From the NCBI GenBank assembly GCA_009838975.1, contig VXQO01000035.1:36828-100827 (forward strand): a stretch of 64,000 nucleotides of DNA. The letters run 5' to 3'. Source of the DNA: Gemmatimonadota bacterium (GTDB lineage Bacteria; Gemmatimonadota; Gemmatimonadetes; Longimicrobiales; Gaopeijiaceae). The notes beneath the pieces are model-generated. The model worked only from the letters and a program-made list of their open reading frames with translations. It was not told the origin of the DNA and ran no database searches. The position numbers were made by a program, and so were the translations under genes. Positions within the stretch are counted from its first letter, which is position 1; every line of letters begins with the position of its first letter. Below, piece by piece: positions 1-64,000 of this stretch.

Positions 1-364
1 TGTCTACGAGCCCGCGATCGCGGCCCTGGAAGGTGACCCATGGCATGTCACCGGGCCCGTTCCCGCCGACACCGTCTTTGTCCGCGCCTTCTCCGGCGAG
101 TTCGACGCCGTGGTGGCGCCCTACCACGACGTGGGAATGGCCGCCTTCAAGACCGCTGCGTTCGGCAGGGGCGTCAACGTGACCCTGGGCCTGCCATTCA
201 TCCGCACGTCGCCCGATCACGGGACCGCGTTCGACATCGCGGGCCGGGGAGTCGCCGACCCTTCCTCGATGGTGGAGGCCGTCCGTCTGGCCATGCGCCT
301 GGCCGGGGCACGCCGGGCCGCCTGCACCAGCGCTTCGCGGGCACCGGCCGCCCCGATCAGGTGA
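1..364 (+). CDS. pdxA: 4-hydroxythreonine-4-phosphate dehydrogenase, C-terminal part (truncated by window edge)
   Basis: Frame 2 reads VYEPAIAALEGDPW...VAPYHDVGMAAFKTAAFGRGVNVTLGLPFIRTSPDHGTAFDIAGRGVADP, the PdxA C-terminal signature. Confidence 0.93.
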   Translation, partial: VYEPAIAALEGDPWHVTGPVPADTVFVRAFSGEFDAVVAPYHDVGMAAFKTAAFGRGVNVTLGLPFIRTSPDHGTAFDIAGRGVADPSSMVEAVRLAMRLAGARRAACTSASRAPAAPIR

Positions 365-1512
365 CTCCCGGGGCCGGGCGGCCGGAGCCACCCCGGTTCC
401 GGGGACACGAGGCGCTCCGCGCGTCGCTGCGCCGGTCCCTGGCGCGCCGCACGCTGCCCGCCACCGTGCTGATACACGGCATGCCCGGGTGCGGCAAGCA
501 GTCGCTGGCCCTGTGGCTGGCGCGCACGCGCCTGTGCAGCGGGGCGGACAAGCCCTGCGGCCGCTGCGACAGTTGCCGGCGCGCGCTCCGCCTGGAACAC
601 CCCGATATCCACTGGCACTTCCCGCTGCCCCGCCCGAAGCGCACTTCGGGGCCGGCGAAACTGGCGGCGGCGCTGGAGGACGCGCGCTTCGAGAAACTTG
701 CCGAATTCCGCAAAAACCCTCTCCGTGCCGAGGGCGACACCGAGGTCAAGGGCATCTATCTGGCCGCCGTTCTGACGATCCGCGACCACGCCCACCGCCG
801 GCCGGCCGTGGGCGAAGAACAGGTCTTCATCATCGGGGACGCCGAATACCTCGTCCCCCAGGAGGCCAGTCCGGAAGCCGCCAACGCACTGCTCAAGCTC
901 CTGGAGGAGCCCCCGGACGGCAGCCGCTTCATCCTCACCTCGGGAACACCGGGGAGCCTCCTCGATACCATACGATCGCGGGCCCTGCCGATCCATCTCC
1001 CCCCTCTGCCGGTCGAGGAGGTGGCAGCCTTCCTCCGAGAGGAGTGCGGCGCAGACCCCGAGGCCGCGATACGCGCCGCCAAACTGTCCCAGGGCTCGAT
1101 CGGCGCCGCCCTCGGATACCTCGAACCGGACGGCGATCAAAGCCGCCAGCGCACCCGTGCCCTCGACCTGTTGCGCGCGGCCACCGGGGGCCGGCGTGCC
1201 GACGCGTACACGGCCGCGGCGGCATTCCCCCCCGGCGGGGGGCGCGGGCTCCTGGGCCTCATGGGGGCGCTGCAACTCTGGATCCGCGACCTCGGTGCGG
1301 CCGGTCTCGGCCGTGACGACCAGGTCGTCAACGTGGATGAGCTGCCGTTTCTGCGCGACACGGCCCGGCGGCTGGCGCTCACACCCGACCGGATCGCGCG
1401 CGCCGTCGGACAGGTCGAGGAAGCCAGTATGCTGGCGCGGGGCAATGTGAACCCCCAACTCTTCATGGGTACCCTGCTCCTGGATCTGGAGGAGATCCTC
1501 GAGCCCGCCTGA
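361..1512 (+). CDS. holB: DNA polymerase III delta' subunit (clamp loader family)
   Basis: GTG at 361 overlaps the pdxA stop (GTGA); Zn-finger CSGADKPCGRCDSC; ASPEAANALLKLLEEPPDGSRFILTS; P-loop-like GMPGCGKQ. Confidence 0.88.
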   Translation: MTPGAGRPEPPRFRGHEALRASLRRSLARRTLPATVLIHGMPGCGKQSLALWLARTRLCSGADKPCGRCDSCRRALRLEHPDIHWHFPLPRPKRTSGPAKLAAALEDARFEKLAEFRKNPLRAEGDTEVKGIYLAAVLTIRDHAHRRPAVGEEQVFIIGDAEYLVPQEASPEAANALLKLLEEPPDGSRFILTSGTPGSLLDTIRSRALPIHLPPLPVEEVAAFLREECGADPEAAIRAAKLSQGSIGAALGYLEPDGDQSRQRTRALDLLRAATGGRRADAYTAAAAFPPGGGRGLLGLMGALQLWIRDLGAAGLGRDDQVVNVDELPFLRDTARRLALTPDRIARAVGQVEEASMLARGNVNPQLFMGTLLLDLEEILEPA

Positions 1513-1544
1513 CCGCCGTGACACCCGAAAGCCCGGACAGGAGA

Positions 1545-2057
1545 ATGAAGGATCCCGATCCGCGACCAGCCCCCGCGCTGACCCATCTCGACACCGACGG
1601 AGAGGCGACGATGGTGGAGGTGGGCGACAAGGACGTCACCTCCCGCCGGGCCGTTGCCCATGGGGTGCTGAGGTGCTCCCGGCGCGCCTACGAGCTGCTG
1701 GCCGGCGGGGCAAACCCCAAGGGAGACGTGGAGCAGGTGGCGCGTGTCGCTGGGATCATGGCAGGCAAGCGCACGGGCGAACTGATCCCGCTCTGCCACG
1801 TGTTGCCCGCAGCGAGCATCGGTGTCGACGTGGAAGCGGACCCCGCGCTACCCGGGCTAAGGGTGACCGCCACCGCGCGGATAGCGGGTCGGACCGGTGT
1901 GGAAATGGAGGCGCTGACCGCGGTTTCGGTGGCGCTCCTCACGGCCTACGACATGCTTAAGGCCGTCGACCGCGGCATGACCATCGAGTCGATCCGGCTG
2001 GTGGAGAAGTCGGGGGGGCGCTCGGGAAGCTGGCGCGCCGGGCGCGGGTCAGTCTGA
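1545..2057 (+). CDS. moaC: cyclic pyranopterin monophosphate synthase MoaC
   Basis: [25 protein letters not shown]...[15 protein letters not shown]...[31 protein letters not shown] preceded by AGGAGA. Confidence 0.95.
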
Positions 2058-3272
2058 TGGTGGGAGCGCGCGGCTGGATACCGGGATGACCAGCCTGGCG
2101 CCGATCTGAAGGCGCCGTGGCTCCACGTCGGGGTTGGCGGCCCGCAGATCGTCGACGGAGATCCTGTAGTAGCGTGCGATATGGGTCAGGGTCTCCCCCG
2201 CGGAGACGATGTGCCACGCGACGCGCTCATGAGGCGGGATCGTAGCGAGACGCGCGCCGAAGCCGCTGGCCCGACCCTCCGGCAGGCGCACCGTGGTCGA
2301 TCCCCTGGCGGACGTAATGCCGGCGTGGAGGTGCGGATTCAGCCGCTCCACCTCCTCCGCCCCGACACCCGCCGCCCTTGCGATGACGTCGAGCGTCGCT
2401 GCGCCTTCGACCGCGGTGGTGTCGAAGCGGATGGGCGGCGACTTGACGGGATTCGGCAGGCCGTAGTACGCGGGGGTGCTGGCGATCTGGACTGCCGCCA
2501 GGTACTTCGGGATGAAGTCGCGGGTTTCCGAGGGAAGCCGGTCGCGGATTCGGGTGAACAGTTCGTCCTCGCGGGGTTGGCCGCCGCCGTGGCGCCGTAT
2601 CACCGACTCCACCCGGCTGGGACCGGCGTTGTAGGCCGCAAGGGTGAGGAACCACGACCCGAACTGCCGGTTCAGGTGGACGATGTAGTCGAGCGCCGCT
2701 GGGGTCGCGGCGAACGGATCGAAGCGCTGGTCCACGATGCCGTCGACCCGCAGGCCGAGCCCGCGCGCCGTGTGAGGCATGAATTGCCAGAGTCCCGCGG
2801 CCCCGGCGGGCGATACGGCCGTGGTGTAGTAGTTGGCTTCGATGAGCGGCAGGTAGACGAGCGATTGGGGCAGACCCCGCTTCGCCAGCTCCGCATTCAC
2901 GAAGTCCTGGTACTGGCCCATGCGCGCCAGGCCCCGCTGGAAGGGCGCCGTCGACCGCCCGCGCCAGTACTCCATCCACCAGTCGATCCGCCTCTGGATC
3001 TGTTCTTCCCGGACCGCCGGCGATGTCATGATCGGATCGAAAGCGGCCAGTTCCAGCGGGTCCAGCGGCTCGACCGCCTCCGGCAGCACACGGCGCCCCT
3101 CCACCAGCGACGGGACTACCGGCGCCCGCTCGGCCGGCTGACGGCGCTCGGGGGCGTCGCCGGCCGGAGCCGGGGGCAGAGGCGGCGGCTGCCTCGCACA
3201 ACCCGCCAGCAGCAGCGCAAGCGCGGCCAGGCCGTTTCGGGCGGCCATGCGGCCACTTGCGGGATGGTTCAT
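2049..3272 (-). CDS. lytic transglycosylase (MltD-like) with LysM domain, lipoprotein
   Basis: LALLLAGCA lipobox; SLT domain LVYLPLIEANYYTTAVSPAGAAGLWQFMPHTARGLGL...AYNAGPSRV; C-terminal LysM HIVSAGETLTHIARYYRIS. Confidence 0.9.
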   Translation of the reverse strand: MNHPASGRMAARNGLAALALLLAGCARQPPPLPPAPAGDAPERRQPAERAPVVPSLVEGRRVLPEAVEPLDPLELAAFDPIMTSPAVREEQIQRRIDWWMEYWRGRSTAPFQRGLARMGQYQDFVNAELAKRGLPQSLVYLPLIEANYYTTAVSPAGAAGLWQFMPHTARGLGLRVDGIVDQRFDPFAATPAALDYIVHLNRQFGSWFLTLAAYNAGPSRVESVIRRHGGGQPREDELFTRIRDRLPSETRDFIPKYLAAVQIASTPAYYGLPNPVKSPPIRFDTTAVEGAATLDVIARAAGVGAEEVERLNPHLHAGITSARGSTTVRLPEGRASGFGARLATIPPHERVAWHIVSAGETLTHIARYYRISVDDLRAANPDVEPRRLQIGARLVIPVSSRALPPSD

Positions 3273-3276
3273 CTGC

Positions 3277-4770
3277 TCAGTGGCTGTAGTTGGGAGCTTC
3301 TCGCGTGATCGTCACGTCGTGGGGATGCGACTCCCGCAGTCCCCCCGGCGTCACGCGCACGAAACGGGCCGAGGTGCGCAGGGCCTCGAGCGACCCGGCG
3401 CCACAGTAGCCCATCCCGCTTCTGAGTCCGCCGGCCAGCTGGAAGACCGTGTCCGACACGGGGCCCTTGTAGGCCACGCGACCTTCGATCCCCTCCGGCA
3501 CCAGCTTCCGCAGCTCGCGTCCCTCCTGGAAATAGCGGTCGGCGGAACCCTCCTCCATGGCCGACAGCGAGCCCATCCCGCGAACGGTCTTGAATCGCCG
3601 TCCCTCGAGAAGGAACGATTCCCCGGGGGATTCCTCGGTGCCGGCCAGCACCGAACCCATCATCACGCTCTGGGCGCCGGCGGCAAGCGCCTTGACCACA
3701 TCGCCCGAGTAGCGGATGCCGCCGTCCGCGATGACGGGAACCCGGCCGGCGGCGCCGTCGACGGCATCCATGACCGCGGTCAGCTGCGGCAGGCCGACAC
3801 CTGTCACGACGCGCGTGGTGCAGATCGAGCCCGGACCGACACCGACCTTGACCGCGTCGGCCCCGCGTTCGATCAACGCGTCGGCGCCCTCGGCCGTGCC
3901 CACGTTCCCCGCGATGAGATCCTGGTCGGGGAACGCCTCGCGCACCCTCACCACCGCCCTCAGAACGCCCTCGGCGTGTCCGTGTGCGGTGTCGATCACC
4001 AGAAAGTCCACACCCGACTCGACCAGCGCCCGTGCGCGGGCCAGATCGGACCTGGCTGCGCCGATGGCCGCGCCCACGCGCAGGCGTCCGTGCTCGTCCT
4101 TGCAGGCGTTGGGGAACTGGCGGCGCTTGAAGATGTCCTTGACCGTGATCAGCCCCCTCAGCTTCCCCGCCTCGTCAACGACGGGCAGCTTCTCGATCCG
4201 GTGGCGGTGCAGGATGCGCTCCGCCTTGGTCAGCGTGGTGCCCACCGGCGCGGTGACCAGCCCCCGCGAGGTCATGAGCGACGCGACGGGGCGGTCGAGA
4301 TCGGACTCGAACTGCAGGTCGCGATTGGTGATGATCCCGACCAGGGTTCCGTCCGGCTCCACGATCGGCACGCCGCTGATCGAGAAGCGAGCCATCAGCT
4401 GGTGGGCGTCACGAAGCGAAGCGGCGGGTTGCAGCGTGATCGGCTTGAGAATCATGCCGCTCTCCGACCGTTTCACCCGGTCGACCTCCTGGGCCTGCAG
4501 GTCGATCGTCATGTTCTTGTGGATGACGCCGACACCGCCCTCGCGCGCAACCGCGATCGCCATGCGCGCCTCGGTCACCGTGTCCATCGCGGCCGAGATC
4601 AGGGGAACCTGAAGGGTTATGCGGTTGGTCAGCCGCGTGGAAATGTCGGCGTCGCCCGGATGAACCCTGGAATGGCCCGGCACGAGCAGCACGTCGTCGA
4701 AGGTCAGGGCCTCCTTGACGACCCTGCCGCGCAACGGTGACCGGGGCTCCTTGCCGCTTTCCATGGACAA
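3277..4770 (-). CDS. guaB: IMP dehydrogenase
   Basis: [13 protein letters not shown]..., CBS pair, [29 protein letters not shown]. Confidence 0.96.
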
Positions 4771-4824
4771 ATGTACCGGGGCCGCGGAATTCGGGTCAAC
4801 CGGGCCGGCAATCGTGCCGGGCGC

Positions 4825-5274
4825 TTATCGTTCCCGCGATTCCGGGGGGTCCCGGCGGGCCGCTTCAGAGGAGTCGGAGCGGTCGGGCTGGTCGGACAGG
4901 TCCGAAAAACCCGCGTCGGCCTCGCCCCCTGTCTCCGCGTCGCGGCGGCGCTCCGCTCCGGCATCGCCGGCGTCCGATCCCCCCGCGAGGTCGTCGAAGA
5001 GCTGCCGGCCCGCCCTGGCCACCCCGCTCAGCGCCCTGTCGGCGGCCGCGATCACCTGAAAGGCCTCGCGCAGGTTGGACGGCTTGAACGACCGCTTGCG
5101 CATGCGGTCCTCCAGCCCCTCGCCCATTCGCTGAAAGCCGCTGGCCGGCTGTTCGTCTTCCGGCGATCCGTACCGCGACTCCAGGAACTCGATATAGTCG
5201 AGCACCTGGTAGATCTGCTCCTCCGGCAGACTCTCGATCTTCCGCATCACGCGGGCGCGCAGGACGTCGTGCAT
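4825..5274 (-). CDS. hypothetical protein (MHDVLRARVMRKIESLPEEQIYQVLDYIEFLESRYG...), acidic C-terminal tail
   Basis: Open frame with natural-looking composition; start ATG at 5274 overlaps the divergent gene start; N-terminus resembles small helical DUF2281-type proteins. Confidence 0.6.
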   Translation of the reverse strand: MHDVLRARVMRKIESLPEEQIYQVLDYIEFLESRYGSPEDEQPASGFQRMGEGLEDRMRKRSFKPSNLREAFQVIAAADRALSGVARAGRQLFDDLAGGSDAGDAGAERRRDAETGGEADAGFSDLSDQPDRSDSSEAARRDPPESRER

Positions 5275-6151
5275 GCCATCTAAGAAGCCGCTGATGGATC
5301 CCCGGCGCAAGGACGGGTTATTCTTGGGCATGGAGTCCGGACAGGAGTACCGTTTTCTGCCGCTGCGGGGCGTGCCGATCCGCGAGGACGCCGAGCGGCG
5401 CTGCGACCGCTGGCTCGCTCGCCTCGACGAGGAGCTCTCGGATCCCGGAACCGACCGCAACGAACTCTGCCGCAGGGTGCTCGAGGAGATCTACTTCCCC
5501 GGCGAAATGACTGCCCCTTCCCTCGCGAGCCGCATCCTCCGCGACCAGCTCGACCCCCGCAACGTCACCCTGGAGCCGGAATACTATCGGGAAATCGACG
5601 AGGAACGGTACCAACGCGTGAAGCCGCTGATCTGGCTCTGGGAGATGTTCGACAAGAGCCTGCTCGGCGAGAACGTGCACCTGGGGATCCGGTTCCGACG
5701 CATCCTGGCCAGGCGCATCTTCGCCCGCTGCGGCAGGAACTTCAAGGCGTTCCACTTCGTGAAGCTCAGCTTCGGGTACGGGCTGGAGGTGGGCGACGAC
5801 GTCGTGGTGCACCGCCACGTCCTCCTCGACGACCGGGGCGGGATCAGGATCGGGGATCGCGCGTCGATCTCGGACTTCGTCAACGTCTATTCGCACAGCC
5901 ACCACATCGGCGACGGGCGGCACGTGCGTACTCCCCGGACCGTCATCGGCGATGACGTACGGCTCGCCTACCACGCGACGGTTCTGGCAGGCGTCACCCT
6001 GGCGCCCGACTCGATGATCGGCGCAGGCGCCGTCGTCACCCGCGACACCGAGCCGTCCACCGTCGTCGCCGGAATACCCGCGAAGCCGGTTAGGCGAAAG
6101 CCTGCCGCCCAGCGCCGCCCACCGACAAGCGATCCCCTCGCCGACGGCTGA
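5273..6151 (+). CDS. left-handed beta-helix (hexapeptide repeat) acyltransferase
   Basis: C-terminal GIRIGDRASISDFVNVYSHSHHIGDGRHVRTPRTVIGDDVRLAYHATVLAGVTLAPDSMIGAGAVVTRDTEPSTVVAGIPAKPV. Confidence 0.85.
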   Translation: MPSKKPLMDPRRKDGLFLGMESGQEYRFLPLRGVPIREDAERRCDRWLARLDEELSDPGTDRNELCRRVLEEIYFPGEMTAPSLASRILRDQLDPRNVTLEPEYYREIDEERYQRVKPLIWLWEMFDKSLLGENVHLGIRFRRILARRIFARCGRNFKAFHFVKLSFGYGLEVGDDVVVHRHVLLDDRGGIRIGDRASISDFVNVYSHSHHIGDGRHVRTPRTVIGDDVRLAYHATVLAGVTLAPDSMIGAGAVVTRDTEPSTVVAGIPAKPVRRKPAAQRRPPTSDPLADG

Positions 6152-6213
6152 CGCCGACCCGTGCACGGGCTGCGGCGACCCGGGGCAACCGAGCCACCGG
6201 CGCGCGTTCAGCC

Positions 6214-8157
6214 CTACCGCGTCTCGTACCGCGCCTTCAGCTGCTCCACCACCACCGGATCGGCCAGCGTGGTGGTGTCCCCCAGCGCCCGCCCCGTCGC
6301 GATGTCACCCAGCAGCCGCCGCATGATCTTCCCCGACCGCGTCTTCGGCAGGTCGGCGGCGAAGAGGATCACCTTGGGCCGCGCGATCGGCCCGATGGCA
6401 CGCGCCACATGGGCCTTCAGTTCGGCCACGAGGGCATCGTCCCCCTCCCTGCCCCCCATCAGCGTGACAAAGGCGGCGATCGCCTGCCCCTTGACCTCGT
6501 GCGCCATCCCCACCACGGCCGCCTCCGCCACGGCGGCGTGCTCCACCAGCGCGCTCTCGACCTCCATGGTGCCGATCCGGTGTCCGGCAACGTTCAGCAC
6601 GTCGTCCACCCGCCCGAGTATCCACAGGTACCCGTCCTCGTCCAGCTTCGCACCGTCGCCGGGGAAGTAGATCCCGTCCCACTTCGACCAGTAGGTCTCG
6701 CGGTAGCGCTCGTCGTCGCCCCAGATCGTGCGCAGCATCGCCGGCCACGGCCGCGTGATGGCGAGATACCCGGCGTCGACCGGCTCGCCCGCGTCGTTGA
6801 ACAGGGCGGTCGCAATCCCGGGAAATGCGCGGCAGGCGCTCCCCGGCCGCGTGTGCGTCACCCCAGGGAGCGGCGTGATCATCATGCCGCCCGTCTCGGT
6901 CTGCCACCAGGTGTCGATGATCGGGCACCGCTCGCCGCCGATCACTCGGTTGTACCACATCCACGCCTCCGGGTTGATCGGCTCTCCCACCGTGCCCAGG
7001 AGCCGCAGCCGCGAGAGATCGCAGCCGTCCGGCCACTCCTCGCCCCACTGCATGAAGGCGCGGATCGCGGTGGGAGCGGTGTAGAAGATGGTCACCCCGT
7101 AGTCCTCGCACATCTTCCAGAACCGCCCCTTGTCGGGCCAGTCGGGCGCCCCCTCGTACATCACCACCGTCGCCCCCGCCGCGAGCGGCCCGTAGACGAT
7201 GTAGCTGTGCCCCGTCACCCAGCCCACGTCGGCCGTGCACCAGTAGATGTCGTCCTCCTTCAGGTCGAACACGATCCGGGTGGTCGCGTGCACCTGGGTC
7301 AGATACCCGCCCGTCGTGTGGACCACGCCCTTCGGCTTCCCCGTCGTCCCGGAGGTGTAGAGGATGTACAGGATGTCCTCGGCGTCCATCACCTCGGCTT
7401 CGCACTCGCCGTCCACGCCCGCCGCGAGGTCGTGGTACCAGTGGTCACGCCCCGCGGTCATTCCGGCCGCGACCTTCCCTTCCAGCCCACCCCGGGCCAC
7501 CACCACGACGTGCTCGATCGACGGGCAGCGCTCGACGGCCCTGTCCGCATTGTCCTTGAGCGGAACGACGACGCCGCGCCGATACCCGCCGTCCGCCGTG
7601 ATCAGCACCCTCGCTTCGGCATCGTTGATCCGGTCCGCGAGGGAATCCGGGCTGAATCCCCCGAACACCACCGAATGCGGCGCGCCGATCCTCGCGCAGG
7701 CGAGCATTGCGAAGGCGGCCTCCGGGATCATGGGCAGGTAGATGGCCACGCGATCGCCCTTCTTCACCCCCAACCCCTTCAGCACGTTCGCAAAACGCCC
7801 CACCTCGACGGCCAGCTCGCCGTAGGTGAACGACCGCCGGTCCCCGGGCTCCCCCTCCCAGACCAGCGCACGCTTGCCGCCGCGGGTGTCCAGATGCCGG
7901 TCCACGCAGTTGTGGCAGACGTTCAGCTTGCCGCCGATGAACCACTTTGCATGCGGCGCCCTCCACTCGAGCACCGTGTCCCACCGGCGGTACCAGTCGA
8001 GCTCGCCGGCCCATTCGGCCCAGAACCGCTCGAAGTCCTCGGCCACATCGTAGATGGAGGGGTCGGAAACCACCGCGTCCGCGGCGAACTCGGCGGGCGG
8101 CGCGAACTTCCGCTTCTCGGTGAGCAGTGCGTCGAGGGCGGTCGGGTCGTGCGTCAT
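6214..8157 (-). CDS. acs: acetyl-CoA synthetase
   Basis: [47 protein letters not shown]-type C-terminus ([18 protein letters not shown]). Confidence 0.95.
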
Positions 8158-8353
8158 TCGGGGTTCTCCGGGGATGAAGAGGTTGCCTGGTGGCCGTTTC
8201 GGGGAGCGGAGCCGCGCCACGGCGGCGCATGCATGTCCGGTGAGCCTGCGGGTGAGCGATCGGCTGATCGAGTATGGCCCGAAGCCCGCGCCCGGGGCAA
8301 CATCGCCCGTTGGAGATCCACGCGGCCCCCGGTTGTGGTTAGTATCATTCTGC

Positions 8354-8366
8354 TATCATTATGATA
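8354..8366. promoter_or_regulatory. candidate Fur-family operator TATCAT-T-ATGATA (6-1-6 inverted repeat) with an extra TATCAT half-site at 8343-8348
   Basis: Perfect palindrome read directly; extra TATCATT copy 11 bp upstream; TTGACA (-35 like) at 8382-8387; lies 5' of the Fur-family gene. Confidence 0.6.
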
Positions 8367-8451
8367 TCCTCAATTCAGCGGTTGACACGCGCGCGCCCTG
8401 CGTGCATCGTAACTCCATGTGAGCAACGGGCTTCGCCGAAGGAGGACCTGC

Positions 8452-8886
8452 TTGTCCCCGTCCAGTCAATCCGTCGAGGTCGACCGGCTGCGAGAAGCGC
8501 TGGAGGCGCACGGACATCGCTTCACCGAGCAGAGGGGTGCCGTACACCGCTTCCTTTCGGGTACCGACACGCACCCGACCGCCGAGGATGTCTTTCACGG
8601 CGTCCGTGAGGAGTTGCCCGCGATCTCGCTCGCCACGGTCTACAAGAACCTCGAGACGCTGGTCGGCTGCGGCATGGCGCTCAAGCTCACCTGGTCCGAC
8701 GGCTCGTCCCGGTACGACGGGCGCACCGACCCGCACCATCACGCGCGCTGCGACCGCTGCGGTGTCGTGATGGACATCCCCGGCAACCCGCCGCCGGAGA
8801 TCGTCGCCGATCCCGGCGTCTGCCCCGGCTTCCATGTCACCGGGTACCGGCTGGAGCTGACCGGGCTCTGCGCGGACTGCGCCTGA
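8452..8886 (+). CDS. Fur family transcriptional regulator (PerR-like)
   Basis: HRFTEQRGAVHRFLSGTDTHPTAEDVFHGVREELPAISLATVYKNLETLV...DPHHHARCDRCGVV...CADCA; TTG start at 8452 preceded by GGAGG (8441-8445) with 6-nt spacer; the GTG at 8419 in the ORF track is less likely. Confidence 0.92.
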   Translation: MSPSSQSVEVDRLREALEAHGHRFTEQRGAVHRFLSGTDTHPTAEDVFHGVREELPAISLATVYKNLETLVGCGMALKLTWSDGSSRYDGRTDPHHHARCDRCGVVMDIPGNPPPEIVADPGVCPGFHVTGYRLELTGLCADCA

Positions 8887-8905
8887 ACCGGCTCGCGCCC
8901 CGGTT

Positions 8906-9205
8906 TCAGGCGATCGCGCCGGCCCTTGCGCGCCCCCGCGCCGAACGGAGACGGCGACGCAGTTCCAGGCTCGACATCGTGTTCATGGTGCGCTCGGCGG
9001 TCTTTGGCGAATTCCAGCGAACGTCGGTAAGGGCAACCGGCTCTTCGCCTTCCGCCTCCGGCCGGCGCAGGATCAGGTAGTACCGTCCCTTGTAGTCCCC
9101 ACCCTGCTCGGCGGCCACCGAAGCCACCCACTCGACACCCCGTTCATCGCTGAATCTTCGCACCTGGCCGTCCCCGTTTGTGATGGTCTCTGCGGCTGGG
9201 AACAT
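8906..9205 (-). CDS. hypothetical protein (99 aa)
   Basis: Open frame with natural composition (VRRFSDERGVEWVASVAAEQGGDYKGRYYLILRRP); no family recognised. Confidence 0.6.
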   Translation of the reverse strand: MFPAAETITNGDGQVRRFSDERGVEWVASVAAEQGGDYKGRYYLILRRPEAEGEEPVALTDVRWNSPKTAERTMNTMSSLELRRRLRSARGRARAGAIA

Positions 9206-9259
9206 AATAGCCGCGACGTGCCGGCAACAACGAGCCCCTCCCAGCGTGCCCGCCGGCCG

Positions 9260-10075
9260 CTATGCGGGCTTCCCGCTTCGCAGCTTCTTCTGGTGGACGA
9301 CCTCCGGGAATTCGTAGTAGATGACGCCCTCGTCACTGATGTCCGATCTCACGCGGAAGCCGTCGTCCATGCCGATCATCAGCTTCTCGGCGGCTTCCAG
9401 GCTCAGATCCAGTTCGGCCGCGACCTCGGTTACCGTCAGCACGCCTCCGCGCTGTGTTGCAAGCTGCAGCACCTTGCGGTTGAGGATCTGGAGGACCGCT
9501 TGCCGCCGCTCCTGCAGCGCCCTCCACCCCCACAGGAACATCCCCGATCCACCCATCCCCAGGAACGCTCCGATGACGATGGGGGGACCGTCCATTCCAC
9601 CCGCGATCCCGGCGGTGATGATGAGGGTGGCCATCACGCCCAGCCCCGCCCCGAACACCCGCCTGCCTATGCCGCTCGGGGGAAGGGGCTTGTCCCGCGA
9701 CGGAGGCGATGCGGGCGTCATCGACGTTACCGGGGCCGGCACGCCGGAGCCGGCGTCCCAGCCCTCCGGGTCCCCGGGGACACGGGAGTGTTCCCATGCG
9801 AGGCCGCAGTTGGGACAGACCTGGCGCTTGCGGCACCTGGCGTAGTACACCAGGCCGCCGACCCCGTAGGTGAACACGCTGAGGCCGACCAGCAGGGCCA
9901 GGTGACCGGTCTTGCGGAAATAGGGGACGCCTTCGCTGTGGTGCCCGCAGCGCGCGCACTGCCGGACGTTGCGCTTCATGACGGGGGCGCGGCGCCGCCG
10001 CTCCACGACGGCGCCGCAGGTGGGACACCGATCCTCACCCGCCAGGATACTCTCGCCGCAAGTCGAACACCGCAT
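9260..10075 (-). CDS. zinc-ribbon membrane protein of unknown function
   Basis: N-terminal CSTCGESILAGEDRCPTCG and CARCGHH zinc ribbons; several hydrophobic segments. Confidence 0.7.
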   Translation of the reverse strand: MRCSTCGESILAGEDRCPTCGAVVERRRRAPVMKRNVRQCARCGHHSEGVPYFRKTGHLALLVGLSVFTYGVGGLVYYARCRKRQVCPNCGLAWEHSRVPGDPEGWDAGSGVPAPVTSMTPASPPSRDKPLPPSGIGRRVFGAGLGVMATLIITAGIAGGMDGPPIVIGAFLGMGGSGMFLWGWRALQERRQAVLQILNRKVLQLATQRGGVLTVTEVAAELDLSLEAAEKLMIGMDDGFRVRSDISDEGVIYYEFPEVVHQKKLRSGKPA

Positions 10076-10254
10076 CTATTCCCCGATCCCTCCGCCGGCC
10101 TCGGCGCCGGCAACGCTTGACACTCCGAACTCCCTCCTACTACGGAAACCCGCCCGTCAGGAGTCACACCCCGAGCCGGAACGGGAACCATCGAGCAGAA
10201 TCAGATTACATTCACTGGAGTCGAGCGCAAACCAGGCCACGCCTTCCCGAATAG

Positions 10255-10971
10255 ATGATCCTCTCTCGAACCGCCCGCGTCTCCGCACTTCTTCTGTTGC
10301 TGATCCCCTCCCCCGAGGATGCCCGGGCCCAGACCATCCCGTCCGCGTACCGCTTCATCGAGCACCGCCAGGAGACGTCGATCTTCTGGGGAACCATGTT
10401 TCTCAGCCAGGGGTCGCTGGACCTGGGACCCAAGTCCGGCAACTTCACCGGAGCGCGCTACTCGATCGAGGCCAGCGGGCCGCTCTTCCTCGAGGGCCTG
10501 GTGATGTACCTGCCGACCACCCGCGACGTGGTAGACCCCCGGCGCGCCATCGGGGACCGCACGATCGGCGAAACCGACGTGCAGTTGCTGATGGCCGACG
10601 CGCGCCTCGATTTCAGCCTGACCGGCCGCCGCACCTGGCACGGGCTCAGCCCCCATCTCTTTCTCGGGGGAGGGTTGGCCCTGGACATCGCCGGACAGAG
10701 CGAGTTCGCGGACTTCCTGCTTCCGGAGGACGTCTACGACTTCGGGACCGCCTTTACCGCGACCTCCGGGACTGGCTTCCGGTTCGCCGTCTCGTCCAGG
10801 CTCATGCTGCACGTCGAAGCGGGCCTGACCCTATGGAAGCTGAACACGCCGAGCGGCTTCGACGACCCGGCAAAGCGGCCGCAGAGCGACGACATGGAGC
10901 TGCAACCGGTGGTCCAGAGCGAGTGGGTCAGAGGATACGGCATTACTCTGAGCGCCGGCTGGCGGTTCTGA
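10255..10971 (+). CDS. putative outer-membrane beta-barrel protein
   Basis: Signal peptide (ALLLLLIPSPEDARAQ), alternating barrel-like strands, terminal ...LSAGWRF with C-terminal Phe. Confidence 0.6.
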   Translation: MILSRTARVSALLLLLIPSPEDARAQTIPSAYRFIEHRQETSIFWGTMFLSQGSLDLGPKSGNFTGARYSIEASGPLFLEGLVMYLPTTRDVVDPRRAIGDRTIGETDVQLLMADARLDFSLTGRRTWHGLSPHLFLGGGLALDIAGQSEFADFLLPEDVYDFGTAFTATSGTGFRFAVSSRLMLHVEAGLTLWKLNTPSGFDDPAKRPQSDDMELQPVVQSEWVRGYGITLSAGWRF

Positions 10972-10984
10972 CCGACTGAGCGGA

Positions 10985-12262
10985 ATGGCGGGCTTCGAGC
11001 GCCTCCAGGCGGATTGGCTTTCGTACGGAGACGCGCTTGCGCGTGTGCTGGCCGACGCCCGTCCGACGCCGGCCACGCCCCTGGCACCCGCCCCCGCGCT
11101 TGGGCGGTCCCTCGCCGCCCCGGTCGTGGCCCGCGCCACCCTGCCCTCGTGGCCGAACAGCGCTATGGACGGCTTCGCGGTGAGAAGCGCGGATCTGCGG
11201 GAACCGTCTTCCCGGAGCATCCGCCTCCCCGTTGCGGGTCATTCCTATCCCGGCTCGGTGCCGCTTGAGGACGTGCCCCCCGGCGCGGCGATCCGCATCA
11301 TGACGGGCGGACCCCTCCCCGTCGGCTTCGATTCGGTGATACGGGTCGAGCACACTGACGGCGAGGCTTCGGCCGGGTTCGTTGAGATCCACCGGACCGA
11401 GGACGTGGGCAGGCACATCCGGTCGCCGGGCAAGGACATGCGGCGCGGAGACGAGACCGTGCCGGCGGGCGCGGTCGTGCACTCGGGAACGTTGCCCGTG
11501 ATCATGGCCAGCGGGGCCGAGAGTCTCGCGGTCTTCCGCCGCCCCCGCGTGGGCGTGCTGTCGAGCGGCGATGAGCTGGTGGGGCAGGATCGATTCGATC
11601 TCGTGGTCGAGGGAAGGGGCATTCCGGACACCAACAGGGACATGATCGCCGCCGCGGTCGCGGAGGCCGGGGGCGTCCCGGTCGACCTGGGAGTGGCGCC
11701 GGACGATCCGGACGCCCTCAAGGCCGCACTCGAGTCCGTGGAGGGCGTCGATGTCCTGGTCTCGACCGGCGGGGCTTCGATGGGCGAAAAGGACCTGCTC
11801 AAGCGCATCCTCCTCGGCCTTGCCTTCCGGCTCGACTTCTGGCGCGCCCGCGTCCGTCCCGGAAGCCCGCTCTCGTTCGGCCACCTGCGGCGCGGCGCGG
11901 GCGACCTCCCGGTCTTCGGACTCCCCGGCAATCCCGCGTCGGCGTTCGTGACCTTCCACGTCTTCGTCGTGCCGTATCTGCGCGCCATGCTCGGATCACG
12001 GCGTCCCGCCGGCACTACGGTCACCGCGGTGACCGAGACGACGCTCGGCTCACCGCCACGCCTCACCCAGTTCTACCGGGTCCGGTTCCTGCCTCCCCGT
12101 GCGCCGGGCGAGGCAGAGCGGTGCACCCTCACCGGCCCGCAGGGAAGCGGGCTCGTGCGGTCGCTGCGCGACGCGGAGGGGCTGGCGGTCGTGCCGGAAG
12201 GGACCTCACGCATCGAGGCGGGTGACACGGTGTCCGTGCTTCTCCTGCCGGGACGGCAATGA
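10985..12262 (+). CDS. moeA: molybdopterin molybdotransferase
   Basis: LPSWPNSAMDGFAVRSADL, IMTGGPLPVGFDSVIRVEHT, STGGASMGEKDLL, FGLPGNPASAFVTF. Confidence 0.94.
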   Translation: MAGFERLQADWLSYGDALARVLADARPTPATPLAPAPALGRSLAAPVVARATLPSWPNSAMDGFAVRSADLREPSSRSIRLPVAGHSYPGSVPLEDVPPGAAIRIMTGGPLPVGFDSVIRVEHTDGEASAGFVEIHRTEDVGRHIRSPGKDMRRGDETVPAGAVVHSGTLPVIMASGAESLAVFRRPRVGVLSSGDELVGQDRFDLVVEGRGIPDTNRDMIAAAVAEAGGVPVDLGVAPDDPDALKAALESVEGVDVLVSTGGASMGEKDLLKRILLGLAFRLDFWRARVRPGSPLSFGHLRRGAGDLPVFGLPGNPASAFVTFHVFVVPYLRAMLGSRRPAGTTVTAVTETTLGSPPRLTQFYRVRFLPPRAPGEAERCTLTGPQGSGLVRSLRDAEGLAVVPEGTSRIEAGDTVSVLLLPGRQ

Positions 12263-12720
12263 GATACGCTGTCGCGCGCGGGCTGCTGCCCCCGGCTCTC
12301 CTGTCCCTGGTCCTGGCCCTGCAGGGGTGCCAGACCCCCCAATGGCCGGTCGAGGGAGCCATGGCGTCGCCGTTCGGGATCCGCTCGCAGGGCGGAGCCG
12401 ATCTGCACCGCGGCGTGGATCTCGAAGCCGCCGTGGGGACTCCGGTGCGGCCGGTGCTTCCGGGACGGGTGCGGTTCGCCGGCACCATGAGCGGATATGG
12501 CAGCGTGATCTGGATCGACCACGGCGAAAACCTGATCACCGTGTACGGGCACCTCTCCGAAATCAGGGTCGAGGTTCTGCAGGAGGTATCGAAGGAGACG
12601 GTCATCGCTCTGAGCGGCCAGTCCGGCAACGTGACGGGCCCGCACCTCCACCTGGAGGTGTGGCGCTGGGGGCGCGAGGTCGACCCGGTCAACTTCCTGG
12701 GGCGGCCCCCGGGGGACTAG
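12259..12720 (+). CDS. M23 family peptidase, putative lipoprotein
   Basis: LALQGCQ lipobox; HRGVDLEAAVGTPVRPVLPGRVRFAGTMSGYGSVIWIDHG..TVYGHL; ATGA overlap with moeA. Confidence 0.88.
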   Translation: MRYAVARGLLPPALLSLVLALQGCQTPQWPVEGAMASPFGIRSQGGADLHRGVDLEAAVGTPVRPVLPGRVRFAGTMSGYGSVIWIDHGENLITVYGHLSEIRVEVLQEVSKETVIALSGQSGNVTGPHLHLEVWRWGREVDPVNFLGRPPGD

Positions 12721-12732
12721 GCTGGCGGTTCC

Positions 12733-13707
12733 CTACTGTTCGCGCAGCGTGCGAATGGCGGCCGCCAGTTCCGGCACGATCTCGAAGGCGTCGCCGACGA
12801 TCCCGTAGTCGGCCACACCGAAGATGGGCGCTTCGGCGTCGCGGTTGACCGCGACAATGACCCCGGAGGTGCGCATCCCGGCGAGGTGCTGGATCGCGCC
12901 GGAGATCGCCACGGCAAAGTAGAGCTTCGGCGTCACGGTCTTGCCCGTCTGGCCGACCTGTTCGGCGTGGGGGCGCCACCCCGCGTCGACGACGGCCCGG
13001 GAGGCCCCCAGCGCGGCGGTCTCACCCAGCGCGTCACGCAGGTCGGCGAGAAGGTGCCAGTTCTCGGGCCCCTTCATGCCGCGGCCGCCGGACACGATGA
13101 TCGCCGCTTCCGAGACGTCGAGGGCCGCGCCGGCCGACTCCTCGAAGCCGACGACGCGGTAGCCCCCCGCAGACGCATCCCCCGACGGTGCCACGTGCGC
13201 GACCTGAGCCGTGCGGGGAGCATCGGACACCGGGAAGACATTGGGCCGGATGGAGAGCAGCGCCGGCGCGCCGAGGGCCCGCACCCGGGCCAGGGCCTTG
13301 CCCGCGAAGACGGGACGGGTGACCACGACCCGGCCACCGTCGACCTCCGCCGCGACGACATCCGTGAGGAGGGCGACTCCCAGCCTTGCCGCGACCCTGG
13401 GGGCAAGATCCCTGCCCGGCCCGGTCGCGGCGAACACGACCGCGCCGTAGTCGCCCCCGCGGACGACCTCCGCCACAGCCACCGCGCGCACGTCCACCTG
13501 CTCGGCATCGTCGATCGCCAGCACCCGGTCCGCGCCCTGCTCAGCCAGCGCCGCGGCCGCTTCCCCCGCGCCCCGGCCACCCGCCACGGCCGCGTCGACG
13601 CGTCCCCCGAGAGCGTCCGCGAGGCCGCGCGCCACCGTGACCACCTCCCTGGAGACGCCCTGAACGACGCCGTCCCGGACCTCCGCTACCGCAAGTACGT
13701 CCGCCAT
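12733..13707 (-). CDS. etfA: electron transfer flavoprotein alpha subunit
   Basis: C-terminal FAD motif [15 protein letters not shown]...[45 protein letters not shown]. Confidence 0.95.
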
Positions 13708-14456
13708 CAGAGTACCTTGGCCTCCTCCCTGAGCAGGCGCACGAGTGCGGGCACCGCATCGGTCCCCTCCCCCACGATCCGTCCCTCGGGGCGCTCGGCA
13801 GGATACGCCAGGCTCTCCACCGCGATCCCCGGGGCCACCTCGGGCGCCGGCTTGACCACAAGCGGCTTCCGTTTGGCCATCATGATGCCCCGCAGCGATG
13901 CATACCGTGGCTCGTACCGCCCCTTCGTGATCGTGGCGACCGCCGGCAGATCCATCTCGACCACCTCCTGGCCGCCCTCCACCGCACGCCGACAGGTCAC
14001 CGCGTCCCCCGCGACATCCATCGCGGCGACCGACGTCGCGCACGGCCGGTCCAGCAGTTCAGCCACCATCGGACCCACCTGCTGCTGGTCGTCGTCCACC
14101 GCCTTGACACCGAAGAGCACAAGCCCGGCATCGTCGTCCGCCAGCTCCGAGGCCAGGACGCGGGCGGTGGCCCATCCATCCATGTCGGGGGTGCCGGTCA
14201 GCAGCACGGCCTTGTGCGCCCCCAGCGCCAGCCCCGAGCGCAGCGACTCCTGCGTGGCTTCCGGGCCGTAGCTCAGCAGCGTTACCTCACCCTGCCCCGC
14301 CGCTTCGACCAGCTGAAGCGCGGCCTCGACGGCGAATTCGTCGTAGGGGCTGAGTACGTACTTCACCCCGTCCCTCTCGATGTCGCATCCGTCCGGCGCG
14401 ATCCGGATCCGGGTCGCGGTGTCGGGCACGCGCTTCACGCACACGGTGATGTTCAC
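13707..14456 (-). CDS. etfB: electron transfer flavoprotein beta subunit
   Basis: MNITVCVKRVPDTATRIRI...YVLSPYDEFAVEAALQL; overlaps etfA start (TGATG). Confidence 0.95.
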   Translation of the reverse strand: MNITVCVKRVPDTATRIRIAPDGCDIERDGVKYVLSPYDEFAVEAALQLVEAAGQGEVTLLSYGPEATQESLRSGLALGAHKAVLLTGTPDMDGWATARVLASELADDDAGLVLFGVKAVDDDQQQVGPMVAELLDRPCATSVAAMDVAGDAVTCRRAVEGGQEVVEMDLPAVATITKGRYEPRYASLRGIMMAKRKPLVVKPAPEVAPGIAVESLAYPAERPEGRIVGEGTDAVPALVRLLREEAKVL

Positions 14457-14498
14457 GGCGCTCCTCGGCGGGCCGGCAGGGCTCCTGCCGCGACCCCG

Positions 14499-15911
14499 TT
14501 ACAGAAATGCACCCGCCACCGCGAAGCAGACCGTCGCGACCGCGCCTCCCGCCAATGCGTAGGGCAACTGCGTCCGCACATGGTCCACATGATCGGTGGC
14601 CGACGCCATGGAAGATATCACCGTGGTGTCGCTGATGGGGGAGCAGTGGTCGCCGAAGATTCCGCCCGACAGCGCAGCGGCCAGGAAGGGCGCCAGGTCG
14701 AGCTGCAGCGCAGCGGCCGCGGGCACCATGATCGGGATCATGATCGCGAAGGTGCCCCAGCTGGAGCCGATCGAGAACGCAATAGCGGCGGATACCACGA
14801 AGGCGAGCGGCAGCAGGACGGCCGGGGCCAGCACACCCTCGGTAAGCCCGGCCACGTATTCGCCGGTCCCCAGTTCGCCGGTCACGTCGCCCAGCGCCAG
14901 GGCCAGCAGCAGGATGAGTGCCAGGGGCACGAGTCCGCCCGCCCCGCGCAGCGCGATCTTCACCAGTTCGTTTACCGAATACGCGCGTTGCGCCAGCAGA
15001 AGGATCCACGCGGCCGCCAGACCACCGAGCGATCCCCATAGCACCGCGATCGAACCGTCCCCGGCCCTCAGGTCGCCTTCACCCGTGGCCCACAGCCCAA
15101 GGGGCATGAGCCCTACCAACACCAGCACCGGAACGACCATGTTGACCGCCCGGGGGGGAATCGGCGCATCGTCGCCCGAACCGAGGATCGCCTCGTCCAT
15201 GATGGGTGTCGCGCCGGGCGACAGGACCTCGCCCTTCGCCGCCCGGGCCTCGGCCCGCTTCATGGGACCCCAGTCCATCCTCGCAAGCACCACCGCCAGA
15301 GCCAGGATCACCGCCGCGAAGGAATAGAAGTTGAAGAGGATCGAACGCAGAAAGACCCCGAGCGAGTCCTCCACGCCGAGCCCGTTCAGGATGCCGAGAT
15401 TGTAGGCGCCCCAGGCGTTCAGCGGGATCAGGATGCAGATCGGGGCGCTGGTGGAGTCGATCAGGTAGGCGAGCTTCTCGCGCGAGACCCGGTAGCGGTC
15501 GAAGAGCGGACGCGACACCGAACCGGCGACCAGCACGGTGATGTTGGATTCGATGAAGATCAGCACGCCGATCAGCCAGGCCATCAGCTGCGCGCGCCGC
15601 CCGTTGTTGACCCATCGGTTCCGCTCCAGCCAGGCCACGAACCCGGCCACCCCACCCGACGACGACAGCGTAGCGATCAGCGCGCCGATCACCAGGGTGA
15701 ACATGATGACCCCGGCATCGTAGGGATCGTTCAGAACCCTGACGGCCGACTCGATCGATTCGGCAACCCCGGCGGCGGGGTTCCAGCTGAGGAGGATCGT
15801 CCAGCCGAGCCAGATCCCGCCGGCGAGCGACAGGTAGACCTGCCGCGTGGCGATGGCGAGGACGATCGCGAGGAGTGGTGGAAGGACTGAGATCCAGGTC
15901 GGGTCGTTCAT
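14499..15911 (-). CDS. Na+/H+ antiporter NhaC family
   Basis: Polytopic protein with SSWGTFAIMIPIMVPAA and GGIFGDHCSPISDTTVISSMAS. Confidence 0.88.
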   Translation of the reverse strand: MNDPTWISVLPPLLAIVLAIATRQVYLSLAGGIWLGWTILLSWNPAAGVAESIESAVRVLNDPYDAGVIMFTLVIGALIATLSSSGGVAGFVAWLERNRWVNNGRRAQLMAWLIGVLIFIESNITVLVAGSVSRPLFDRYRVSREKLAYLIDSTSAPICILIPLNAWGAYNLGILNGLGVEDSLGVFLRSILFNFYSFAAVILALAVVLARMDWGPMKRAEARAAKGEVLSPGATPIMDEAILGSGDDAPIPPRAVNMVVPVLVLVGLMPLGLWATGEGDLRAGDGSIAVLWGSLGGLAAAWILLLAQRAYSVNELVKIALRGAGGLVPLALILLLALALGDVTGELGTGEYVAGLTEGVLAPAVLLPLAFVVSAAIAFSIGSSWGTFAIMIPIMVPAAAALQLDLAPFLAAALSGGIFGDHCSPISDTTVISSMASATDHVDHVRTQLPYALAGGAVATVCFAVAGAFL

Positions 15912-15920
15912 GCCTCTAAC

Positions 15921-16535
15921 CTACCACCTCGGCGGTTTGACCGCCGAATGGCCCCTGACGAAGAACCTGAGCGGCCAGTCGGCCGCGCGGGAGATGCCGA
16001 TTCGGCCCGAAGTGCCCACGTCCCGATCGACGACCGCGTTCCCGGGTAACAGCTGAACCGGAGGCACGGCGAGGTCGTGGTAGTTGTGGCGCATCGTGAT
16101 CCCCAGCGCCTGGGAGAGGCGGCCGGGACCGCTGCAGAGGTCGGTGGAACGGCCCCTTCGCCCGGCCATCACCTCGATGCCGCCGGCCGGTTCCAGGGCG
16201 CGGATCAGTACCGCCGCCGGGTCGCCCTCGGCCCCCGTCACCACGTTGATGCAGTGGTGGATGCCGTAGGAGATGTAGACGTAGAGGGTGCCCCTGGCCG
16301 AGAACATCGCGTCGTTGCGCGGAGTGCGCCCTTTCGAGGCGTGCGCGTGGCTGGCAGGGTCGTCGAGCCCCAGGTAGGCTTCCGTTTCGACGATGACGCC
16401 CCTGGTCTCCAGCCCGTCCACCCGGGAGACGAGGGTGGATCCGAGGAGCCGGCGGGCCACGCGCGCGGCGTCGCCCGCAAGAAGATCGTAGAGGTGGGAG
16501 GCGGTCCCGGTCGCCGGGAGATCAGTCCTCCGCAT
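15921..16535 (-). CDS. 3-methyladenine DNA glycosylase (AAG/Mpg family)
   Basis: ARRLLGSTLVSRVDG..GVIVETEAYLGLDDPASHAHASKGRTPRNDAMF..GTLYVYISYGIHHCINVVTG; start overlaps the end of the upstream NYN gene. Confidence 0.92.
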   Translation of the reverse strand: MRRTDLPATGTASHLYDLLAGDAARVARRLLGSTLVSRVDGLETRGVIVETEAYLGLDDPASHAHASKGRTPRNDAMFSARGTLYVYISYGIHHCINVVTGAEGDPAAVLIRALEPAGGIEVMAGRRGRSTDLCSGPGRLSQALGITMRHNYHDLAVPPVQLLPGNAVVDRDVGTSGRIGISRAADWPLRFFVRGHSAVKPPRW

Positions 16536-18312
16536 CGGGCCGGCGCCTGGCGCGGCGACCCCAGGGGAACAGGCCCAGGATGCCCTGTCTGGCGGGAGGA
16601 TCCGCCTCGGCCGCCACTCCCACCGCCGCGGCTCGTTCCTCCGAGAGCTCGTCGGTTCCGGGAGACCGGCGCTGCTCCGCGGCAGCGGCCTTCTCTTCCC
16701 GCTTTCCGCTGCGGCCGCGCGGACCTCGTGGACGGGTTTCGGAGCGTGCCGCCTGGGCCTTTTTCGCAACAGGCCGTTCGGTCGCGGCCTGCTTGGCCAA
16801 CGCCTCACTCCGACGCTTGAAATCGATTGTCCAGGCCGTCAACACGCTCTCGGCCCGGGCTCGCAGCAGTACCTTCTTCACGCGCTCGGGATCCTTCTGC
16901 AGGACCTTGAAGACGTCCGCGCCGAAGTGATCCACAAGGCGCGCCGCGGTCTTGACGCCGACGCCCTTGTAGCGATGGGCAAGGTAGCTCTTGATCGAGC
17001 TCTCGGTTGTAGGCAGCCCGAGCGCCTTCGCGTCGAATGGTGACGCCGCCGGAACGGATTCGCCGGCCACGAGCCGGACTCCGAAGCTCCCGCTCTTGCC
17101 CCGCTCGAGGGAAACGGCTCCCTCCTTTTCGGCGTACAGCAGGAACTTGCTGAACTTCCCGAAGCCCAGCGCACCTTCCTTGAAGCTTCGGTCGATGGCG
17201 AGCATCTTGCGCTTGACATCGGAGTCCCGGGCCGGTTCCGAGTCGCTGCCCCCCAGTTCCCGGACCGCCTTGGCGAGCAGTTCGAGCGCGGGGGCCCGGT
17301 CGGGTTGCCGGGTGCGCTCCCGAACCGCCGTCGCCGGGGCGCTCGCCGTGGGCTGCGCATTCCCGGCCGGTTGCGCGCTTCCGGCCGCCGGGGCCTTGCG
17401 CCGCGCTTCCTTCGGCCCCCTTTCAGCCGGTGTTCGCCGCGCTGGCGGGCCGCGTCTGGCCCTGCCGCGCTGGTCGTCCCCATTCGCGGCCGACGCACCG
17501 GGCCGGGGTTCCGACCCTTTCGCACGCGCCGCCGCGCGACCACCGACCGGTCCTACCTGGTACTGCCCGTTTTCGCCACGCTCAATCTCCACCAACCCCT
17601 TCTTCGCCGCCTCGAGCAGAAACTTCGAGAAGTTCTTGAACCCGAGGCTGCGCTCGTCGAAGCCGGGGGCCAGCTCCATCATGACCTGCTTGAGCCTGTC
17701 GGAGCGCATCACGTCGCCGCGCGAGACCATGCGGCTCACGGCCTCCTCGACGCACTCCCAGGCGTCGGGCGTGGAGGTGCCGTCTTCGCTGGCTCTGCTG
17801 AGGCCGGTCAGCGCGGTGTACGAGTAGTACTCGTCGCAGTTCTGGACCAGGATGTCCGAACTGGACTCCTGAATGCCGATCCCGATCACGTATTTTCCGT
17901 ACTCCTTGAGCTTCAGGACGAGGCTGGAGAAGTCGGAGTCTCCGGTGAGCAGGATGTAGGTGCCGATCTCGGGACGGATGAAGACGAGTTCGATTCCGTC
18001 GATGGCCATCCGGATGTCGGTGGCGTTCTTCTTCGAGCTCCCGTAGGCGGGCGCGAAGATGAGGTCGATCGAGGCTTCGGAGAGGGGAACGATGTACTGG
18101 GGATAGCGGCGCCAGTCCGCATAGGCCCTCTGGACGGTCACCTTCCCCTTGATGATGTCCGAGTCGAGGAGGTTCTTGAGTTCCTTCGCCAGGTCGCTTC
18201 GCATGCCCATCGTGACGTTGTCGAAGTCGATGAGCAGAGCCGCGTTGGGTGCGTCGGGAGAGATCGGCCGCCCCGGTTCGGTGTGGGGGGCCTTCATATA
18301 GGGATTGACCAT
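16522..18312 (-). CDS. NYN (PIN-like) ribonuclease-fold protein with two OST-HTH/LOTUS-like domains, a C-terminal HhH-like segment and a basic tail
   Basis: NYN motifs NAALLIDFDNVTMG, TGDSDFSSLVLKL; repeated LGFKNFSKFLLEAAKKGLVEIERGENGQYQV and LGFGKFSKFLLYAEKEGAVSLERGKSGSFGV; then HRYKGVGVKTAARLVDHFGADVFKVLQKDPERV. Confidence 0.85.
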   Translation of the reverse strand: MVNPYMKAPHTEPGRPISPDAPNAALLIDFDNVTMGMRSDLAKELKNLLDSDIIKGKVTVQRAYADWRRYPQYIVPLSEASIDLIFAPAYGSSKKNATDIRMAIDGIELVFIRPEIGTYILLTGDSDFSSLVLKLKEYGKYVIGIGIQESSSDILVQNCDEYYSYTALTGLSRASEDGTSTPDAWECVEEAVSRMVSRGDVMRSDRLKQVMMELAPGFDERSLGFKNFSKFLLEAAKKGLVEIERGENGQYQVGPVGGRAAARAKGSEPRPGASAANGDDQRGRARRGPPARRTPAERGPKEARRKAPAAGSAQPAGNAQPTASAPATAVRERTRQPDRAPALELLAKAVRELGGSDSEPARDSDVKRKMLAIDRSFKEGALGFGKFSKFLLYAEKEGAVSLERGKSGSFGVRLVAGESVPAASPFDAKALGLPTTESSIKSYLAHRYKGVGVKTAARLVDHFGADVFKVLQKDPERVKKVLLRARAESVLTAWTIDFKRRSEALAKQAATERPVAKKAQAARSETRPRGPRGRSGKREEKAAAAEQRRSPGTDELSEERAAAVGVAAEADPPARQGILGLFPWGRRARRRPDAED

Positions 18313-18341
18313 TCTGTCTTCTGTGCAGCGGTGTTTCCGAG

Positions 18342-19943
18342 CTACCCCTCGACCCGGCCCGGGGGCTCCGCCGACAAGCGGCGGGCCAGCTCGGTGCGCC
18401 ACACCTTGCCGGTGCGGGTCAGGGGAAGGTCCTCCATGAAGGTAACAAGATCGGGAACCTTGTATTCGGCCAGGGTGACCGAACACCACTCACGGATTTC
18501 CCCGGCGGTCACGATGCCGCCCTCCACCCGCACGACACACGCGCAGATCGCCTCGCCCAGGGTTTCGTCGGGCACGCCGACTGCCGCTGCCCCTGCCACG
18601 GCTGGATGCGCCACGAGCCGGTCCTCGATTTCGCGGGGGTAGACGTTGAATCCGTCGCGCATCACCACATCCTCCCGGCGCCCCAGGAGATGGAGGTACC
18701 CGTCCTCGTCCAGCATGCCCAGGTCACCGGTGCGCAGATAGCCCTGCGCGTCCATGGCGGCGGATGTTTCCCCCGGTTGTCTGTGGTATCCCCGCATCAC
18801 GCCCGGGCCTCGCACCCGGATTTCGCCCACACTTTCGGGCGGAAGGTCGGCACCGTCGGGCTCGGTCACCCGCACGGACGTGTCGGTGATGGGTCGGCCG
18901 AGGGTGAAGATCCGCTTGTCCGGCGGGTCGTCCAGGCGGCCGACCGCCAGCGTGGAGGCACCCTCGGTCAGGGAGTAGGCGGCTACAACCGGGGCGCCGA
19001 ATGACGTCTCGATGCGGCGGGCCAGTTCGTCCTTCATGGGGGCGCCCGAGGCCAGGCAGGCGCGGATCGACTCGGGGCGTCTTCCCCGACGCTCGATTTC
19101 ACGCAGTTCCCGGGCGAACATGCTGGGAATGCCGTAGTGGACGGTGGCCCCGTGACGGTCGGCCAGATCAAGCGTTTCGGTCGCGTCCGCGCCATCGGCA
19201 AGAACCAGGCCCGCGCCCCCGAGAAGGGTGCCCAGGAGCCCCGGCCCCAGTCCGAAGACGTGGAAGAGCGCACGGACCCCTACGACGATGTCGCCGGGGC
19301 CCAGGTCGATGGCCCCTGCGGTGGCCGCCGCCGCCTGCAGCAGGTTGCGGTGAGTGAGTTCCACCCCCTTGGGCTTGCCGGTGGTGCCCGCCGTGTACAC
19401 GATGGCGAAGGTGTCTTCCGGGTCGGTGCGGCCGGCGGCAAAATCGCGGCCCGCTCCCGCCGACAGCAGATCCTCCCACTGGAAGATCTGGTCGTCGTAC
19501 CAGAGGTCCTCCTCACCCACCGTGACCACGTAGCCGAGTTCGGGCAGCTCCTCCAGCAGATCCTCGAAGAGCTGGAGGTAGTCGGTCCCGAAGGCATCCT
19601 CGGCCGTGACCGCGCACGCCGCACCCGAGTGCCTGAGCATGTAGCGCAGTTCGATCCGTGGAAGCCTCGGATCGAGGGGCACGACCACGGCACCGAGCTT
19701 GGCCGCGGCGAAGACGGTCACCGCGAATTCGGGCCACGACGGCAAAACCGTGGCAATCCGCTCGCCGGCCTCGATGCCCAGATGCGCCAGCGACGCCGCC
19801 AGCGCCTCGGCCTGGTCCTCCACCTGCGCGTACGTCAGGCTGGCATCGTCCCCAACCAGGAACGGAGCCCCCGGGTCTCGTGTGGCCCGGTGGGTGAGAA
19901 CGGACGCGATCGTGGGGTTCCGGAAGCGCTCAGGTGGCGCCAT
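18342..19943 (-). CDS. AMP-dependent synthetase / fatty acid-CoA ligase
   Basis: [85 protein letters not shown]. Confidence 0.9.
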   Translation of the reverse strand: MAPPERFRNPTIASVLTHRATRDPGAPFLVGDDASLTYAQVEDQAEALAASLAHLGIEAGERIATVLPSWPEFAVTVFAAAKLGAVVVPLDPRLPRIELRYMLRHSGAACAVTAEDAFGTDYLQLFEDLLEELPELGYVVTVGEEDLWYDDQIFQWEDLLSAGAGRDFAAGRTDPEDTFAIVYTAGTTGKPKGVELTHRNLLQAAAATAGAIDLGPGDIVVGVRALFHVFGLGPGLLGTLLGGAGLVLADGADATETLDLADRHGATVHYGIPSMFARELREIERRGRRPESIRACLASGAPMKDELARRIETSFGAPVVAAYSLTEGASTLAVGRLDDPPDKRIFTLGRPITDTSVRVTEPDGADLPPESVGEIRVRGPGVMRGYHRQPGETSAAMDAQGYLRTGDLGMLDEDGYLHLLGRREDVVMRDGFNVYPREIEDRLVAHPAVAGAAAVGVPDETLGEAICACVVRVEGGIVTAGEIREWCSVTLAEYKVPDLVTFMEDLPLTRTGKVWRTELARRLSAEPPGRVEG

Positions 19944-20017
19944 TCATCCTCCAGCCAGCTTCAAGGGCGCGGCGGACGGTCGACAGCCGCCTATCATCGC
20001 CGATCTTCGATGACCAG

Positions 20018-21175
20018 TCAAACGAAAGTGGACGATATGTGTTTCAGGACACGTAACAACTCGTCCCCGGGAATCGGCACGCTTGAGCCGAGCCGATCGG
20101 CGGTCCGCCCCACGTGCCGCAACGGAACCATGTGGACGATGCCCCGGCGAGTCTTCTTGTCCGTGATCATCAGGCCGGCCAGGCGTTGGATCCGGCCCAT
20201 GAGGGGGTGACTGTCCGGAAGATCGAAGGCACGCACCACGCCACGAATCGCCTCGGCGGTTCCCCCCGCGGTCCATCCCAGCGCCTCGCCGATGCGGGCC
20301 TCGGCCACCATGCCCACCGCCACTGCGTGTCCGTGCGGCAACGAATACCCCGATCCCAGTTCGAGCGCATGGGCAACGGTGTGGCCGAAGTTGAGGATCT
20401 TGCGCCGGCCCCCCTCGAACTCGTCGTCGGAGACCACCTGCGCCTTGTGCCGCACCGAGCGCACGACCGCGTGCTCGACCGCAGCGGCATCGCCGTCCAG
20501 CAACTCTCTCGCGTTCGCTCCCAGCCACTCGGCGTATGCGGCGTCAAGGATCACCCCGTGCTTCACCGCTTCGGCGTAGCCCTCGGCCCGCCTGCCGATG
20601 TCCAGCGTGTCGAGGAAGTCGGGGTCGGCCAGCACCTCGGCCGGCGCGTGGAAGGCTCCCACCAGGTTCTTGCCGGCCGGATGGTCGACCCCCGTCTTGC
20701 CTCCGACCGAGGCGTCGATCATGGCCAGCGTGGTGGTCGGCACCTGGACCAGCGGCACCCCCCGCAGGAACGTCGCGGCGACGAATCCTGTCAGGTCCCC
20801 CACGACCCCGCCGCCGAGCGAAACGACACAGCAGTCGCGCCCGAGTTCCGCCTTCAGGAGCACGTCCGTCAGGCGGGACCACGTTTCCCTTGTCTTGCTC
20901 GCCTCCCCCGCCGGAAAGAGGGCCTCGACCACCTCGACGCCATTTCGGCCGAGGATCCCGGCGACTTCCTTGCACCAGAGCCCCGCCACGGTACGATCCG
21001 AGATCAGTGCACACCGACCCGCGGGTGCTGCCGCCTCGACCGCTGTCGGCAGGAGGCCTCGGACGCCCGCGCCCACCCGGACCGCGTATTGCCCCAGAGA
21101 GGACCGCACGGGGACATCGGTGCAACGGATCAGGACCCTCGCCTCGTCGGAAGGGGACACGGGAGCGCTCGGCAC
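20018..21175 (-). CDS. aroB: 3-dehydroquinate synthase
   Basis: VVSLGGGVVGDLTGFVAATFLRGVPLVQVPTTTLAMIDASVGGKTGVDHPAGKNLVGAFHAP; ILNFGHTVAHALE. Confidence 0.95.
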   Translation of the reverse strand: MPSAPVSPSDEARVLIRCTDVPVRSSLGQYAVRVGAGVRGLLPTAVEAAAPAGRCALISDRTVAGLWCKEVAGILGRNGVEVVEALFPAGEASKTRETWSRLTDVLLKAELGRDCCVVSLGGGVVGDLTGFVAATFLRGVPLVQVPTTTLAMIDASVGGKTGVDHPAGKNLVGAFHAPAEVLADPDFLDTLDIGRRAEGYAEAVKHGVILDAAYAEWLGANARELLDGDAAAVEHAVVRSVRHKAQVVSDDEFEGGRRKILNFGHTVAHALELGSGYSLPHGHAVAVGMVAEARIGEALGWTAGGTAEAIRGVVRAFDLPDSHPLMGRIQRLAGLMITDKKTRRGIVHMVPLRHVGRTADRLGSSVPIPGDELLRVLKHISSTFV

Positions 21176-21272
21176 ACGGGAACCACCGGGCAGCCGCAGC
21201 CACCGGGGCGCGATCCCGTGCCGCGGCTAAAGCTTGATCCACTCACCGGGGGGGTCAAGGTGCTAGATTGCG

Positions 21273-23501
21273 ATGGGCGAAAGAGCGGCGGAACTCGAAC
21301 GGGAAGATGATGGATCGGTGACCCCACGAGGCTTGTTTGGGAACGTGCGAAAGAGGGCGCGGCGGGTGCGGGTTCCGCATCAGGCCTGGCTCGTCTGCCT
21401 CTTCCTGAGCGCGGCCGGCATCGGGGTCGCGGTGGGAAGCTGGCGGAACCTCTGCGCCAACTGCCCATCCGTCGCGCAGATCTACACCTTCGAGGCCCGC
21501 CAGACCAGCAAGCTCTACGCCAGGGATTCGACGCTGGTATACGAGTTCGGCGAGCAGCGGCGCACGGTCGTCCCGCTCGCCAGCCTGCCCCCCCACGTGC
21601 CGCAGGCCTTCATCGCGATGGAGGACCGTCGCTTCTACGAGCACAACGGCCTCGATTGGAGGGGGATCGGCCGGGCAGCGATCGGCGTCCTCCGCACACA
21701 GTCGCTTTCGGGCGCGGGGGGAAGCACGATCACCCAGCAGCTGGCACGCCACATGTGGACCGAACGCATCGGCTTCGAGAAGCGGCTGGTCCGCAAGCTC
21801 AAAGAGTGGCAGGTCGCCATGGCCCTGGAGCGCGCTTACAGCAAGGACCAGATCCTCGAAGCCTACGTGAACCAGATCGGGTACGCGCACGGCTGGTACG
21901 GGATCCAGAAGGCGTCCCGCAGCTACTTCGGCAAGGACGCCGTCGACATGAATCCCGCCGAGGGCGCGCTGTTGGCGGCGATCGCCAACCGGCCGGAGCG
22001 CTACAGCCCGCTCAACAACCCCGACGCCGGGCTGAACCGCCGCAACCTGGTGCTCGACGTGATGGCGCGCGAGGGTTTCCTCTCCGCGGACGAGGCCGCG
22101 TTCTGGAAGGAGGAGCCGGTGCCGCTCGAGGCTGCAAGCCTCCCGAGGGCGCAGGCGCCGTATTTCGTGGAGTGGGTCAGGGGCATTCTCGATGACCGGT
22201 TCGGCGCGAAGCTGTACACCGACGGCCTGGAAATCCATACGACGCTGGACCTGGACATGCAGGCGGCGGCGCAGGCGGCCATGGAGCGAGGCTGGGCGCG
22301 GATAGAGGAGCGGACCGGGTACGACCACCCGACCTACGACGAGTTCGCGGCCGCCAACGAGGGTGCCAACTTCGCGAATCTCCCCTATGTGCAGGGTATG
22401 TTCATCGCCACCGACCCGGAAACGGGCCATGTGCGCGCCATGATCGGCGGCCGGGACTACGTCCACTCGAAGTTCAACCGGGCGACCGACATGCGGCGCC
22501 AGTCGGGGTCTTCCTTCAAGCCCATCGTGTACGCGGCGGCCCTCGAAAGCGGGATCCCCGCTTCCGAGGTAGTCGTCGACGCGCCGGTGGTCCAGGATCA
22601 GGTCGACGGCACCATCTGGCGGCCGAGCAACTACGACCCGGAGTTCCTGGGCCCCATAACCATGCGCGAGGCGCTGGCGCGGTCGATCAACATGGTCGCG
22701 ATCAAGGTCGGAATGCGGGTCGGGCTCGAAGCGGTCGGCCAGATGGCGAGCCGCCTGGGCATCCGCACCGAGGTCGAGCGCTTCCCTTCGACGGCCATCG
22801 GCGCGGCCGAGGTCATTCCCATCCAGATGCTCGAGGCGTACTCCACTTTCGCGAACCTGGGAACGAGAGTGCGCCCATTCCCGATCGTCAGGGTGGAAAG
22901 CGCGGACGGCGAGGTCCTGTGGGCGCCCCAGCCTGAAAGGACCCGTGTACTGGACCCCCTGGTGGCGCGCCTGATGGTATCCATGCTGGAGTCCGTGGTT
23001 TCTTCGGGCACGGGCAACGGCGGTGTGCGCCTGGTCGCCGGCCTGCCCTACGATGTCCCCGCTGCCGGCAAGACCGGTACCACCAACGAGGGCAGCAACG
23101 TGTGGTTCATGGGCTTCACTCCGAACCTTACGGCGGGGGTCTGGTTCGGCATGGACCTTCCCATATCGATCGTGGACAGGGCTACGGGCGGTGGATTCGC
23201 GGCACCGGTCTGGGGAGAGTTCATGCGGGAGGTATACTTCGGCAACTCCCAGGACGGGACCGAAGAGGATGGCGTGGTGGCAACGGGTCCCCTGCTCTCG
23301 ATCCCCGAACCCTGGCCAAACCCGCGGGGTCTGGTGACGCGCCGCGTTGACAGCAAGACGGGAACGTTGGCGTCGAGGTGGTGTCCGGCGGAAGACGCCT
23401 ACGAGGAAGTCTACCTTCCGGGTACCGAACCGGGCACCGTCTGCGACCGCCAGGCGCAACCCGTCAACCGTGAGCTTCAGCCTCAGGGGCCCACGCCATG
23501 A
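21273..23501 (+). CDS. bifunctional penicillin-binding protein 1A (GT51 + transpeptidase)
   Basis: AMEDRRFYEHNGLDWRGIGRA, GGSTITQQLARHMW; transpeptidase RQSGSSFKPIVYAAAL and AAGKTGTTNEGSNVWF. Confidence 0.95.
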   Translation: MGERAAELEREDDGSVTPRGLFGNVRKRARRVRVPHQAWLVCLFLSAAGIGVAVGSWRNLCANCPSVAQIYTFEARQTSKLYARDSTLVYEFGEQRRTVVPLASLPPHVPQAFIAMEDRRFYEHNGLDWRGIGRAAIGVLRTQSLSGAGGSTITQQLARHMWTERIGFEKRLVRKLKEWQVAMALERAYSKDQILEAYVNQIGYAHGWYGIQKASRSYFGKDAVDMNPAEGALLAAIANRPERYSPLNNPDAGLNRRNLVLDVMAREGFLSADEAAFWKEEPVPLEAASLPRAQAPYFVEWVRGILDDRFGAKLYTDGLEIHTTLDLDMQAAAQAAMERGWARIEERTGYDHPTYDEFAAANEGANFANLPYVQGMFIATDPETGHVRAMIGGRDYVHSKFNRATDMRRQSGSSFKPIVYAAALESGIPASEVVVDAPVVQDQVDGTIWRPSNYDPEFLGPITMREALARSINMVAIKVGMRVGLEAVGQMASRLGIRTEVERFPSTAIGAAEVIPIQMLEAYSTFANLGTRVRPFPIVRVESADGEVLWAPQPERTRVLDPLVARLMVSMLESVVSSGTGNGGVRLVAGLPYDVPAAGKTGTTNEGSNVWFMGFTPNLTAGVWFGMDLPISIVDRATGGGFAAPVWGEFMREVYFGNSQDGTEEDGVVATGPLLSIPEPWPNPRGLVTRRVDSKTGTLASRWCPAEDAYEEVYLPGTEPGTVCDRQAQPVNRELQPQGPTP

Positions 23502-23725
23502 GCACCGAACCGGGATCCAGCGTTTTCACGTTCGACACGACCCACCACGCCATGTGGGCCGAGGATGTCGCGCGGGAGCAGGCGATCGCCGCCGAGGTGG
23601 TACCGGCGCCTCCCGAGGGAGGGGCCAGGTGCGGCGCCGCTCTCCGCGTGTCGGCACGGCAGAAGGACGACCTGGCTGCTGCGCTCGGCAGCGAAGGGAT
23701 CCCCTACCGGGTACTGGATTCGTAG
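23498..23725 (+). CDS. DUF3343-like small protein (putative Se/S carrier-like)
   Basis: MSTEPGSSVFTFDTTHHAMWAEDVAREQAIAAEVVPAPPEGGARCGAALRVSARQKDDLAAALGSEGIPYRVLDS; ATGA overlap with the PBP1A stop. Confidence 0.75.
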   Translation: MSTEPGSSVFTFDTTHHAMWAEDVAREQAIAAEVVPAPPEGGARCGAALRVSARQKDDLAAALGSEGIPYRVLDS

Positions 23726-23777
23726 CAGGCCGTCGAGAATCCCCGCGCGGACCTGTTCCACGGTCTGCCAGCAAGCC

Positions 23778-25949
23778 CTACCGCCTTACGCGCACCACAT
23801 CGCGGATCCGGTCGCGCACCTCTCCGGCCCGGTCCGCCTCCTCGAGCAGTCTCCATAGGCGATCGATGGTGCGCGCGTCCACGTATCCGGGTACGGTCGT
23901 CTGCCACGCCTGATCCGCACGGAAGCGGTCCACGGCGTTCACCGTTTCCTGGTTATAGACGAGCACCCCGGGCGAATCGCCGGTCGGGGCGGGAGACTCG
24001 GCCCGGTAGTAGCCGAGGGCGTGAAGCATCACCTTGAGCTGGAACACATCGCGCCCCACGAACTGTTCCAGTCTGCGGAATCCGAGCGTCTCGGATGCGA
24101 CGTCATGGATGCGCCGCAGTTCCCGGACCGGCTCGGGGTGTTCGCACACGTTGATGTCGGTCGTGACTCTGTCCGGACGTCTCGACACGCCCGGCCGCGG
24201 ATCCGCCACCACCACCGCCGCGGACTGGGTCTCTCCGTGGCGGCCGTCGCCGCCCAGAAGCTGGCCCGCGTACAGCGCCTCGATCAGTCTGTCCGCAAGG
24301 TGACGGCCGGACCCTTCGCTTCGTTCGAAGACCACCGCCACCGAGTCCACCACCGCCGTACCCACCAGTGAGTTTCCCTGCACGGCGTAGTTCGAGCCCG
24401 CGCGCTCGGCGACCCAGTCGCCCCGCTCCTCGGCCCCGTACTGCGCCGATCCCGTCCACTGTGCCGATCGCCCGTCCGCGCCGATCACACCCACCTGCCG
24501 GCGCTCGCGCCCTTCGTCGGCGGCCACCACCCGGTCCATCGCCTCCTGGGGCGGGACGCCCTGTTCCAGAAGGTCGAGCAGGTCGTTGCCATACTCCACC
24601 CGCGTTCCCCCCTGGGTCGCCACCGCACCCACCCCGGCGCGAACCCAGGGAACCGCGTTGCCAACGCACGGGTTGCGCGTCGTGACCGCCACGCCGGACT
24701 CCCCCGTCTCCGGATCGATCGCCACGATGGAGAAGGTGTTGAACAGCGGCTCGATGTCGTTGGGGACCGGCTCCAGCCGTACGACCGCGGTCGGTTCCTC
24801 GGCGTGCTCCAGCGCCAGGTAGATGAGTCCGTCCGACCCCTCGCGCACGTCCCGCACCCGGCCCAGTTCCCCTTCCAGAAGCGTCTCGAGGCTGACCGCG
24901 TCGGTGTCCGCCAGCGTTACCCGCGCCAACTGCTCGCCGACCAGTCCGCCGACGAACGCGCTGCCCCGCCACCAGGGGAACGGTTCGCCCCGGTAGATCA
25001 TCATCCCGGAGATGCCGATCGAGGGGGTCCAGACGAAACGAGGCGGCTCCACGCCGGCACGCCGCGTCGCGGTCGTGAAGACGGTGCCGTCGTAGTTGAT
25101 GCCGTGCGATACCACCGGCCAGCCGTAGTTGGCGCCGCCCACGATCAGGTTGAGTTCGTCTCCGCCTCGGGGTCCGTGCTCGTTCGCCCACACGTTCCCC
25201 GTGAGCGCATCGACCGCGAGTCCCTGGATGTTGCGGTGGCCGTAGCTCCATATCTCGGGAAGAGCGTCGTCGCGCCCGACAAACGGGTTGTCGGCGGGCA
25301 CGCTCCCGTCATCGTGCAGCCGTATGATCGTCCCCATGTGGTTGGTAACGTCCAGCGCCGGATGATCGTCCAACATGTCCGGCGGCAGCATCCGATCGCC
25401 CACGGCGATGTACAGAAACCCGCTCGGATCGAAGGCCATGCGGCCGGCGAAGTGGTTGTTGTTGCCGTGCCACGCCACCGCCTCGAAGATTTCCTCCACA
25501 TCCGTGACCCGCCCTCCGTCCCAGCGGCCCCGAACCACCGTCGTGGCGCCCTCCGACCCGTCGGCGTTCGGCTTACCGTAGCTCAGATACAGCCAGCGGT
25601 TCTGCGCGAAGTCCGGGTGCGGCAGGACATCCATGAAGCCGCCCTGTCCCCGGTCACGGTAGACCGCCGGAAAGCCCTCCACCGGGTCGGGCAGCAGCGA
25701 GCCGTCGCGCACCACCCGGATTCGTCCGGGACGTTCCACGATCAGCAACTCGCCGCCGGGCAGCCACGCCATCGACCACGGATGGTCGAGCCCGTCCGCG
25801 ACCGTCACCACCCGGAAGTCGTGACGGGCCGACGAGTACACGTGGCCGGTGGCGTCGCCGCCAGTTCCCTCCTCCGACGCCGGCGGCGCCGAACACGCGC
25901 AGGCCAACGCCGCGATCCCCAGGCAGGTTCGAATCCTGGTCAGTTTCAC
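23778..25949 (-). CDS. fusion: PQQ-dependent sugar dehydrogenase-like beta-propeller + DUF1028 (Ntn-hydrolase-like) + C-terminal peptidoglycan-binding-like domain
   Basis: N-half GLDHPWSMAWLPGGELLIVERPGRI...WSYGHRNIQGLAVD..VWANEHGPRGGDELN; C-half FNTFSIVAIDPETGESGVAVTTRNPCVGNAVPWVRAGVGAVATQGGT...EHRQVG-like RERRQVGVIGADGRSAQWTGS..YAVQGNSLVG; tail LKVMLHALGYYR...VNAVDRFRADQAW. Confidence 0.85.
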   Translation of the reverse strand: MKLTRIRTCLGIAALACACSAPPASEEGTGGDATGHVYSSARHDFRVVTVADGLDHPWSMAWLPGGELLIVERPGRIRVVRDGSLLPDPVEGFPAVYRDRGQGGFMDVLPHPDFAQNRWLYLSYGKPNADGSEGATTVVRGRWDGGRVTDVEEIFEAVAWHGNNNHFAGRMAFDPSGFLYIAVGDRMLPPDMLDDHPALDVTNHMGTIIRLHDDGSVPADNPFVGRDDALPEIWSYGHRNIQGLAVDALTGNVWANEHGPRGGDELNLIVGGANYGWPVVSHGINYDGTVFTTATRRAGVEPPRFVWTPSIGISGMMIYRGEPFPWWRGSAFVGGLVGEQLARVTLADTDAVSLETLLEGELGRVRDVREGSDGLIYLALEHAEEPTAVVRLEPVPNDIEPLFNTFSIVAIDPETGESGVAVTTRNPCVGNAVPWVRAGVGAVATQGGTRVEYGNDLLDLLEQGVPPQEAMDRVVAADEGRERRQVGVIGADGRSAQWTGSAQYGAEERGDWVAERAGSNYAVQGNSLVGTAVVDSVAVVFERSEGSGRHLADRLIEALYAGQLLGGDGRHGETQSAAVVVADPRPGVSRRPDRVTTDINVCEHPEPVRELRRIHDVASETLGFRRLEQFVGRDVFQLKVMLHALGYYRAESPAPTGDSPGVLVYNQETVNAVDRFRADQAWQTTVPGYVDARTIDRLWRLLEEADRAGEVRDRIRDVVRVRR

Positions 25950-25962
25950 CGCAACCTCCAGT

Positions 25963-27291
25963 CTATGCGTTTCCGGGCCTCACCCGGATCCTGTCGATCA
26001 AGAGAGGCAGAGGCCTGGGCGCCGCGTCCGCCTCCAGACCAATCGCTTCCCTGACGGCATGCGCCCCGGCAGCCAGCCCGTCGGCCGTCGCGGCGTGTAT
26101 CACGGCGAGCGGAGCGCCCCGCGCGACCCGATGGCCGACACCGACTTCGAGCTCGAATCCGACCGCGGGATCAATCGCCTGGTCCTGGCGCGTCCTGCCT
26201 CCGCCAAGCGCGATAACACCGTAGCCGAGCCTCAGCGGATCGATCGCGGTCACAACCCCCTTCCGCTCGGCCCTCACCACCTCCCTCAACGGCGCCGCAG
26301 GCAGTCCGAAGTCGCTCCTGGACGGATCCAGGCGTCCTCCCTGCGCCGAGGCGAGGCGCAGGAACCGCTCCATGGGCCCACCTCCGGCAAGCGCACTCGC
26401 GGCCGCGCTCAGCCCTTCCTCAACGCCGTCCACCAGTCCCCCCGCCAGGGCCATCTCGGCGGCCAGCTCGATACACAGTTCCCGAAACCCGGCCGGGCCG
26501 CCGCCCGCGAGGCAGGCGATCGCCTCGCGCACCTCCAGGGCGTTTCCGGCCGCCCTGCCGAGAGGCCGGTCCATCGCCGACAGCACCGCGGTCACCGCCA
26601 ATCCCCGCGCGGCGCCCACGTCGACCATCGCGCGCGCCAGCGCCCTGGCATCCTCAATCCGCGACATGAAGGCGCCCCGCCCCACCTTCACGTCGAGCAC
26701 CAGGGCGTCGAGCCCTTCGGCAAGCTTCTTGGACATGATCGACGCGGTGATCAGCGGAAGCGACGGGACGGTCGCGGTGACGTCCCTGAGCGCGTAGAGC
26801 CTGCGGTCGAGCGGGGCGACCTCGTCGGTCTGACCGATCATCGCGCACCCGACCTCGCGCAGGACCCGGTCGAATTCGTCGAGCGCCAGCCGTGTCCGGA
26901 ATCCCGGAATCGACTCGAGCTTGTCAAGCGTGCCCCCCGTGTGCCCCAACCCGCGCCCGGACATCATCGGCACCACCATGCCCATCTCAGCAGCGAGAGG
27001 CGCGAGGACGAGCGAGACCTTGTCCCCCACCCCGCCGGTCGAGTGCTTGTCCACGCGTGGTCCCGCCGAGCCATCGCCGCGCCCGATCACCTCGCCCGAG
27101 TGGATCATGACCTCGACCATGGCGTTGAGCTCCTCGCCCTCGAGACCGTTGAAGTAGACCGCCATCAGGAAGGCGGCCATCTGGTCGTCCCCGACGGCGC
27201 CAGCCAGATATGCCGTCAGGAACGCTTCCAGCTCCTCGGGGGCCAGGGCCTCTCCGTCGCGCTTCCGGGCAATGATCTGCTGCGGAATCAC
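25963..27291 (-). CDS. thymidine / pyrimidine-nucleoside phosphorylase
   Basis: IIARKRDGEALAPEELEAF..., SAGPRVDKHSTGGVGDKVSLVLAPLAAEMGMVVPMMSGRGLGHTGGTLDKLESIPGF. Confidence 0.95.
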   Translation of the reverse strand: MIPQQIIARKRDGEALAPEELEAFLTAYLAGAVGDDQMAAFLMAVYFNGLEGEELNAMVEVMIHSGEVIGRGDGSAGPRVDKHSTGGVGDKVSLVLAPLAAEMGMVVPMMSGRGLGHTGGTLDKLESIPGFRTRLALDEFDRVLREVGCAMIGQTDEVAPLDRRLYALRDVTATVPSLPLITASIMSKKLAEGLDALVLDVKVGRGAFMSRIEDARALARAMVDVGAARGLAVTAVLSAMDRPLGRAAGNALEVREAIACLAGGGPAGFRELCIELAAEMALAGGLVDGVEEGLSAAASALAGGGPMERFLRLASAQGGRLDPSRSDFGLPAAPLREVVRAERKGVVTAIDPLRLGYGVIALGGGRTRQDQAIDPAVGFELEVGVGHRVARGAPLAVIHAATADGLAAGAHAVREAIGLEADAAPRPLPLLIDRIRVRPGNA

Positions 27292-27355
27292 CGGAGCGGC
27301 TCCGTTGCGCCCACCCGGGCCACCGAGGGGATACGCGGCCGCCGTACCCGGCGCT

Positions 27356-29428
27356 TCACGAGATCGGCGCCACCACCTCCTCGGCGGGATCAGGGCGCTC
27401 CGGCGCCTCCCAGTCCGTCATGCCCTTCACGTACTGGTGCAGCCAGCGAAGCTCCTCGATCATCAGCGTCCGCCTGTGCCGCGGCTCGGCGATCCCGTGG
27501 CCCTCCCGGGGGAACAGGATGAACCGCGCCTCCACCCCGAGATGACGGAGCCCCGCGAAGAAGTTCATCGTCTGTTCCATGGTGTCGGTCCGGTCGTTGG
27601 CCCCGTGGAAGAGGATGGTCGGTGTGGTGACCCGGTCCAGGTGCGTATAGGCCGAACGCTCCCTCCAGTAGTCCCCGTTGGACCAGGGGTCCCCGCCCAG
27701 GTACCAGCGCACCACGTCGTGGTTGAAACCCGCGCCGAACTCGCTCGGCCAGTCGGCTACCATGGCACCCAGACTGGCCGCCTTGAACCTCTCCGTGCGC
27801 GTAATGGTCCACCCGCCGAGGATGCCGCCGTAGCTCCATCCCTTGACGGCCAGCGAGTCCGGGTGGGCCACGCCACGCTCGATGATGGCGTCCACTCCCG
27901 TCATGAGATCCTGGTAGTCCCCGCCGCCGATATCGTTCATGTTGCCGCGCAGAAGCGCGTCGCCGTACCCCGAAGAACCCCTGACGTTCGGCTGCAACAG
28001 GGCGTACCCCTGCGCGAGCAGCAGCTGGGCGTCCGAGTCGAATCCCCGGGTAAAGACGCCAGCGGGCCCGCCGTGAATCTCCAGGACGGTGGCCCCGGGC
28101 GCCGACCGGTCCGCCGGCACATACAGCACACCCTCGATTTCGAGACCATCCTGGCTGTTCCAGCGGATCACCTCGGGTTCCACGAGGGTCTTTTCCGAGA
28201 TCCACGGGTTGGCCTCGGTCAGCCGCGTCCGTGTCCCGTCCCGCAGGTCGGCCAGCCAGATGTCGCCGGGCTCGGTGGGAGACGCGAACTGGAACGCGGC
28301 CACGGCATGCTGCGCGTCGTAGGACGCGGAAGAGGCCACTCCGGTCAGATCGGTAATCCTTTCCATTTCGCCCGACCGGACGTCGAGCCGGTACAGGTTG
28401 GCGTCCGTGCGGTCGAGCGCGACCAGGTCGATGGACCGTCCCCCCGGGTTCCAGCGATAGCCGCGCATGTCGACATCGGTGTCGGGCATCAGCTGGCGGG
28501 TCTCGCCCCTCGGGATGTCATGGAGGTAGAGATTGCCCTGGTCGAGCTCCCACGTCTCCAGGTCGGGAGCCACGAAGGTCAGCGACCTTCCGTCGGGCGA
28601 CCAGGCCAGGTTCGACTCGGGCGCGTCGTTCTCGGTGATGCGCTCCTCTTCTCCCGTGGTGATCGCGAGCAGCCAGACCTCGGAGAGGTGCCTCGCGTTG
28701 CGCCGATTCTCGGTGCGGTAGGTGTAGGCCAGGAAGTTCCCGTTCGGCGAGGGTGCAAAGTCCCCGACCCGGCGCGGTTGGGGAGTGAGGCGGGTGGCGT
28801 CGTGGGGCGCCTCGGCGGTCTCGACCGTGACCATCCACACGCCGTTCCACGAGCCCTGGGTCTGCCCGCTCGGCCCCTCGTCGATGAACACCGCGTCGTC
28901 GCCGTTCTTGCGCTCCTTTTCCTCGTCATCGGGCAGCGAGTCGTTCGCCACGAAGAAGATCGAGCGGCTGTCCTCCGCCCAGCGGTAGTTGCCGACGGCG
29001 GTCACGTGCTTCGTGAGCTGTACCGCCTCTCCACCGTCGACGGGAAGGATGAAGAGCTGGCGCGCCCGGCGGTCACCCTCTCCCGCGGGGCGCGTAAACG
29101 ACACCCAGCGTCCGTCCGGCGACCACTCCGCGGAGCGGTCGTCGGTCGACCCGGTGAAGGGCCTGGCTCCCTGGCCATCCGCGCCGACCACCCAGATGCG
29201 GCTGTTGCGCTCGTTCTCGTCCCAGTCGAGTTCATTCCTCGTGAACAGCACCCGGGATCCATCGGGAGAGATCTGCGGCGAGGACACGCGCACCATGTCG
29301 ATGACTTCGTCGATGGTGAGCGTAGGCCCGGCCGCCTGTTGCGCGGGCGCGCGGGAGGCGCCCAGCGCGGTCAGCGCGGCGGCGGTGATAAGGACGGCGA
29401 AGACTCTGACGGCGTTGCTCTTGCGCAT
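27356..29428 (-). CDS. S9 family peptidase (prolyl oligopeptidase family), secreted
   Basis: Signal peptide; WD40-like propeller repeats (SPDGRWVSFTRP); nucleophile KGWSYGGILGG; HGANDRTD; GHGIAEPRH. Confidence 0.9.
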   Translation of the reverse strand: MRKSNAVRVFAVLITAAALTALGASRAPAQQAAGPTLTIDEVIDMVRVSSPQISPDGSRVLFTRNELDWDENERNSRIWVVGADGQGARPFTGSTDDRSAEWSPDGRWVSFTRPAGEGDRRARQLFILPVDGGEAVQLTKHVTAVGNYRWAEDSRSIFFVANDSLPDDEEKERKNGDDAVFIDEGPSGQTQGSWNGVWMVTVETAEAPHDATRLTPQPRRVGDFAPSPNGNFLAYTYRTENRRNARHLSEVWLLAITTGEEERITENDAPESNLAWSPDGRSLTFVAPDLETWELDQGNLYLHDIPRGETRQLMPDTDVDMRGYRWNPGGRSIDLVALDRTDANLYRLDVRSGEMERITDLTGVASSASYDAQHAVAAFQFASPTEPGDIWLADLRDGTRTRLTEANPWISEKTLVEPEVIRWNSQDGLEIEGVLYVPADRSAPGATVLEIHGGPAGVFTRGFDSDAQLLLAQGYALLQPNVRGSSGYGDALLRGNMNDIGGGDYQDLMTGVDAIIERGVAHPDSLAVKGWSYGGILGGWTITRTERFKAASLGAMVADWPSEFGAGFNHDVVRWYLGGDPWSNGDYWRERSAYTHLDRVTTPTILFHGANDRTDTMEQTMNFFAGLRHLGVEARFILFPREGHGIAEPRHRRTLMIEELRWLHQYVKGMTDWEAPERPDPAEEVVAPIS

Positions 29429-29608
29429 TTCGGCTGCTCCGGGCGGCGATCCAACGGTGGGTGCGGCGCGCCACGGGCGAACATCCGCCGAGGCGCGGAC
29501 GCGGTCAGATAAGATACTGTGGCCGCGCGCTCGGAGCCGCCAGACAGCAGGCTCGGTGCGGGGGTGTGCGGCGGGGACGAATACGCCCGCGGAATCGTCG
29601 GAAGGGCG

Positions 29609-29995
29609 CTACCGGATGGGAAGGATGAGTTCCAGGAAGTCTCCGGGACTGACCGGAAGGGTCTCGGTGAGGTAGTCGTCGCCCGCAAGCTCCTTCACCC
29701 TCAGCTGAATGTCCGGCAGATGCCAGTTCATGCGGAAGGTGGCCTCGCCCTTGCCCGGCACGATTCCCAGACGGCGCACGGAGGCACCCCGTGCGGTGTA
29801 CACGGTGACCTGGTTGAAGTTAAGGTTGCGAACCAGGAGTTGAATCTCGTCCCCTTCCATGGTGGCCGGATCCATGGGATTGTCGTCCGGACGCCCCGCA
29901 TCCGTAGTCGCGCAACCGGTCAGGACGGGCAGGAGCAACGAAACGAAAAAAACGAAAAATCGGCTGCGACCGAATGCGCTTGCAGTGCTCGACAT
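29609..29995 (-). CDS. hypothetical lipoprotein (129 aa)
   Basis: FVFFVSLLLPVLTGCATT lipobox; followed by a small beta-rich domain. Confidence 0.65.
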   Translation of the reverse strand: MSSTASAFGRSRFFVFFVSLLLPVLTGCATTDAGRPDDNPMDPATMEGDEIQLLVRNLNFNQVTVYTARGASVRRLGIVPGKGEATFRMNWHLPDIQLRVKELAGDDYLTETLPVSPGDFLELILPIR

Positions 29996-30082
29996 GGTCC
30001 CTCCCTGTTCCAGAGTGCTCCAGTACAATAATGGTTATACGCAGATTGCGCCCGGCCGTTCCCACTTCGATGGAGGTTCCCC

Positions 30083-32149
30083 GTGAGATTCCGCGCTCTC
30101 CCCTGCCTGCTCCTTGTTCTGTTTGCCGCGCCGCTGGCCGCCCAGACCGACCGCCTGACCGAGATGAACGTCTTCGATCTGGAGTACGCCGGGGATCCCC
30201 GCATATCGCCCGACGGGGAGTGGGTGGTGTACGTGCGACAGTTCGCCGACGTCATGACCGACATGAACTACTCGAACCTGTGGCTGGTGCGGAGCGACGG
30301 CAGCGAACACCGGCCCCTCACCACGGGGAAGTTTACGGACAACAGTCCGCGCTGGTCGCCGGACGGCACCCGGATCGCCTACATGTCGAACCGCGACGGC
30401 GTCCCGCAGATCTACATGCACTGGCTCGCGTCGGGACAGACCGCCGCGATCACCAACCTGACCGACCCGTCGGGGGGCCTGTCCTGGTCGCCCGACGGCT
30501 CCCACCTGGCCTTCAGCAAGCTGGTTCCCGAAGCGCCCCTTGTGATCGGGGAGATGCCCGCGCCGCCGCCGGGCGCCGAGTGGGCGGAACCGGCCAAGTA
30601 CACCGACGAAATCGTCTTCCGCTTCGACGGCATCGGAGACGTCCCCTCCGGCGCCTGGCACATCTTCGTGATCCCGGCCGAAGGCGGCACTCCGCGTCAG
30701 CTGACGACCGGCGAGATCAGCTACACGGCCGGCTTCGTGCCCATCCCCGGCGGCGGTCCGAAGTGGGCACCGTCCTCGGACGCGATCGTCCTGGACGCCA
30801 ACCTCAGGGACGACCGCGACCAGGAGTGGCTGGACTCCGAGATCTACGAGGTTTCTCTTGCGGACGGCGCGGTGAGCCGGCTCACCGACCGGCGCGGTCC
30901 CGACACTTCGCCTGCAGTCTCGCCCGACGGCGGGCAGATCGCCTACCTGGGGTATGACGACCGGTATCAGGGCTACCAGGTGACGCGCCTGCACGTCATG
31001 AATCGCGACGGGTCCGACCCGCGCGTGATCAGCGCCGCGCTGGACCGTTCCGTCTACATGATCGAATGGGCCCCCGACGGCAGCGGCATCTTCGGGCTAT
31101 TCGACGACGAGGGGAACACGAAGCTCGCGTTCTTCGAGCCGGACGGCAGTCACGAGGTGCTCGCCGGGAACGGCGGGAGCGGTTCGATGGCCTACGGCGG
31201 CTTCGGAACGTCGTACACGCTGGCCGAAGACGGGACCTTCGCCTACACCACCAGCCTTCCCGACCGTCCGGGAGACATCGTGGTCGGCCGTCGGGGAAGC
31301 TCCCCGCGCTACGTGACATCGGTCAACGCGGACCTCTTCGCCGGCAAGACCCTGGCGTCCGTCGAGGAGATCTGGTGGGATTCGTCGAAGGACGGGCTGC
31401 CCGTCCAGGGGTGGATCATGAAGCCGCCCGGTTTCGATCCCGACCAGGAGTATCCGCTGATCCTCGAGATCCACGGAGGACCGTTCGCGAACTACGGTGA
31501 CCGCTTCGACGTCGAGAAGCAGCTCTGGGCCTCGGCCGGCTTCGTGGTCTTCTACGCCAATCCGCGCGGCAGCACCAGCTACGGCGAGGAGTTCGGCAAC
31601 CTCATCCACCACGCCTACCCGGGAGACGACTTCCATGACCTCGACTCGGGCGTGGACGCGGTTATCGCGCAGGGATACATCGACGAGGACAACCTCTTCG
31701 TGACGGGAGGCAGCGGCGGCGGCGTCCTCACCGCGTGGATGATCGGCAACTCCGACCGCTTCAAGGCGGCGGTGTCCTTCTACCCGGTGATCAACTGGTA
31801 CAGCTTCGCGCTCACCGCCGACATGGCCCCGGTGGCCGTCAAGTACTGGTTCCCCGGGCTGCCTTGGGACAACGTCGAGCACTACGAGAGCCGCTCGCTG
31901 CTCTCCGTCGTCGAGAACGTGACGACGCCAACGCTGATCATGACCGGCGAAGAGGACTGGCGCACGCCCATGTCGGAGTCCGAGCAGTACTACAAGGCGC
32001 TCAAGATGGTCGGTGTCGAAGCGGTGCTGGTGAGAGTGCCCGGCGAGGCCCACGGCATCTGGGGACGGCCCTCGCACGGGATCTCCAAGATCACGACCGT
32101 CAAGGGTTGGTTCGACAAGTATGCCACGCAGAGGCGCCCGGTGTCATAG
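30083..32149 (+). CDS. S9 family peptidase (acylaminoacyl-peptidase/DPP-like), secreted
   Basis: Signal peptide LVLFAAPLAAQ; RISPDGEWVVYVR; VTGGSGGGVLTAWM; TGEEDWRTPMSES; GEAHGIWGRPSH. Confidence 0.92.
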   Translation: MRFRALPCLLLVLFAAPLAAQTDRLTEMNVFDLEYAGDPRISPDGEWVVYVRQFADVMTDMNYSNLWLVRSDGSEHRPLTTGKFTDNSPRWSPDGTRIAYMSNRDGVPQIYMHWLASGQTAAITNLTDPSGGLSWSPDGSHLAFSKLVPEAPLVIGEMPAPPPGAEWAEPAKYTDEIVFRFDGIGDVPSGAWHIFVIPAEGGTPRQLTTGEISYTAGFVPIPGGGPKWAPSSDAIVLDANLRDDRDQEWLDSEIYEVSLADGAVSRLTDRRGPDTSPAVSPDGGQIAYLGYDDRYQGYQVTRLHVMNRDGSDPRVISAALDRSVYMIEWAPDGSGIFGLFDDEGNTKLAFFEPDGSHEVLAGNGGSGSMAYGGFGTSYTLAEDGTFAYTTSLPDRPGDIVVGRRGSSPRYVTSVNADLFAGKTLASVEEIWWDSSKDGLPVQGWIMKPPGFDPDQEYPLILEIHGGPFANYGDRFDVEKQLWASAGFVVFYANPRGSTSYGEEFGNLIHHAYPGDDFHDLDSGVDAVIAQGYIDEDNLFVTGGSGGGVLTAWMIGNSDRFKAAVSFYPVINWYSFALTADMAPVAVKYWFPGLPWDNVEHYESRSLLSVVENVTTPTLIMTGEEDWRTPMSESEQYYKALKMVGVEAVLVRVPGEAHGIWGRPSHGISKITTVKGWFDKYATQRRPVS

Positions 32150-32169
32150 CGGCCGGTGCCGCGTTGGGT

Positions 32170-33471
32170 TCAGCGCGCGTCCATTGGGACGTAGTCGCGG
32201 CGCACCTGCCCTTTGAAGACCTGCCGCGGCCGCGCGATCTTCTGCTCGCGGTCGACGACCATCTCTTCCCACTGCGCGAGCCACCCCACCGTACGCGGAA
32301 TCGCGAAGAGGACCGGGAAGAGCTCGACCGGGAAGCCCATCGCCTGGTAGATCAGCCCCGAGTAGAAGTCCACGTTGGGGTAGAGGTTGCGCTTCACAAA
32401 ATACTCTTCCTGCAGCGCGATTCCCTCCAGCTCCAATGCGATGTCCAGCAACGGGTTGCGACCCGTGACCTCAAATACCTCCTCAGCCGTGCGCTTGATG
32501 ATCGACGCCCTGGGGTCGTAGGCCTTGTACACCCGGTGGCCGAAACCCATCAGGCGGCGCTCACCCCGGCGCACGCTTTCCATGAAGGCGGGAATGTTGT
32601 CGCTGGTCCCGATCTCCGTGAGCATCCTCAGGACCGCTTCGTTCGCGCCGCCGTGCAGCGGCCCGTAGAGCGCCGCCATCGCTCCGGCCATCGCCGAGAA
32701 GGGATCGACGCGCGAACTCCCGATCACGCGCATGGCGGTCGTGGAGCAGTTCTGCTCGTGGTCCGCGTGCAGGATGAACAGAACGTCCAGCGCGCGCTCG
32801 AGGACGGGGTTCGGCTTGTACTCACGGCCGCCGATGCGGAAGAGCATGTTGAGGAAGTTGGCCGTGTAGGAGAGCCCGTTCTCGGGATAGACGTAGGGCA
32901 GCCCCTTGTGGTGGCGGTACGCGAAGGCGGCCAGAGTGGGCATCTTCGCGATCAGACGGATCATCTGGATCCGCCGGTTCGCCGGGTCATCGACCTCCTT
33001 GGCCTCGGGGTAGAAGGTCGAGAGCGCGGCCACGGTCGAGATCATCATTCCCATGGCGTGGGCGTCGTAGCGGAAGCCCTGCAGGATCGTGGTGACGTTC
33101 TCGTGCACGTAGGTGTGGTAGGTGACGTCGTGCACGAACTGGTCCAGCTCTTCGCGGCTCGGCAGTTCCCCGTTCACGATCAGGCTGGCCACTTCCAGGA
33201 AGCTCGCCTGTTCGGCCAGCTGCTCGATCGGGTATCCACGATACTCCAGGATGCCCTTGCCGCCCTTGACGTCGGTGATGCGGCTTGTGGTGAAGGCGGT
33301 GTTCGTGAATCCGGGATCGTAGGCCATCATCCCGAAGTCGCCGTCGTTCACCCTGATCTGGCGAAGGTCCATGGCGCGGATCACGTCGCCGTCGTGGATC
33401 TCCACCTCGTATTCTCGCCGGGTGCGGTTGTCGGTTATCGAAAGGGTGTTTCGCTGGACCTTGTCAGACAT
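32170..33471 (-). CDS. gltA: citrate synthase
   Basis: GKGILEYRGYPIEQLAEQASFLEVASLIVNGELP; NCSTTAMRVIGSS; PLHGGANEAVLRML; MGFGHRVYKAYDPRA. Confidence 0.96.
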   Translation of the reverse strand: MSDKVQRNTLSITDNRTRREYEVEIHDGDVIRAMDLRQIRVNDGDFGMMAYDPGFTNTAFTTSRITDVKGGKGILEYRGYPIEQLAEQASFLEVASLIVNGELPSREELDQFVHDVTYHTYVHENVTTILQGFRYDAHAMGMMISTVAALSTFYPEAKEVDDPANRRIQMIRLIAKMPTLAAFAYRHHKGLPYVYPENGLSYTANFLNMLFRIGGREYKPNPVLERALDVLFILHADHEQNCSTTAMRVIGSSRVDPFSAMAGAMAALYGPLHGGANEAVLRMLTEIGTSDNIPAFMESVRRGERRLMGFGHRVYKAYDPRASIIKRTAEEVFEVTGRNPLLDIALELEGIALQEEYFVKRNLYPNVDFYSGLIYQAMGFPVELFPVLFAIPRTVGWLAQWEEMVVDREQKIARPRQVFKGQVRRDYVPMDAR

Positions 33472-33533
33472 CTCGTCTCCGGAGCCGGTCGGTGCCGGGC
33501 TGGGGCGGGCGCGTGCCATGCTGCACAGCCCTT

Positions 33534-33565
33534 ATTCTATCACCGGAAGCCCTTTGGACAAAGGG
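33534..33565 (-). promoter_or_regulatory. possible gltA promoter (TTGTCC-N16-TAGAAT on minus strand) with a 7-2-7 palindrome CCCTTTGGACAAAGGG (33550-33565) over the -35
   Basis: TAGAAT = complement of 33534-33539; TTGTCC = complement of 33556-33561; palindrome read directly. Confidence 0.4.
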
Positions 33566-33606
33566 ATTTGGTCATCGGCGCCCGCCGAATTCCGTGTGCC
33601 CGCTCC

Positions 33607-34068
33607 CTACGGCTCGATGCGCTCGAAAACGCCCCGGTTGCCGTCCCTGTCGAAGGCGATCACGTCGTAGGGGGTCGGGTTCGGGCCTTCCATTCCGGGC
33701 GATCCGATCGGCATGCCGGGCACCGCGAGGCCCGCCAGATCGGGGGCTTCGTCGAGGAAATCCCGGATGACATGTGCCGGGATGTGCCCCTCGAAGACGT
33801 AGTCGCCGATGATCGCCGTGTGACAGGACGAGAGGTCCATCGGCACGCCCTCGCGATGCTTCACGGTGGCCATGTCCATCACGTCTTCCGCCCGCACGGT
33901 GAACCCGGCTTCCTCCAGGTGGTCGATCCAGAGCGAGCAGCATCCGCAGGTCGGAGACTTGTAGACCACCACATCCGCTTCGGGATTCGAGGGGGCGGGA
34001 CGGAAGGACAAGACGAGGGCAACGCCGCCCAGCAACAGGGCCGCGGCGGCCAGTTTCCTGAGATTCAC
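33607..34068 (-). CDS. DUF411 family metal-binding protein
   Basis: VVYKSPTCGCCSLWIDHLEEAGFTV...VPMDLSSCHTAIIGDYVFEGHIPAHVIRDFL. Confidence 0.9.
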   Translation of the reverse strand: MNLRKLAAAALLLGGVALVLSFRPAPSNPEADVVVYKSPTCGCCSLWIDHLEEAGFTVRAEDVMDMATVKHREGVPMDLSSCHTAIIGDYVFEGHIPAHVIRDFLDEAPDLAGLAVPGMPIGSPGMEGPNPTPYDVIAFDRDGNRGVFERIEP

Positions 34069-34091
34069 TGGTTTCCTCCTGATGGGTGGAA

Positions 34092-34175
34092 TGCCGAGGG
34101 AGGGACTCGAACCCTCACGCCCGCAAGGGCAAAGGTTTTTGAGACCTTCGCGTCTACCGGTTCCGCCACCTCGGC
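34092..34175 (-). tRNA. tRNA-Leu (anticodon CAA)
   Basis: Reverse complement GCCGAGGTGGCGGAACCGGTAGACGCGAAGGTCTCAAAAACCTTTGCCCTTGCGGGCGTGAGGGTTCGAGTCCCTCCCTCGGCA; 7-bp acceptor stem, AAGGT-CTCAAAA-ACCTT anticodon arm, long variable arm, GGTTCGAGTCC T-arm; CCA not encoded. Confidence 0.95.
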
Positions 34176-34365
34176 CGAAGGTGTTGGAGCAACCATCAAG
34201 CTAACGCAGTTGCCGTGGCCGGGGTGAACGCCAGACGGATGCCCCCCGGGGGGATAGGAGTCCGCCGCGCCCCGCCGTCTTCTGCCGGATCGGTCGGCCC
34301 GCTATGCTACATGGAACGGGCCGCTCGGCGGACCAGACCCTCCCCTCTTCCGGAGCATACACAGC

Positions 34366-37125
<2,760 letters not shown>

Positions 37126-37231
37126 CCGCCGGGCCTTTTCCCGGGTCTCGCCGCGGACTATCCTGCCGCCGGCGGAACCGTTGTTCGTCCGCCGCCCAAC
37201 CGCAATCCCGGCTGCTCCCCTGGAGGTCCCG

Positions 37232-39622
37232 ATGTCGTACCCCACCCAGGCGCCCCGCGCCGATGTCGTCCGCGTCCGCACCGTCGTCGCGACGGCCATT
37301 TTCGCTGCGCTGACCGCCGCCTCCCCGGCCCTCGCCCAGACCGTCGACTACTCCCGCGCCGAGCGCTTCCTGACGTGGAACACCGAGCGCCTGATCGCCG
37401 GCGCGCGCGTGGCTCCCAACTGGCTGGAGACCGGCGACACCGACCGCTTCTGGTACCGGAACAACACGGGCTCGGGCTACGAGTTCGTGCTCGTGAACCC
37501 GGCCGCCGGAAGCCGTGAACAGCTCTTCGACCACTACCGGCTGGCCGGTGCGATGTCGCTCGCCAACGACACGAGCTACGTCCCCGGGAAGCTGCCCTTC
37601 AGTACCTTCGACTTCGGCGACACCGAGAGCGAAATCGAGTTCGCGGCCAGCGGCAGACGGTTCGTCTGCGACATCGTGCAATACGCCTGTATCGTCGCCG
37701 ACACGCTCCCCTCCCGGGTGTCCTACGTGGAGTCTCCCGACGGGCGCTGGGAGGCGTTCGCGCACGAGTACAACCTGTATGTGCGCCCCGCCGAGGGCGG
37801 CGATTCGGTTCAGCTCACCACCGACGGTGAGAAGTACTACGCGTACGGCTACAACGAGCCCAGCCCCAACCAGCTGCGACAGGGGGTACGGCCGCGCGCC
37901 CCGACCCTCGCGTGGTCACCCGATTCGCGCTACATCGCGGTCGCCAGGGAAGACGAGCGCAACGTCGAGCACATGCACTACATCTCGTACACGCCGCAGC
38001 GACCCCGCCACTTCTCCCAGCCGTACGCGCTTCCCGGCGACTCGGTGATCCCCCTGCCGACCGTTCACATCCTTATCCTCGAGGAGACCGGAGCGGCCTC
38101 CGGCGACGGGCCGGCCCTCCGCGCGACCGCCAACCACCGCGTCGAGGTGGCACCGACCCCGCATCAGCTCTCCTTCGCGGGCTCGGCTCCGGATTCGGCG
38201 TGGAGCGCGGACGGCACGAGGCTGCACGTCAACTACTTCACCCGTGGCTCCCAGCGGGTGTTCCTGGCCGAGATCGACGCGGCGACGGGCACGTCGCGGG
38301 TCATCCTGGGCGACTCCACCCGGACCTTCGTCTCCCTGGGGCACCGGGGCGGCGGGTCAAGCGGCGGCACGCCGTCGTGGTACGTCTCCGAGAGCGGCGA
38401 CGACGTGATCTGGTGGTCGGAGCGCGACGGCTGGGGACACCTCTATCGCTTCGACGGCGCGGGCAACCTGAAGAACCGAATCACTTCGGGGCCGTGGGTA
38501 GTGGGCGAGGTCGTCCATGTGGACGAGGCCCGCCAGCGCGTCCACTTCGTCGCGCGCGGCAGGGAACCGGGACGCAACCCCTACTACGCCCACGTCTACA
38601 GGGTCGGCTTCGACGGTTCCGGCCTGACGCTGCTCACACCCGAGGACGCACACCACGAGATCGTGTTCTCGCCCGGCGGCAGCTATTTCGTCGACACGTA
38701 CTCGCGCATCGAGGCGCCGCCCGTCACCGTTCTGCGCAGCGCCGACGACGGGAGCATCGTGCGGGAGCTGGAGCGTGCGGACATCTCCCGGCTCGAAGAG
38801 GTCGGGTTCACCCCGGCCGAGGTGTTCTCGGCGAAGGCGCGCGACGGAATCACGGACCTCTACGGCGTGCTCTACCTGCCGCCCGACCTCGATGAGAACG
38901 CGAAGTACCCGATCATCTCGCACATCTACCCGGGACCCCAGGTGGGCAGCGTCGGCGCCTGGGAGTTCAAGGGGGGCGGGGAGGACTTCGCCCTGGCGCA
39001 GATGGGGTTCGTGGTGGTGCAGATCGACCACATGGGGACGCCGCACCGCTCCAAGGCGTTCCACGACAACTACTACGGCAACTTCATCGACAACGGGATT
39101 CCCGACCACATCGCGGTGATGAGGCAGCTCGCCGCGCGCTACCCGTTCATCGATCTGGACCGCGTGGGCATCTACGGGCACTCTGGCGGCGGGTTCGCCT
39201 CCACCGACGCCATCCTGCGCTTCCCCGACTTCTTCAAGGTGGCCGTCTCCGGAGCCGGGAACCACGACAACCGGAGCTATCACATCTACTGGGCGGAGAA
39301 GTACCAGGGGGTGATGCGAACCGATTCCACCGGAACCGACAGCTTCGAAGCCTCGGCGAACAAGACCTACGCGCAGAACCTCGAGGGCAAGCTGCTGCTG
39401 ATGCACGGAGACATGGACGACAACGTCCATCCGGCCATGACCGTGCAGGTGATCGACGAACTGATCAAGGCCAACCGGGACTTCGACCTCATCTGGGCGC
39501 CGGACCGGGCCCACGGGCTGAACGAGCCCTACTTCATACGCAGGCGCTGGGACTACTTCGTGCGCCACCTGCTGGACGCCGAGCCGCCAAGCCAGTACGA
39601 GATCGTGAGGCCGACCGGGTAG
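37232..39622 (+). CDS. S9 family peptidase (DPP4-like), secreted
   Basis: Signal peptide; GIYGHSGGGFASTDAIL; HGDMDDNVHPAMT; RAHGLNEPYF. Confidence 0.92.
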   Translation: MSYPTQAPRADVVRVRTVVATAIFAALTAASPALAQTVDYSRAERFLTWNTERLIAGARVAPNWLETGDTDRFWYRNNTGSGYEFVLVNPAAGSREQLFDHYRLAGAMSLANDTSYVPGKLPFSTFDFGDTESEIEFAASGRRFVCDIVQYACIVADTLPSRVSYVESPDGRWEAFAHEYNLYVRPAEGGDSVQLTTDGEKYYAYGYNEPSPNQLRQGVRPRAPTLAWSPDSRYIAVAREDERNVEHMHYISYTPQRPRHFSQPYALPGDSVIPLPTVHILILEETGAASGDGPALRATANHRVEVAPTPHQLSFAGSAPDSAWSADGTRLHVNYFTRGSQRVFLAEIDAATGTSRVILGDSTRTFVSLGHRGGGSSGGTPSWYVSESGDDVIWWSERDGWGHLYRFDGAGNLKNRITSGPWVVGEVVHVDEARQRVHFVARGREPGRNPYYAHVYRVGFDGSGLTLLTPEDAHHEIVFSPGGSYFVDTYSRIEAPPVTVLRSADDGSIVRELERADISRLEEVGFTPAEVFSAKARDGITDLYGVLYLPPDLDENAKYPIISHIYPGPQVGSVGAWEFKGGGEDFALAQMGFVVVQIDHMGTPHRSKAFHDNYYGNFIDNGIPDHIAVMRQLAARYPFIDLDRVGIYGHSGGGFASTDAILRFPDFFKVAVSGAGNHDNRSYHIYWAEKYQGVMRTDSTGTDSFEASANKTYAQNLEGKLLLMHGDMDDNVHPAMTVQVIDELIKANRDFDLIWAPDRAHGLNEPYFIRRRWDYFVRHLLDAEPPSQYEIVRPTG

Positions 39623-39623
39623 C

Positions 39624-40535
39624 TCACATGCGGCGCGCCAGCTCCTCGATCAGGTCCGCGTGGCCGCTGGCCGCGTAGGCGATGGTGCCACCCGCGTCGA
39701 TCAGATACACCAGCGCGGGGTGTACGATGTCGCCCGTGTCCGGCACCCGCTGCCGGGCGACCTGCAGTGCGTCCAGTGCCGCGTTCACGCCCTCCACGCT
39801 ACCGGAAAGCAGATAGGTCCGATCCTTCTCGACCGCGTCCGGCGCAGCGAGATGAAACTGGCGCGCAAGCGACGGCAACCTCGCCGGCGTGTCCCTCCAA
39901 GGGTCGAGGGTGATCACCACCAGCGCCACATCGCGCCCCTCGGCGGTGAACCGGTCCTGGACCTGCCTCGCGTTCATGACGGTCATCGGACAGATGGTGG
40001 CACAGTGACCGAAGCCGAAGGTGAGGAGGGTCGGGCGCCCCGCGACACGACCCCAGCCGAACGCCTCGCCGTGCTGGTCCACGAGGTCGACCGGGGGAAG
40101 ACGACGATCGAGGCGCGGATAGGTGGCGGGCACGTCCGCGCGTGCCGTTTCGAGCCACTCCGAGTCGAGCGGGGCACCTGCGACACGCACGGCGGCCAGC
40201 ACCAGGCCGGCCACCAGAACCCCGGAGCCGCCTGCGATCCCGAGCAGCCCCGCCGGGGACGAGAACGCGCGCCGGAGCCCCGCGCGCACGGCATCGCCCG
40301 CGATGACCATCAGCACCGCGAGCATCCCGATCGGCTGCCCCACCAGGAGCAGCCATCCCGATGCGTCCGGGAGCCCGGAGGGGCCCGTGTTGAAGCACAC
40401 CAGGCGGGCGCGCTCCAGCCAGGCCGGGGCGACGCCCTGCACCGGCCAGAGCGCCAGGGCCCACCAGGCGACGGTAATGACGAGCAGCGCCGCAAGGGCC
40501 GCCAGGGCGCCTCGTGCCGAGGATTTCGAGCTCAT
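39624..40535 (-). CDS. SCO1/SenC family copper chaperone with N-terminal membrane region
   Basis: TFGFGHCATICPMTVMNARQVQDRF; ATGA overlap with oxidase subunit I. Confidence 0.9.
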   Translation of the reverse strand: MSSKSSARGALAALAALLVITVAWWALALWPVQGVAPAWLERARLVCFNTGPSGLPDASGWLLLVGQPIGMLAVLMVIAGDAVRAGLRRAFSSPAGLLGIAGGSGVLVAGLVLAAVRVAGAPLDSEWLETARADVPATYPRLDRRLPPVDLVDQHGEAFGWGRVAGRPTLLTFGFGHCATICPMTVMNARQVQDRFTAEGRDVALVVITLDPWRDTPARLPSLARQFHLAAPDAVEKDRTYLLSGSVEGVNAALDALQVARQRVPDTGDIVHPALVYLIDAGGTIAYAASGHADLIEELARRM

Positions 40536-42253
40536 CCCACCTCCCACAGGAACGAAAGCAGCATCCAGTTCACGAAATAGTAGAGGATGAACGCGGCCAG
40601 GAAGATCAGCACCAGTACCATCGTGCCCGGGACCGGACCGAGGCGGCCCGACGGCGGCAGCGCTTCCATGTCCTCCGGCTTTAGCGCGCGCGGCGGATTG
40701 GTGATCCCCGGCGGCAGACCGCGCCCGGTCGCACCAAGGCCGGAGTCGTCGGCGGCCATCTTCCGGCCGAAGAAGACCGAAACCACCGTCATCACGATGT
40801 AGATCGCACCGCCTGTGATCGCGATCAAGCCGCCCACCGCCATGACGCCGATGATGAGGTTGACGGCCGGCGTGAACTCGGGCTGGAAGAGCGCCTGTGT
40901 GAAGCCGATGTCCCAGTGCCGGCGGGGCACGCCGAAGGTACCGGCGAAGGTCATCGCCATCGAGAAGATCAGCATGCCGATCGCGAAGATGTACGGCTGG
41001 ATCCTGGCGAGCGGGTAGAAGGCGATCTCGCGGCGGAAGATGAGCGGAATCACGTAGTAGGTGATCCCCATGAAGGCCATCGCGGTGCCCGACACCACGG
41101 TGGCGTGGAAGTGCCCGGGAATGCGCAGCGTGTTGTGCGCGATGATGTTGATCTGCTCGGTGCCGAAGGTCACGCCGGTGATCCCGCCCACGAAGCCGAA
41201 CACGACGATGGAGAAGGCCAGCGAGCTGAAGCCGGGATCACCCCAGGGCGCCCGCTTGAGCCACCCGAAGAGACCCTGGACGGCCCCCCTGAGTCGCATG
41301 CCGAGTTCCGTCCCGGCGGGAACGGTGAAACCGTGGATCATCGACGCCAGCACCGCCATGTACATGAAATAGCTGGTGTTCCAGACCTTCCACGACGGTC
41401 CCATGCCGGGATCGACCAGCAGGTGGTGCGCCGACGCCATCGAGATGAAGAGGACATAGAGGACGAACGCGGTGCGGCTCACCTTTTCGTTGAGTACGAC
41501 CGCGCCGACCGTGAGCGCCCCGAGCAGATACCAGATGGAGACCATCGCGGCCACGTTGATCTGCTGCGAGGAGTGACCCAGCCCCCACCAGATCAGCCGG
41601 TACACCTGGGCGTCCACGTGCATCAGGTCGAGCGACCAGAGGAAGGTGGGGATGTAGATGATCGCCCCGTGCAACAGCGTGACCGCCGCGATCGCCGCCG
41701 CGGTCAGGGCCCCGTAGGTGACCAGGGGGAGCGAGCCCTCGTAGGCCTTCTCCTTCCTGGCCACCGTGATGATGGCGAAGAAGTGGCCGACCACGGTGAG
41801 CGCCCCGACCGCGAAGAGGATCACGCCGAGGTAGAAGAGCGGGTGCGCCCTCAGCGGCACATACGAGGTAAAGAGGACATCGGCCCGGCCGGTCCACATC
41901 GTCCACTCCACCATCAGCGTGCCCACCACCATCAGCACGAAGGCGACCCAGCCGGTCTTCGGCGCGGGGACCCTGCAGTTCAGCAGCACGGCCGAGGCGA
42001 AATAGAGCACCGCCATCTCGAAGAAGATGATGAAGAAGATGAGCATGTTCATGCCGTGCACGGTCAGCATGCGGTAGAACATGTCCGCCTCGAGCAGGAG
42101 GACGGCTTCCCAGCGCGTCAGAAGCACCAGCACGGCCGCGATTCCCCCGACCAGGAGCGCCACCGTCGCCACAACCGCATTGGCCTTGATCAGCCGGTCG
42201 GCGGTGCGGTGGACCTGGAGCCCCGTGGTCGGACATGTGCGAAAGGCGCTCAT
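40532..42253 (-). CDS. heme-copper terminal oxidase subunit I
   Basis: Polytopic protein with TVHGMNMLIFFIIFFEMAVLYFASA, QVYRLIWWGLGHSSQQINVAAMVSIWYLLG, SAHHLLVDPGM, IAHNTLRIPGHFHATVVSGTAMAFMG. Confidence 0.95.
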   Translation of the reverse strand: MSAFRTCPTTGLQVHRTADRLIKANAVVATVALLVGGIAAVLVLLTRWEAVLLLEADMFYRMLTVHGMNMLIFFIIFFEMAVLYFASAVLLNCRVPAPKTGWVAFVLMVVGTLMVEWTMWTGRADVLFTSYVPLRAHPLFYLGVILFAVGALTVVGHFFAIITVARKEKAYEGSLPLVTYGALTAAAIAAVTLLHGAIIYIPTFLWSLDLMHVDAQVYRLIWWGLGHSSQQINVAAMVSIWYLLGALTVGAVVLNEKVSRTAFVLYVLFISMASAHHLLVDPGMGPSWKVWNTSYFMYMAVLASMIHGFTVPAGTELGMRLRGAVQGLFGWLKRAPWGDPGFSSLAFSIVVFGFVGGITGVTFGTEQINIIAHNTLRIPGHFHATVVSGTAMAFMGITYYVIPLIFRREIAFYPLARIQPYIFAIGMLIFSMAMTFAGTFGVPRRHWDIGFTQALFQPEFTPAVNLIIGVMAVGGLIAITGGAIYIVMTVVSVFFGRKMAADDSGLGATGRGLPPGITNPPRALKPEDMEALPPSGRLGPVPGTMVLVLIFLAAFILYYFVNWMLLSFLWEVG

Positions 42254-42843
42254 CGGTCACCTCCCGCGGTCGAGACCCCGGCCGCCGGCGCGTCCGCCGT
42301 CCCGTCCGCCGGTTCCACGATGATCTTCCCCACCATCAGATGGTGGCCGATCCCGCAGAACTCGTTGCACATGACGTAGAACTCGCCGGGCTCGTTCGGC
42401 ACGATGCGAAGGCCGTAGTCGTAGCCCGGAACGACCTGGAAGTTGATGTTCAGCGGGTACAGGGCGAAGCCGTGGTTGACGTCGAGCGACGACAGGTGGA
42501 GCGTGTACTCGGCTCCCTGGCGCAGCCGCACGACGGGGATCCAGGCGAATTGCGACGCCTGCAGGTAGACGTCGCTTCCCGGCGGCGGCGCCACCACCGG
42601 AAGCCCGTTGTCGGTGCCCACCTGGTGCTCCCGCACGAACTCGGCCACCCTGGCCTGGAAGTCGGCCGGATCCACCCGGTGCCGGATTCCGGATGGGTTC
42701 TGACCACCCCTCAGGTGCCACACGGGCATCATCGCGAACAGGACCATGCACCAGGCGAAGGCGATCCACACCCACACCTTCTCGTGCCGCCCCACCTTCT
42801 TCCACCACACGCGCTCCGGCGGCTCAATTCCGGTTCGGTACAT
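42250..42843 (-). CDS. terminal oxidase subunit II (CuA)
   Basis: N-terminal TM anchor; CuA signature VNHGFALYPLNINFQVVPGYDYGLRIVPNEPGEFYVMCNEFCGIGHHLMVGKI; ATGA overlap with subunit I. Confidence 0.95.
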   Translation of the reverse strand: MYRTGIEPPERVWWKKVGRHEKVWVWIAFAWCMVLFAMMPVWHLRGGQNPSGIRHRVDPADFQARVAEFVREHQVGTDNGLPVVAPPPGSDVYLQASQFAWIPVVRLRQGAEYTLHLSSLDVNHGFALYPLNINFQVVPGYDYGLRIVPNEPGEFYVMCNEFCGIGHHLMVGKIIVEPADGTADAPAAGVSTAGGDR

Positions 42844-42858
42844 AGGTTCAGCCCTCCC

Positions 42859-43053
42859 TTACGGCAGCGGTGCGGGTTCGAGGGACATGATCTCGAGCAT
42901 GCCCCAGGCGGTGAAGAACACGAACATCACCACGATGCATGCGACCAGCAGCAGGAACGGGTTGTCGTAGAGCCGCTGCATGCGAGGAATGGGCGAATCC
43001 CCCGTGCCACCGGCCGGCGGTGGCGAGGAGGATGCTGGCGAGGGTTCGGGCAT
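42859..43053 (-). CDS. putative small single-TM oxidase subunit (IIa/CbaD-like), in-frame internal start within the Rrf2 ORF
   Basis: Internal ATG (complement of 43051-43053) preceded on minus strand by AAGGAG-CGATCC; protein ends MQRLYDNPFLLLVACIVVMFVFFTAWGMLEIMSLEPAPLP; 15 nt upstream of subunit II. Confidence 0.65.
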   Translation of the reverse strand: MPEPSPASSSPPPAGGTGDSPIPRMQRLYDNPFLLLVACIVVMFVFFTAWGMLEIMSLEPAPLP

Positions 43054-43506
43054 GGATCGCTCCTTGTAGGGGGAAACCATGGGCGCCCCCGTCCGGTCGG
43101 GGGCAGGCGGCGAGAGAAGAAGGTCCCCCACCGTCGTTTCGGCAAAAAAGTCGTCTATGGCCTCCCGTACCACGCACCAGCGCCGGTGCGACGCGCACGG
43201 GTTCACTTCCGAGCACTCCGCGCGACCCAGCAGACATCGCCGCTCAGGGCCCTCGGGATCGATCGCGTCGACGATCCGGCCCAGGGGAAGCTCGGCGGCG
43301 GGGACCGCGACGGCATAGCCGCCGCCCCTGCCGCGAACCGCGCGAAGCACGCCGTTCCGGACGAGCCGATGGAGTGTCTTGGAGAGGTAGTTCTGTGGCA
43401 GATCGAGCTCCCGGGCCAGCGCCTTCGCCGAGACCGGGCCGGTGGACTCCCCTTCCGCGATTCGCACGACAGCGCGAAGCGCGTTCCTGGCGGTCTTGGA
43501 GATCAT
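42859..43506 (-). CDS. Rrf2 family [Fe-S] transcriptional regulator; reading frame runs without a stop into the single-TM segment
   Basis: KTARNALRAVVRIAEGES..SAKALARELDLPQNYLSKTLHRLVRNGVLRAVRGRGGGYAVA..GRIVDAIDPEGPERRCLLGRAECSEVNPCASHRRW; the 215-aa frame continues into ...FLLLVACIVVMFVFFTAWG. Confidence 0.88.
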   Translation of the reverse strand: MISKTARNALRAVVRIAEGESTGPVSAKALARELDLPQNYLSKTLHRLVRNGVLRAVRGRGGGYAVAVPAAELPLGRIVDAIDPEGPERRCLLGRAECSEVNPCASHRRWCVVREAIDDFFAETTVGDLLLSPPAPDRTGAPMVSPYKERSMPEPSPASSSPPPAGGTGDSPIPRMQRLYDNPFLLLVACIVVMFVFFTAWGMLEIMSLEPAPLP

Positions 43507-43551
43507 TCCCGCGACCCTCGATCATTTCGGCTGACATCTATTCCAGATAAG

Positions 43552-43562
43552 ATCATGATGAT
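43552..43562. promoter_or_regulatory. ATCAT-G-ATGAT inverted repeat in the Rrf2 / cytochrome b divergent intergenic region
   Basis: Perfect 5-1-5 dyad in an AT-rich island; ATCATGATGATAT here vs ATCATTATGATAT at 8355-8367 (12/13 identical). Confidence 0.5.
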
Positions 43563-43639
43563 ATGGTTATTAATCTGACGCAAGGCATCCAGTATGCGCG
43601 CCTGCTGGTTCCACCTCCGGATTCCCCACAGGATCTGCA

Positions 43640-45220
43640 ATGCTCAAGCGACTGCTCGGACCGGTTCTGAAGCGGACGGACGGCTGGGTCGATCGGCTGT
43701 TTGGATCGAAGTGGAACCCCCTGTACCAGTCCGGCGCCCTGGTGGTGCTGTGCCTCGCGGTCATGCTGGTGACCGGCCTCTACCTGATCTTCTTCTACCG
43801 GATCGGCGCACCCTACGAATCCATCGTGCGGATTGAAGGCCAGCCATGGGGCGGACGCTGGATCCGCGCCCTGCACAGGTACGCCGCCGATGGAGCCGTC
43901 GTCGCGGCCGTCGTGCACGCGCTGCGGATGTTCTGCCAGGGACGATCGTGGGGACCGCGGGCACTCGCCTGGATTTCGGGCGTCTTTCTCGTGTTTCTGC
44001 TCTACGTCTGCGGGTTGACCGGCTATGTGATGGTCTGGGACACGCACGGCCAGCTCCTCGCCACGGAGGGTGCCCGACTCCTGGACGCGCTCCCGCTCTT
44101 CTCCGAGCCGATCTCCCGGACCTTCGCCGGAGCGGACCCGATCCCGTCCGCCTTCTTCTTCATGAACCTCTTCCTGCACATCGCCGTGCCGGTCGGGATC
44201 GTGATCTTCCTCTGGCTGCATGTATCCCGCGTCGCACGTCCGGTCCTGTTGCCGCCGCGGCCGCTGCTGTGGACAACGGTGGGACTGTTGACCGGGGTGG
44301 CGCTCGTCGTGCCGGCAGCGCTCGGGCCGGGCGCCGACCTCCTGCGTCTTCCCGCGGAGGTGACGCTGGACGTCTTCTACACGTTCTGGCTTCCGTGGAC
44401 GCGTTCGGCCGCACCGGGAGTGGTATGGCTCGCCGCCGGGGTGGCGAGTGCCGTTGCCGTGGCCGTGCCGCTCCTGACCCGCCCCCAAGCGGATCGTCGT
44501 CCGGCGCCGTCGTTCGCGTCAACGCGGCTGTGTACCGGGTGCGAACAGTGCTACACGGACTGTCCCTACGACGCCATCCGGATGGTCGACCGGGAGGGCG
44601 GCCGCGAGGGGAAGGTGGCGCTCGTAAATCCCGCAGCCTGCGTCAGTTGCGGCATTTGCGCCGGCTCCTGCGCGCCGATGGGCGTCGGACCGCCGGGTCG
44701 CACCGGCCGTGACCAGTTGAGTCGTGTGAAGGAGTTCGTGCAACGACAACCGGATGCAGGCGAGGACATCGTCCTGGTCGGATGCGGCCGTTCTGCCGCG
44801 GCGGCGTGGGCCGGGGACCACGGCCGCCGATTCCTGGTGTCCTGCGCGGGGAATCTGCACACTTCGGTCGTGGAGTACCTCGTCCGATCCGGCGCGCGGG
44901 GCGTGCTGATCGTCGCGTGCCCGTCCCGCGACTGCTGGGGTCGAGAGGGGCCCAAGTGGCTCGTGGAGCGGCTTTTCCACGAGCGCGAAGCGGAACTGAA
45001 GGCACGCGTGGACCGGCGGCGTGTGCGCGTCGCCCACGCGTCCTCCTTCGACCGGTGGTCGCTTGGGGAGGCCATGGACGAATTCGCCACCGAACTCGCC
45101 CGCCTCGACGCACCGGTCGGAGACGATGCGATCGAGGTTGAAACGGAATGCGACCTTGCGGAGAGTTCCACGCCGCAGGACTCGCCGCTCCCTCGCCCCG
45201 GGCACACCTCCGGCCCATGA
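43640..45220 (+). CDS. cytochrome b (N-terminal diheme domain) - 2x[4Fe-4S] ferredoxin - MvhD/FlpD-like iron-sulfur domain fusion
   Basis: Bis-His helices ALHRYAADGAVVAAVVHALRM and NLFLHIAVPVGIVIFLWLHVSRV; CTGCEQCYTDCPYDAIRM and CVSCGICAGSCAPMGVG; MvhD-like VSCAGNLHTSVVEYLVRSGARGVLIVACPSRDCWGREGPKWLVERLF. Confidence 0.88.
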   Translation: MLKRLLGPVLKRTDGWVDRLFGSKWNPLYQSGALVVLCLAVMLVTGLYLIFFYRIGAPYESIVRIEGQPWGGRWIRALHRYAADGAVVAAVVHALRMFCQGRSWGPRALAWISGVFLVFLLYVCGLTGYVMVWDTHGQLLATEGARLLDALPLFSEPISRTFAGADPIPSAFFFMNLFLHIAVPVGIVIFLWLHVSRVARPVLLPPRPLLWTTVGLLTGVALVVPAALGPGADLLRLPAEVTLDVFYTFWLPWTRSAAPGVVWLAAGVASAVAVAVPLLTRPQADRRPAPSFASTRLCTGCEQCYTDCPYDAIRMVDREGGREGKVALVNPAACVSCGICAGSCAPMGVGPPGRTGRDQLSRVKEFVQRQPDAGEDIVLVGCGRSAAAAWAGDHGRRFLVSCAGNLHTSVVEYLVRSGARGVLIVACPSRDCWGREGPKWLVERLFHEREAELKARVDRRRVRVAHASSFDRWSLGEAMDEFATELARLDAPVGDDAIEVETECDLAESSTPQDSPLPRPGHTSGP

Positions 45221-45732
45221 GTGCGGCAACCCGGGCGCGAAGGTCCGTGGCTTTGGTGCTGGCCATCGCCGGTGTTCTGGCCATGGTGAGCCTCTCCCGG
45301 CTGCGGTGGCGGAACCCCGACGCCGAGGCGGCCGAACTGCGCCTGTCCTGGCGCATCCCCGCCCCATCGGAGCGGAGCTGCCGACCGCCCACCGAGGCCG
45401 AACTCGAGGGCGTGCTTCCCCACATGCGTCCCTCAGAGGTCTGCACGGACGAAGCCATTCCCTACCGGCTCACGGTGCTCCTCGATGGAGACACGCTGCG
45501 CTCCGGTCCGGTGGCGCGAGCCGGCGGGCGGATCCGTGCGATCACGGTGTACGAGAGGTTTGTGATTGCTCCCGGCGATCACCGGATAACCGTGGGTTTT
45601 GCACCCGAAACCGCGAGTGCTGCCGAGGCCGTGGCGATGGCGATGGACGCCGACGTGGCTGCGGCTCCCGGTGACGTCATCCTCGTGGCCACCGACGACA
45701 CCGGGCGCCTGGGCTTGTCGGAAGGACGCTGA
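45217..45732 (+). CDS. hypothetical membrane-anchored protein, translationally coupled to the cytochrome b fusion
   Basis: ATGA overlap (45217-45220); N-terminal TM SVALVLAIAGVLAMVSL; beta-rich domain IPYRLTVLLDGDTLRSGPV..YERFVIAPGDHRITVGF. Confidence 0.65.
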   Translation: MSAATRARRSVALVLAIAGVLAMVSLSRLRWRNPDAEAAELRLSWRIPAPSERSCRPPTEAELEGVLPHMRPSEVCTDEAIPYRLTVLLDGDTLRSGPVARAGGRIRAITVYERFVIAPGDHRITVGFAPETASAAEAVAMAMDADVAAAPGDVILVATDDTGRLGLSEGR

Positions 45733-45772
45733 TCGCCGTCGTCCGGACGCGCGGTCCCGGCGCCGCCGGCCG

Positions 45773-46432
45773 CTACCGCCGTTCAGGCCCTCCGTCTTCG
45801 CCACGCAGGGCGATCGGCGGTCCGAGCACTTCCCGAGCGACCAGCGCTTTCCGCAAGCCGCCGATCGTCCCGAGGCCCAGTGCGTCTTCCGGACCGGCAG
45901 TCCCGGCAGGACGGGGGCGTGTCCACCGCCTTGGCGCGGGCGGAGACGACGCCGGTCGCCGGGTCGGTGTCGGCGGCTTCCGTTCTGGAGGGAGAGGTGT
46001 CGGCAGTGGCGGCGTAGCGACGTCCAGCTCTTCTTGAGGATCGGCCCACTCCGGTCTCTGCTCGACCGGCCGAGGCTCCCTCGAGCGGACGACGATCGGC
46101 CTGGCCGCCCGATCGCGGACTACCGGCTCGGGCGCCGCGGGCTCGACGACAGGCTTCAGCTCGACCAGGTCGCGAGCACGCGGCCGGGCCGGAGTCTCCG
46201 ACCACAACTCGAAACCGCCCGCGACCTGCTGTTCCCGGCGAGCGGGCTGTACTTCCCCCGCGGCGGGCCCCGGCGGCTCCCGTCCCTCCGCCAGCGCCTT
46301 GAGCATGTCCCATTCCTCGCCCGCCGGACCCGGCTCACCCTGCTGGTCGGCCGCACGCTTCCTCGCCATGCGGCCGAGCATGTCCATGATGACGGCGATC
46401 GCCATCACCACCGCGATGAACCGGAGGTCCAC
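45773..46432 (-). CDS. hypothetical protein, N-terminal TM helix and proline/arginine-rich tail
   Basis: MDLRFIAVVMAIAVIMDMLGRMARKRAADQQGEPGPAGEEWDMLKALAEGREPPG; 11 nt after floA, same strand. Confidence 0.6.
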   Translation of the reverse strand: MDLRFIAVVMAIAVIMDMLGRMARKRAADQQGEPGPAGEEWDMLKALAEGREPPGPAAGEVQPARREQQVAGGFELWSETPARPRARDLVELKPVVEPAAPEPVVRDRAARPIVVRSREPRPVEQRPEWADPQEELDVATPPLPTPLPPERKPPTPTRRPASSPPAPRRWTRPRPAGTAGPEDALGLGTIGGLRKALVAREVLGPPIALRGEDGGPERR

Positions 46433-46443
46433 TGGCCTGCCCC

Positions 46444-47433
46444 CTAGTTCTCGGGCAGTTCGTCGGACGAATCGCCCTCGGCGATGGCCCTGCGCATCGT
46501 CGTATCCGACTCGATGTTGCGATAACGGGCGTAGTCCATGATGCCCAGGTTGCCGCTGCGGAAGGCGTCGGCCATCGCCAGCGGCACCTGCGCCTCGGCC
46601 GCGATCACCTCGGCGCGCATCTCTTCCACCCGCGCGCTCATCTCCTGCTCACGCGCCTGCGCCATCGCGCGCCGCTCCTCGGCCCTGGCCTGCGCAACGC
46701 GCTTGTCGGCCTCGGCCTGGTCGGTCTGCAGTTCGGCTCCGATGTTCTTCCCGACATCCACGTCGGCGATGTCGATGGAGAGGATCTCGAAGGCGGTACC
46801 GGAGTCCAGCCCCTTCTGCAACACCGTCTTCGAGATCGCGTCGGGGTTCTCGAGCACCGCCTTGTGGGAGTTCGCCGAGCCGATCGTCGACACGATGCCC
46901 TCGCCCACGCGGGCCAGGATCGTCTCCTCGCCGGCGCCCCCGACCAGGCGGTTGATGTTCGCGCGCACCGTCACCCGGGCGACCGCGATCAGCTGGATCC
47001 CGTCCTTGGCCATCGCCGCCACGCGCGGAGTCTGGACCACCTTGGGGTTGACCGACACCTGAACGGCCTCGAAGACGTCCCTGCCCGCGAGGTCGATGGC
47101 GGCCGCCTGCTGGAACGGCAGGTCGATTGCCGCCTTGTCGGCGCTGATGAGCGCCCGCGCGACGCGATCGACATTCCCGCCCGCGAGATAATGCGCTTCC
47201 AGGTGGGAAACGTCGAGGAAGAGCCCCGCCTTGGTCGAAGCGATCAGCGGCCTCACCACGGAGGGTGGACTGACCTTCCGCAGCCGCATGCCGACCAGGT
47301 TGCCGAGCCCGAGAGGCACCCCGGAGAATCGGGCCTCGATCCACAGCCGTACCGGGACGGCCCACAAGAGGACCAGCAGGCCCACGACGATGAGAAACGG
47401 AAGAAGCAGGGACAGAATCGGAAGCGGGCTCAT
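46444..47433 (-). CDS. floA: flotillin-like protein FloA
   Basis: [36 protein letters not shown]...[52 protein letters not shown]. Confidence 0.95.
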
Positions 47434-47461
47434 GAAGTCGGTACCTTATGGTTTCGGTTGA

Positions 47462-48844
47462 TCAGGTCTGGTTGGATATCTGTCTGGCGCGGATGGCGCG
47501 GACCACGTGCCGGTAGCCTTCGGCGCTCATGATTCGAATCGGGGTGCCCTCCTCGATCCATTCGCTCTCGGAAACGACGTCGACTCGCTCGTCCGCGAAC
47601 AGACCCACTCCGGCCGGCCGCAGCGAGGTGATCGCGACACCCTCGAGCCCCACCAGCTCAGGGCGCAGATCGGCCGACGTGTAGCCCTCTTCCCGGTCGG
47701 TGGCCTCGGGGAGCACGATGCCGCTGCGGCCGAGACGGCGATTGGCGAACACGGAGCGCAGGAACACCCACGACGTCAGGATCACGAGGAGCGCGGCCGC
47801 ACCGATCACGGTGGCCGCCTGTGCCAGGTCCTGCTGGCTGGGCAGGCTCCCGATCTGCGCCATGAACAGCCCGCCCAGGAGCGCCAGTCCTCCGGCGATC
47901 CCGAAGATGCCGAAGCCGGGGATGACGAACACCTCCACAAGGATGAGCACGATGCCCGCCGCGACGAGGATCAGGTCCTCGGCGCCCGCGAGGCCGACCA
48001 GCAGGTGCGCCCCGAAGAACAGCGCCAGCGAGAGAATCCCCGCGCCGCCCGCCAGGCCGAATCCCGCGGTCTTGATCTCGACGAGCAGCCCGAGGAAGCC
48101 GAGCGACAGCAGGAACGGCGCAATCACCGGGTTGGTGAAGAAACGGACGATCCGCTCGGCCCAGTTGACCTCGGCCTGCACCACCGCCGCCTCCTCGACC
48201 CCGATGGCCGCGAGCACGTCCTCCCAGCCGTCCACCGACACGGCGTAGCCGAGCGCAACCGCCTCACCCGTCGTCAGGGTGAGGAGCTTGCCTTCCTCGA
48301 CCACACCCTCGACGGCGATGTCCTCGTCCACCATCGCTTCCGCAATCACCGGATCGAGGCCCCGGGCTTCGGTCAGCGCACGCATCTGTGCGCGCATGGC
48401 GGAAACTATCTTCTCCGACGCCTTCGTCCCGCTTCCGTCCACCGGAGTCGCGGCGCCCATCACCGCGCCCTCCTGCATCAGCACGCCCTCGGTCGCAAGC
48501 GCGATCATCGCGCCGGCCGAATACGCATGCATGTTCACCCAGGCGTAGACCGGCACCCCGGAGCGGCCGATCGCGTTCGTGATCCGCTCGGCCGAGTCCA
48601 CGCGCCCCCCCGGCGTATCGATATCGAGAACCACGGCGGCGACGCCCGCTGCGGCAGCCTCTTCCAGCGTCCGCTCGATGAACGGCGCCAGACCCATTTC
48701 GACGACCCCCGACACGGGGACCCGGACGACCTGCTCCTGCCCGGCCGCGCCCACCGCGTAGAGGAGCGACACCATTGCGAGGGGCCCCAGACGGGCCTGG
48801 CTCGCGAGATACATTCTACCCATGGCGCTCAATCCTGCGGTCAA
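47462..48844 (-). CDS. NfeD family protein with ClpP-like serine protease domain
   Basis: VAAVVLDIDTPGGRVDSAERITNAI..VYAWVNMHAYSAGAMIALA..GAVMGAATPV; C-terminal TM and NfeD OB-fold. Confidence 0.93.
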   Translation of the reverse strand: MTAGLSAMGRMYLASQARLGPLAMVSLLYAVGAAGQEQVVRVPVSGVVEMGLAPFIERTLEEAAAAGVAAVVLDIDTPGGRVDSAERITNAIGRSGVPVYAWVNMHAYSAGAMIALATEGVLMQEGAVMGAATPVDGSGTKASEKIVSAMRAQMRALTEARGLDPVIAEAMVDEDIAVEGVVEEGKLLTLTTGEAVALGYAVSVDGWEDVLAAIGVEEAAVVQAEVNWAERIVRFFTNPVIAPFLLSLGFLGLLVEIKTAGFGLAGGAGILSLALFFGAHLLVGLAGAEDLILVAAGIVLILVEVFVIPGFGIFGIAGGLALLGGLFMAQIGSLPSQQDLAQAATVIGAAALLVILTSWVFLRSVFANRRLGRSGIVLPEATDREEGYTSADLRPELVGLEGVAITSLRPAGVGLFADERVDVVSESEWIEEGTPIRIMSAEGYRHVVRAIRARQISNQT

Positions 48845-48934
48845 AGTGAAAACCCCGATCCCATAACCGCCGCATACGTCCGGGGTTTCCAGTCCAATCT
48901 ACGCCCGCAGTTCCTTCCGCGCCCCCGCCGGCCT

Positions 48935-49357
48935 TCATCGCGGCAACACTCCCAGCAGACGACATGCGTAGTATGCGCGCTGAATGGCCCGGGCGTGGTC
49001 CCCGGACGCAAGCGCCGCCCTCGCCCAGCGAACGAGTTCGCGCGCGCGCTCCAGGTCCTCGGCTTCACCGTCTCCGTTGCCCGGATCGTCCGGGACGGGT
49101 TCCGTCTCCCGGTCCTCGGCTGCGGCCATTGCCACCTCGGCGGCGGCGATCAGCCTCCCTGCGATGAGCGGAGGGGTGAGTTGGAGTGTGTCCCGCGCGA
49201 CAATGTCGGCGAGTCCGGGGAGTGCTTCGGCGAAGCCGGGCGCGGCCTGGCCTGCGGGAGTGTTGAGCTGCGGCTCAAGCTGCGTGAGCGTCTCGTGGCA
49301 ACCAGCCGATACGACCGCCAAAACCGCCGCGAGCACTGTGCGTTCAATCGTTTTCAT
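48935..49357 (-). CDS. hypothetical lipoprotein, helical
   Basis: MKTIERTVLAAVLAVVSAGCHETL lipobox; C-terminal LERARELVRWARAALASGDHARAIQRAYYACRLL. Confidence 0.6.
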   Translation of the reverse strand: MKTIERTVLAAVLAVVSAGCHETLTQLEPQLNTPAGQAAPGFAEALPGLADIVARDTLQLTPPLIAGRLIAAAEVAMAAAEDRETEPVPDDPGNGDGEAEDLERARELVRWARAALASGDHARAIQRAYYACRLLGVLPR

Positions 49358-49434
49358 GCACTCAATGTAACCCCGCCGCGATGGCGCGCGTGTTATCTTT
49401 TCCTCCGTCACGCCAACCTCCAGGGACCCCGGAA

Positions 49435-50238
49435 ATGACCGACAAGACCCTCGTTCGCCTATCCGACGCCGGCGGCGGCGTCGCCCTCATCACCCTCGAC
49501 GACCCGCCCGCGAACACCTACACGCACGAGATGATGCGCCAGCTCGACGACGCCATCCTCGAGGCGCGTTTCGACGACGGCGTCCACGTGATCGTCCTGA
49601 CCGGCAACGGCGAGAAGTTCTTCTCGGCCGGGGCCAACATCGGGATGCTCGCAAAGGTGACGACCGGCTTCAAGTACTGCTTCTGCCTGCACGCGAACGA
49701 AACGCTCAACCGCCTGGAGCACACGCCCAAGCTCACGATCGCCGCGCTCAACGGACACACCGTGGGCGGCGGGCTCGAGATCGCCATGGCCGCCGACATC
49801 CGCATTGCGCGGGCCGGGCGCAGCATGTGCGGCTTGCCCGAGGTTAACCTGGGCGTGCTCCCCGGGACCGGGGGGACGCAGCGCCTCGCCCGCCTCGTCG
49901 GGAAGTCGCGCGCGATCGAACTCATGGCGACCGGCAAGACCTTCGGCTTCGACCATGCGAAGGAGCTCGGGATCGTCAACGACGTGTGGGAGACGGAATC
50001 GCTCGACGACTTCATGGCCAGGGTGATCGACTATGCGCGCGGCTTCTGCCCGCCGGGACGGGCCTCGAAGGCGGTGGGACTGATCAAGCGATCGGTGCAG
50101 ACGGGCGCCGAGATCCCCTTCGAGACCGCGCTGGCGCTGGAGCGGGAGTTGCAGCAGCAGCTCTTCGCCAGCGACGACGCCCGCGAGGGGCTGAACGCCT
50201 ACGTCGAGAAGCGCCGGGCCGACTTTTCGGGGAGCTGA
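49435..50238 (+). CDS. enoyl-CoA hydratase/isomerase family protein
   Basis: GVALITLDDPPANTYTHEMM...EKFFSAGANIGML...AALNGHTVGGGLEIAMAADIRIA..LPEVNLGVLPGTGGTQRLARLVG. Confidence 0.93.
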   Translation: MTDKTLVRLSDAGGGVALITLDDPPANTYTHEMMRQLDDAILEARFDDGVHVIVLTGNGEKFFSAGANIGMLAKVTTGFKYCFCLHANETLNRLEHTPKLTIAALNGHTVGGGLEIAMAADIRIARAGRSMCGLPEVNLGVLPGTGGTQRLARLVGKSRAIELMATGKTFGFDHAKELGIVNDVWETESLDDFMARVIDYARGFCPPGRASKAVGLIKRSVQTGAEIPFETALALERELQQQLFASDDAREGLNAYVEKRRADFSGS

Positions 50239-50245
50239 GGCAGCG

Positions 50246-51709
50246 GTGAGCGCAACCGATACCATCCGCAACCGCCTCTGGATCGGGAACGAGTGGGCGG
50301 ATGCGCAGGACGGCCGCACCTTTGCGACCGTCAACCCCGCGACCGAGGAGACCATCGCCGCTGTGGCGGAGGCGGGCGCGGCGGACGTCGACCGCGCGGT
50401 GGCGGCGGCGCGCGCGGCGTTCCGCGACGGCAAGTGGCGGCGGATGAACCCGCACAAGCGCTCCCGGCTGCTCTGGAAGCTGGCGGACCTGGTGGATGCG
50501 AACGCCGACGAACTCGGGCTGCTCGAGACCCGGGACAACGGCAAGCCCTACTTCGAGGCGCGGCGGATTGACGTGCCCGGCGTGGCGCAGACGTTCCGCT
50601 ATTACGCCGGGCTCGCCGACAAGGTGCAGGGCGACACGATCCCGGTGCCCGGGCCCTTCCTCAACTACACGCTGCGCGAGCCGGTGGGGGTTGTCGGCGC
50701 GATCATCCCGTGGAACTTCCCGCTGTCGATGGCGGCGTGGAAGGTGGCTCCGGCGCTCGCCTGCGGGAACACCGTGGTGCTCAAGCCCGCCGAGCAGACG
50801 CCGCTGACCGCTCTGCGCCTGGGCGAGCTGGCCGCCGAAGCCGGGTTGCCCGCGGGCGTGCTGAACGTGGTGCCGGGATTCGGCGAGACGGCGGGCGCGG
50901 CGCTGGTGCGCCACCCGGGCGTGGATGCGATCGCGTTCACCGGCTCCACCGAGGTGGGCCGGATCATCATGCGCGAGGCGGCGGGGACGCTGAAGAGGGT
51001 GTCGCTGGAGCTGGGCGGCAAGTCGCCCAACATCGTCTTTGCCGACGCGGATCTGCGGGTGGCCGTGAAGGGCGCCTCGATGGGGGTCTTCTACGGCAAG
51101 GGCGAGGTGTGCGCCGCGGGGAGCCGCATTCTGGTGGAGCGCGCGGTGCACGACGACTTCCTGGACGGGTTGAAGGGGCTTGCCGCGAAGGCGACCGTGG
51201 GCGACCCCATGGCCCCCACGACGCGCCTCGGGGCGATCGTCAGCGAGGAGCAGCTCGACCGCGTGATGGGGTACGTCGAGGCCGGCAGGCGTGACGGCGC
51301 AAACCTGGTGGCCGGAGGCGAGCGCGTGAAGGTGAACGGGCGCGGCAACTTCGTGACGGCGACGGTCTTCAGCGATGTCGACCCCGCAATGACGATCGCC
51401 CGCGAGGAGATCTTCGGCCCGGTGGCGGCGGTGATTCCCTTCGACGACCTGGACGACGCGGTCGCCAAGGCCAACGACTCGCTGTACGGGCTCGCCGCCG
51501 GAGTCTGGACGCGGGACATCGGCAAGGCGCACCGGCTCGCGGCGGAGATCGACGCGGGAACGGTATGGGTGAACACCTACAACCAGTACTCGCCCGCGTC
51601 CCCGTTCGGCGGCTACAAGGAGAGCGGCTTCGGCAGGGATCTGGGGTTTCACTCGGCGCTGGAGAAGTACACGCACCTGAAGAGCGTCTGGGTGGCGCTC
51701 GACCGCTAG
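50246..51709 (+). CDS. aldehyde dehydrogenase family protein
   Basis: GVVGAIIPWNFPLSMAAWKVAPALACGNTVVLKPAEQTPLTALRL; FTGSTEVGRIIM; LELGGKSPNIVFADAD; GEVCAAGSRI; GTG start. Confidence 0.95.
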   Translation: MSATDTIRNRLWIGNEWADAQDGRTFATVNPATEETIAAVAEAGAADVDRAVAAARAAFRDGKWRRMNPHKRSRLLWKLADLVDANADELGLLETRDNGKPYFEARRIDVPGVAQTFRYYAGLADKVQGDTIPVPGPFLNYTLREPVGVVGAIIPWNFPLSMAAWKVAPALACGNTVVLKPAEQTPLTALRLGELAAEAGLPAGVLNVVPGFGETAGAALVRHPGVDAIAFTGSTEVGRIIMREAAGTLKRVSLELGGKSPNIVFADADLRVAVKGASMGVFYGKGEVCAAGSRILVERAVHDDFLDGLKGLAAKATVGDPMAPTTRLGAIVSEEQLDRVMGYVEAGRRDGANLVAGGERVKVNGRGNFVTATVFSDVDPAMTIAREEIFGPVAAVIPFDDLDDAVAKANDSLYGLAAGVWTRDIGKAHRLAAEIDAGTVWVNTYNQYSPASPFGGYKESGFGRDLGFHSALEKYTHLKSVWVALDR

Positions 51710-51724
51710 TGGGCGGAGTGTCCC

Positions 51725-52921
<1,197 letters not shown>

Positions 52922-52922
52922 G

Positions 52923-53795
52923 GTGGCAGGCCCCCGGATCGGGAGGGTGGCCGTGATCGGCGCCGGGACGATGGGCCGCGGGATCGCCCAGGTCGCGGCG
53001 ATGGCCGGCCACGAGGCCGTGCTCTGCGACGTGGACGCCGGGCAGCTGGAGGGCGCCCTTGCAGGCATCCGGGCCACGCTCGACAAGGGCGTGCGCCTGG
53101 GGAAGGTGGCCGATGCGGCCCGCGACGGGGCGCTGGCGCGCCTCTCGGGCACCGGGAAGCTGCTCGAAGCGGTGGAGGGCGCGGGGATGGTGATCGAGGC
53201 CGTGCCGGAGGTGATGGAGCTGAAGAAGCGGCTGTTCGCTGAGGTGGAGCCCGCTGTGGGCGACCGGACGATCCTCGCCACGAATACGTCGTCGCTGTCC
53301 ATCAACGAGATGGGAGCCGGGCTGAGGGAGCCGGGACGTTTCCTCGGCCTCCACTTCTTCAACCCCGTGCACATCATGGCCCTCGTCGAGATCGTGCGGG
53401 GAGAGCACACCAACCTCCGGGCCCTGAATACCGCAAGCTGGTTCGCGCTGGGCCTCGGCAAGGAGCCGATCGTGGTCACCGATTCGCCGGGCTTCGCCTC
53501 GTCCCGGCTGGGCATCGTGCTGGGGCTCGAGGCCATCCGCATGGTCGAGGCCCGCGTCGCCTCGCCGGAGGACATCGACAAGGCCATGATGCTCGGATAC
53601 CGCCACCCGATGGGCCCCCTGCGCCTGACCGACCTGGTCGGGCTCGACGTTCGTCTCGGAATCGCCCGCTACCTGCACGAGTCGCTCGGCTCCGAAGCCT
53701 TCCGCCCCCCTGCCCTGCTGGAGCGGATGGTGGCCGAGGGCAGGCTCGGAAAGAAATCGGGCCGGGGATTCTACGACTGGGACGACGAACGGTGA
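52923..53795 (+). CDS. 3-hydroxyacyl-CoA dehydrogenase family protein
   Basis: GTG start at 52923; VAVIGAGTMGRGIAQVAAMAGHEAVLCDVD; ILATNTSSLSINEMG; GLHFFNPVHIMALVEIV. Confidence 0.93.
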   Translation: MAGPRIGRVAVIGAGTMGRGIAQVAAMAGHEAVLCDVDAGQLEGALAGIRATLDKGVRLGKVADAARDGALARLSGTGKLLEAVEGAGMVIEAVPEVMELKKRLFAEVEPAVGDRTILATNTSSLSINEMGAGLREPGRFLGLHFFNPVHIMALVEIVRGEHTNLRALNTASWFALGLGKEPIVVTDSPGFASSRLGIVLGLEAIRMVEARVASPEDIDKAMMLGYRHPMGPLRLTDLVGLDVRLGIARYLHESLGSEAFRPPALLERMVAEGRLGKKSGRGFYDWDDER

Positions 53796-54571
53796 ACCAC
53801 AAGTCGATCCTCGTTGCCGTCCGTGACGACATCGCCGAGGTCGCCATCAACCGGCCCGCGAAGCTCAACGCGCTCAACGAGACCGTCCGAACCGAACTCA
53901 CCGCGGCCTTCGACCACCTGGCCGTTCGGGACGACGTGAAGGTCGCGATCCTGCACGGAACAGGCGACAAGGCCTTCGTGGCCGGCGCCGACGTGAGCGA
54001 ATTCGCGGCCCGCACCGCCGAGGAGCAGCGCGAGGTTTACCGTCACCGCCGAGTCTACGATGCGCTCGCCGAGTTCCCGAAGCCCGTGATCTGCGCCATC
54101 CACGGCTTCTGCATCGGGGGCGGCAACGAACTCGCGCTGGCCTGCGACATCCGCGTCGCCGACACCACCGCCCGCTTCGGCCAGTTCGAGATCCGCCTGG
54201 GGCTCATCCCGGGCGCCGGTGGCACGCAGCGGCTCGCCCGCCTGGTGGGGCCGGGGCAGGCGCTGCGCATCGGCCTCTCCGGCGACCTGATCGACGCGCA
54301 GGAAGCGCACAGGATCGGTCTGGTCGAGGTGCTTGCGGAAGAGGGCGAACACCTCACGACCGCGCGCTTGCTCGCCCGCCGCATGACCCGGTGGAGCACG
54401 GTGAGCCTGCAGCTGGTCAAGAAGGCCGTGCGGGAGGCCTTTGAGCGCCATCTCACCGATGGTCTCGACGCCGAAAAGGAATTCTTCCTCGAGGCCTTCG
54501 CGTCCGAGGACGGGCGCGAGGGCGTCGCCGCCTTCGTCGAGAAGCGGCGACCCCGGTTCACCGGACGCTGA
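53792..54571 (+). CDS. enoyl-CoA hydratase
   Basis: GTGA overlap with the upstream stop; DDIAEVAINRPAKLNALNETV..AFVAGADVSEFA..CAIHGFCIGGGNELALACDIRVA..EIRLGLIPGAGGTQRL. Confidence 0.93.
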   Translation: MNHKSILVAVRDDIAEVAINRPAKLNALNETVRTELTAAFDHLAVRDDVKVAILHGTGDKAFVAGADVSEFAARTAEEQREVYRHRRVYDALAEFPKPVICAIHGFCIGGGNELALACDIRVADTTARFGQFEIRLGLIPGAGGTQRLARLVGPGQALRIGLSGDLIDAQEAHRIGLVEVLAEEGEHLTTARLLARRMTRWSTVSLQLVKKAVREAFERHLTDGLDAEKEFFLEAFASEDGREGVAAFVEKRRPRFTGR

Positions 54572-54656
54572 CGGACGCCCACTCGCCGTCGCGGGTGCGC
54601 CACGGTACAATCGTAGCCGTCGACTTCGTCCCCCGAACCGCAAAGAGCACACCCCC

Positions 54657-54893
54657 ATGTCTCTCCAGACCTGGCAGCGCATCGCCTGGGCCTACCACCT
54701 CGTCTTCGCGGCGGCCGTCACCTGGCCGGTCCAGGCCCTGGTGAACGACCCGGCGCCCTTCATCCTCGGACTTCCCCGACAGATGGCGTGGTGCGCGGCC
54801 TGGCTGCTCGGCAGTCTCGTGGTACTCTGGCGGCTCGATTCGGCCCGGGCCCGGGCTGCGCTCGGGACGACTCCAACCGCTGGTGAACGCTGA
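54657..54893 (+). CDS. DUF3311-like small membrane protein
   Basis: 78 aa, two TM segments (AWAYHLVFAAAVTWP..; WCAAWLLGSLVVLWRLD); 1-nt overlap with the following SSS transporter. Confidence 0.7.
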   Translation: MSLQTWQRIAWAYHLVFAAAVTWPVQALVNDPAPFILGLPRQMAWCAAWLLGSLVVLWRLDSARARAALGTTPTAGER

Positions 54894-56353
54894 TGGACAG
54901 GTCCACGCTCATCACCGTCATCATCTTCGTGTACCTCGCGGTTACGCTGGGGGTCGGCCTCGTCGCGGGGCGGCGCGCGTCGCGCAGCGTGCAGGGGTAC
55001 GTTGCCGGGGACCGCGATTTCGGCCTCCTGGTCATGTACTTCATTACCGGAGCCACGGTCTTCTCGGCCTTCGCCTTTCTGGGCGGTCCCGGCTGGGCGT
55101 ACTCGCGCGGCGCGGCGGCGTTCTACATCCTGACCTACGGTGTTCTCGGGATGGCGCCGTGGTACGCCATGGGCCCCAAAGCCGCCGCGCTCGGACGCCG
55201 CTTCGGATTCGTGACGCAGTCACAGCTGCTGGTGGGACGGTTCCCGTCCCGGGGGCTGTCCGCGCTGATGGCCCTCCTCACGCTGGCCGCGTTCGTCCCG
55301 TATGTGACGATTCAGATGCGCGGCGCGGGGATCGTCATCGAGGCCGTCACCGACGGCACGATTCCGCTCTGGGCAGGCGCCGCGGTCGCATACGGGATCG
55401 TGATGCTGTACGTCCTCACCAGCGGCGTGTCGGCCGTCGGCTGGACGAACACCTTCCAGGGCGTGTTCATGGTCGGGATCGCGTGGGCGCTGGGCATCTA
55501 CCTGCCCAACCGGCTCTACGGCGGGGTGGGCCCGATGTTCGAACGGATCCTCGCCGAACGTCCCGAGCTGCTGTCACTCCCGGGACTGGGCGGAGCCGGT
55601 GATCCCTGGAGCTGGGGCGCGTACTCCACCGCGATCCTCGCCAGCGCGATCGGACTCACCATGTGGCCGCACCTCTTCATGAAGGCGTTCACCGCACGCG
55701 ACGACGCCACCATTCGCCGCACGGTGATCCTCTTCCCCACCTTCCAGCTCTTCCTCATCCCCGTATTCCTGATCGGTTTCGCCGGCGTGCTGCTGCCCGA
55801 GGGGCCGGAACAGGCCGACTTCATCCTGCCGTTTCTCATCCTGCGCTCGGATCTGCCGGCGCTCGTGGTCGGCCTCTTCTGCGCGGGCGCGCTCTCGGCC
55901 TCGATGTCAACGGGCGATGCACTCCTGCACGGGGCGGCGTCGGTAACCGTGGAGGACGGGGTGCAGCCGTTCATGAAGCTCTCGGACCGGGCGCAGCGGC
56001 GGCTCATGCGCGTGCTTGTGATCGTGGTTGGTGCGGCGGCCTACGTCTTCGCCCTCAGCGAGGGGTTCTCGCTGGTCGAGTTGTTGTTGGCGTCGTACGG
56101 GATCATCTGCCAGTTCATGCCGGGGCTGCTTTCGGCCATGTACTGGAGGCGCGCGACCACGGCCGGAGTCGTGGCCGGGCTCGTGGCGGGGTCGGCGGTG
56201 TCGGTTTTCTTCTTCCTCTTCCCGGAACTGAAGCCGTTCGGCATGCACGAGGGGATCCTGGGACTTTTCGTCCACATCCCCGTGCTCGTGGGCGTGAGCC
56301 TGCGCGGCGCTCCGCAAGACGACGAGCATGTGGACGGGTATCTCCGTGTCTGA
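54893..56353 (+). CDS. sodium:solute symporter family (SSS) transporter
   Basis: LAVTLGVGLVAGRRASRSVQGYVAGDRDFGLLVMYF...GVSAVGWTNTFQGVFMVG..CAGALSASMSTGDALLHGAASVTVEDGV. Confidence 0.9.
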   Translation: MDRSTLITVIIFVYLAVTLGVGLVAGRRASRSVQGYVAGDRDFGLLVMYFITGATVFSAFAFLGGPGWAYSRGAAAFYILTYGVLGMAPWYAMGPKAAALGRRFGFVTQSQLLVGRFPSRGLSALMALLTLAAFVPYVTIQMRGAGIVIEAVTDGTIPLWAGAAVAYGIVMLYVLTSGVSAVGWTNTFQGVFMVGIAWALGIYLPNRLYGGVGPMFERILAERPELLSLPGLGGAGDPWSWGAYSTAILASAIGLTMWPHLFMKAFTARDDATIRRTVILFPTFQLFLIPVFLIGFAGVLLPEGPEQADFILPFLILRSDLPALVVGLFCAGALSASMSTGDALLHGAASVTVEDGVQPFMKLSDRAQRRLMRVLVIVVGAAAYVFALSEGFSLVELLLASYGIICQFMPGLLSAMYWRRATTAGVVAGLVAGSAVSVFFFLFPELKPFGMHEGILGLFVHIPVLVGVSLRGAPQDDEHVDGYLRV

Positions 56354-56657
56354 CGATCATGCCGCCCGGCGCGACCGGCTGGAGTGGCTGCGCCGGAACA
56401 TCACCGACTGCGACAGGGAGTTGGTCGCCATCCTCCGGCGGCGCCAGGATCTGGCCAGGGAGATCGGCGAGGTGAAGGCCAGGCTGGGCGTCCCCGTCAC
56501 CGACCCCAAGCGCGAGGCGGCGGTCGTTCGCAAGGCCGCAGAGTTCGCGAGGCAGGCGGGTCTGGACGAGGAATTGATTCGGAGCCTGATCTGGCAGGTC
56601 ATGTCCTCGGCCCGGGCGCGGCAATTCACGGAGAGTGGAGGACAGCCCCGGGAGTAA
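56328..56657 (+). CDS. chorismate mutase (AroQ type)
   Basis: DRLEWLRRNITDCDRELVAILRRRQDLAREIGEVKARLGVPVTDPKREAAVVRKAAEFARQAGLDEELIRSLIWQVMSSAR. Confidence 0.9.
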   Translation: MWTGISVSDDHAARRDRLEWLRRNITDCDRELVAILRRRQDLAREIGEVKARLGVPVTDPKREAAVVRKAAEFARQAGLDEELIRSLIWQVMSSARARQFTESGGQPRE

Positions 56658-56699
56658 GACCGTCGGTTTGCCGAGTGACGGCAAAGGGCCGGTGAGGGG

Positions 56700-57090
56700 C
56701 AAAGAGAAAGCCCCCGGCGGGCAGCACACTACCCGCGCGGGGGCCTCGTCTCGCTGGCGAGCCGGGAAGCTCCGTTTCGGCGCCGCCATGTGCGACGGCC
56801 GGTTCCCCGTCTCTTCACCCGGCGGCGTCTCCGCCGCCCGGTTACCCCAGTCCCCTGAGGCTTCGGCTGCATCCAGCGACCTCGCAACCGTCGCGGTCTC
56901 CGCCGAATCCGGATCCGCGCCCGCCTCGAACCCCGTCTCCGGCGTCCTCGGCGCTCCGGGTCCGACCGGCTTCCCCTCCGGGGTTTCCCCCTTCGAGGGC
57001 CCTCTCGGCGCCCGTCCCGCTTCTTTCGGTTTCGGTCCTTGCGGCCCGTCTCCTCCAGTCGCGGACAAACACAGTAACGCCCTCGAGCGG
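56700..57090 (-). ncRNA. candidate structured purine-rich RNA (unclassified), possible promoter TTGCGG-N17-TACTGT at 57099-57071
   Basis: Minus strand contains GGCGGCG-GAGA-CGCCGCC and GGGG-GAAA-CCCC hairpins, six GAGAC motifs in about 300 nt, and ends in a GC hairpin followed by TTTCTCTTT; no convincing protein family in any frame. Confidence 0.35.
56703..56744 (-). terminator. intrinsic-terminator-like hairpin for minus-strand transcription
   Basis: Minus strand GCCCCCGCGCGGG-TAGTGTGCTG-CCCGCCGGGGGC then TTTCTCTTT. Confidence 0.55.
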
Positions 57091-57123
57091 AAACCGCAAC
57101 ACTTCTCTGGGCAACCCCCGGCG

Positions 57124-57157
57124 AAAACGGGCAAAATCGACGAAAAACGGCCAAAAA
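57124..57157. other. phased A-tracts (A4-A5 starting at 57124, 57133, 57143, 57153)
   Basis: gcgAAAAcgggcAAAAtcgacgAAAAAcggccAAAAAcga; spacing 9-10-10 bp. Confidence 0.85.
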
Positions 57158-57168
57158 CGACCCGATTT

Positions 57169-57240
57169 CACCCCCGAAGTGCTACGGCAGCACCCCCGTC
57201 CACACCTCCGTCACCCCCGCGGGATCCGAAAACACCCCCG
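57169..57240. repeat. four direct copies of CACCCCCG at 21-22 bp period (57169, 57191, 57212, 57233)
   Basis: Exact octamers read directly; unit spacings 22, 21, 21. Confidence 0.9.
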
Positions 57241-57246
57241 TAAGGG

Positions 57247-57504
57247 CTAGTTCGTGGCCGGATAGACCGATACCACCCTGCGTCGGCGGAGGTTCTCGAA
57301 CTTCACGACGCCGTCCGCCAGCGCGAACAGCGTGTGGTCCCGGCCGCAGCCGACGTTGTTGCCGGGGTGCAGCCTGGTTCCACGCTGCCGGACGAGGATG
57401 TTCCCCGCGATCACACGCTCGCCCCCGAAGCGCTTGACGCCGAGTCGTTGCGGATTGCTGTCACGGCCGTTCCTGGACGACCCTACGCCTTTCTTGTGAG
57501 CCAT
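57247..57504 (-). CDS. rpmA: 50S ribosomal protein L27
   Basis: [67 protein letters not shown]. Confidence 0.98.
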
Positions 57505-57527
57505 TGGGACCCTCCTGGCTGTCCGGG

Positions 57528-57839
57528 CTAGACGATGATCTCGGCGACGCGCACGACGGTGAATCCCTGGCGGTGACCCTGCTTCCGCCGGTATCCCTTG
57601 CGGCGCTTCCGCTTGAAGACGGTGATCTTGCGCGTGCGGTCGTGGGCGATGACCTCTGCCGTCACGCTGGCGCCCTCGACGATCGGCGTGCCCACCGCGA
57701 CGTCCTCACCCTGCGAGGCCAGAAGAACGTCGTCGAAGGTGACCGTCGTCCCGGGTTCGGCGTCGAGAGTGGGGATCAGCAGAGTCGCCCCGGGCTCGGC
57801 CCGAAACTGTTTCCCGCCGGTCCTGATTACCGCGAACAT
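57528..57839 (-). CDS. rplU: 50S ribosomal protein L21
   Basis: [40 protein letters not shown]...[28 protein letters not shown]. Confidence 0.97.
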
Positions 57840-57973
57840 GTTGGTCCCGCCATGAAATGTGTTCGAATGCGCCCTGCGGGCGGTGTTGATGCACAGCATT
57901 TAAAGGTATCGAAGCCACGGCCAAGATCAAGCACCGCACTGCACAAGTCCTGAGCGCGGCCGCCGGCCGGCCC

Positions 57974-59377
57974 CTACCAGACCAGATGGAACCGGTCCTG
58001 GCGGCGGAACACCCAGTGCCGTTGTCCCTCCGTGTCGAGGTAAGCCTCCTCCTCCTGTCGGCAGCTGGCCGGCTTCCCGCCCCACTCCGGGATCGGCGTC
58101 GTCGCCTGCAACTCGATCGAATGCCAGGTCGACGGCAACAGGATCGCGTCGCCCCGCACCGGCACGCCCTCCTGCCCATCCCACCGGCCGATCAGTGGCC
58201 CCGCTCCGTGCCCGTGGTCGCCGATCGGGTGTGTGTAGACGGTGCCGTTGATCCCCTCGGCCCGCATCTGGGCGAGCGTGTTGGCGAGGATCGTGTTGCC
58301 GCTGAGCCCCGGCTCCATGTGCTCCATGAGTATGTCCTGCAGCCGGTTCGAGTTGGCAAGGCACTGCTGCAGCCCGGCCGGCGCCCCGGTCTCTCCTTCC
58401 CTCAGCACGTAGCCCAGGTGCTGGGTGTCGGTATGGAGATTCAGCGCCACCACCCCGAAGTCGGTCCAGAGCAGGTCGCCGCGCTCGATCACCGTGGGGC
58501 CGGACGAAGGCACCTCGCCCGCGCGCTGGACATCCACGTTGGCCTGGAACCAGACCGTGTAGCCCAAATCGCGAACGCGCTGGCGCATCCACCACTCCAC
58601 GTCCTCGATGGTGGTCTCGCCCGGCGTGATCACCGCGTTGGAGAACGCCTCCGAGATGACCGCGTGGACGGTCTCCTCGATCTTGCGGTAGCGCGGCATC
58701 ATCTCGGGGAGGCGGAGCGCGATGTAGTTCATCGCCAGGCGTGGCTCCCGCTTCACCCGGCGGAGCAACTCAGGCCCCAGCGCCTCCTCGAGCACCTCGC
58801 GCTCGCCGGCATGCAGTCCGTCCGAGAACGCCCAGTCGGGGTCGATGTTCAGCACGATGTTCTCGGGATCGCGGTCTTCCACAAGCTCGCGCAGGAGCCG
58901 CCACTGCTCGTTGCCGACGAGTTCGGCGGTGGGCTGCGTGGGCGCGGGCCTGGTGGAGCGGTACGCCTCAAAGACGCCGCCCTGGCTCGTGCCGCCCAGC
59001 GCCAGCCGCTCGACCGTCCCGTCGTCCTGGCGGGTGAAGACGTAGATGGAACGGCGGCGCGCGGCGAAGGTCGTGGGCGAGGTGATCGACCAGAAGACGG
59101 GGTCCTCCGCGTACTCACGCATCGACAGGATCCACATGCGCACGTCGTATTCCGCCATCAACTTCGGCAGAACCCGTCCGATCCGCAGCTCAAGCCACTC
59201 CTGCTGCTCCACCGCCTGCTCCCGCAGCGTGGGCAGCGGATGGATCTGGGCGGGGGCATCGTCGGGGACGTGGACCGGCTTCTGGGCCGTGAGGCCGCCC
59301 GCTGGCCCGGACGACAGGCTGAGGGCGAGGGCGACCGTGCCGCCGAAGCGGCACTTCCGGTGGGCAAGGTGTGTCAT
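57974..59377 (-). CDS. M24 family metallopeptidase (Xaa-Pro aminopeptidase-like), secreted
   Basis: Signal peptide; GDLLWTDFGVVALNLHTDTQHLGYVLREGE..TVYTHPIGDHGHGAGPLIGRWD. Confidence 0.85.
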   Translation of the reverse strand: MTHLAHRKCRFGGTVALALSLSSGPAGGLTAQKPVHVPDDAPAQIHPLPTLREQAVEQQEWLELRIGRVLPKLMAEYDVRMWILSMREYAEDPVFWSITSPTTFAARRRSIYVFTRQDDGTVERLALGGTSQGGVFEAYRSTRPAPTQPTAELVGNEQWRLLRELVEDRDPENIVLNIDPDWAFSDGLHAGEREVLEEALGPELLRRVKREPRLAMNYIALRLPEMMPRYRKIEETVHAVISEAFSNAVITPGETTIEDVEWWMRQRVRDLGYTVWFQANVDVQRAGEVPSSGPTVIERGDLLWTDFGVVALNLHTDTQHLGYVLREGETGAPAGLQQCLANSNRLQDILMEHMEPGLSGNTILANTLAQMRAEGINGTVYTHPIGDHGHGAGPLIGRWDGQEGVPVRGDAILLPSTWHSIELQATTPIPEWGGKPASCRQEEEAYLDTEGQRHWVFRRQDRFHLVW

Positions 59378-59423
59378 TCGTCGTTTTCCCTTTGGATTGG
59401 AAGGGTCCTGGTCGGTCGCACGG

Positions 59424-60947
59424 CTAGGCGACCCTGTACTTGGCGGTGACGTCTATGCGGGAGCGCCCGGCGAGGATGCGGAAATCGTCGTGGCGCATGA
59501 GCGGATCGTCGCGCATATCCACGCGCAGCCGCGTACGACTGGCGAGCTTGCGCAGGAAACGGGGCTCGGACTCCATGACCTGTAACGCGACCTCGGGGTG
59601 GACGCGTACCAGCAGGTCGGTGTCGTCGCCGACGGCCGCCGCGCGGTGCACGCACCGCTCGATCTCGCGGATCAGGGTCGGCGCGGTCCAGATGTGGCCC
59701 GTGCCGCCGCACGCTCCGCACGGCTCGGTGAGCGCCTGGAGCAGCGACGGGCGGACGCGTTGGCGCGTCATCTCGATCAGCCCGAGTTCGGAGACGGCCC
59801 AGGTGCGGGTGCGCGCGCGGTCGCGCCCCAGATGGCTCCGCATTTCGTGCAGGACCCGGTCCCGGTTGGCCTGGGATTCCATGTCTATGAAGTCGATGAC
59901 GATGATCCCGCCGATATCCCGCAGGCGCAACTGGGCGGCAATCTCACGGGCGGCGTCCAGATTGGTCTTGAGTATGGTCTCTTCGGGATCCTTCTTCTTC
60001 CCCGTGAACCTCCCCGTGTTGACGTCTATCGACACGAGCGCCTCGGTGGGCTCGATGATCACATGTCCGCCCGACGGCAGATCGACCTTGCGGCGGAAGG
60101 ACCGCTGGATCGCCTCCTCGATTCCGGCGTGATCGAAGAGCGGCTTCCTGCCGTCGTAGAAGTGGATCCGGTCCAGCAGATCGGGATCGAAGGTGCGCAC
60201 GTACTGTACGATCTGCTCGTGGACCCGCCGGTTGTCGATCGTCACGGCCTCGAAACGATTGGTGAAGAGGTCGCGGATGACCCCCGAAATGAGCTTGGCC
60301 TCCTCGTGGATCAGGGTGGGAGGCTGGGCCTTGGCCGCCTTCCGCCTGATCGTCTTCCAGCGGCCGCGGAGGTGGCGGTACTCCTTGACGAGCTTCTCCT
60401 GGGTGAGTTCCTCGCCGGCGGTGCGGACGATGACGCCGCCGGGGTCGCTCGCGACAGCTTCCTTTGCCATGTTGCGCAGCCGGGCACGCTCGCCGCGATG
60501 GTCGATCTTGCGGCTGACCCCTACGTGATTCGAGTCGGGCATGTAGACGAGGAAGCGGCCCGGCAGGGAGATCTGCATGGTCACCCGCGGGCCCTTGGTC
60601 GAAATCGCCTCCTTGGTGACCTTGACCAGGACCTTCTGGCCCTTGTTCAGCACGTCCTGAATCGGGGGCGCGTTGCGGCTGCGACCTCGGGACCCGTTCC
60701 GCCCCTTGTCCTCTTCCCCTTCGTGGGCGAGGTCCGAGGCGTGCAGAAAGGCGGCCTTCTCCTCGCCGATGTCTACGAAAGCGGCCTGAATGCCCGGAAG
60801 GACCGCTTCGACACGGCCCAGAAAGATGTCACCGACGAGCCGGTCCTGGTCGGGCCGGTCGAACATGAGCTCGGTGAGCCCTCCATCCTCCTTCAGCGCG
60901 ACCCAGGACTCTTCGTCCGAGGCGCTGATCAAGATTTCTCTTCGCAA
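59424..60947 (-). CDS. rng: ribonuclease G/E family
   Basis: FLGRVEAVLPGIQAAFVDIGEEKAAFLHASDL; GGHVIIEPTEALVSIDVNTGRFTGKKKDPEETILKTNLDAAREIAAQLRLRDIGGIIVIDFIDM; TTG start at 60947 preceded by GGAG; the longer ORF start at 61046 is less likely. Confidence 0.93.
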   Translation of the reverse strand: MRREILISASDEESWVALKEDGGLTELMFDRPDQDRLVGDIFLGRVEAVLPGIQAAFVDIGEEKAAFLHASDLAHEGEEDKGRNGSRGRSRNAPPIQDVLNKGQKVLVKVTKEAISTKGPRVTMQISLPGRFLVYMPDSNHVGVSRKIDHRGERARLRNMAKEAVASDPGGVIVRTAGEELTQEKLVKEYRHLRGRWKTIRRKAAKAQPPTLIHEEAKLISGVIRDLFTNRFEAVTIDNRRVHEQIVQYVRTFDPDLLDRIHFYDGRKPLFDHAGIEEAIQRSFRRKVDLPSGGHVIIEPTEALVSIDVNTGRFTGKKKDPEETILKTNLDAAREIAAQLRLRDIGGIIVIDFIDMESQANRDRVLHEMRSHLGRDRARTRTWAVSELGLIEMTRQRVRPSLLQALTEPCGACGGTGHIWTAPTLIREIERCVHRAAAVGDDTDLLVRVHPEVALQVMESEPRFLRKLASRTRLRVDMRDDPLMRHDDFRILAGRSRIDVTAKYRVA

Positions 60948-61136
60948 TTGAATTCTCCAATGGTCGATCCCCACCCCGGCCTGATCGGTGTGCCCGGTCC
61001 CGGCGGCATCCCGGTCCTGGGCGGACACGGAACACAGCTCGGCCATCGGGCACCGGGATCAGGTCTCCGGGTGCAGGATCATGAAACAGTGCGGCACGGC
61101 TAAACGGTCCCCGCCGCGCCGCGTTCGCGGATCCGC

Positions 61137-62348
61137 TCACGGGGTAGCCTCCTTCAGCAGGTGCCTTCCGATTACAAGCTTTTGTATCTCGCTGGTTCCC
61201 TCGCCGATTTCGCAGGCCTTGGCGTCGCGCATCATCCGCTCGACGGGATGGTCGGAGGTGTACCCCACGCCTCCGAGGAACTGCACCGCACGGCGCGCGC
61301 TCTTCGCGGAGAGCTCCGAGGCCACCAGCTTGGCCATGGAGGCCTCCTTGCCGTAGGGACGGCCCTGATCCTTCAGCCACGCCGCGTGATACGTGAGGTG
61401 CCTGGCGGCCTCGATCTCGGCGGCCAGGGCGGCCAGGCCGAACTGGACATCCTGGAAGTCCCACACCGGCCGGTTGAACTGGCGCCGGCGGGTGGTGTAG
61501 TCGCGGGCGACATCGAAGGCTCCCTGCGCGATTCCGAGCGAGAGCGCGGCGACCCCGATCCGGCCGGCGTCGAGCGTCTTCATGAAGTTGGTGAACCCTT
61601 CGCCCTCCGCTCCCAGCCGCTGCTCTTCGGGAACCCAGGCATCCTGCAGGAACAGCTGCCGCGTATCCGAGGCGCGCCAGCCCAGCTTGTCCTCCTTCGC
61701 GCCGGCGCTCACGCCCTCCGTGTACGGCAGCGACGGCCTGTGTCCCACGCCGACGCGTTCGGCCTCGGCGATGTCGACGGTCGGCTTGCACACGATGAAA
61801 CTGCTGATGCCGTGCGAGCCGGCCTCCGGATCGGTGACCGCGGTCACGACGAAGATCTCGCCCACGCCGCCGTGCGTGATGAAGATCTTGCTGCCGGTGA
61901 TGCCGTAGCCGCCGCGCGCACGCACGGCCCGCGTTCCGGTCCCGGACGAGTCGGAGCCCGCCCCCGGCTCGGTCAGCCCGAATCCGCCCAGGACCTGTCC
62001 CGACGCCAGCGGGGGAACGAAGCGCGTCTTCTGGTCTTCGTCGCCGAAGTTGACGATCGGCGACATCGCGAGCGTGGTGTGGGCGGAAACCGTGATGGCG
62101 TGGCTGGCGTCGTGGCGCGCCAGCTCCTCGACGACCAGCACATAGCTGAGGTAGTCGCACCCCATCCCCGACAGGTCGCGGGGTACCGGCACCCCGAACC
62201 AGCCCCGCTCGGCCATCGCACGCACGTTTTCCCAGGGGAAGCGGGCGGTCTCGTCGAGTTCCCGTGCGACGGGCGCGATGGCCTCAAGCGCGAATTCGCG
62301 GACCTCGCGCTGCAGGTCGATGTGGTGCTGGTGAAGGTAGGGGTACAT
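61137..62348 (-). CDS. acyl-CoA dehydrogenase
   Basis: GGFGLTEPGAGSDSSGTGTRAV..GYGITGSKIFITHGG..QFLGGVGYTSDHPVERMMRDAKACEIGEGTSEIQKLVIGRHLL. Confidence 0.94.
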   Translation of the reverse strand: MYPYLHQHHIDLQREVREFALEAIAPVARELDETARFPWENVRAMAERGWFGVPVPRDLSGMGCDYLSYVLVVEELARHDASHAITVSAHTTLAMSPIVNFGDEDQKTRFVPPLASGQVLGGFGLTEPGAGSDSSGTGTRAVRARGGYGITGSKIFITHGGVGEIFVVTAVTDPEAGSHGISSFIVCKPTVDIAEAERVGVGHRPSLPYTEGVSAGAKEDKLGWRASDTRQLFLQDAWVPEEQRLGAEGEGFTNFMKTLDAGRIGVAALSLGIAQGAFDVARDYTTRRRQFNRPVWDFQDVQFGLAALAAEIEAARHLTYHAAWLKDQGRPYGKEASMAKLVASELSAKSARRAVQFLGGVGYTSDHPVERMMRDAKACEIGEGTSEIQKLVIGRHLLKEATP

Positions 62349-62400
62349 CCGATTGGGGCGAAGGGCGGTGTTGCCCGGCGGTCGGCTCCGGACCGGCGCT

Positions 62401-63921
62401 TCAGGCCCTGCCGGTCCGGCGGCGCTCGCACCAGTCGCACGAAGCGCACGAGCGCCAGTTCACGGTCTCTCCAAGATAACGTAACAGCGACATGCGCCGG
62501 CATCCCCGCCTGCCGCTGTACCTCTGCATGGCGCGCAGCCGGTGGCGTGCCTGGTTCCGTGCCGACACGAGGGGGTCGAGGTCCGGCGGCTCGCCGGTGA
62601 TTGTGAGCGGGGGACCCGTGATGGGCGGCGGCCCTTCCTCTTCGCCGTCGGGCCAGTTCTCGATCCAGCGCTCGAAGTCGGGGGCCAGCGCCACCGCCCC
62701 GGAGCGCATCAGCCACTTGAGGTGGGGCACGTGGGCCGATCCCTGGCCGATGATCGCCGAGGCTGGAACGCGCGTAGCCGCGCCGTTGCGCGACCTGAGC
62801 CGCCTGAGGACCCCGAGCACGTCCCTGGGCGGCGGGTAGGCGCGGTCGAGGAACGCCTGGGGAACCTGCCAGTCTCCCTTGTCGACGAAGCCCATTGCCA
62901 TCGACAGGGTGCCGTCGCGGCCCGCACGGCCGGCCTCCTGGTAGTAGCTCTCGAGCGACCCGGGAAAGGCGTAGTGGAAGACCGCCCACACGTCGCCCCG
63001 GTCGATGCCCATCCCGAAGGCGCAGGTGGCCACCACGACGTTGGACTCGCGCGACATGAAGCGCTGCTGCACGGCCTGCCGCTCCTCCTTGGGCAGCGCG
63101 GCGTGGTACGCATCACCGATCACACCCTGGCCGGCCAGCGCCCGTCGCACGCTCACGACCTGCCGCCGCGTGGGTGCGTACACGATGAGCGCCCGCTCCG
63201 CGCACTCGGGCGGCGCGCGCCGGATCAGGCGCACCATGGCGCGGATGCGCTCAGGTCCCGGGCGCTGGCGCGCGACCAGCCAGCGAATGTTGGGGCGGTC
63301 GAACGACGTGACCACCCGGACCGGGTCGCGCATGCCGAGTACCCGGACGATGTCGTCGCGCACGGCCGGGGTCGCGGTGGCAGTCACCGCGAGAACCGGC
63401 GTGCGGACGATCGCGCGAAGACGGCGGATGCGACGGAAGGCGGGTCGGAATTCGTGGCCCCATTCCGAAATGCAGTGCGCCTCGTCGATCGTGATCAGCG
63501 AGACGGGAGAGGCGCCGAGAAGCCGCCTCAGCTTCGCCGCCTCGAGCCGCTCGGGCGAGCAGAAGAGCAGGTCGAGCCGCCCCTCCGCGATTGCTCGCTG
63601 GCCCTCGTCCTGGACGTCTCGCGAGTCCTGCGAGGTTAGTGACGCCGCTCTCAGCCCCAGCCGGCGCGCGCGGTCGACCTGGTCCTGCATGAGCGAGATC
63701 AGGGGGCTGACCACAACCACCAGGCCGTCCAGCATGAAGGCGGGCAGCTGGTAGCAGAGGGTCTTGCCGCCGCCGGTGGGAAGCACGCCGAGGGTGTCCC
63801 GTCCCGCCAGCACCCCCGCGATCAGACGTTCCTGTCCGGGCCTGAAGCCGTCGAATCCGAACCGCTCGCGCAGGACCGCGCGCGCCTCGGGACTGTGGGC
63901 GGTGTCGTGTTCGTCGTTCAC
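62401..63921 (-). CDS. RecQ family ATP-dependent DNA helicase
   Basis: GFRPGQERLIAGVLAGRDTLGVLPTGGGKTLCYQLPA; VSPLISLMQDQVD; ITIDEAHCISEWGHEFRPAFRRI; TATATPAVRDDI; CAFGMGIDRGDVWAVFHYAFPGSLESYYQEAGRAGRDG. Confidence 0.94.
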   Translation of the reverse strand: MNDEHDTAHSPEARAVLRERFGFDGFRPGQERLIAGVLAGRDTLGVLPTGGGKTLCYQLPAFMLDGLVVVVSPLISLMQDQVDRARRLGLRAASLTSQDSRDVQDEGQRAIAEGRLDLLFCSPERLEAAKLRRLLGASPVSLITIDEAHCISEWGHEFRPAFRRIRRLRAIVRTPVLAVTATATPAVRDDIVRVLGMRDPVRVVTSFDRPNIRWLVARQRPGPERIRAMVRLIRRAPPECAERALIVYAPTRRQVVSVRRALAGQGVIGDAYHAALPKEERQAVQQRFMSRESNVVVATCAFGMGIDRGDVWAVFHYAFPGSLESYYQEAGRAGRDGTLSMAMGFVDKGDWQVPQAFLDRAYPPPRDVLGVLRRLRSRNGAATRVPASAIIGQGSAHVPHLKWLMRSGAVALAPDFERWIENWPDGEEEGPPPITGPPLTITGEPPDLDPLVSARNQARHRLRAMQRYSGRRGCRRMSLLRYLGETVNWRSCASCDWCERRRTGRA

Positions 63922-64000
63922 CCCCTGAAGGGTATCGAGGCACGGGGGCGATGGAATGGCTCGATGGGATTGATTTTTGTAAGCGATTGGTACTGATTGG

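Follow-up and report, generated by a model that had tools for sequence, protein, structure and literature searches.

Does a regulator gene that runs without a stop codon into the gene of a small membrane subunit encode a sensor built into an enzyme, or a coupled pair of genes for which the separating stop has become dispensable? The question is raised by a 64,000-nucleotide stretch of a Gemmatimonadota genome (the window), in which a sequence-only reading had noticed an Rrf2-family regulator gene open across an internal ATG at position 43053 into a 64-aa product with one transmembrane helix, encoded 15 nt upstream of subunit II (start 42843) in the order IIa-II-I, and had proposed that this one gene yields, by internal initiation, a terminal oxidase subunit and, by continuous translation, a membrane-tethered redox sensor. 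The layout of the locus was borne out in full: the frame is an uninterrupted ORF on the minus strand, the internal ATG follows AAGGAG at a distance of 6 nt and is part of a start site kept in all relatives compared, and the one-helix product, its spacing from subunit II and the gene order are as described (Table 1). Below we argue that the locus is probably a coupled Rrf2/IIa pair that heads an eNOR-like operon, with IIa made from its own start and the fused tail on the regulator tolerated.

Table 1. Features of the Rrf2-IIa locus and its surroundings (positions in the window)
Feature	Positions	Strand	Remarks
Rrf2 + linker + subunit IIa ORF	42859..43506	-	215 aa, ATG start, no internal stop
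Rrf2 domain, aa 2-130	43117..43503	-	Pfam PF02082, E 2.7e-26
Candidate [Fe-S] ligand Cys cluster C91-x6-C98-x5-C104, then C111	43195..43236	-	9/9 fused proteins
Linker, aa 131-151, Pro/Ser/Arg-rich, unconserved	43054..43116	-	
AAGGAG Shine-Dalgarno of IIa, within the Rrf2 frame	43060..43065	-	6 nt before ATG 43053
Subunit IIa ORF, 64 aa, aa 152-215 of the fusion	42859..43053	-	from internal in-frame ATG
IIa transmembrane helix, aa 183-206	42889..42960	-	hydropathy; helix in low-confidence AlphaFold2 model
Subunit II (CuA)	42250..42843	-	best PDB match 1ehk_B, Thermus ba3 subunit II, E 3e-19
Subunit I, B-family heme-copper enzyme, Gln231 at cross-linked-Tyr site	40532..42253	-	eNOR signature
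SCO1/SenC copper chaperone-like protein	39624..40547	-	Pfam PF02630, E 3.5e-26
Cytochrome b + 4Fe-4S + FlpD-like fusion gene, divergent	43640..45220	+	conserved operon partner
Operator-like element CATATCATCATGATCTTATC, imperfect dyad	43546..43565	-	single copy in genome
CTTGC element, possible -35 of Rrf2 operon	43580..43584	-	22/22 aligned promoters

The enzyme encoded by the operon

Subunit I is nearest in the PDB to the B-family enzymes of Aquifex and Thermus and contains the His-ligand motifs for heme and CuB (LTVHG, GH, AHH and PGHFH). However, the cross-linked active-site tyrosine of the ba3 oxygen reductases is replaced by glutamine: Q231 aligns with the active-site tyrosine of the Aquifex ba3 enzyme (H227-S-S-Q-Q231), and the motif GHSSQQ is found in every relative whose sequence spans the active site. 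Glutamine in this position is the mark of eNOR, as opposed to oxygen reductases and other NO reductases (PMC8756737). A canonical COX1 is encoded elsewhere in the genomes of the genus (L108-L115), the GHPEVY motif having been read in other species, and the window's own genome encodes an additional COX1 that falls into the same score class. The enzyme is therefore probably an eNOR-like NO reductase, with the small protein as its IIa, and not the terminal oxidase of the initial description. Generic models score the eNOR-like subunit I as cytochrome c oxidase subunit I, and eNOR-type genes are often labelled cytochrome c oxidase (PMC8756737).

The match to eNOR as defined in PMC8756737, based on sequence motifs, extends to the His motifs, the glutamine and the cupredoxin subunit II beside subunit I, but the locus described here adds IIa and the upstream Rrf2 gene. 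With the ba3 operon cbaDBA of Thermus and Aquifex, it shares the IIa-II-I order and a one-helix IIa upstream of a one-helix subunit II (PMC3128077) but differs in the lack of the active-site tyrosine and of PXGT before the IIa helix. More specifically, IIa has the placement of CbaD, a single helix encoded directly upstream of the one-helix subunit II, and the tryptophan of its helix is present and invariant, whereas the PX1-3GT/A motif that should precede the helix is absent. The Pro-18-Trp spacing of the helix is, we presume, the same as in Thermus IIa. The divergent cytochrome b/4Fe-4S/FlpD gene, possibly an electron-transfer module, accompanies the operon across the phylum. Neither NirK nor NosZ was found over the cut-off in the genus, which would fit removal of NO rather than full denitrification.

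Distribution of open and closed frames

Among the 23 genomes sampled from the genus, 16 encode both Rrf2 and IIa, and the frame is continuous in nine of these (G000, G015, G013, G016, G007, G011, G022, G012 and G002). A stop codon between the two ORFs in relatives, which the sequence-only reading itself took as an observation against its proposal, precedes IIa in the remaining seven, namely, in G020 (TAG, with IIa in the same frame) and in G009, G005, G014, G006, G018 and G017, where IIa is in another frame. A stop is likewise present in the species L052 and L053 of a neighbouring genus and in all outgroups from the family that we examined, and elsewhere in the phylum, loci with the Rrf2–IIa–II–I order also have stops. 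This patchy distribution notwithstanding, the fusion is the predicted product in nine species if the Rrf2 start is used because no stop intervenes.

Deletion of the stop by an assembly error, another reservation of the initial description, might be suspected: the close relatives that could be identified by name are Gemmatimonadota genomes assembled from metagenomes, some of them from presumably sponge-derived sets, and the rest of the comparison set is probably of metagenomic origin as well. However, the open frame is shared by nine distinct species-level genomes that stem from several projects and have differing linkers, with length steps of 3 nt, and its recurrence in eight species of the genus besides that of the window indicates that it is not a sequencing error; we consider the probability of such an artefact negligible.

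In the tree of the operon genes, in which some nodes are weak, the fused species form four groups (W/G015/G013, with W denoting the window; G016/G022/G002; G012; and G007/G011) that are interleaved with unfused species. A single clade of all fused species is ruled out by this topology, and the fusion state appears to be labile; the tree would fit equally well one ancient gain followed by several losses or several gains. A search for further Rrf2-IIa fusions of independent origin in the rest of the phylum gave candidates with long open frames (L092-L103), but each of these either terminates ahead of IIa or does not belong to the operon. The arrangement is a real, reproducible, lineage-restricted variant of a coupled gene pair.

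The internal start, the linker and the parts of the fusion

The Rrf2 domain scores 92.7 bits against PF02082 (cut-off 30) and 97.6 bits against the NCBIfam model TIGR00738 (rrf2_super; cut-off 73.3), with C91, C98 and C104 as candidate [Fe-S] ligands, and the 64-aa product contains one hydrophobic helix, with the Kyte-Doolittle maximum of 2.6 at aa 184-202. The AlphaFold2 model of the fusion, with a pLDDT of 48.6, was too poor for a fold search. From arginine residues before the helix and acidic ones behind it, the N-terminus is predicted to be cytoplasmic, which would keep a fused Rrf2 domain on the same side of the membrane as the DNA, where binding could still take place.

The IIa start codon is conserved in fused and unfused relatives alike, and a Shine-Dalgarno-like purine stretch is retained in 18 of the 18 species compared. 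In the stretch from the linker to the start, only G140, E149 and M152 are invariant among the nine fused proteins; the E149 codon forms part of the Shine-Dalgarno motif, and the IIa start codon encodes M152, as maintained internal initiation predicts. The mean energy of the Shine-Dalgarno duplex is -8.2 in the fused compared to -9.5 in the unfused species, and slightly weaker versions (AAGGAA or GAGGAA) are found in G016, G002 and G007, which amounts to no more than a weak trend towards relaxation. These weaker sites, the absence of the stop in nine species and the failure to detect a second IIa-like match in G000 could be taken to mean that the fusion is the sole product, serving as both regulator and IIa, with internal initiation being unimportant. 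Under this scenario, however, conservation of the ATG and the Shine-Dalgarno-like sequence in all species would not be expected, and subunit stoichiometry would demand as much regulator as enzyme, so we regard it as unlikely.

In most pairs of fused species, the pN of the linker is close to its pS (0.19/0.15 for W-G013 and 0.21/0.19 for G016-G002, the exception being G007-G011 with 0.07/0.18 and six differences in all), so no purifying selection on the linker as a protein is seen, with the proviso that some 21 codons lend the comparison low power and that sequence conservation is not required of a disordered linker. By the same measure, the Rrf2 domain (pN/pS 0.01-0.11/0.09-0.33) remains under purifying selection, and the values for the IIa core are very low. 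A low-complexity Pro/Ser linker, modelled by AlphaFold2 without secondary structure (at low confidence), could also be the site of proteolysis that separates Rrf2 from IIa and makes the fusion a transient precursor, but the linker sequence is not conserved and no cleavage motif was identified in it; accordingly, this possibility appears very slim.

Chance openness and the effect of the frame

The open frame is not an improbable coding accident because stop-free spacers are common and one in three frames coincides. Shuffled spacers lacked a stop in 53–100% of the cases, the chance for the GC-rich spacer being 0.61-1.0, and in simulated neutral evolution, the probability that at least 9 of 10 in-frame spacers are open was 0.23-0.57, depending on the rate; openness is thus compatible with chance. 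What stands out is the difference between the frames. The spacer is open in nine of the 10 species with IIa in frame, whereas in all eight species whose IIa frame is shifted by 1 or 2, a stop precedes IIa, even though shuffled spacers are stop-free in 53-82% of the cases. When counted by group, four of the five in-frame groups and none of the five out-of-frame groups are open (one-sided Fisher test, ~0.024, the independence of the groups being uncertain). The simplest reading is that out-of-frame run-on is harmful and in-frame run-on is tolerated.

Under the coupled-pair explanation that we favour, Rrf2 and IIa would be translationally coupled, with free IIa initiated at its own Shine-Dalgarno sequence and ATG, as in the unfused relatives, and with translation from the Rrf2 ATG continuing through the linker and IIa, which are thereby appended to the regulator; both products would, presumably, be translated. 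Where the frames coincide, the intervening stop would be dispensable and the subunit tail on the regulator tolerated, in keeping with the purifying selection on the Rrf2 domain and the retained operator-like site, whereas read-through out of frame would not be, hence the retention of the stop in the offset-frame species.

The same data bear on the proposal that the locus makes two purposeful products, IIa on its own and a fused Rrf2-IIa protein that, residing in the membrane or the enzyme, would keep the sensor attached to the complex under its control. The fusion would be obligate whenever Rrf2 is translated, the predicted N-in topology of IIa would leave Rrf2 in the cytoplasm, a stop is rare among the in-frame species, and fusions of IIa to other proteins are known, as discussed below; moreover, retention of the in-frame state in several diverged species could reflect selection for the fusion. 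However, seven species of the same genus do without it, the linker is unselected, the neutral simulation does not reject chance, and the operator-like site (see below) is the same in fused and unfused species. We therefore consider dual products of this kind improbable, and the claim of a purposeful membrane-tethered sensor is not supported, given the stops in relatives, the lack of purifying selection on the linker and an openness that is compatible with chance. Less probable still is the more elaborate version in which Rrf2 is an N-terminal extension of IIa within the NO reductase that reads the state of the enzyme it controls, with internal initiation setting how much of the enzyme is tagged.

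The promoter and the regulator

The main conserved feature of the divergent promoter, compared across 22 species, is a block around CATATCATCATGATNTTATC with CTTGC upstream. At up to three mismatches, this block occurs once in the genome of the window, at this locus, and the operator-like site is retained whether or not a species has the fusion. In G010 (L059), the operon is kept but Rrf2 is lost, and the block is degraded. The palindromicity of the site is not by itself significant, with 243 of 2000 shuffles reaching the same level, so the argument for an operator comes from conservation and single-copy occurrence, which, along with the degradation in the Rrf2-less G010, support, without proving, a dedicated local Rrf2 regulator.

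The Rrf2 protein falls under the NCBIfam cut-off of every named equivalog, including NsrR (NF008240, 26.3 bits against a cut-off of 182). NsrR is an NO sensor of the Rrf2 family and, by analogy, the location of an Rrf2 gene on an NO reductase operon suggests a repressor that responds to NO or redox state; it may regulate its own operon via the operator-like site, with NO as the signal. As in other regulators of the family (IscR, NsrR, RirA and CymR), there is a winged helix, a three-Cys cluster and a dyad-like site in the presumed target promoter, but the Cys spacing is x6/x5 and, in nine species, a C-terminal helix is present. The C-terminus of Rrf2 is variable, as seen in L094 and L096, from another family of the phylum, where the operon-type Rrf2 has long basic low-complexity tails (KRPATKRPATKRP; AKKAAARSS). 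Separately, L099 (G398) contains, from position 1369 and outside the operon, an ORF for a 295-aa Rrf2 protein with an additional C-terminal domain of about 150 aa.

Relation to known systems and implications

Fusions of IIa are not without precedent: halocyanin-IIa fusions have been described in haloarchaea and IIa-II fusions in two-helix subunits (PMC3128077), indicating that an N-terminal extension of IIa is not forbidden. In these proteins, as in the locus described here, the IIa helix belongs to a larger polypeptide, of which it forms the C-terminal portion in the halocyanin fusions; what sets the present locus apart is that IIa is joined to a transcription regulator and keeps its internal start. 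If the fusion exists, it would share a cytoplasmic DNA-binding domain and a single helix with the membrane one-component regulators of the CadC/ToxR type, the difference being that the helix is an enzyme subunit and is not followed by a periplasmic sensor domain. In the open-licence papers searched, we found no description of an Rrf2 fusion to a membrane subunit.

One genus thus holds the same two operon genes separated, offset in frame and fused in frame, a natural series in which the steps from a coupled pair to a fusion can be directly compared. Because eNOR genes are often mislabelled (PMC8756737), the re-identification of this operon as eNOR-like, together with its dedicated Rrf2 gene and the single candidate operator, should be useful for the annotation of Gemmatimonadota. 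A fusion that proved functional would amount to a sensor integrated in the very enzyme it targets.
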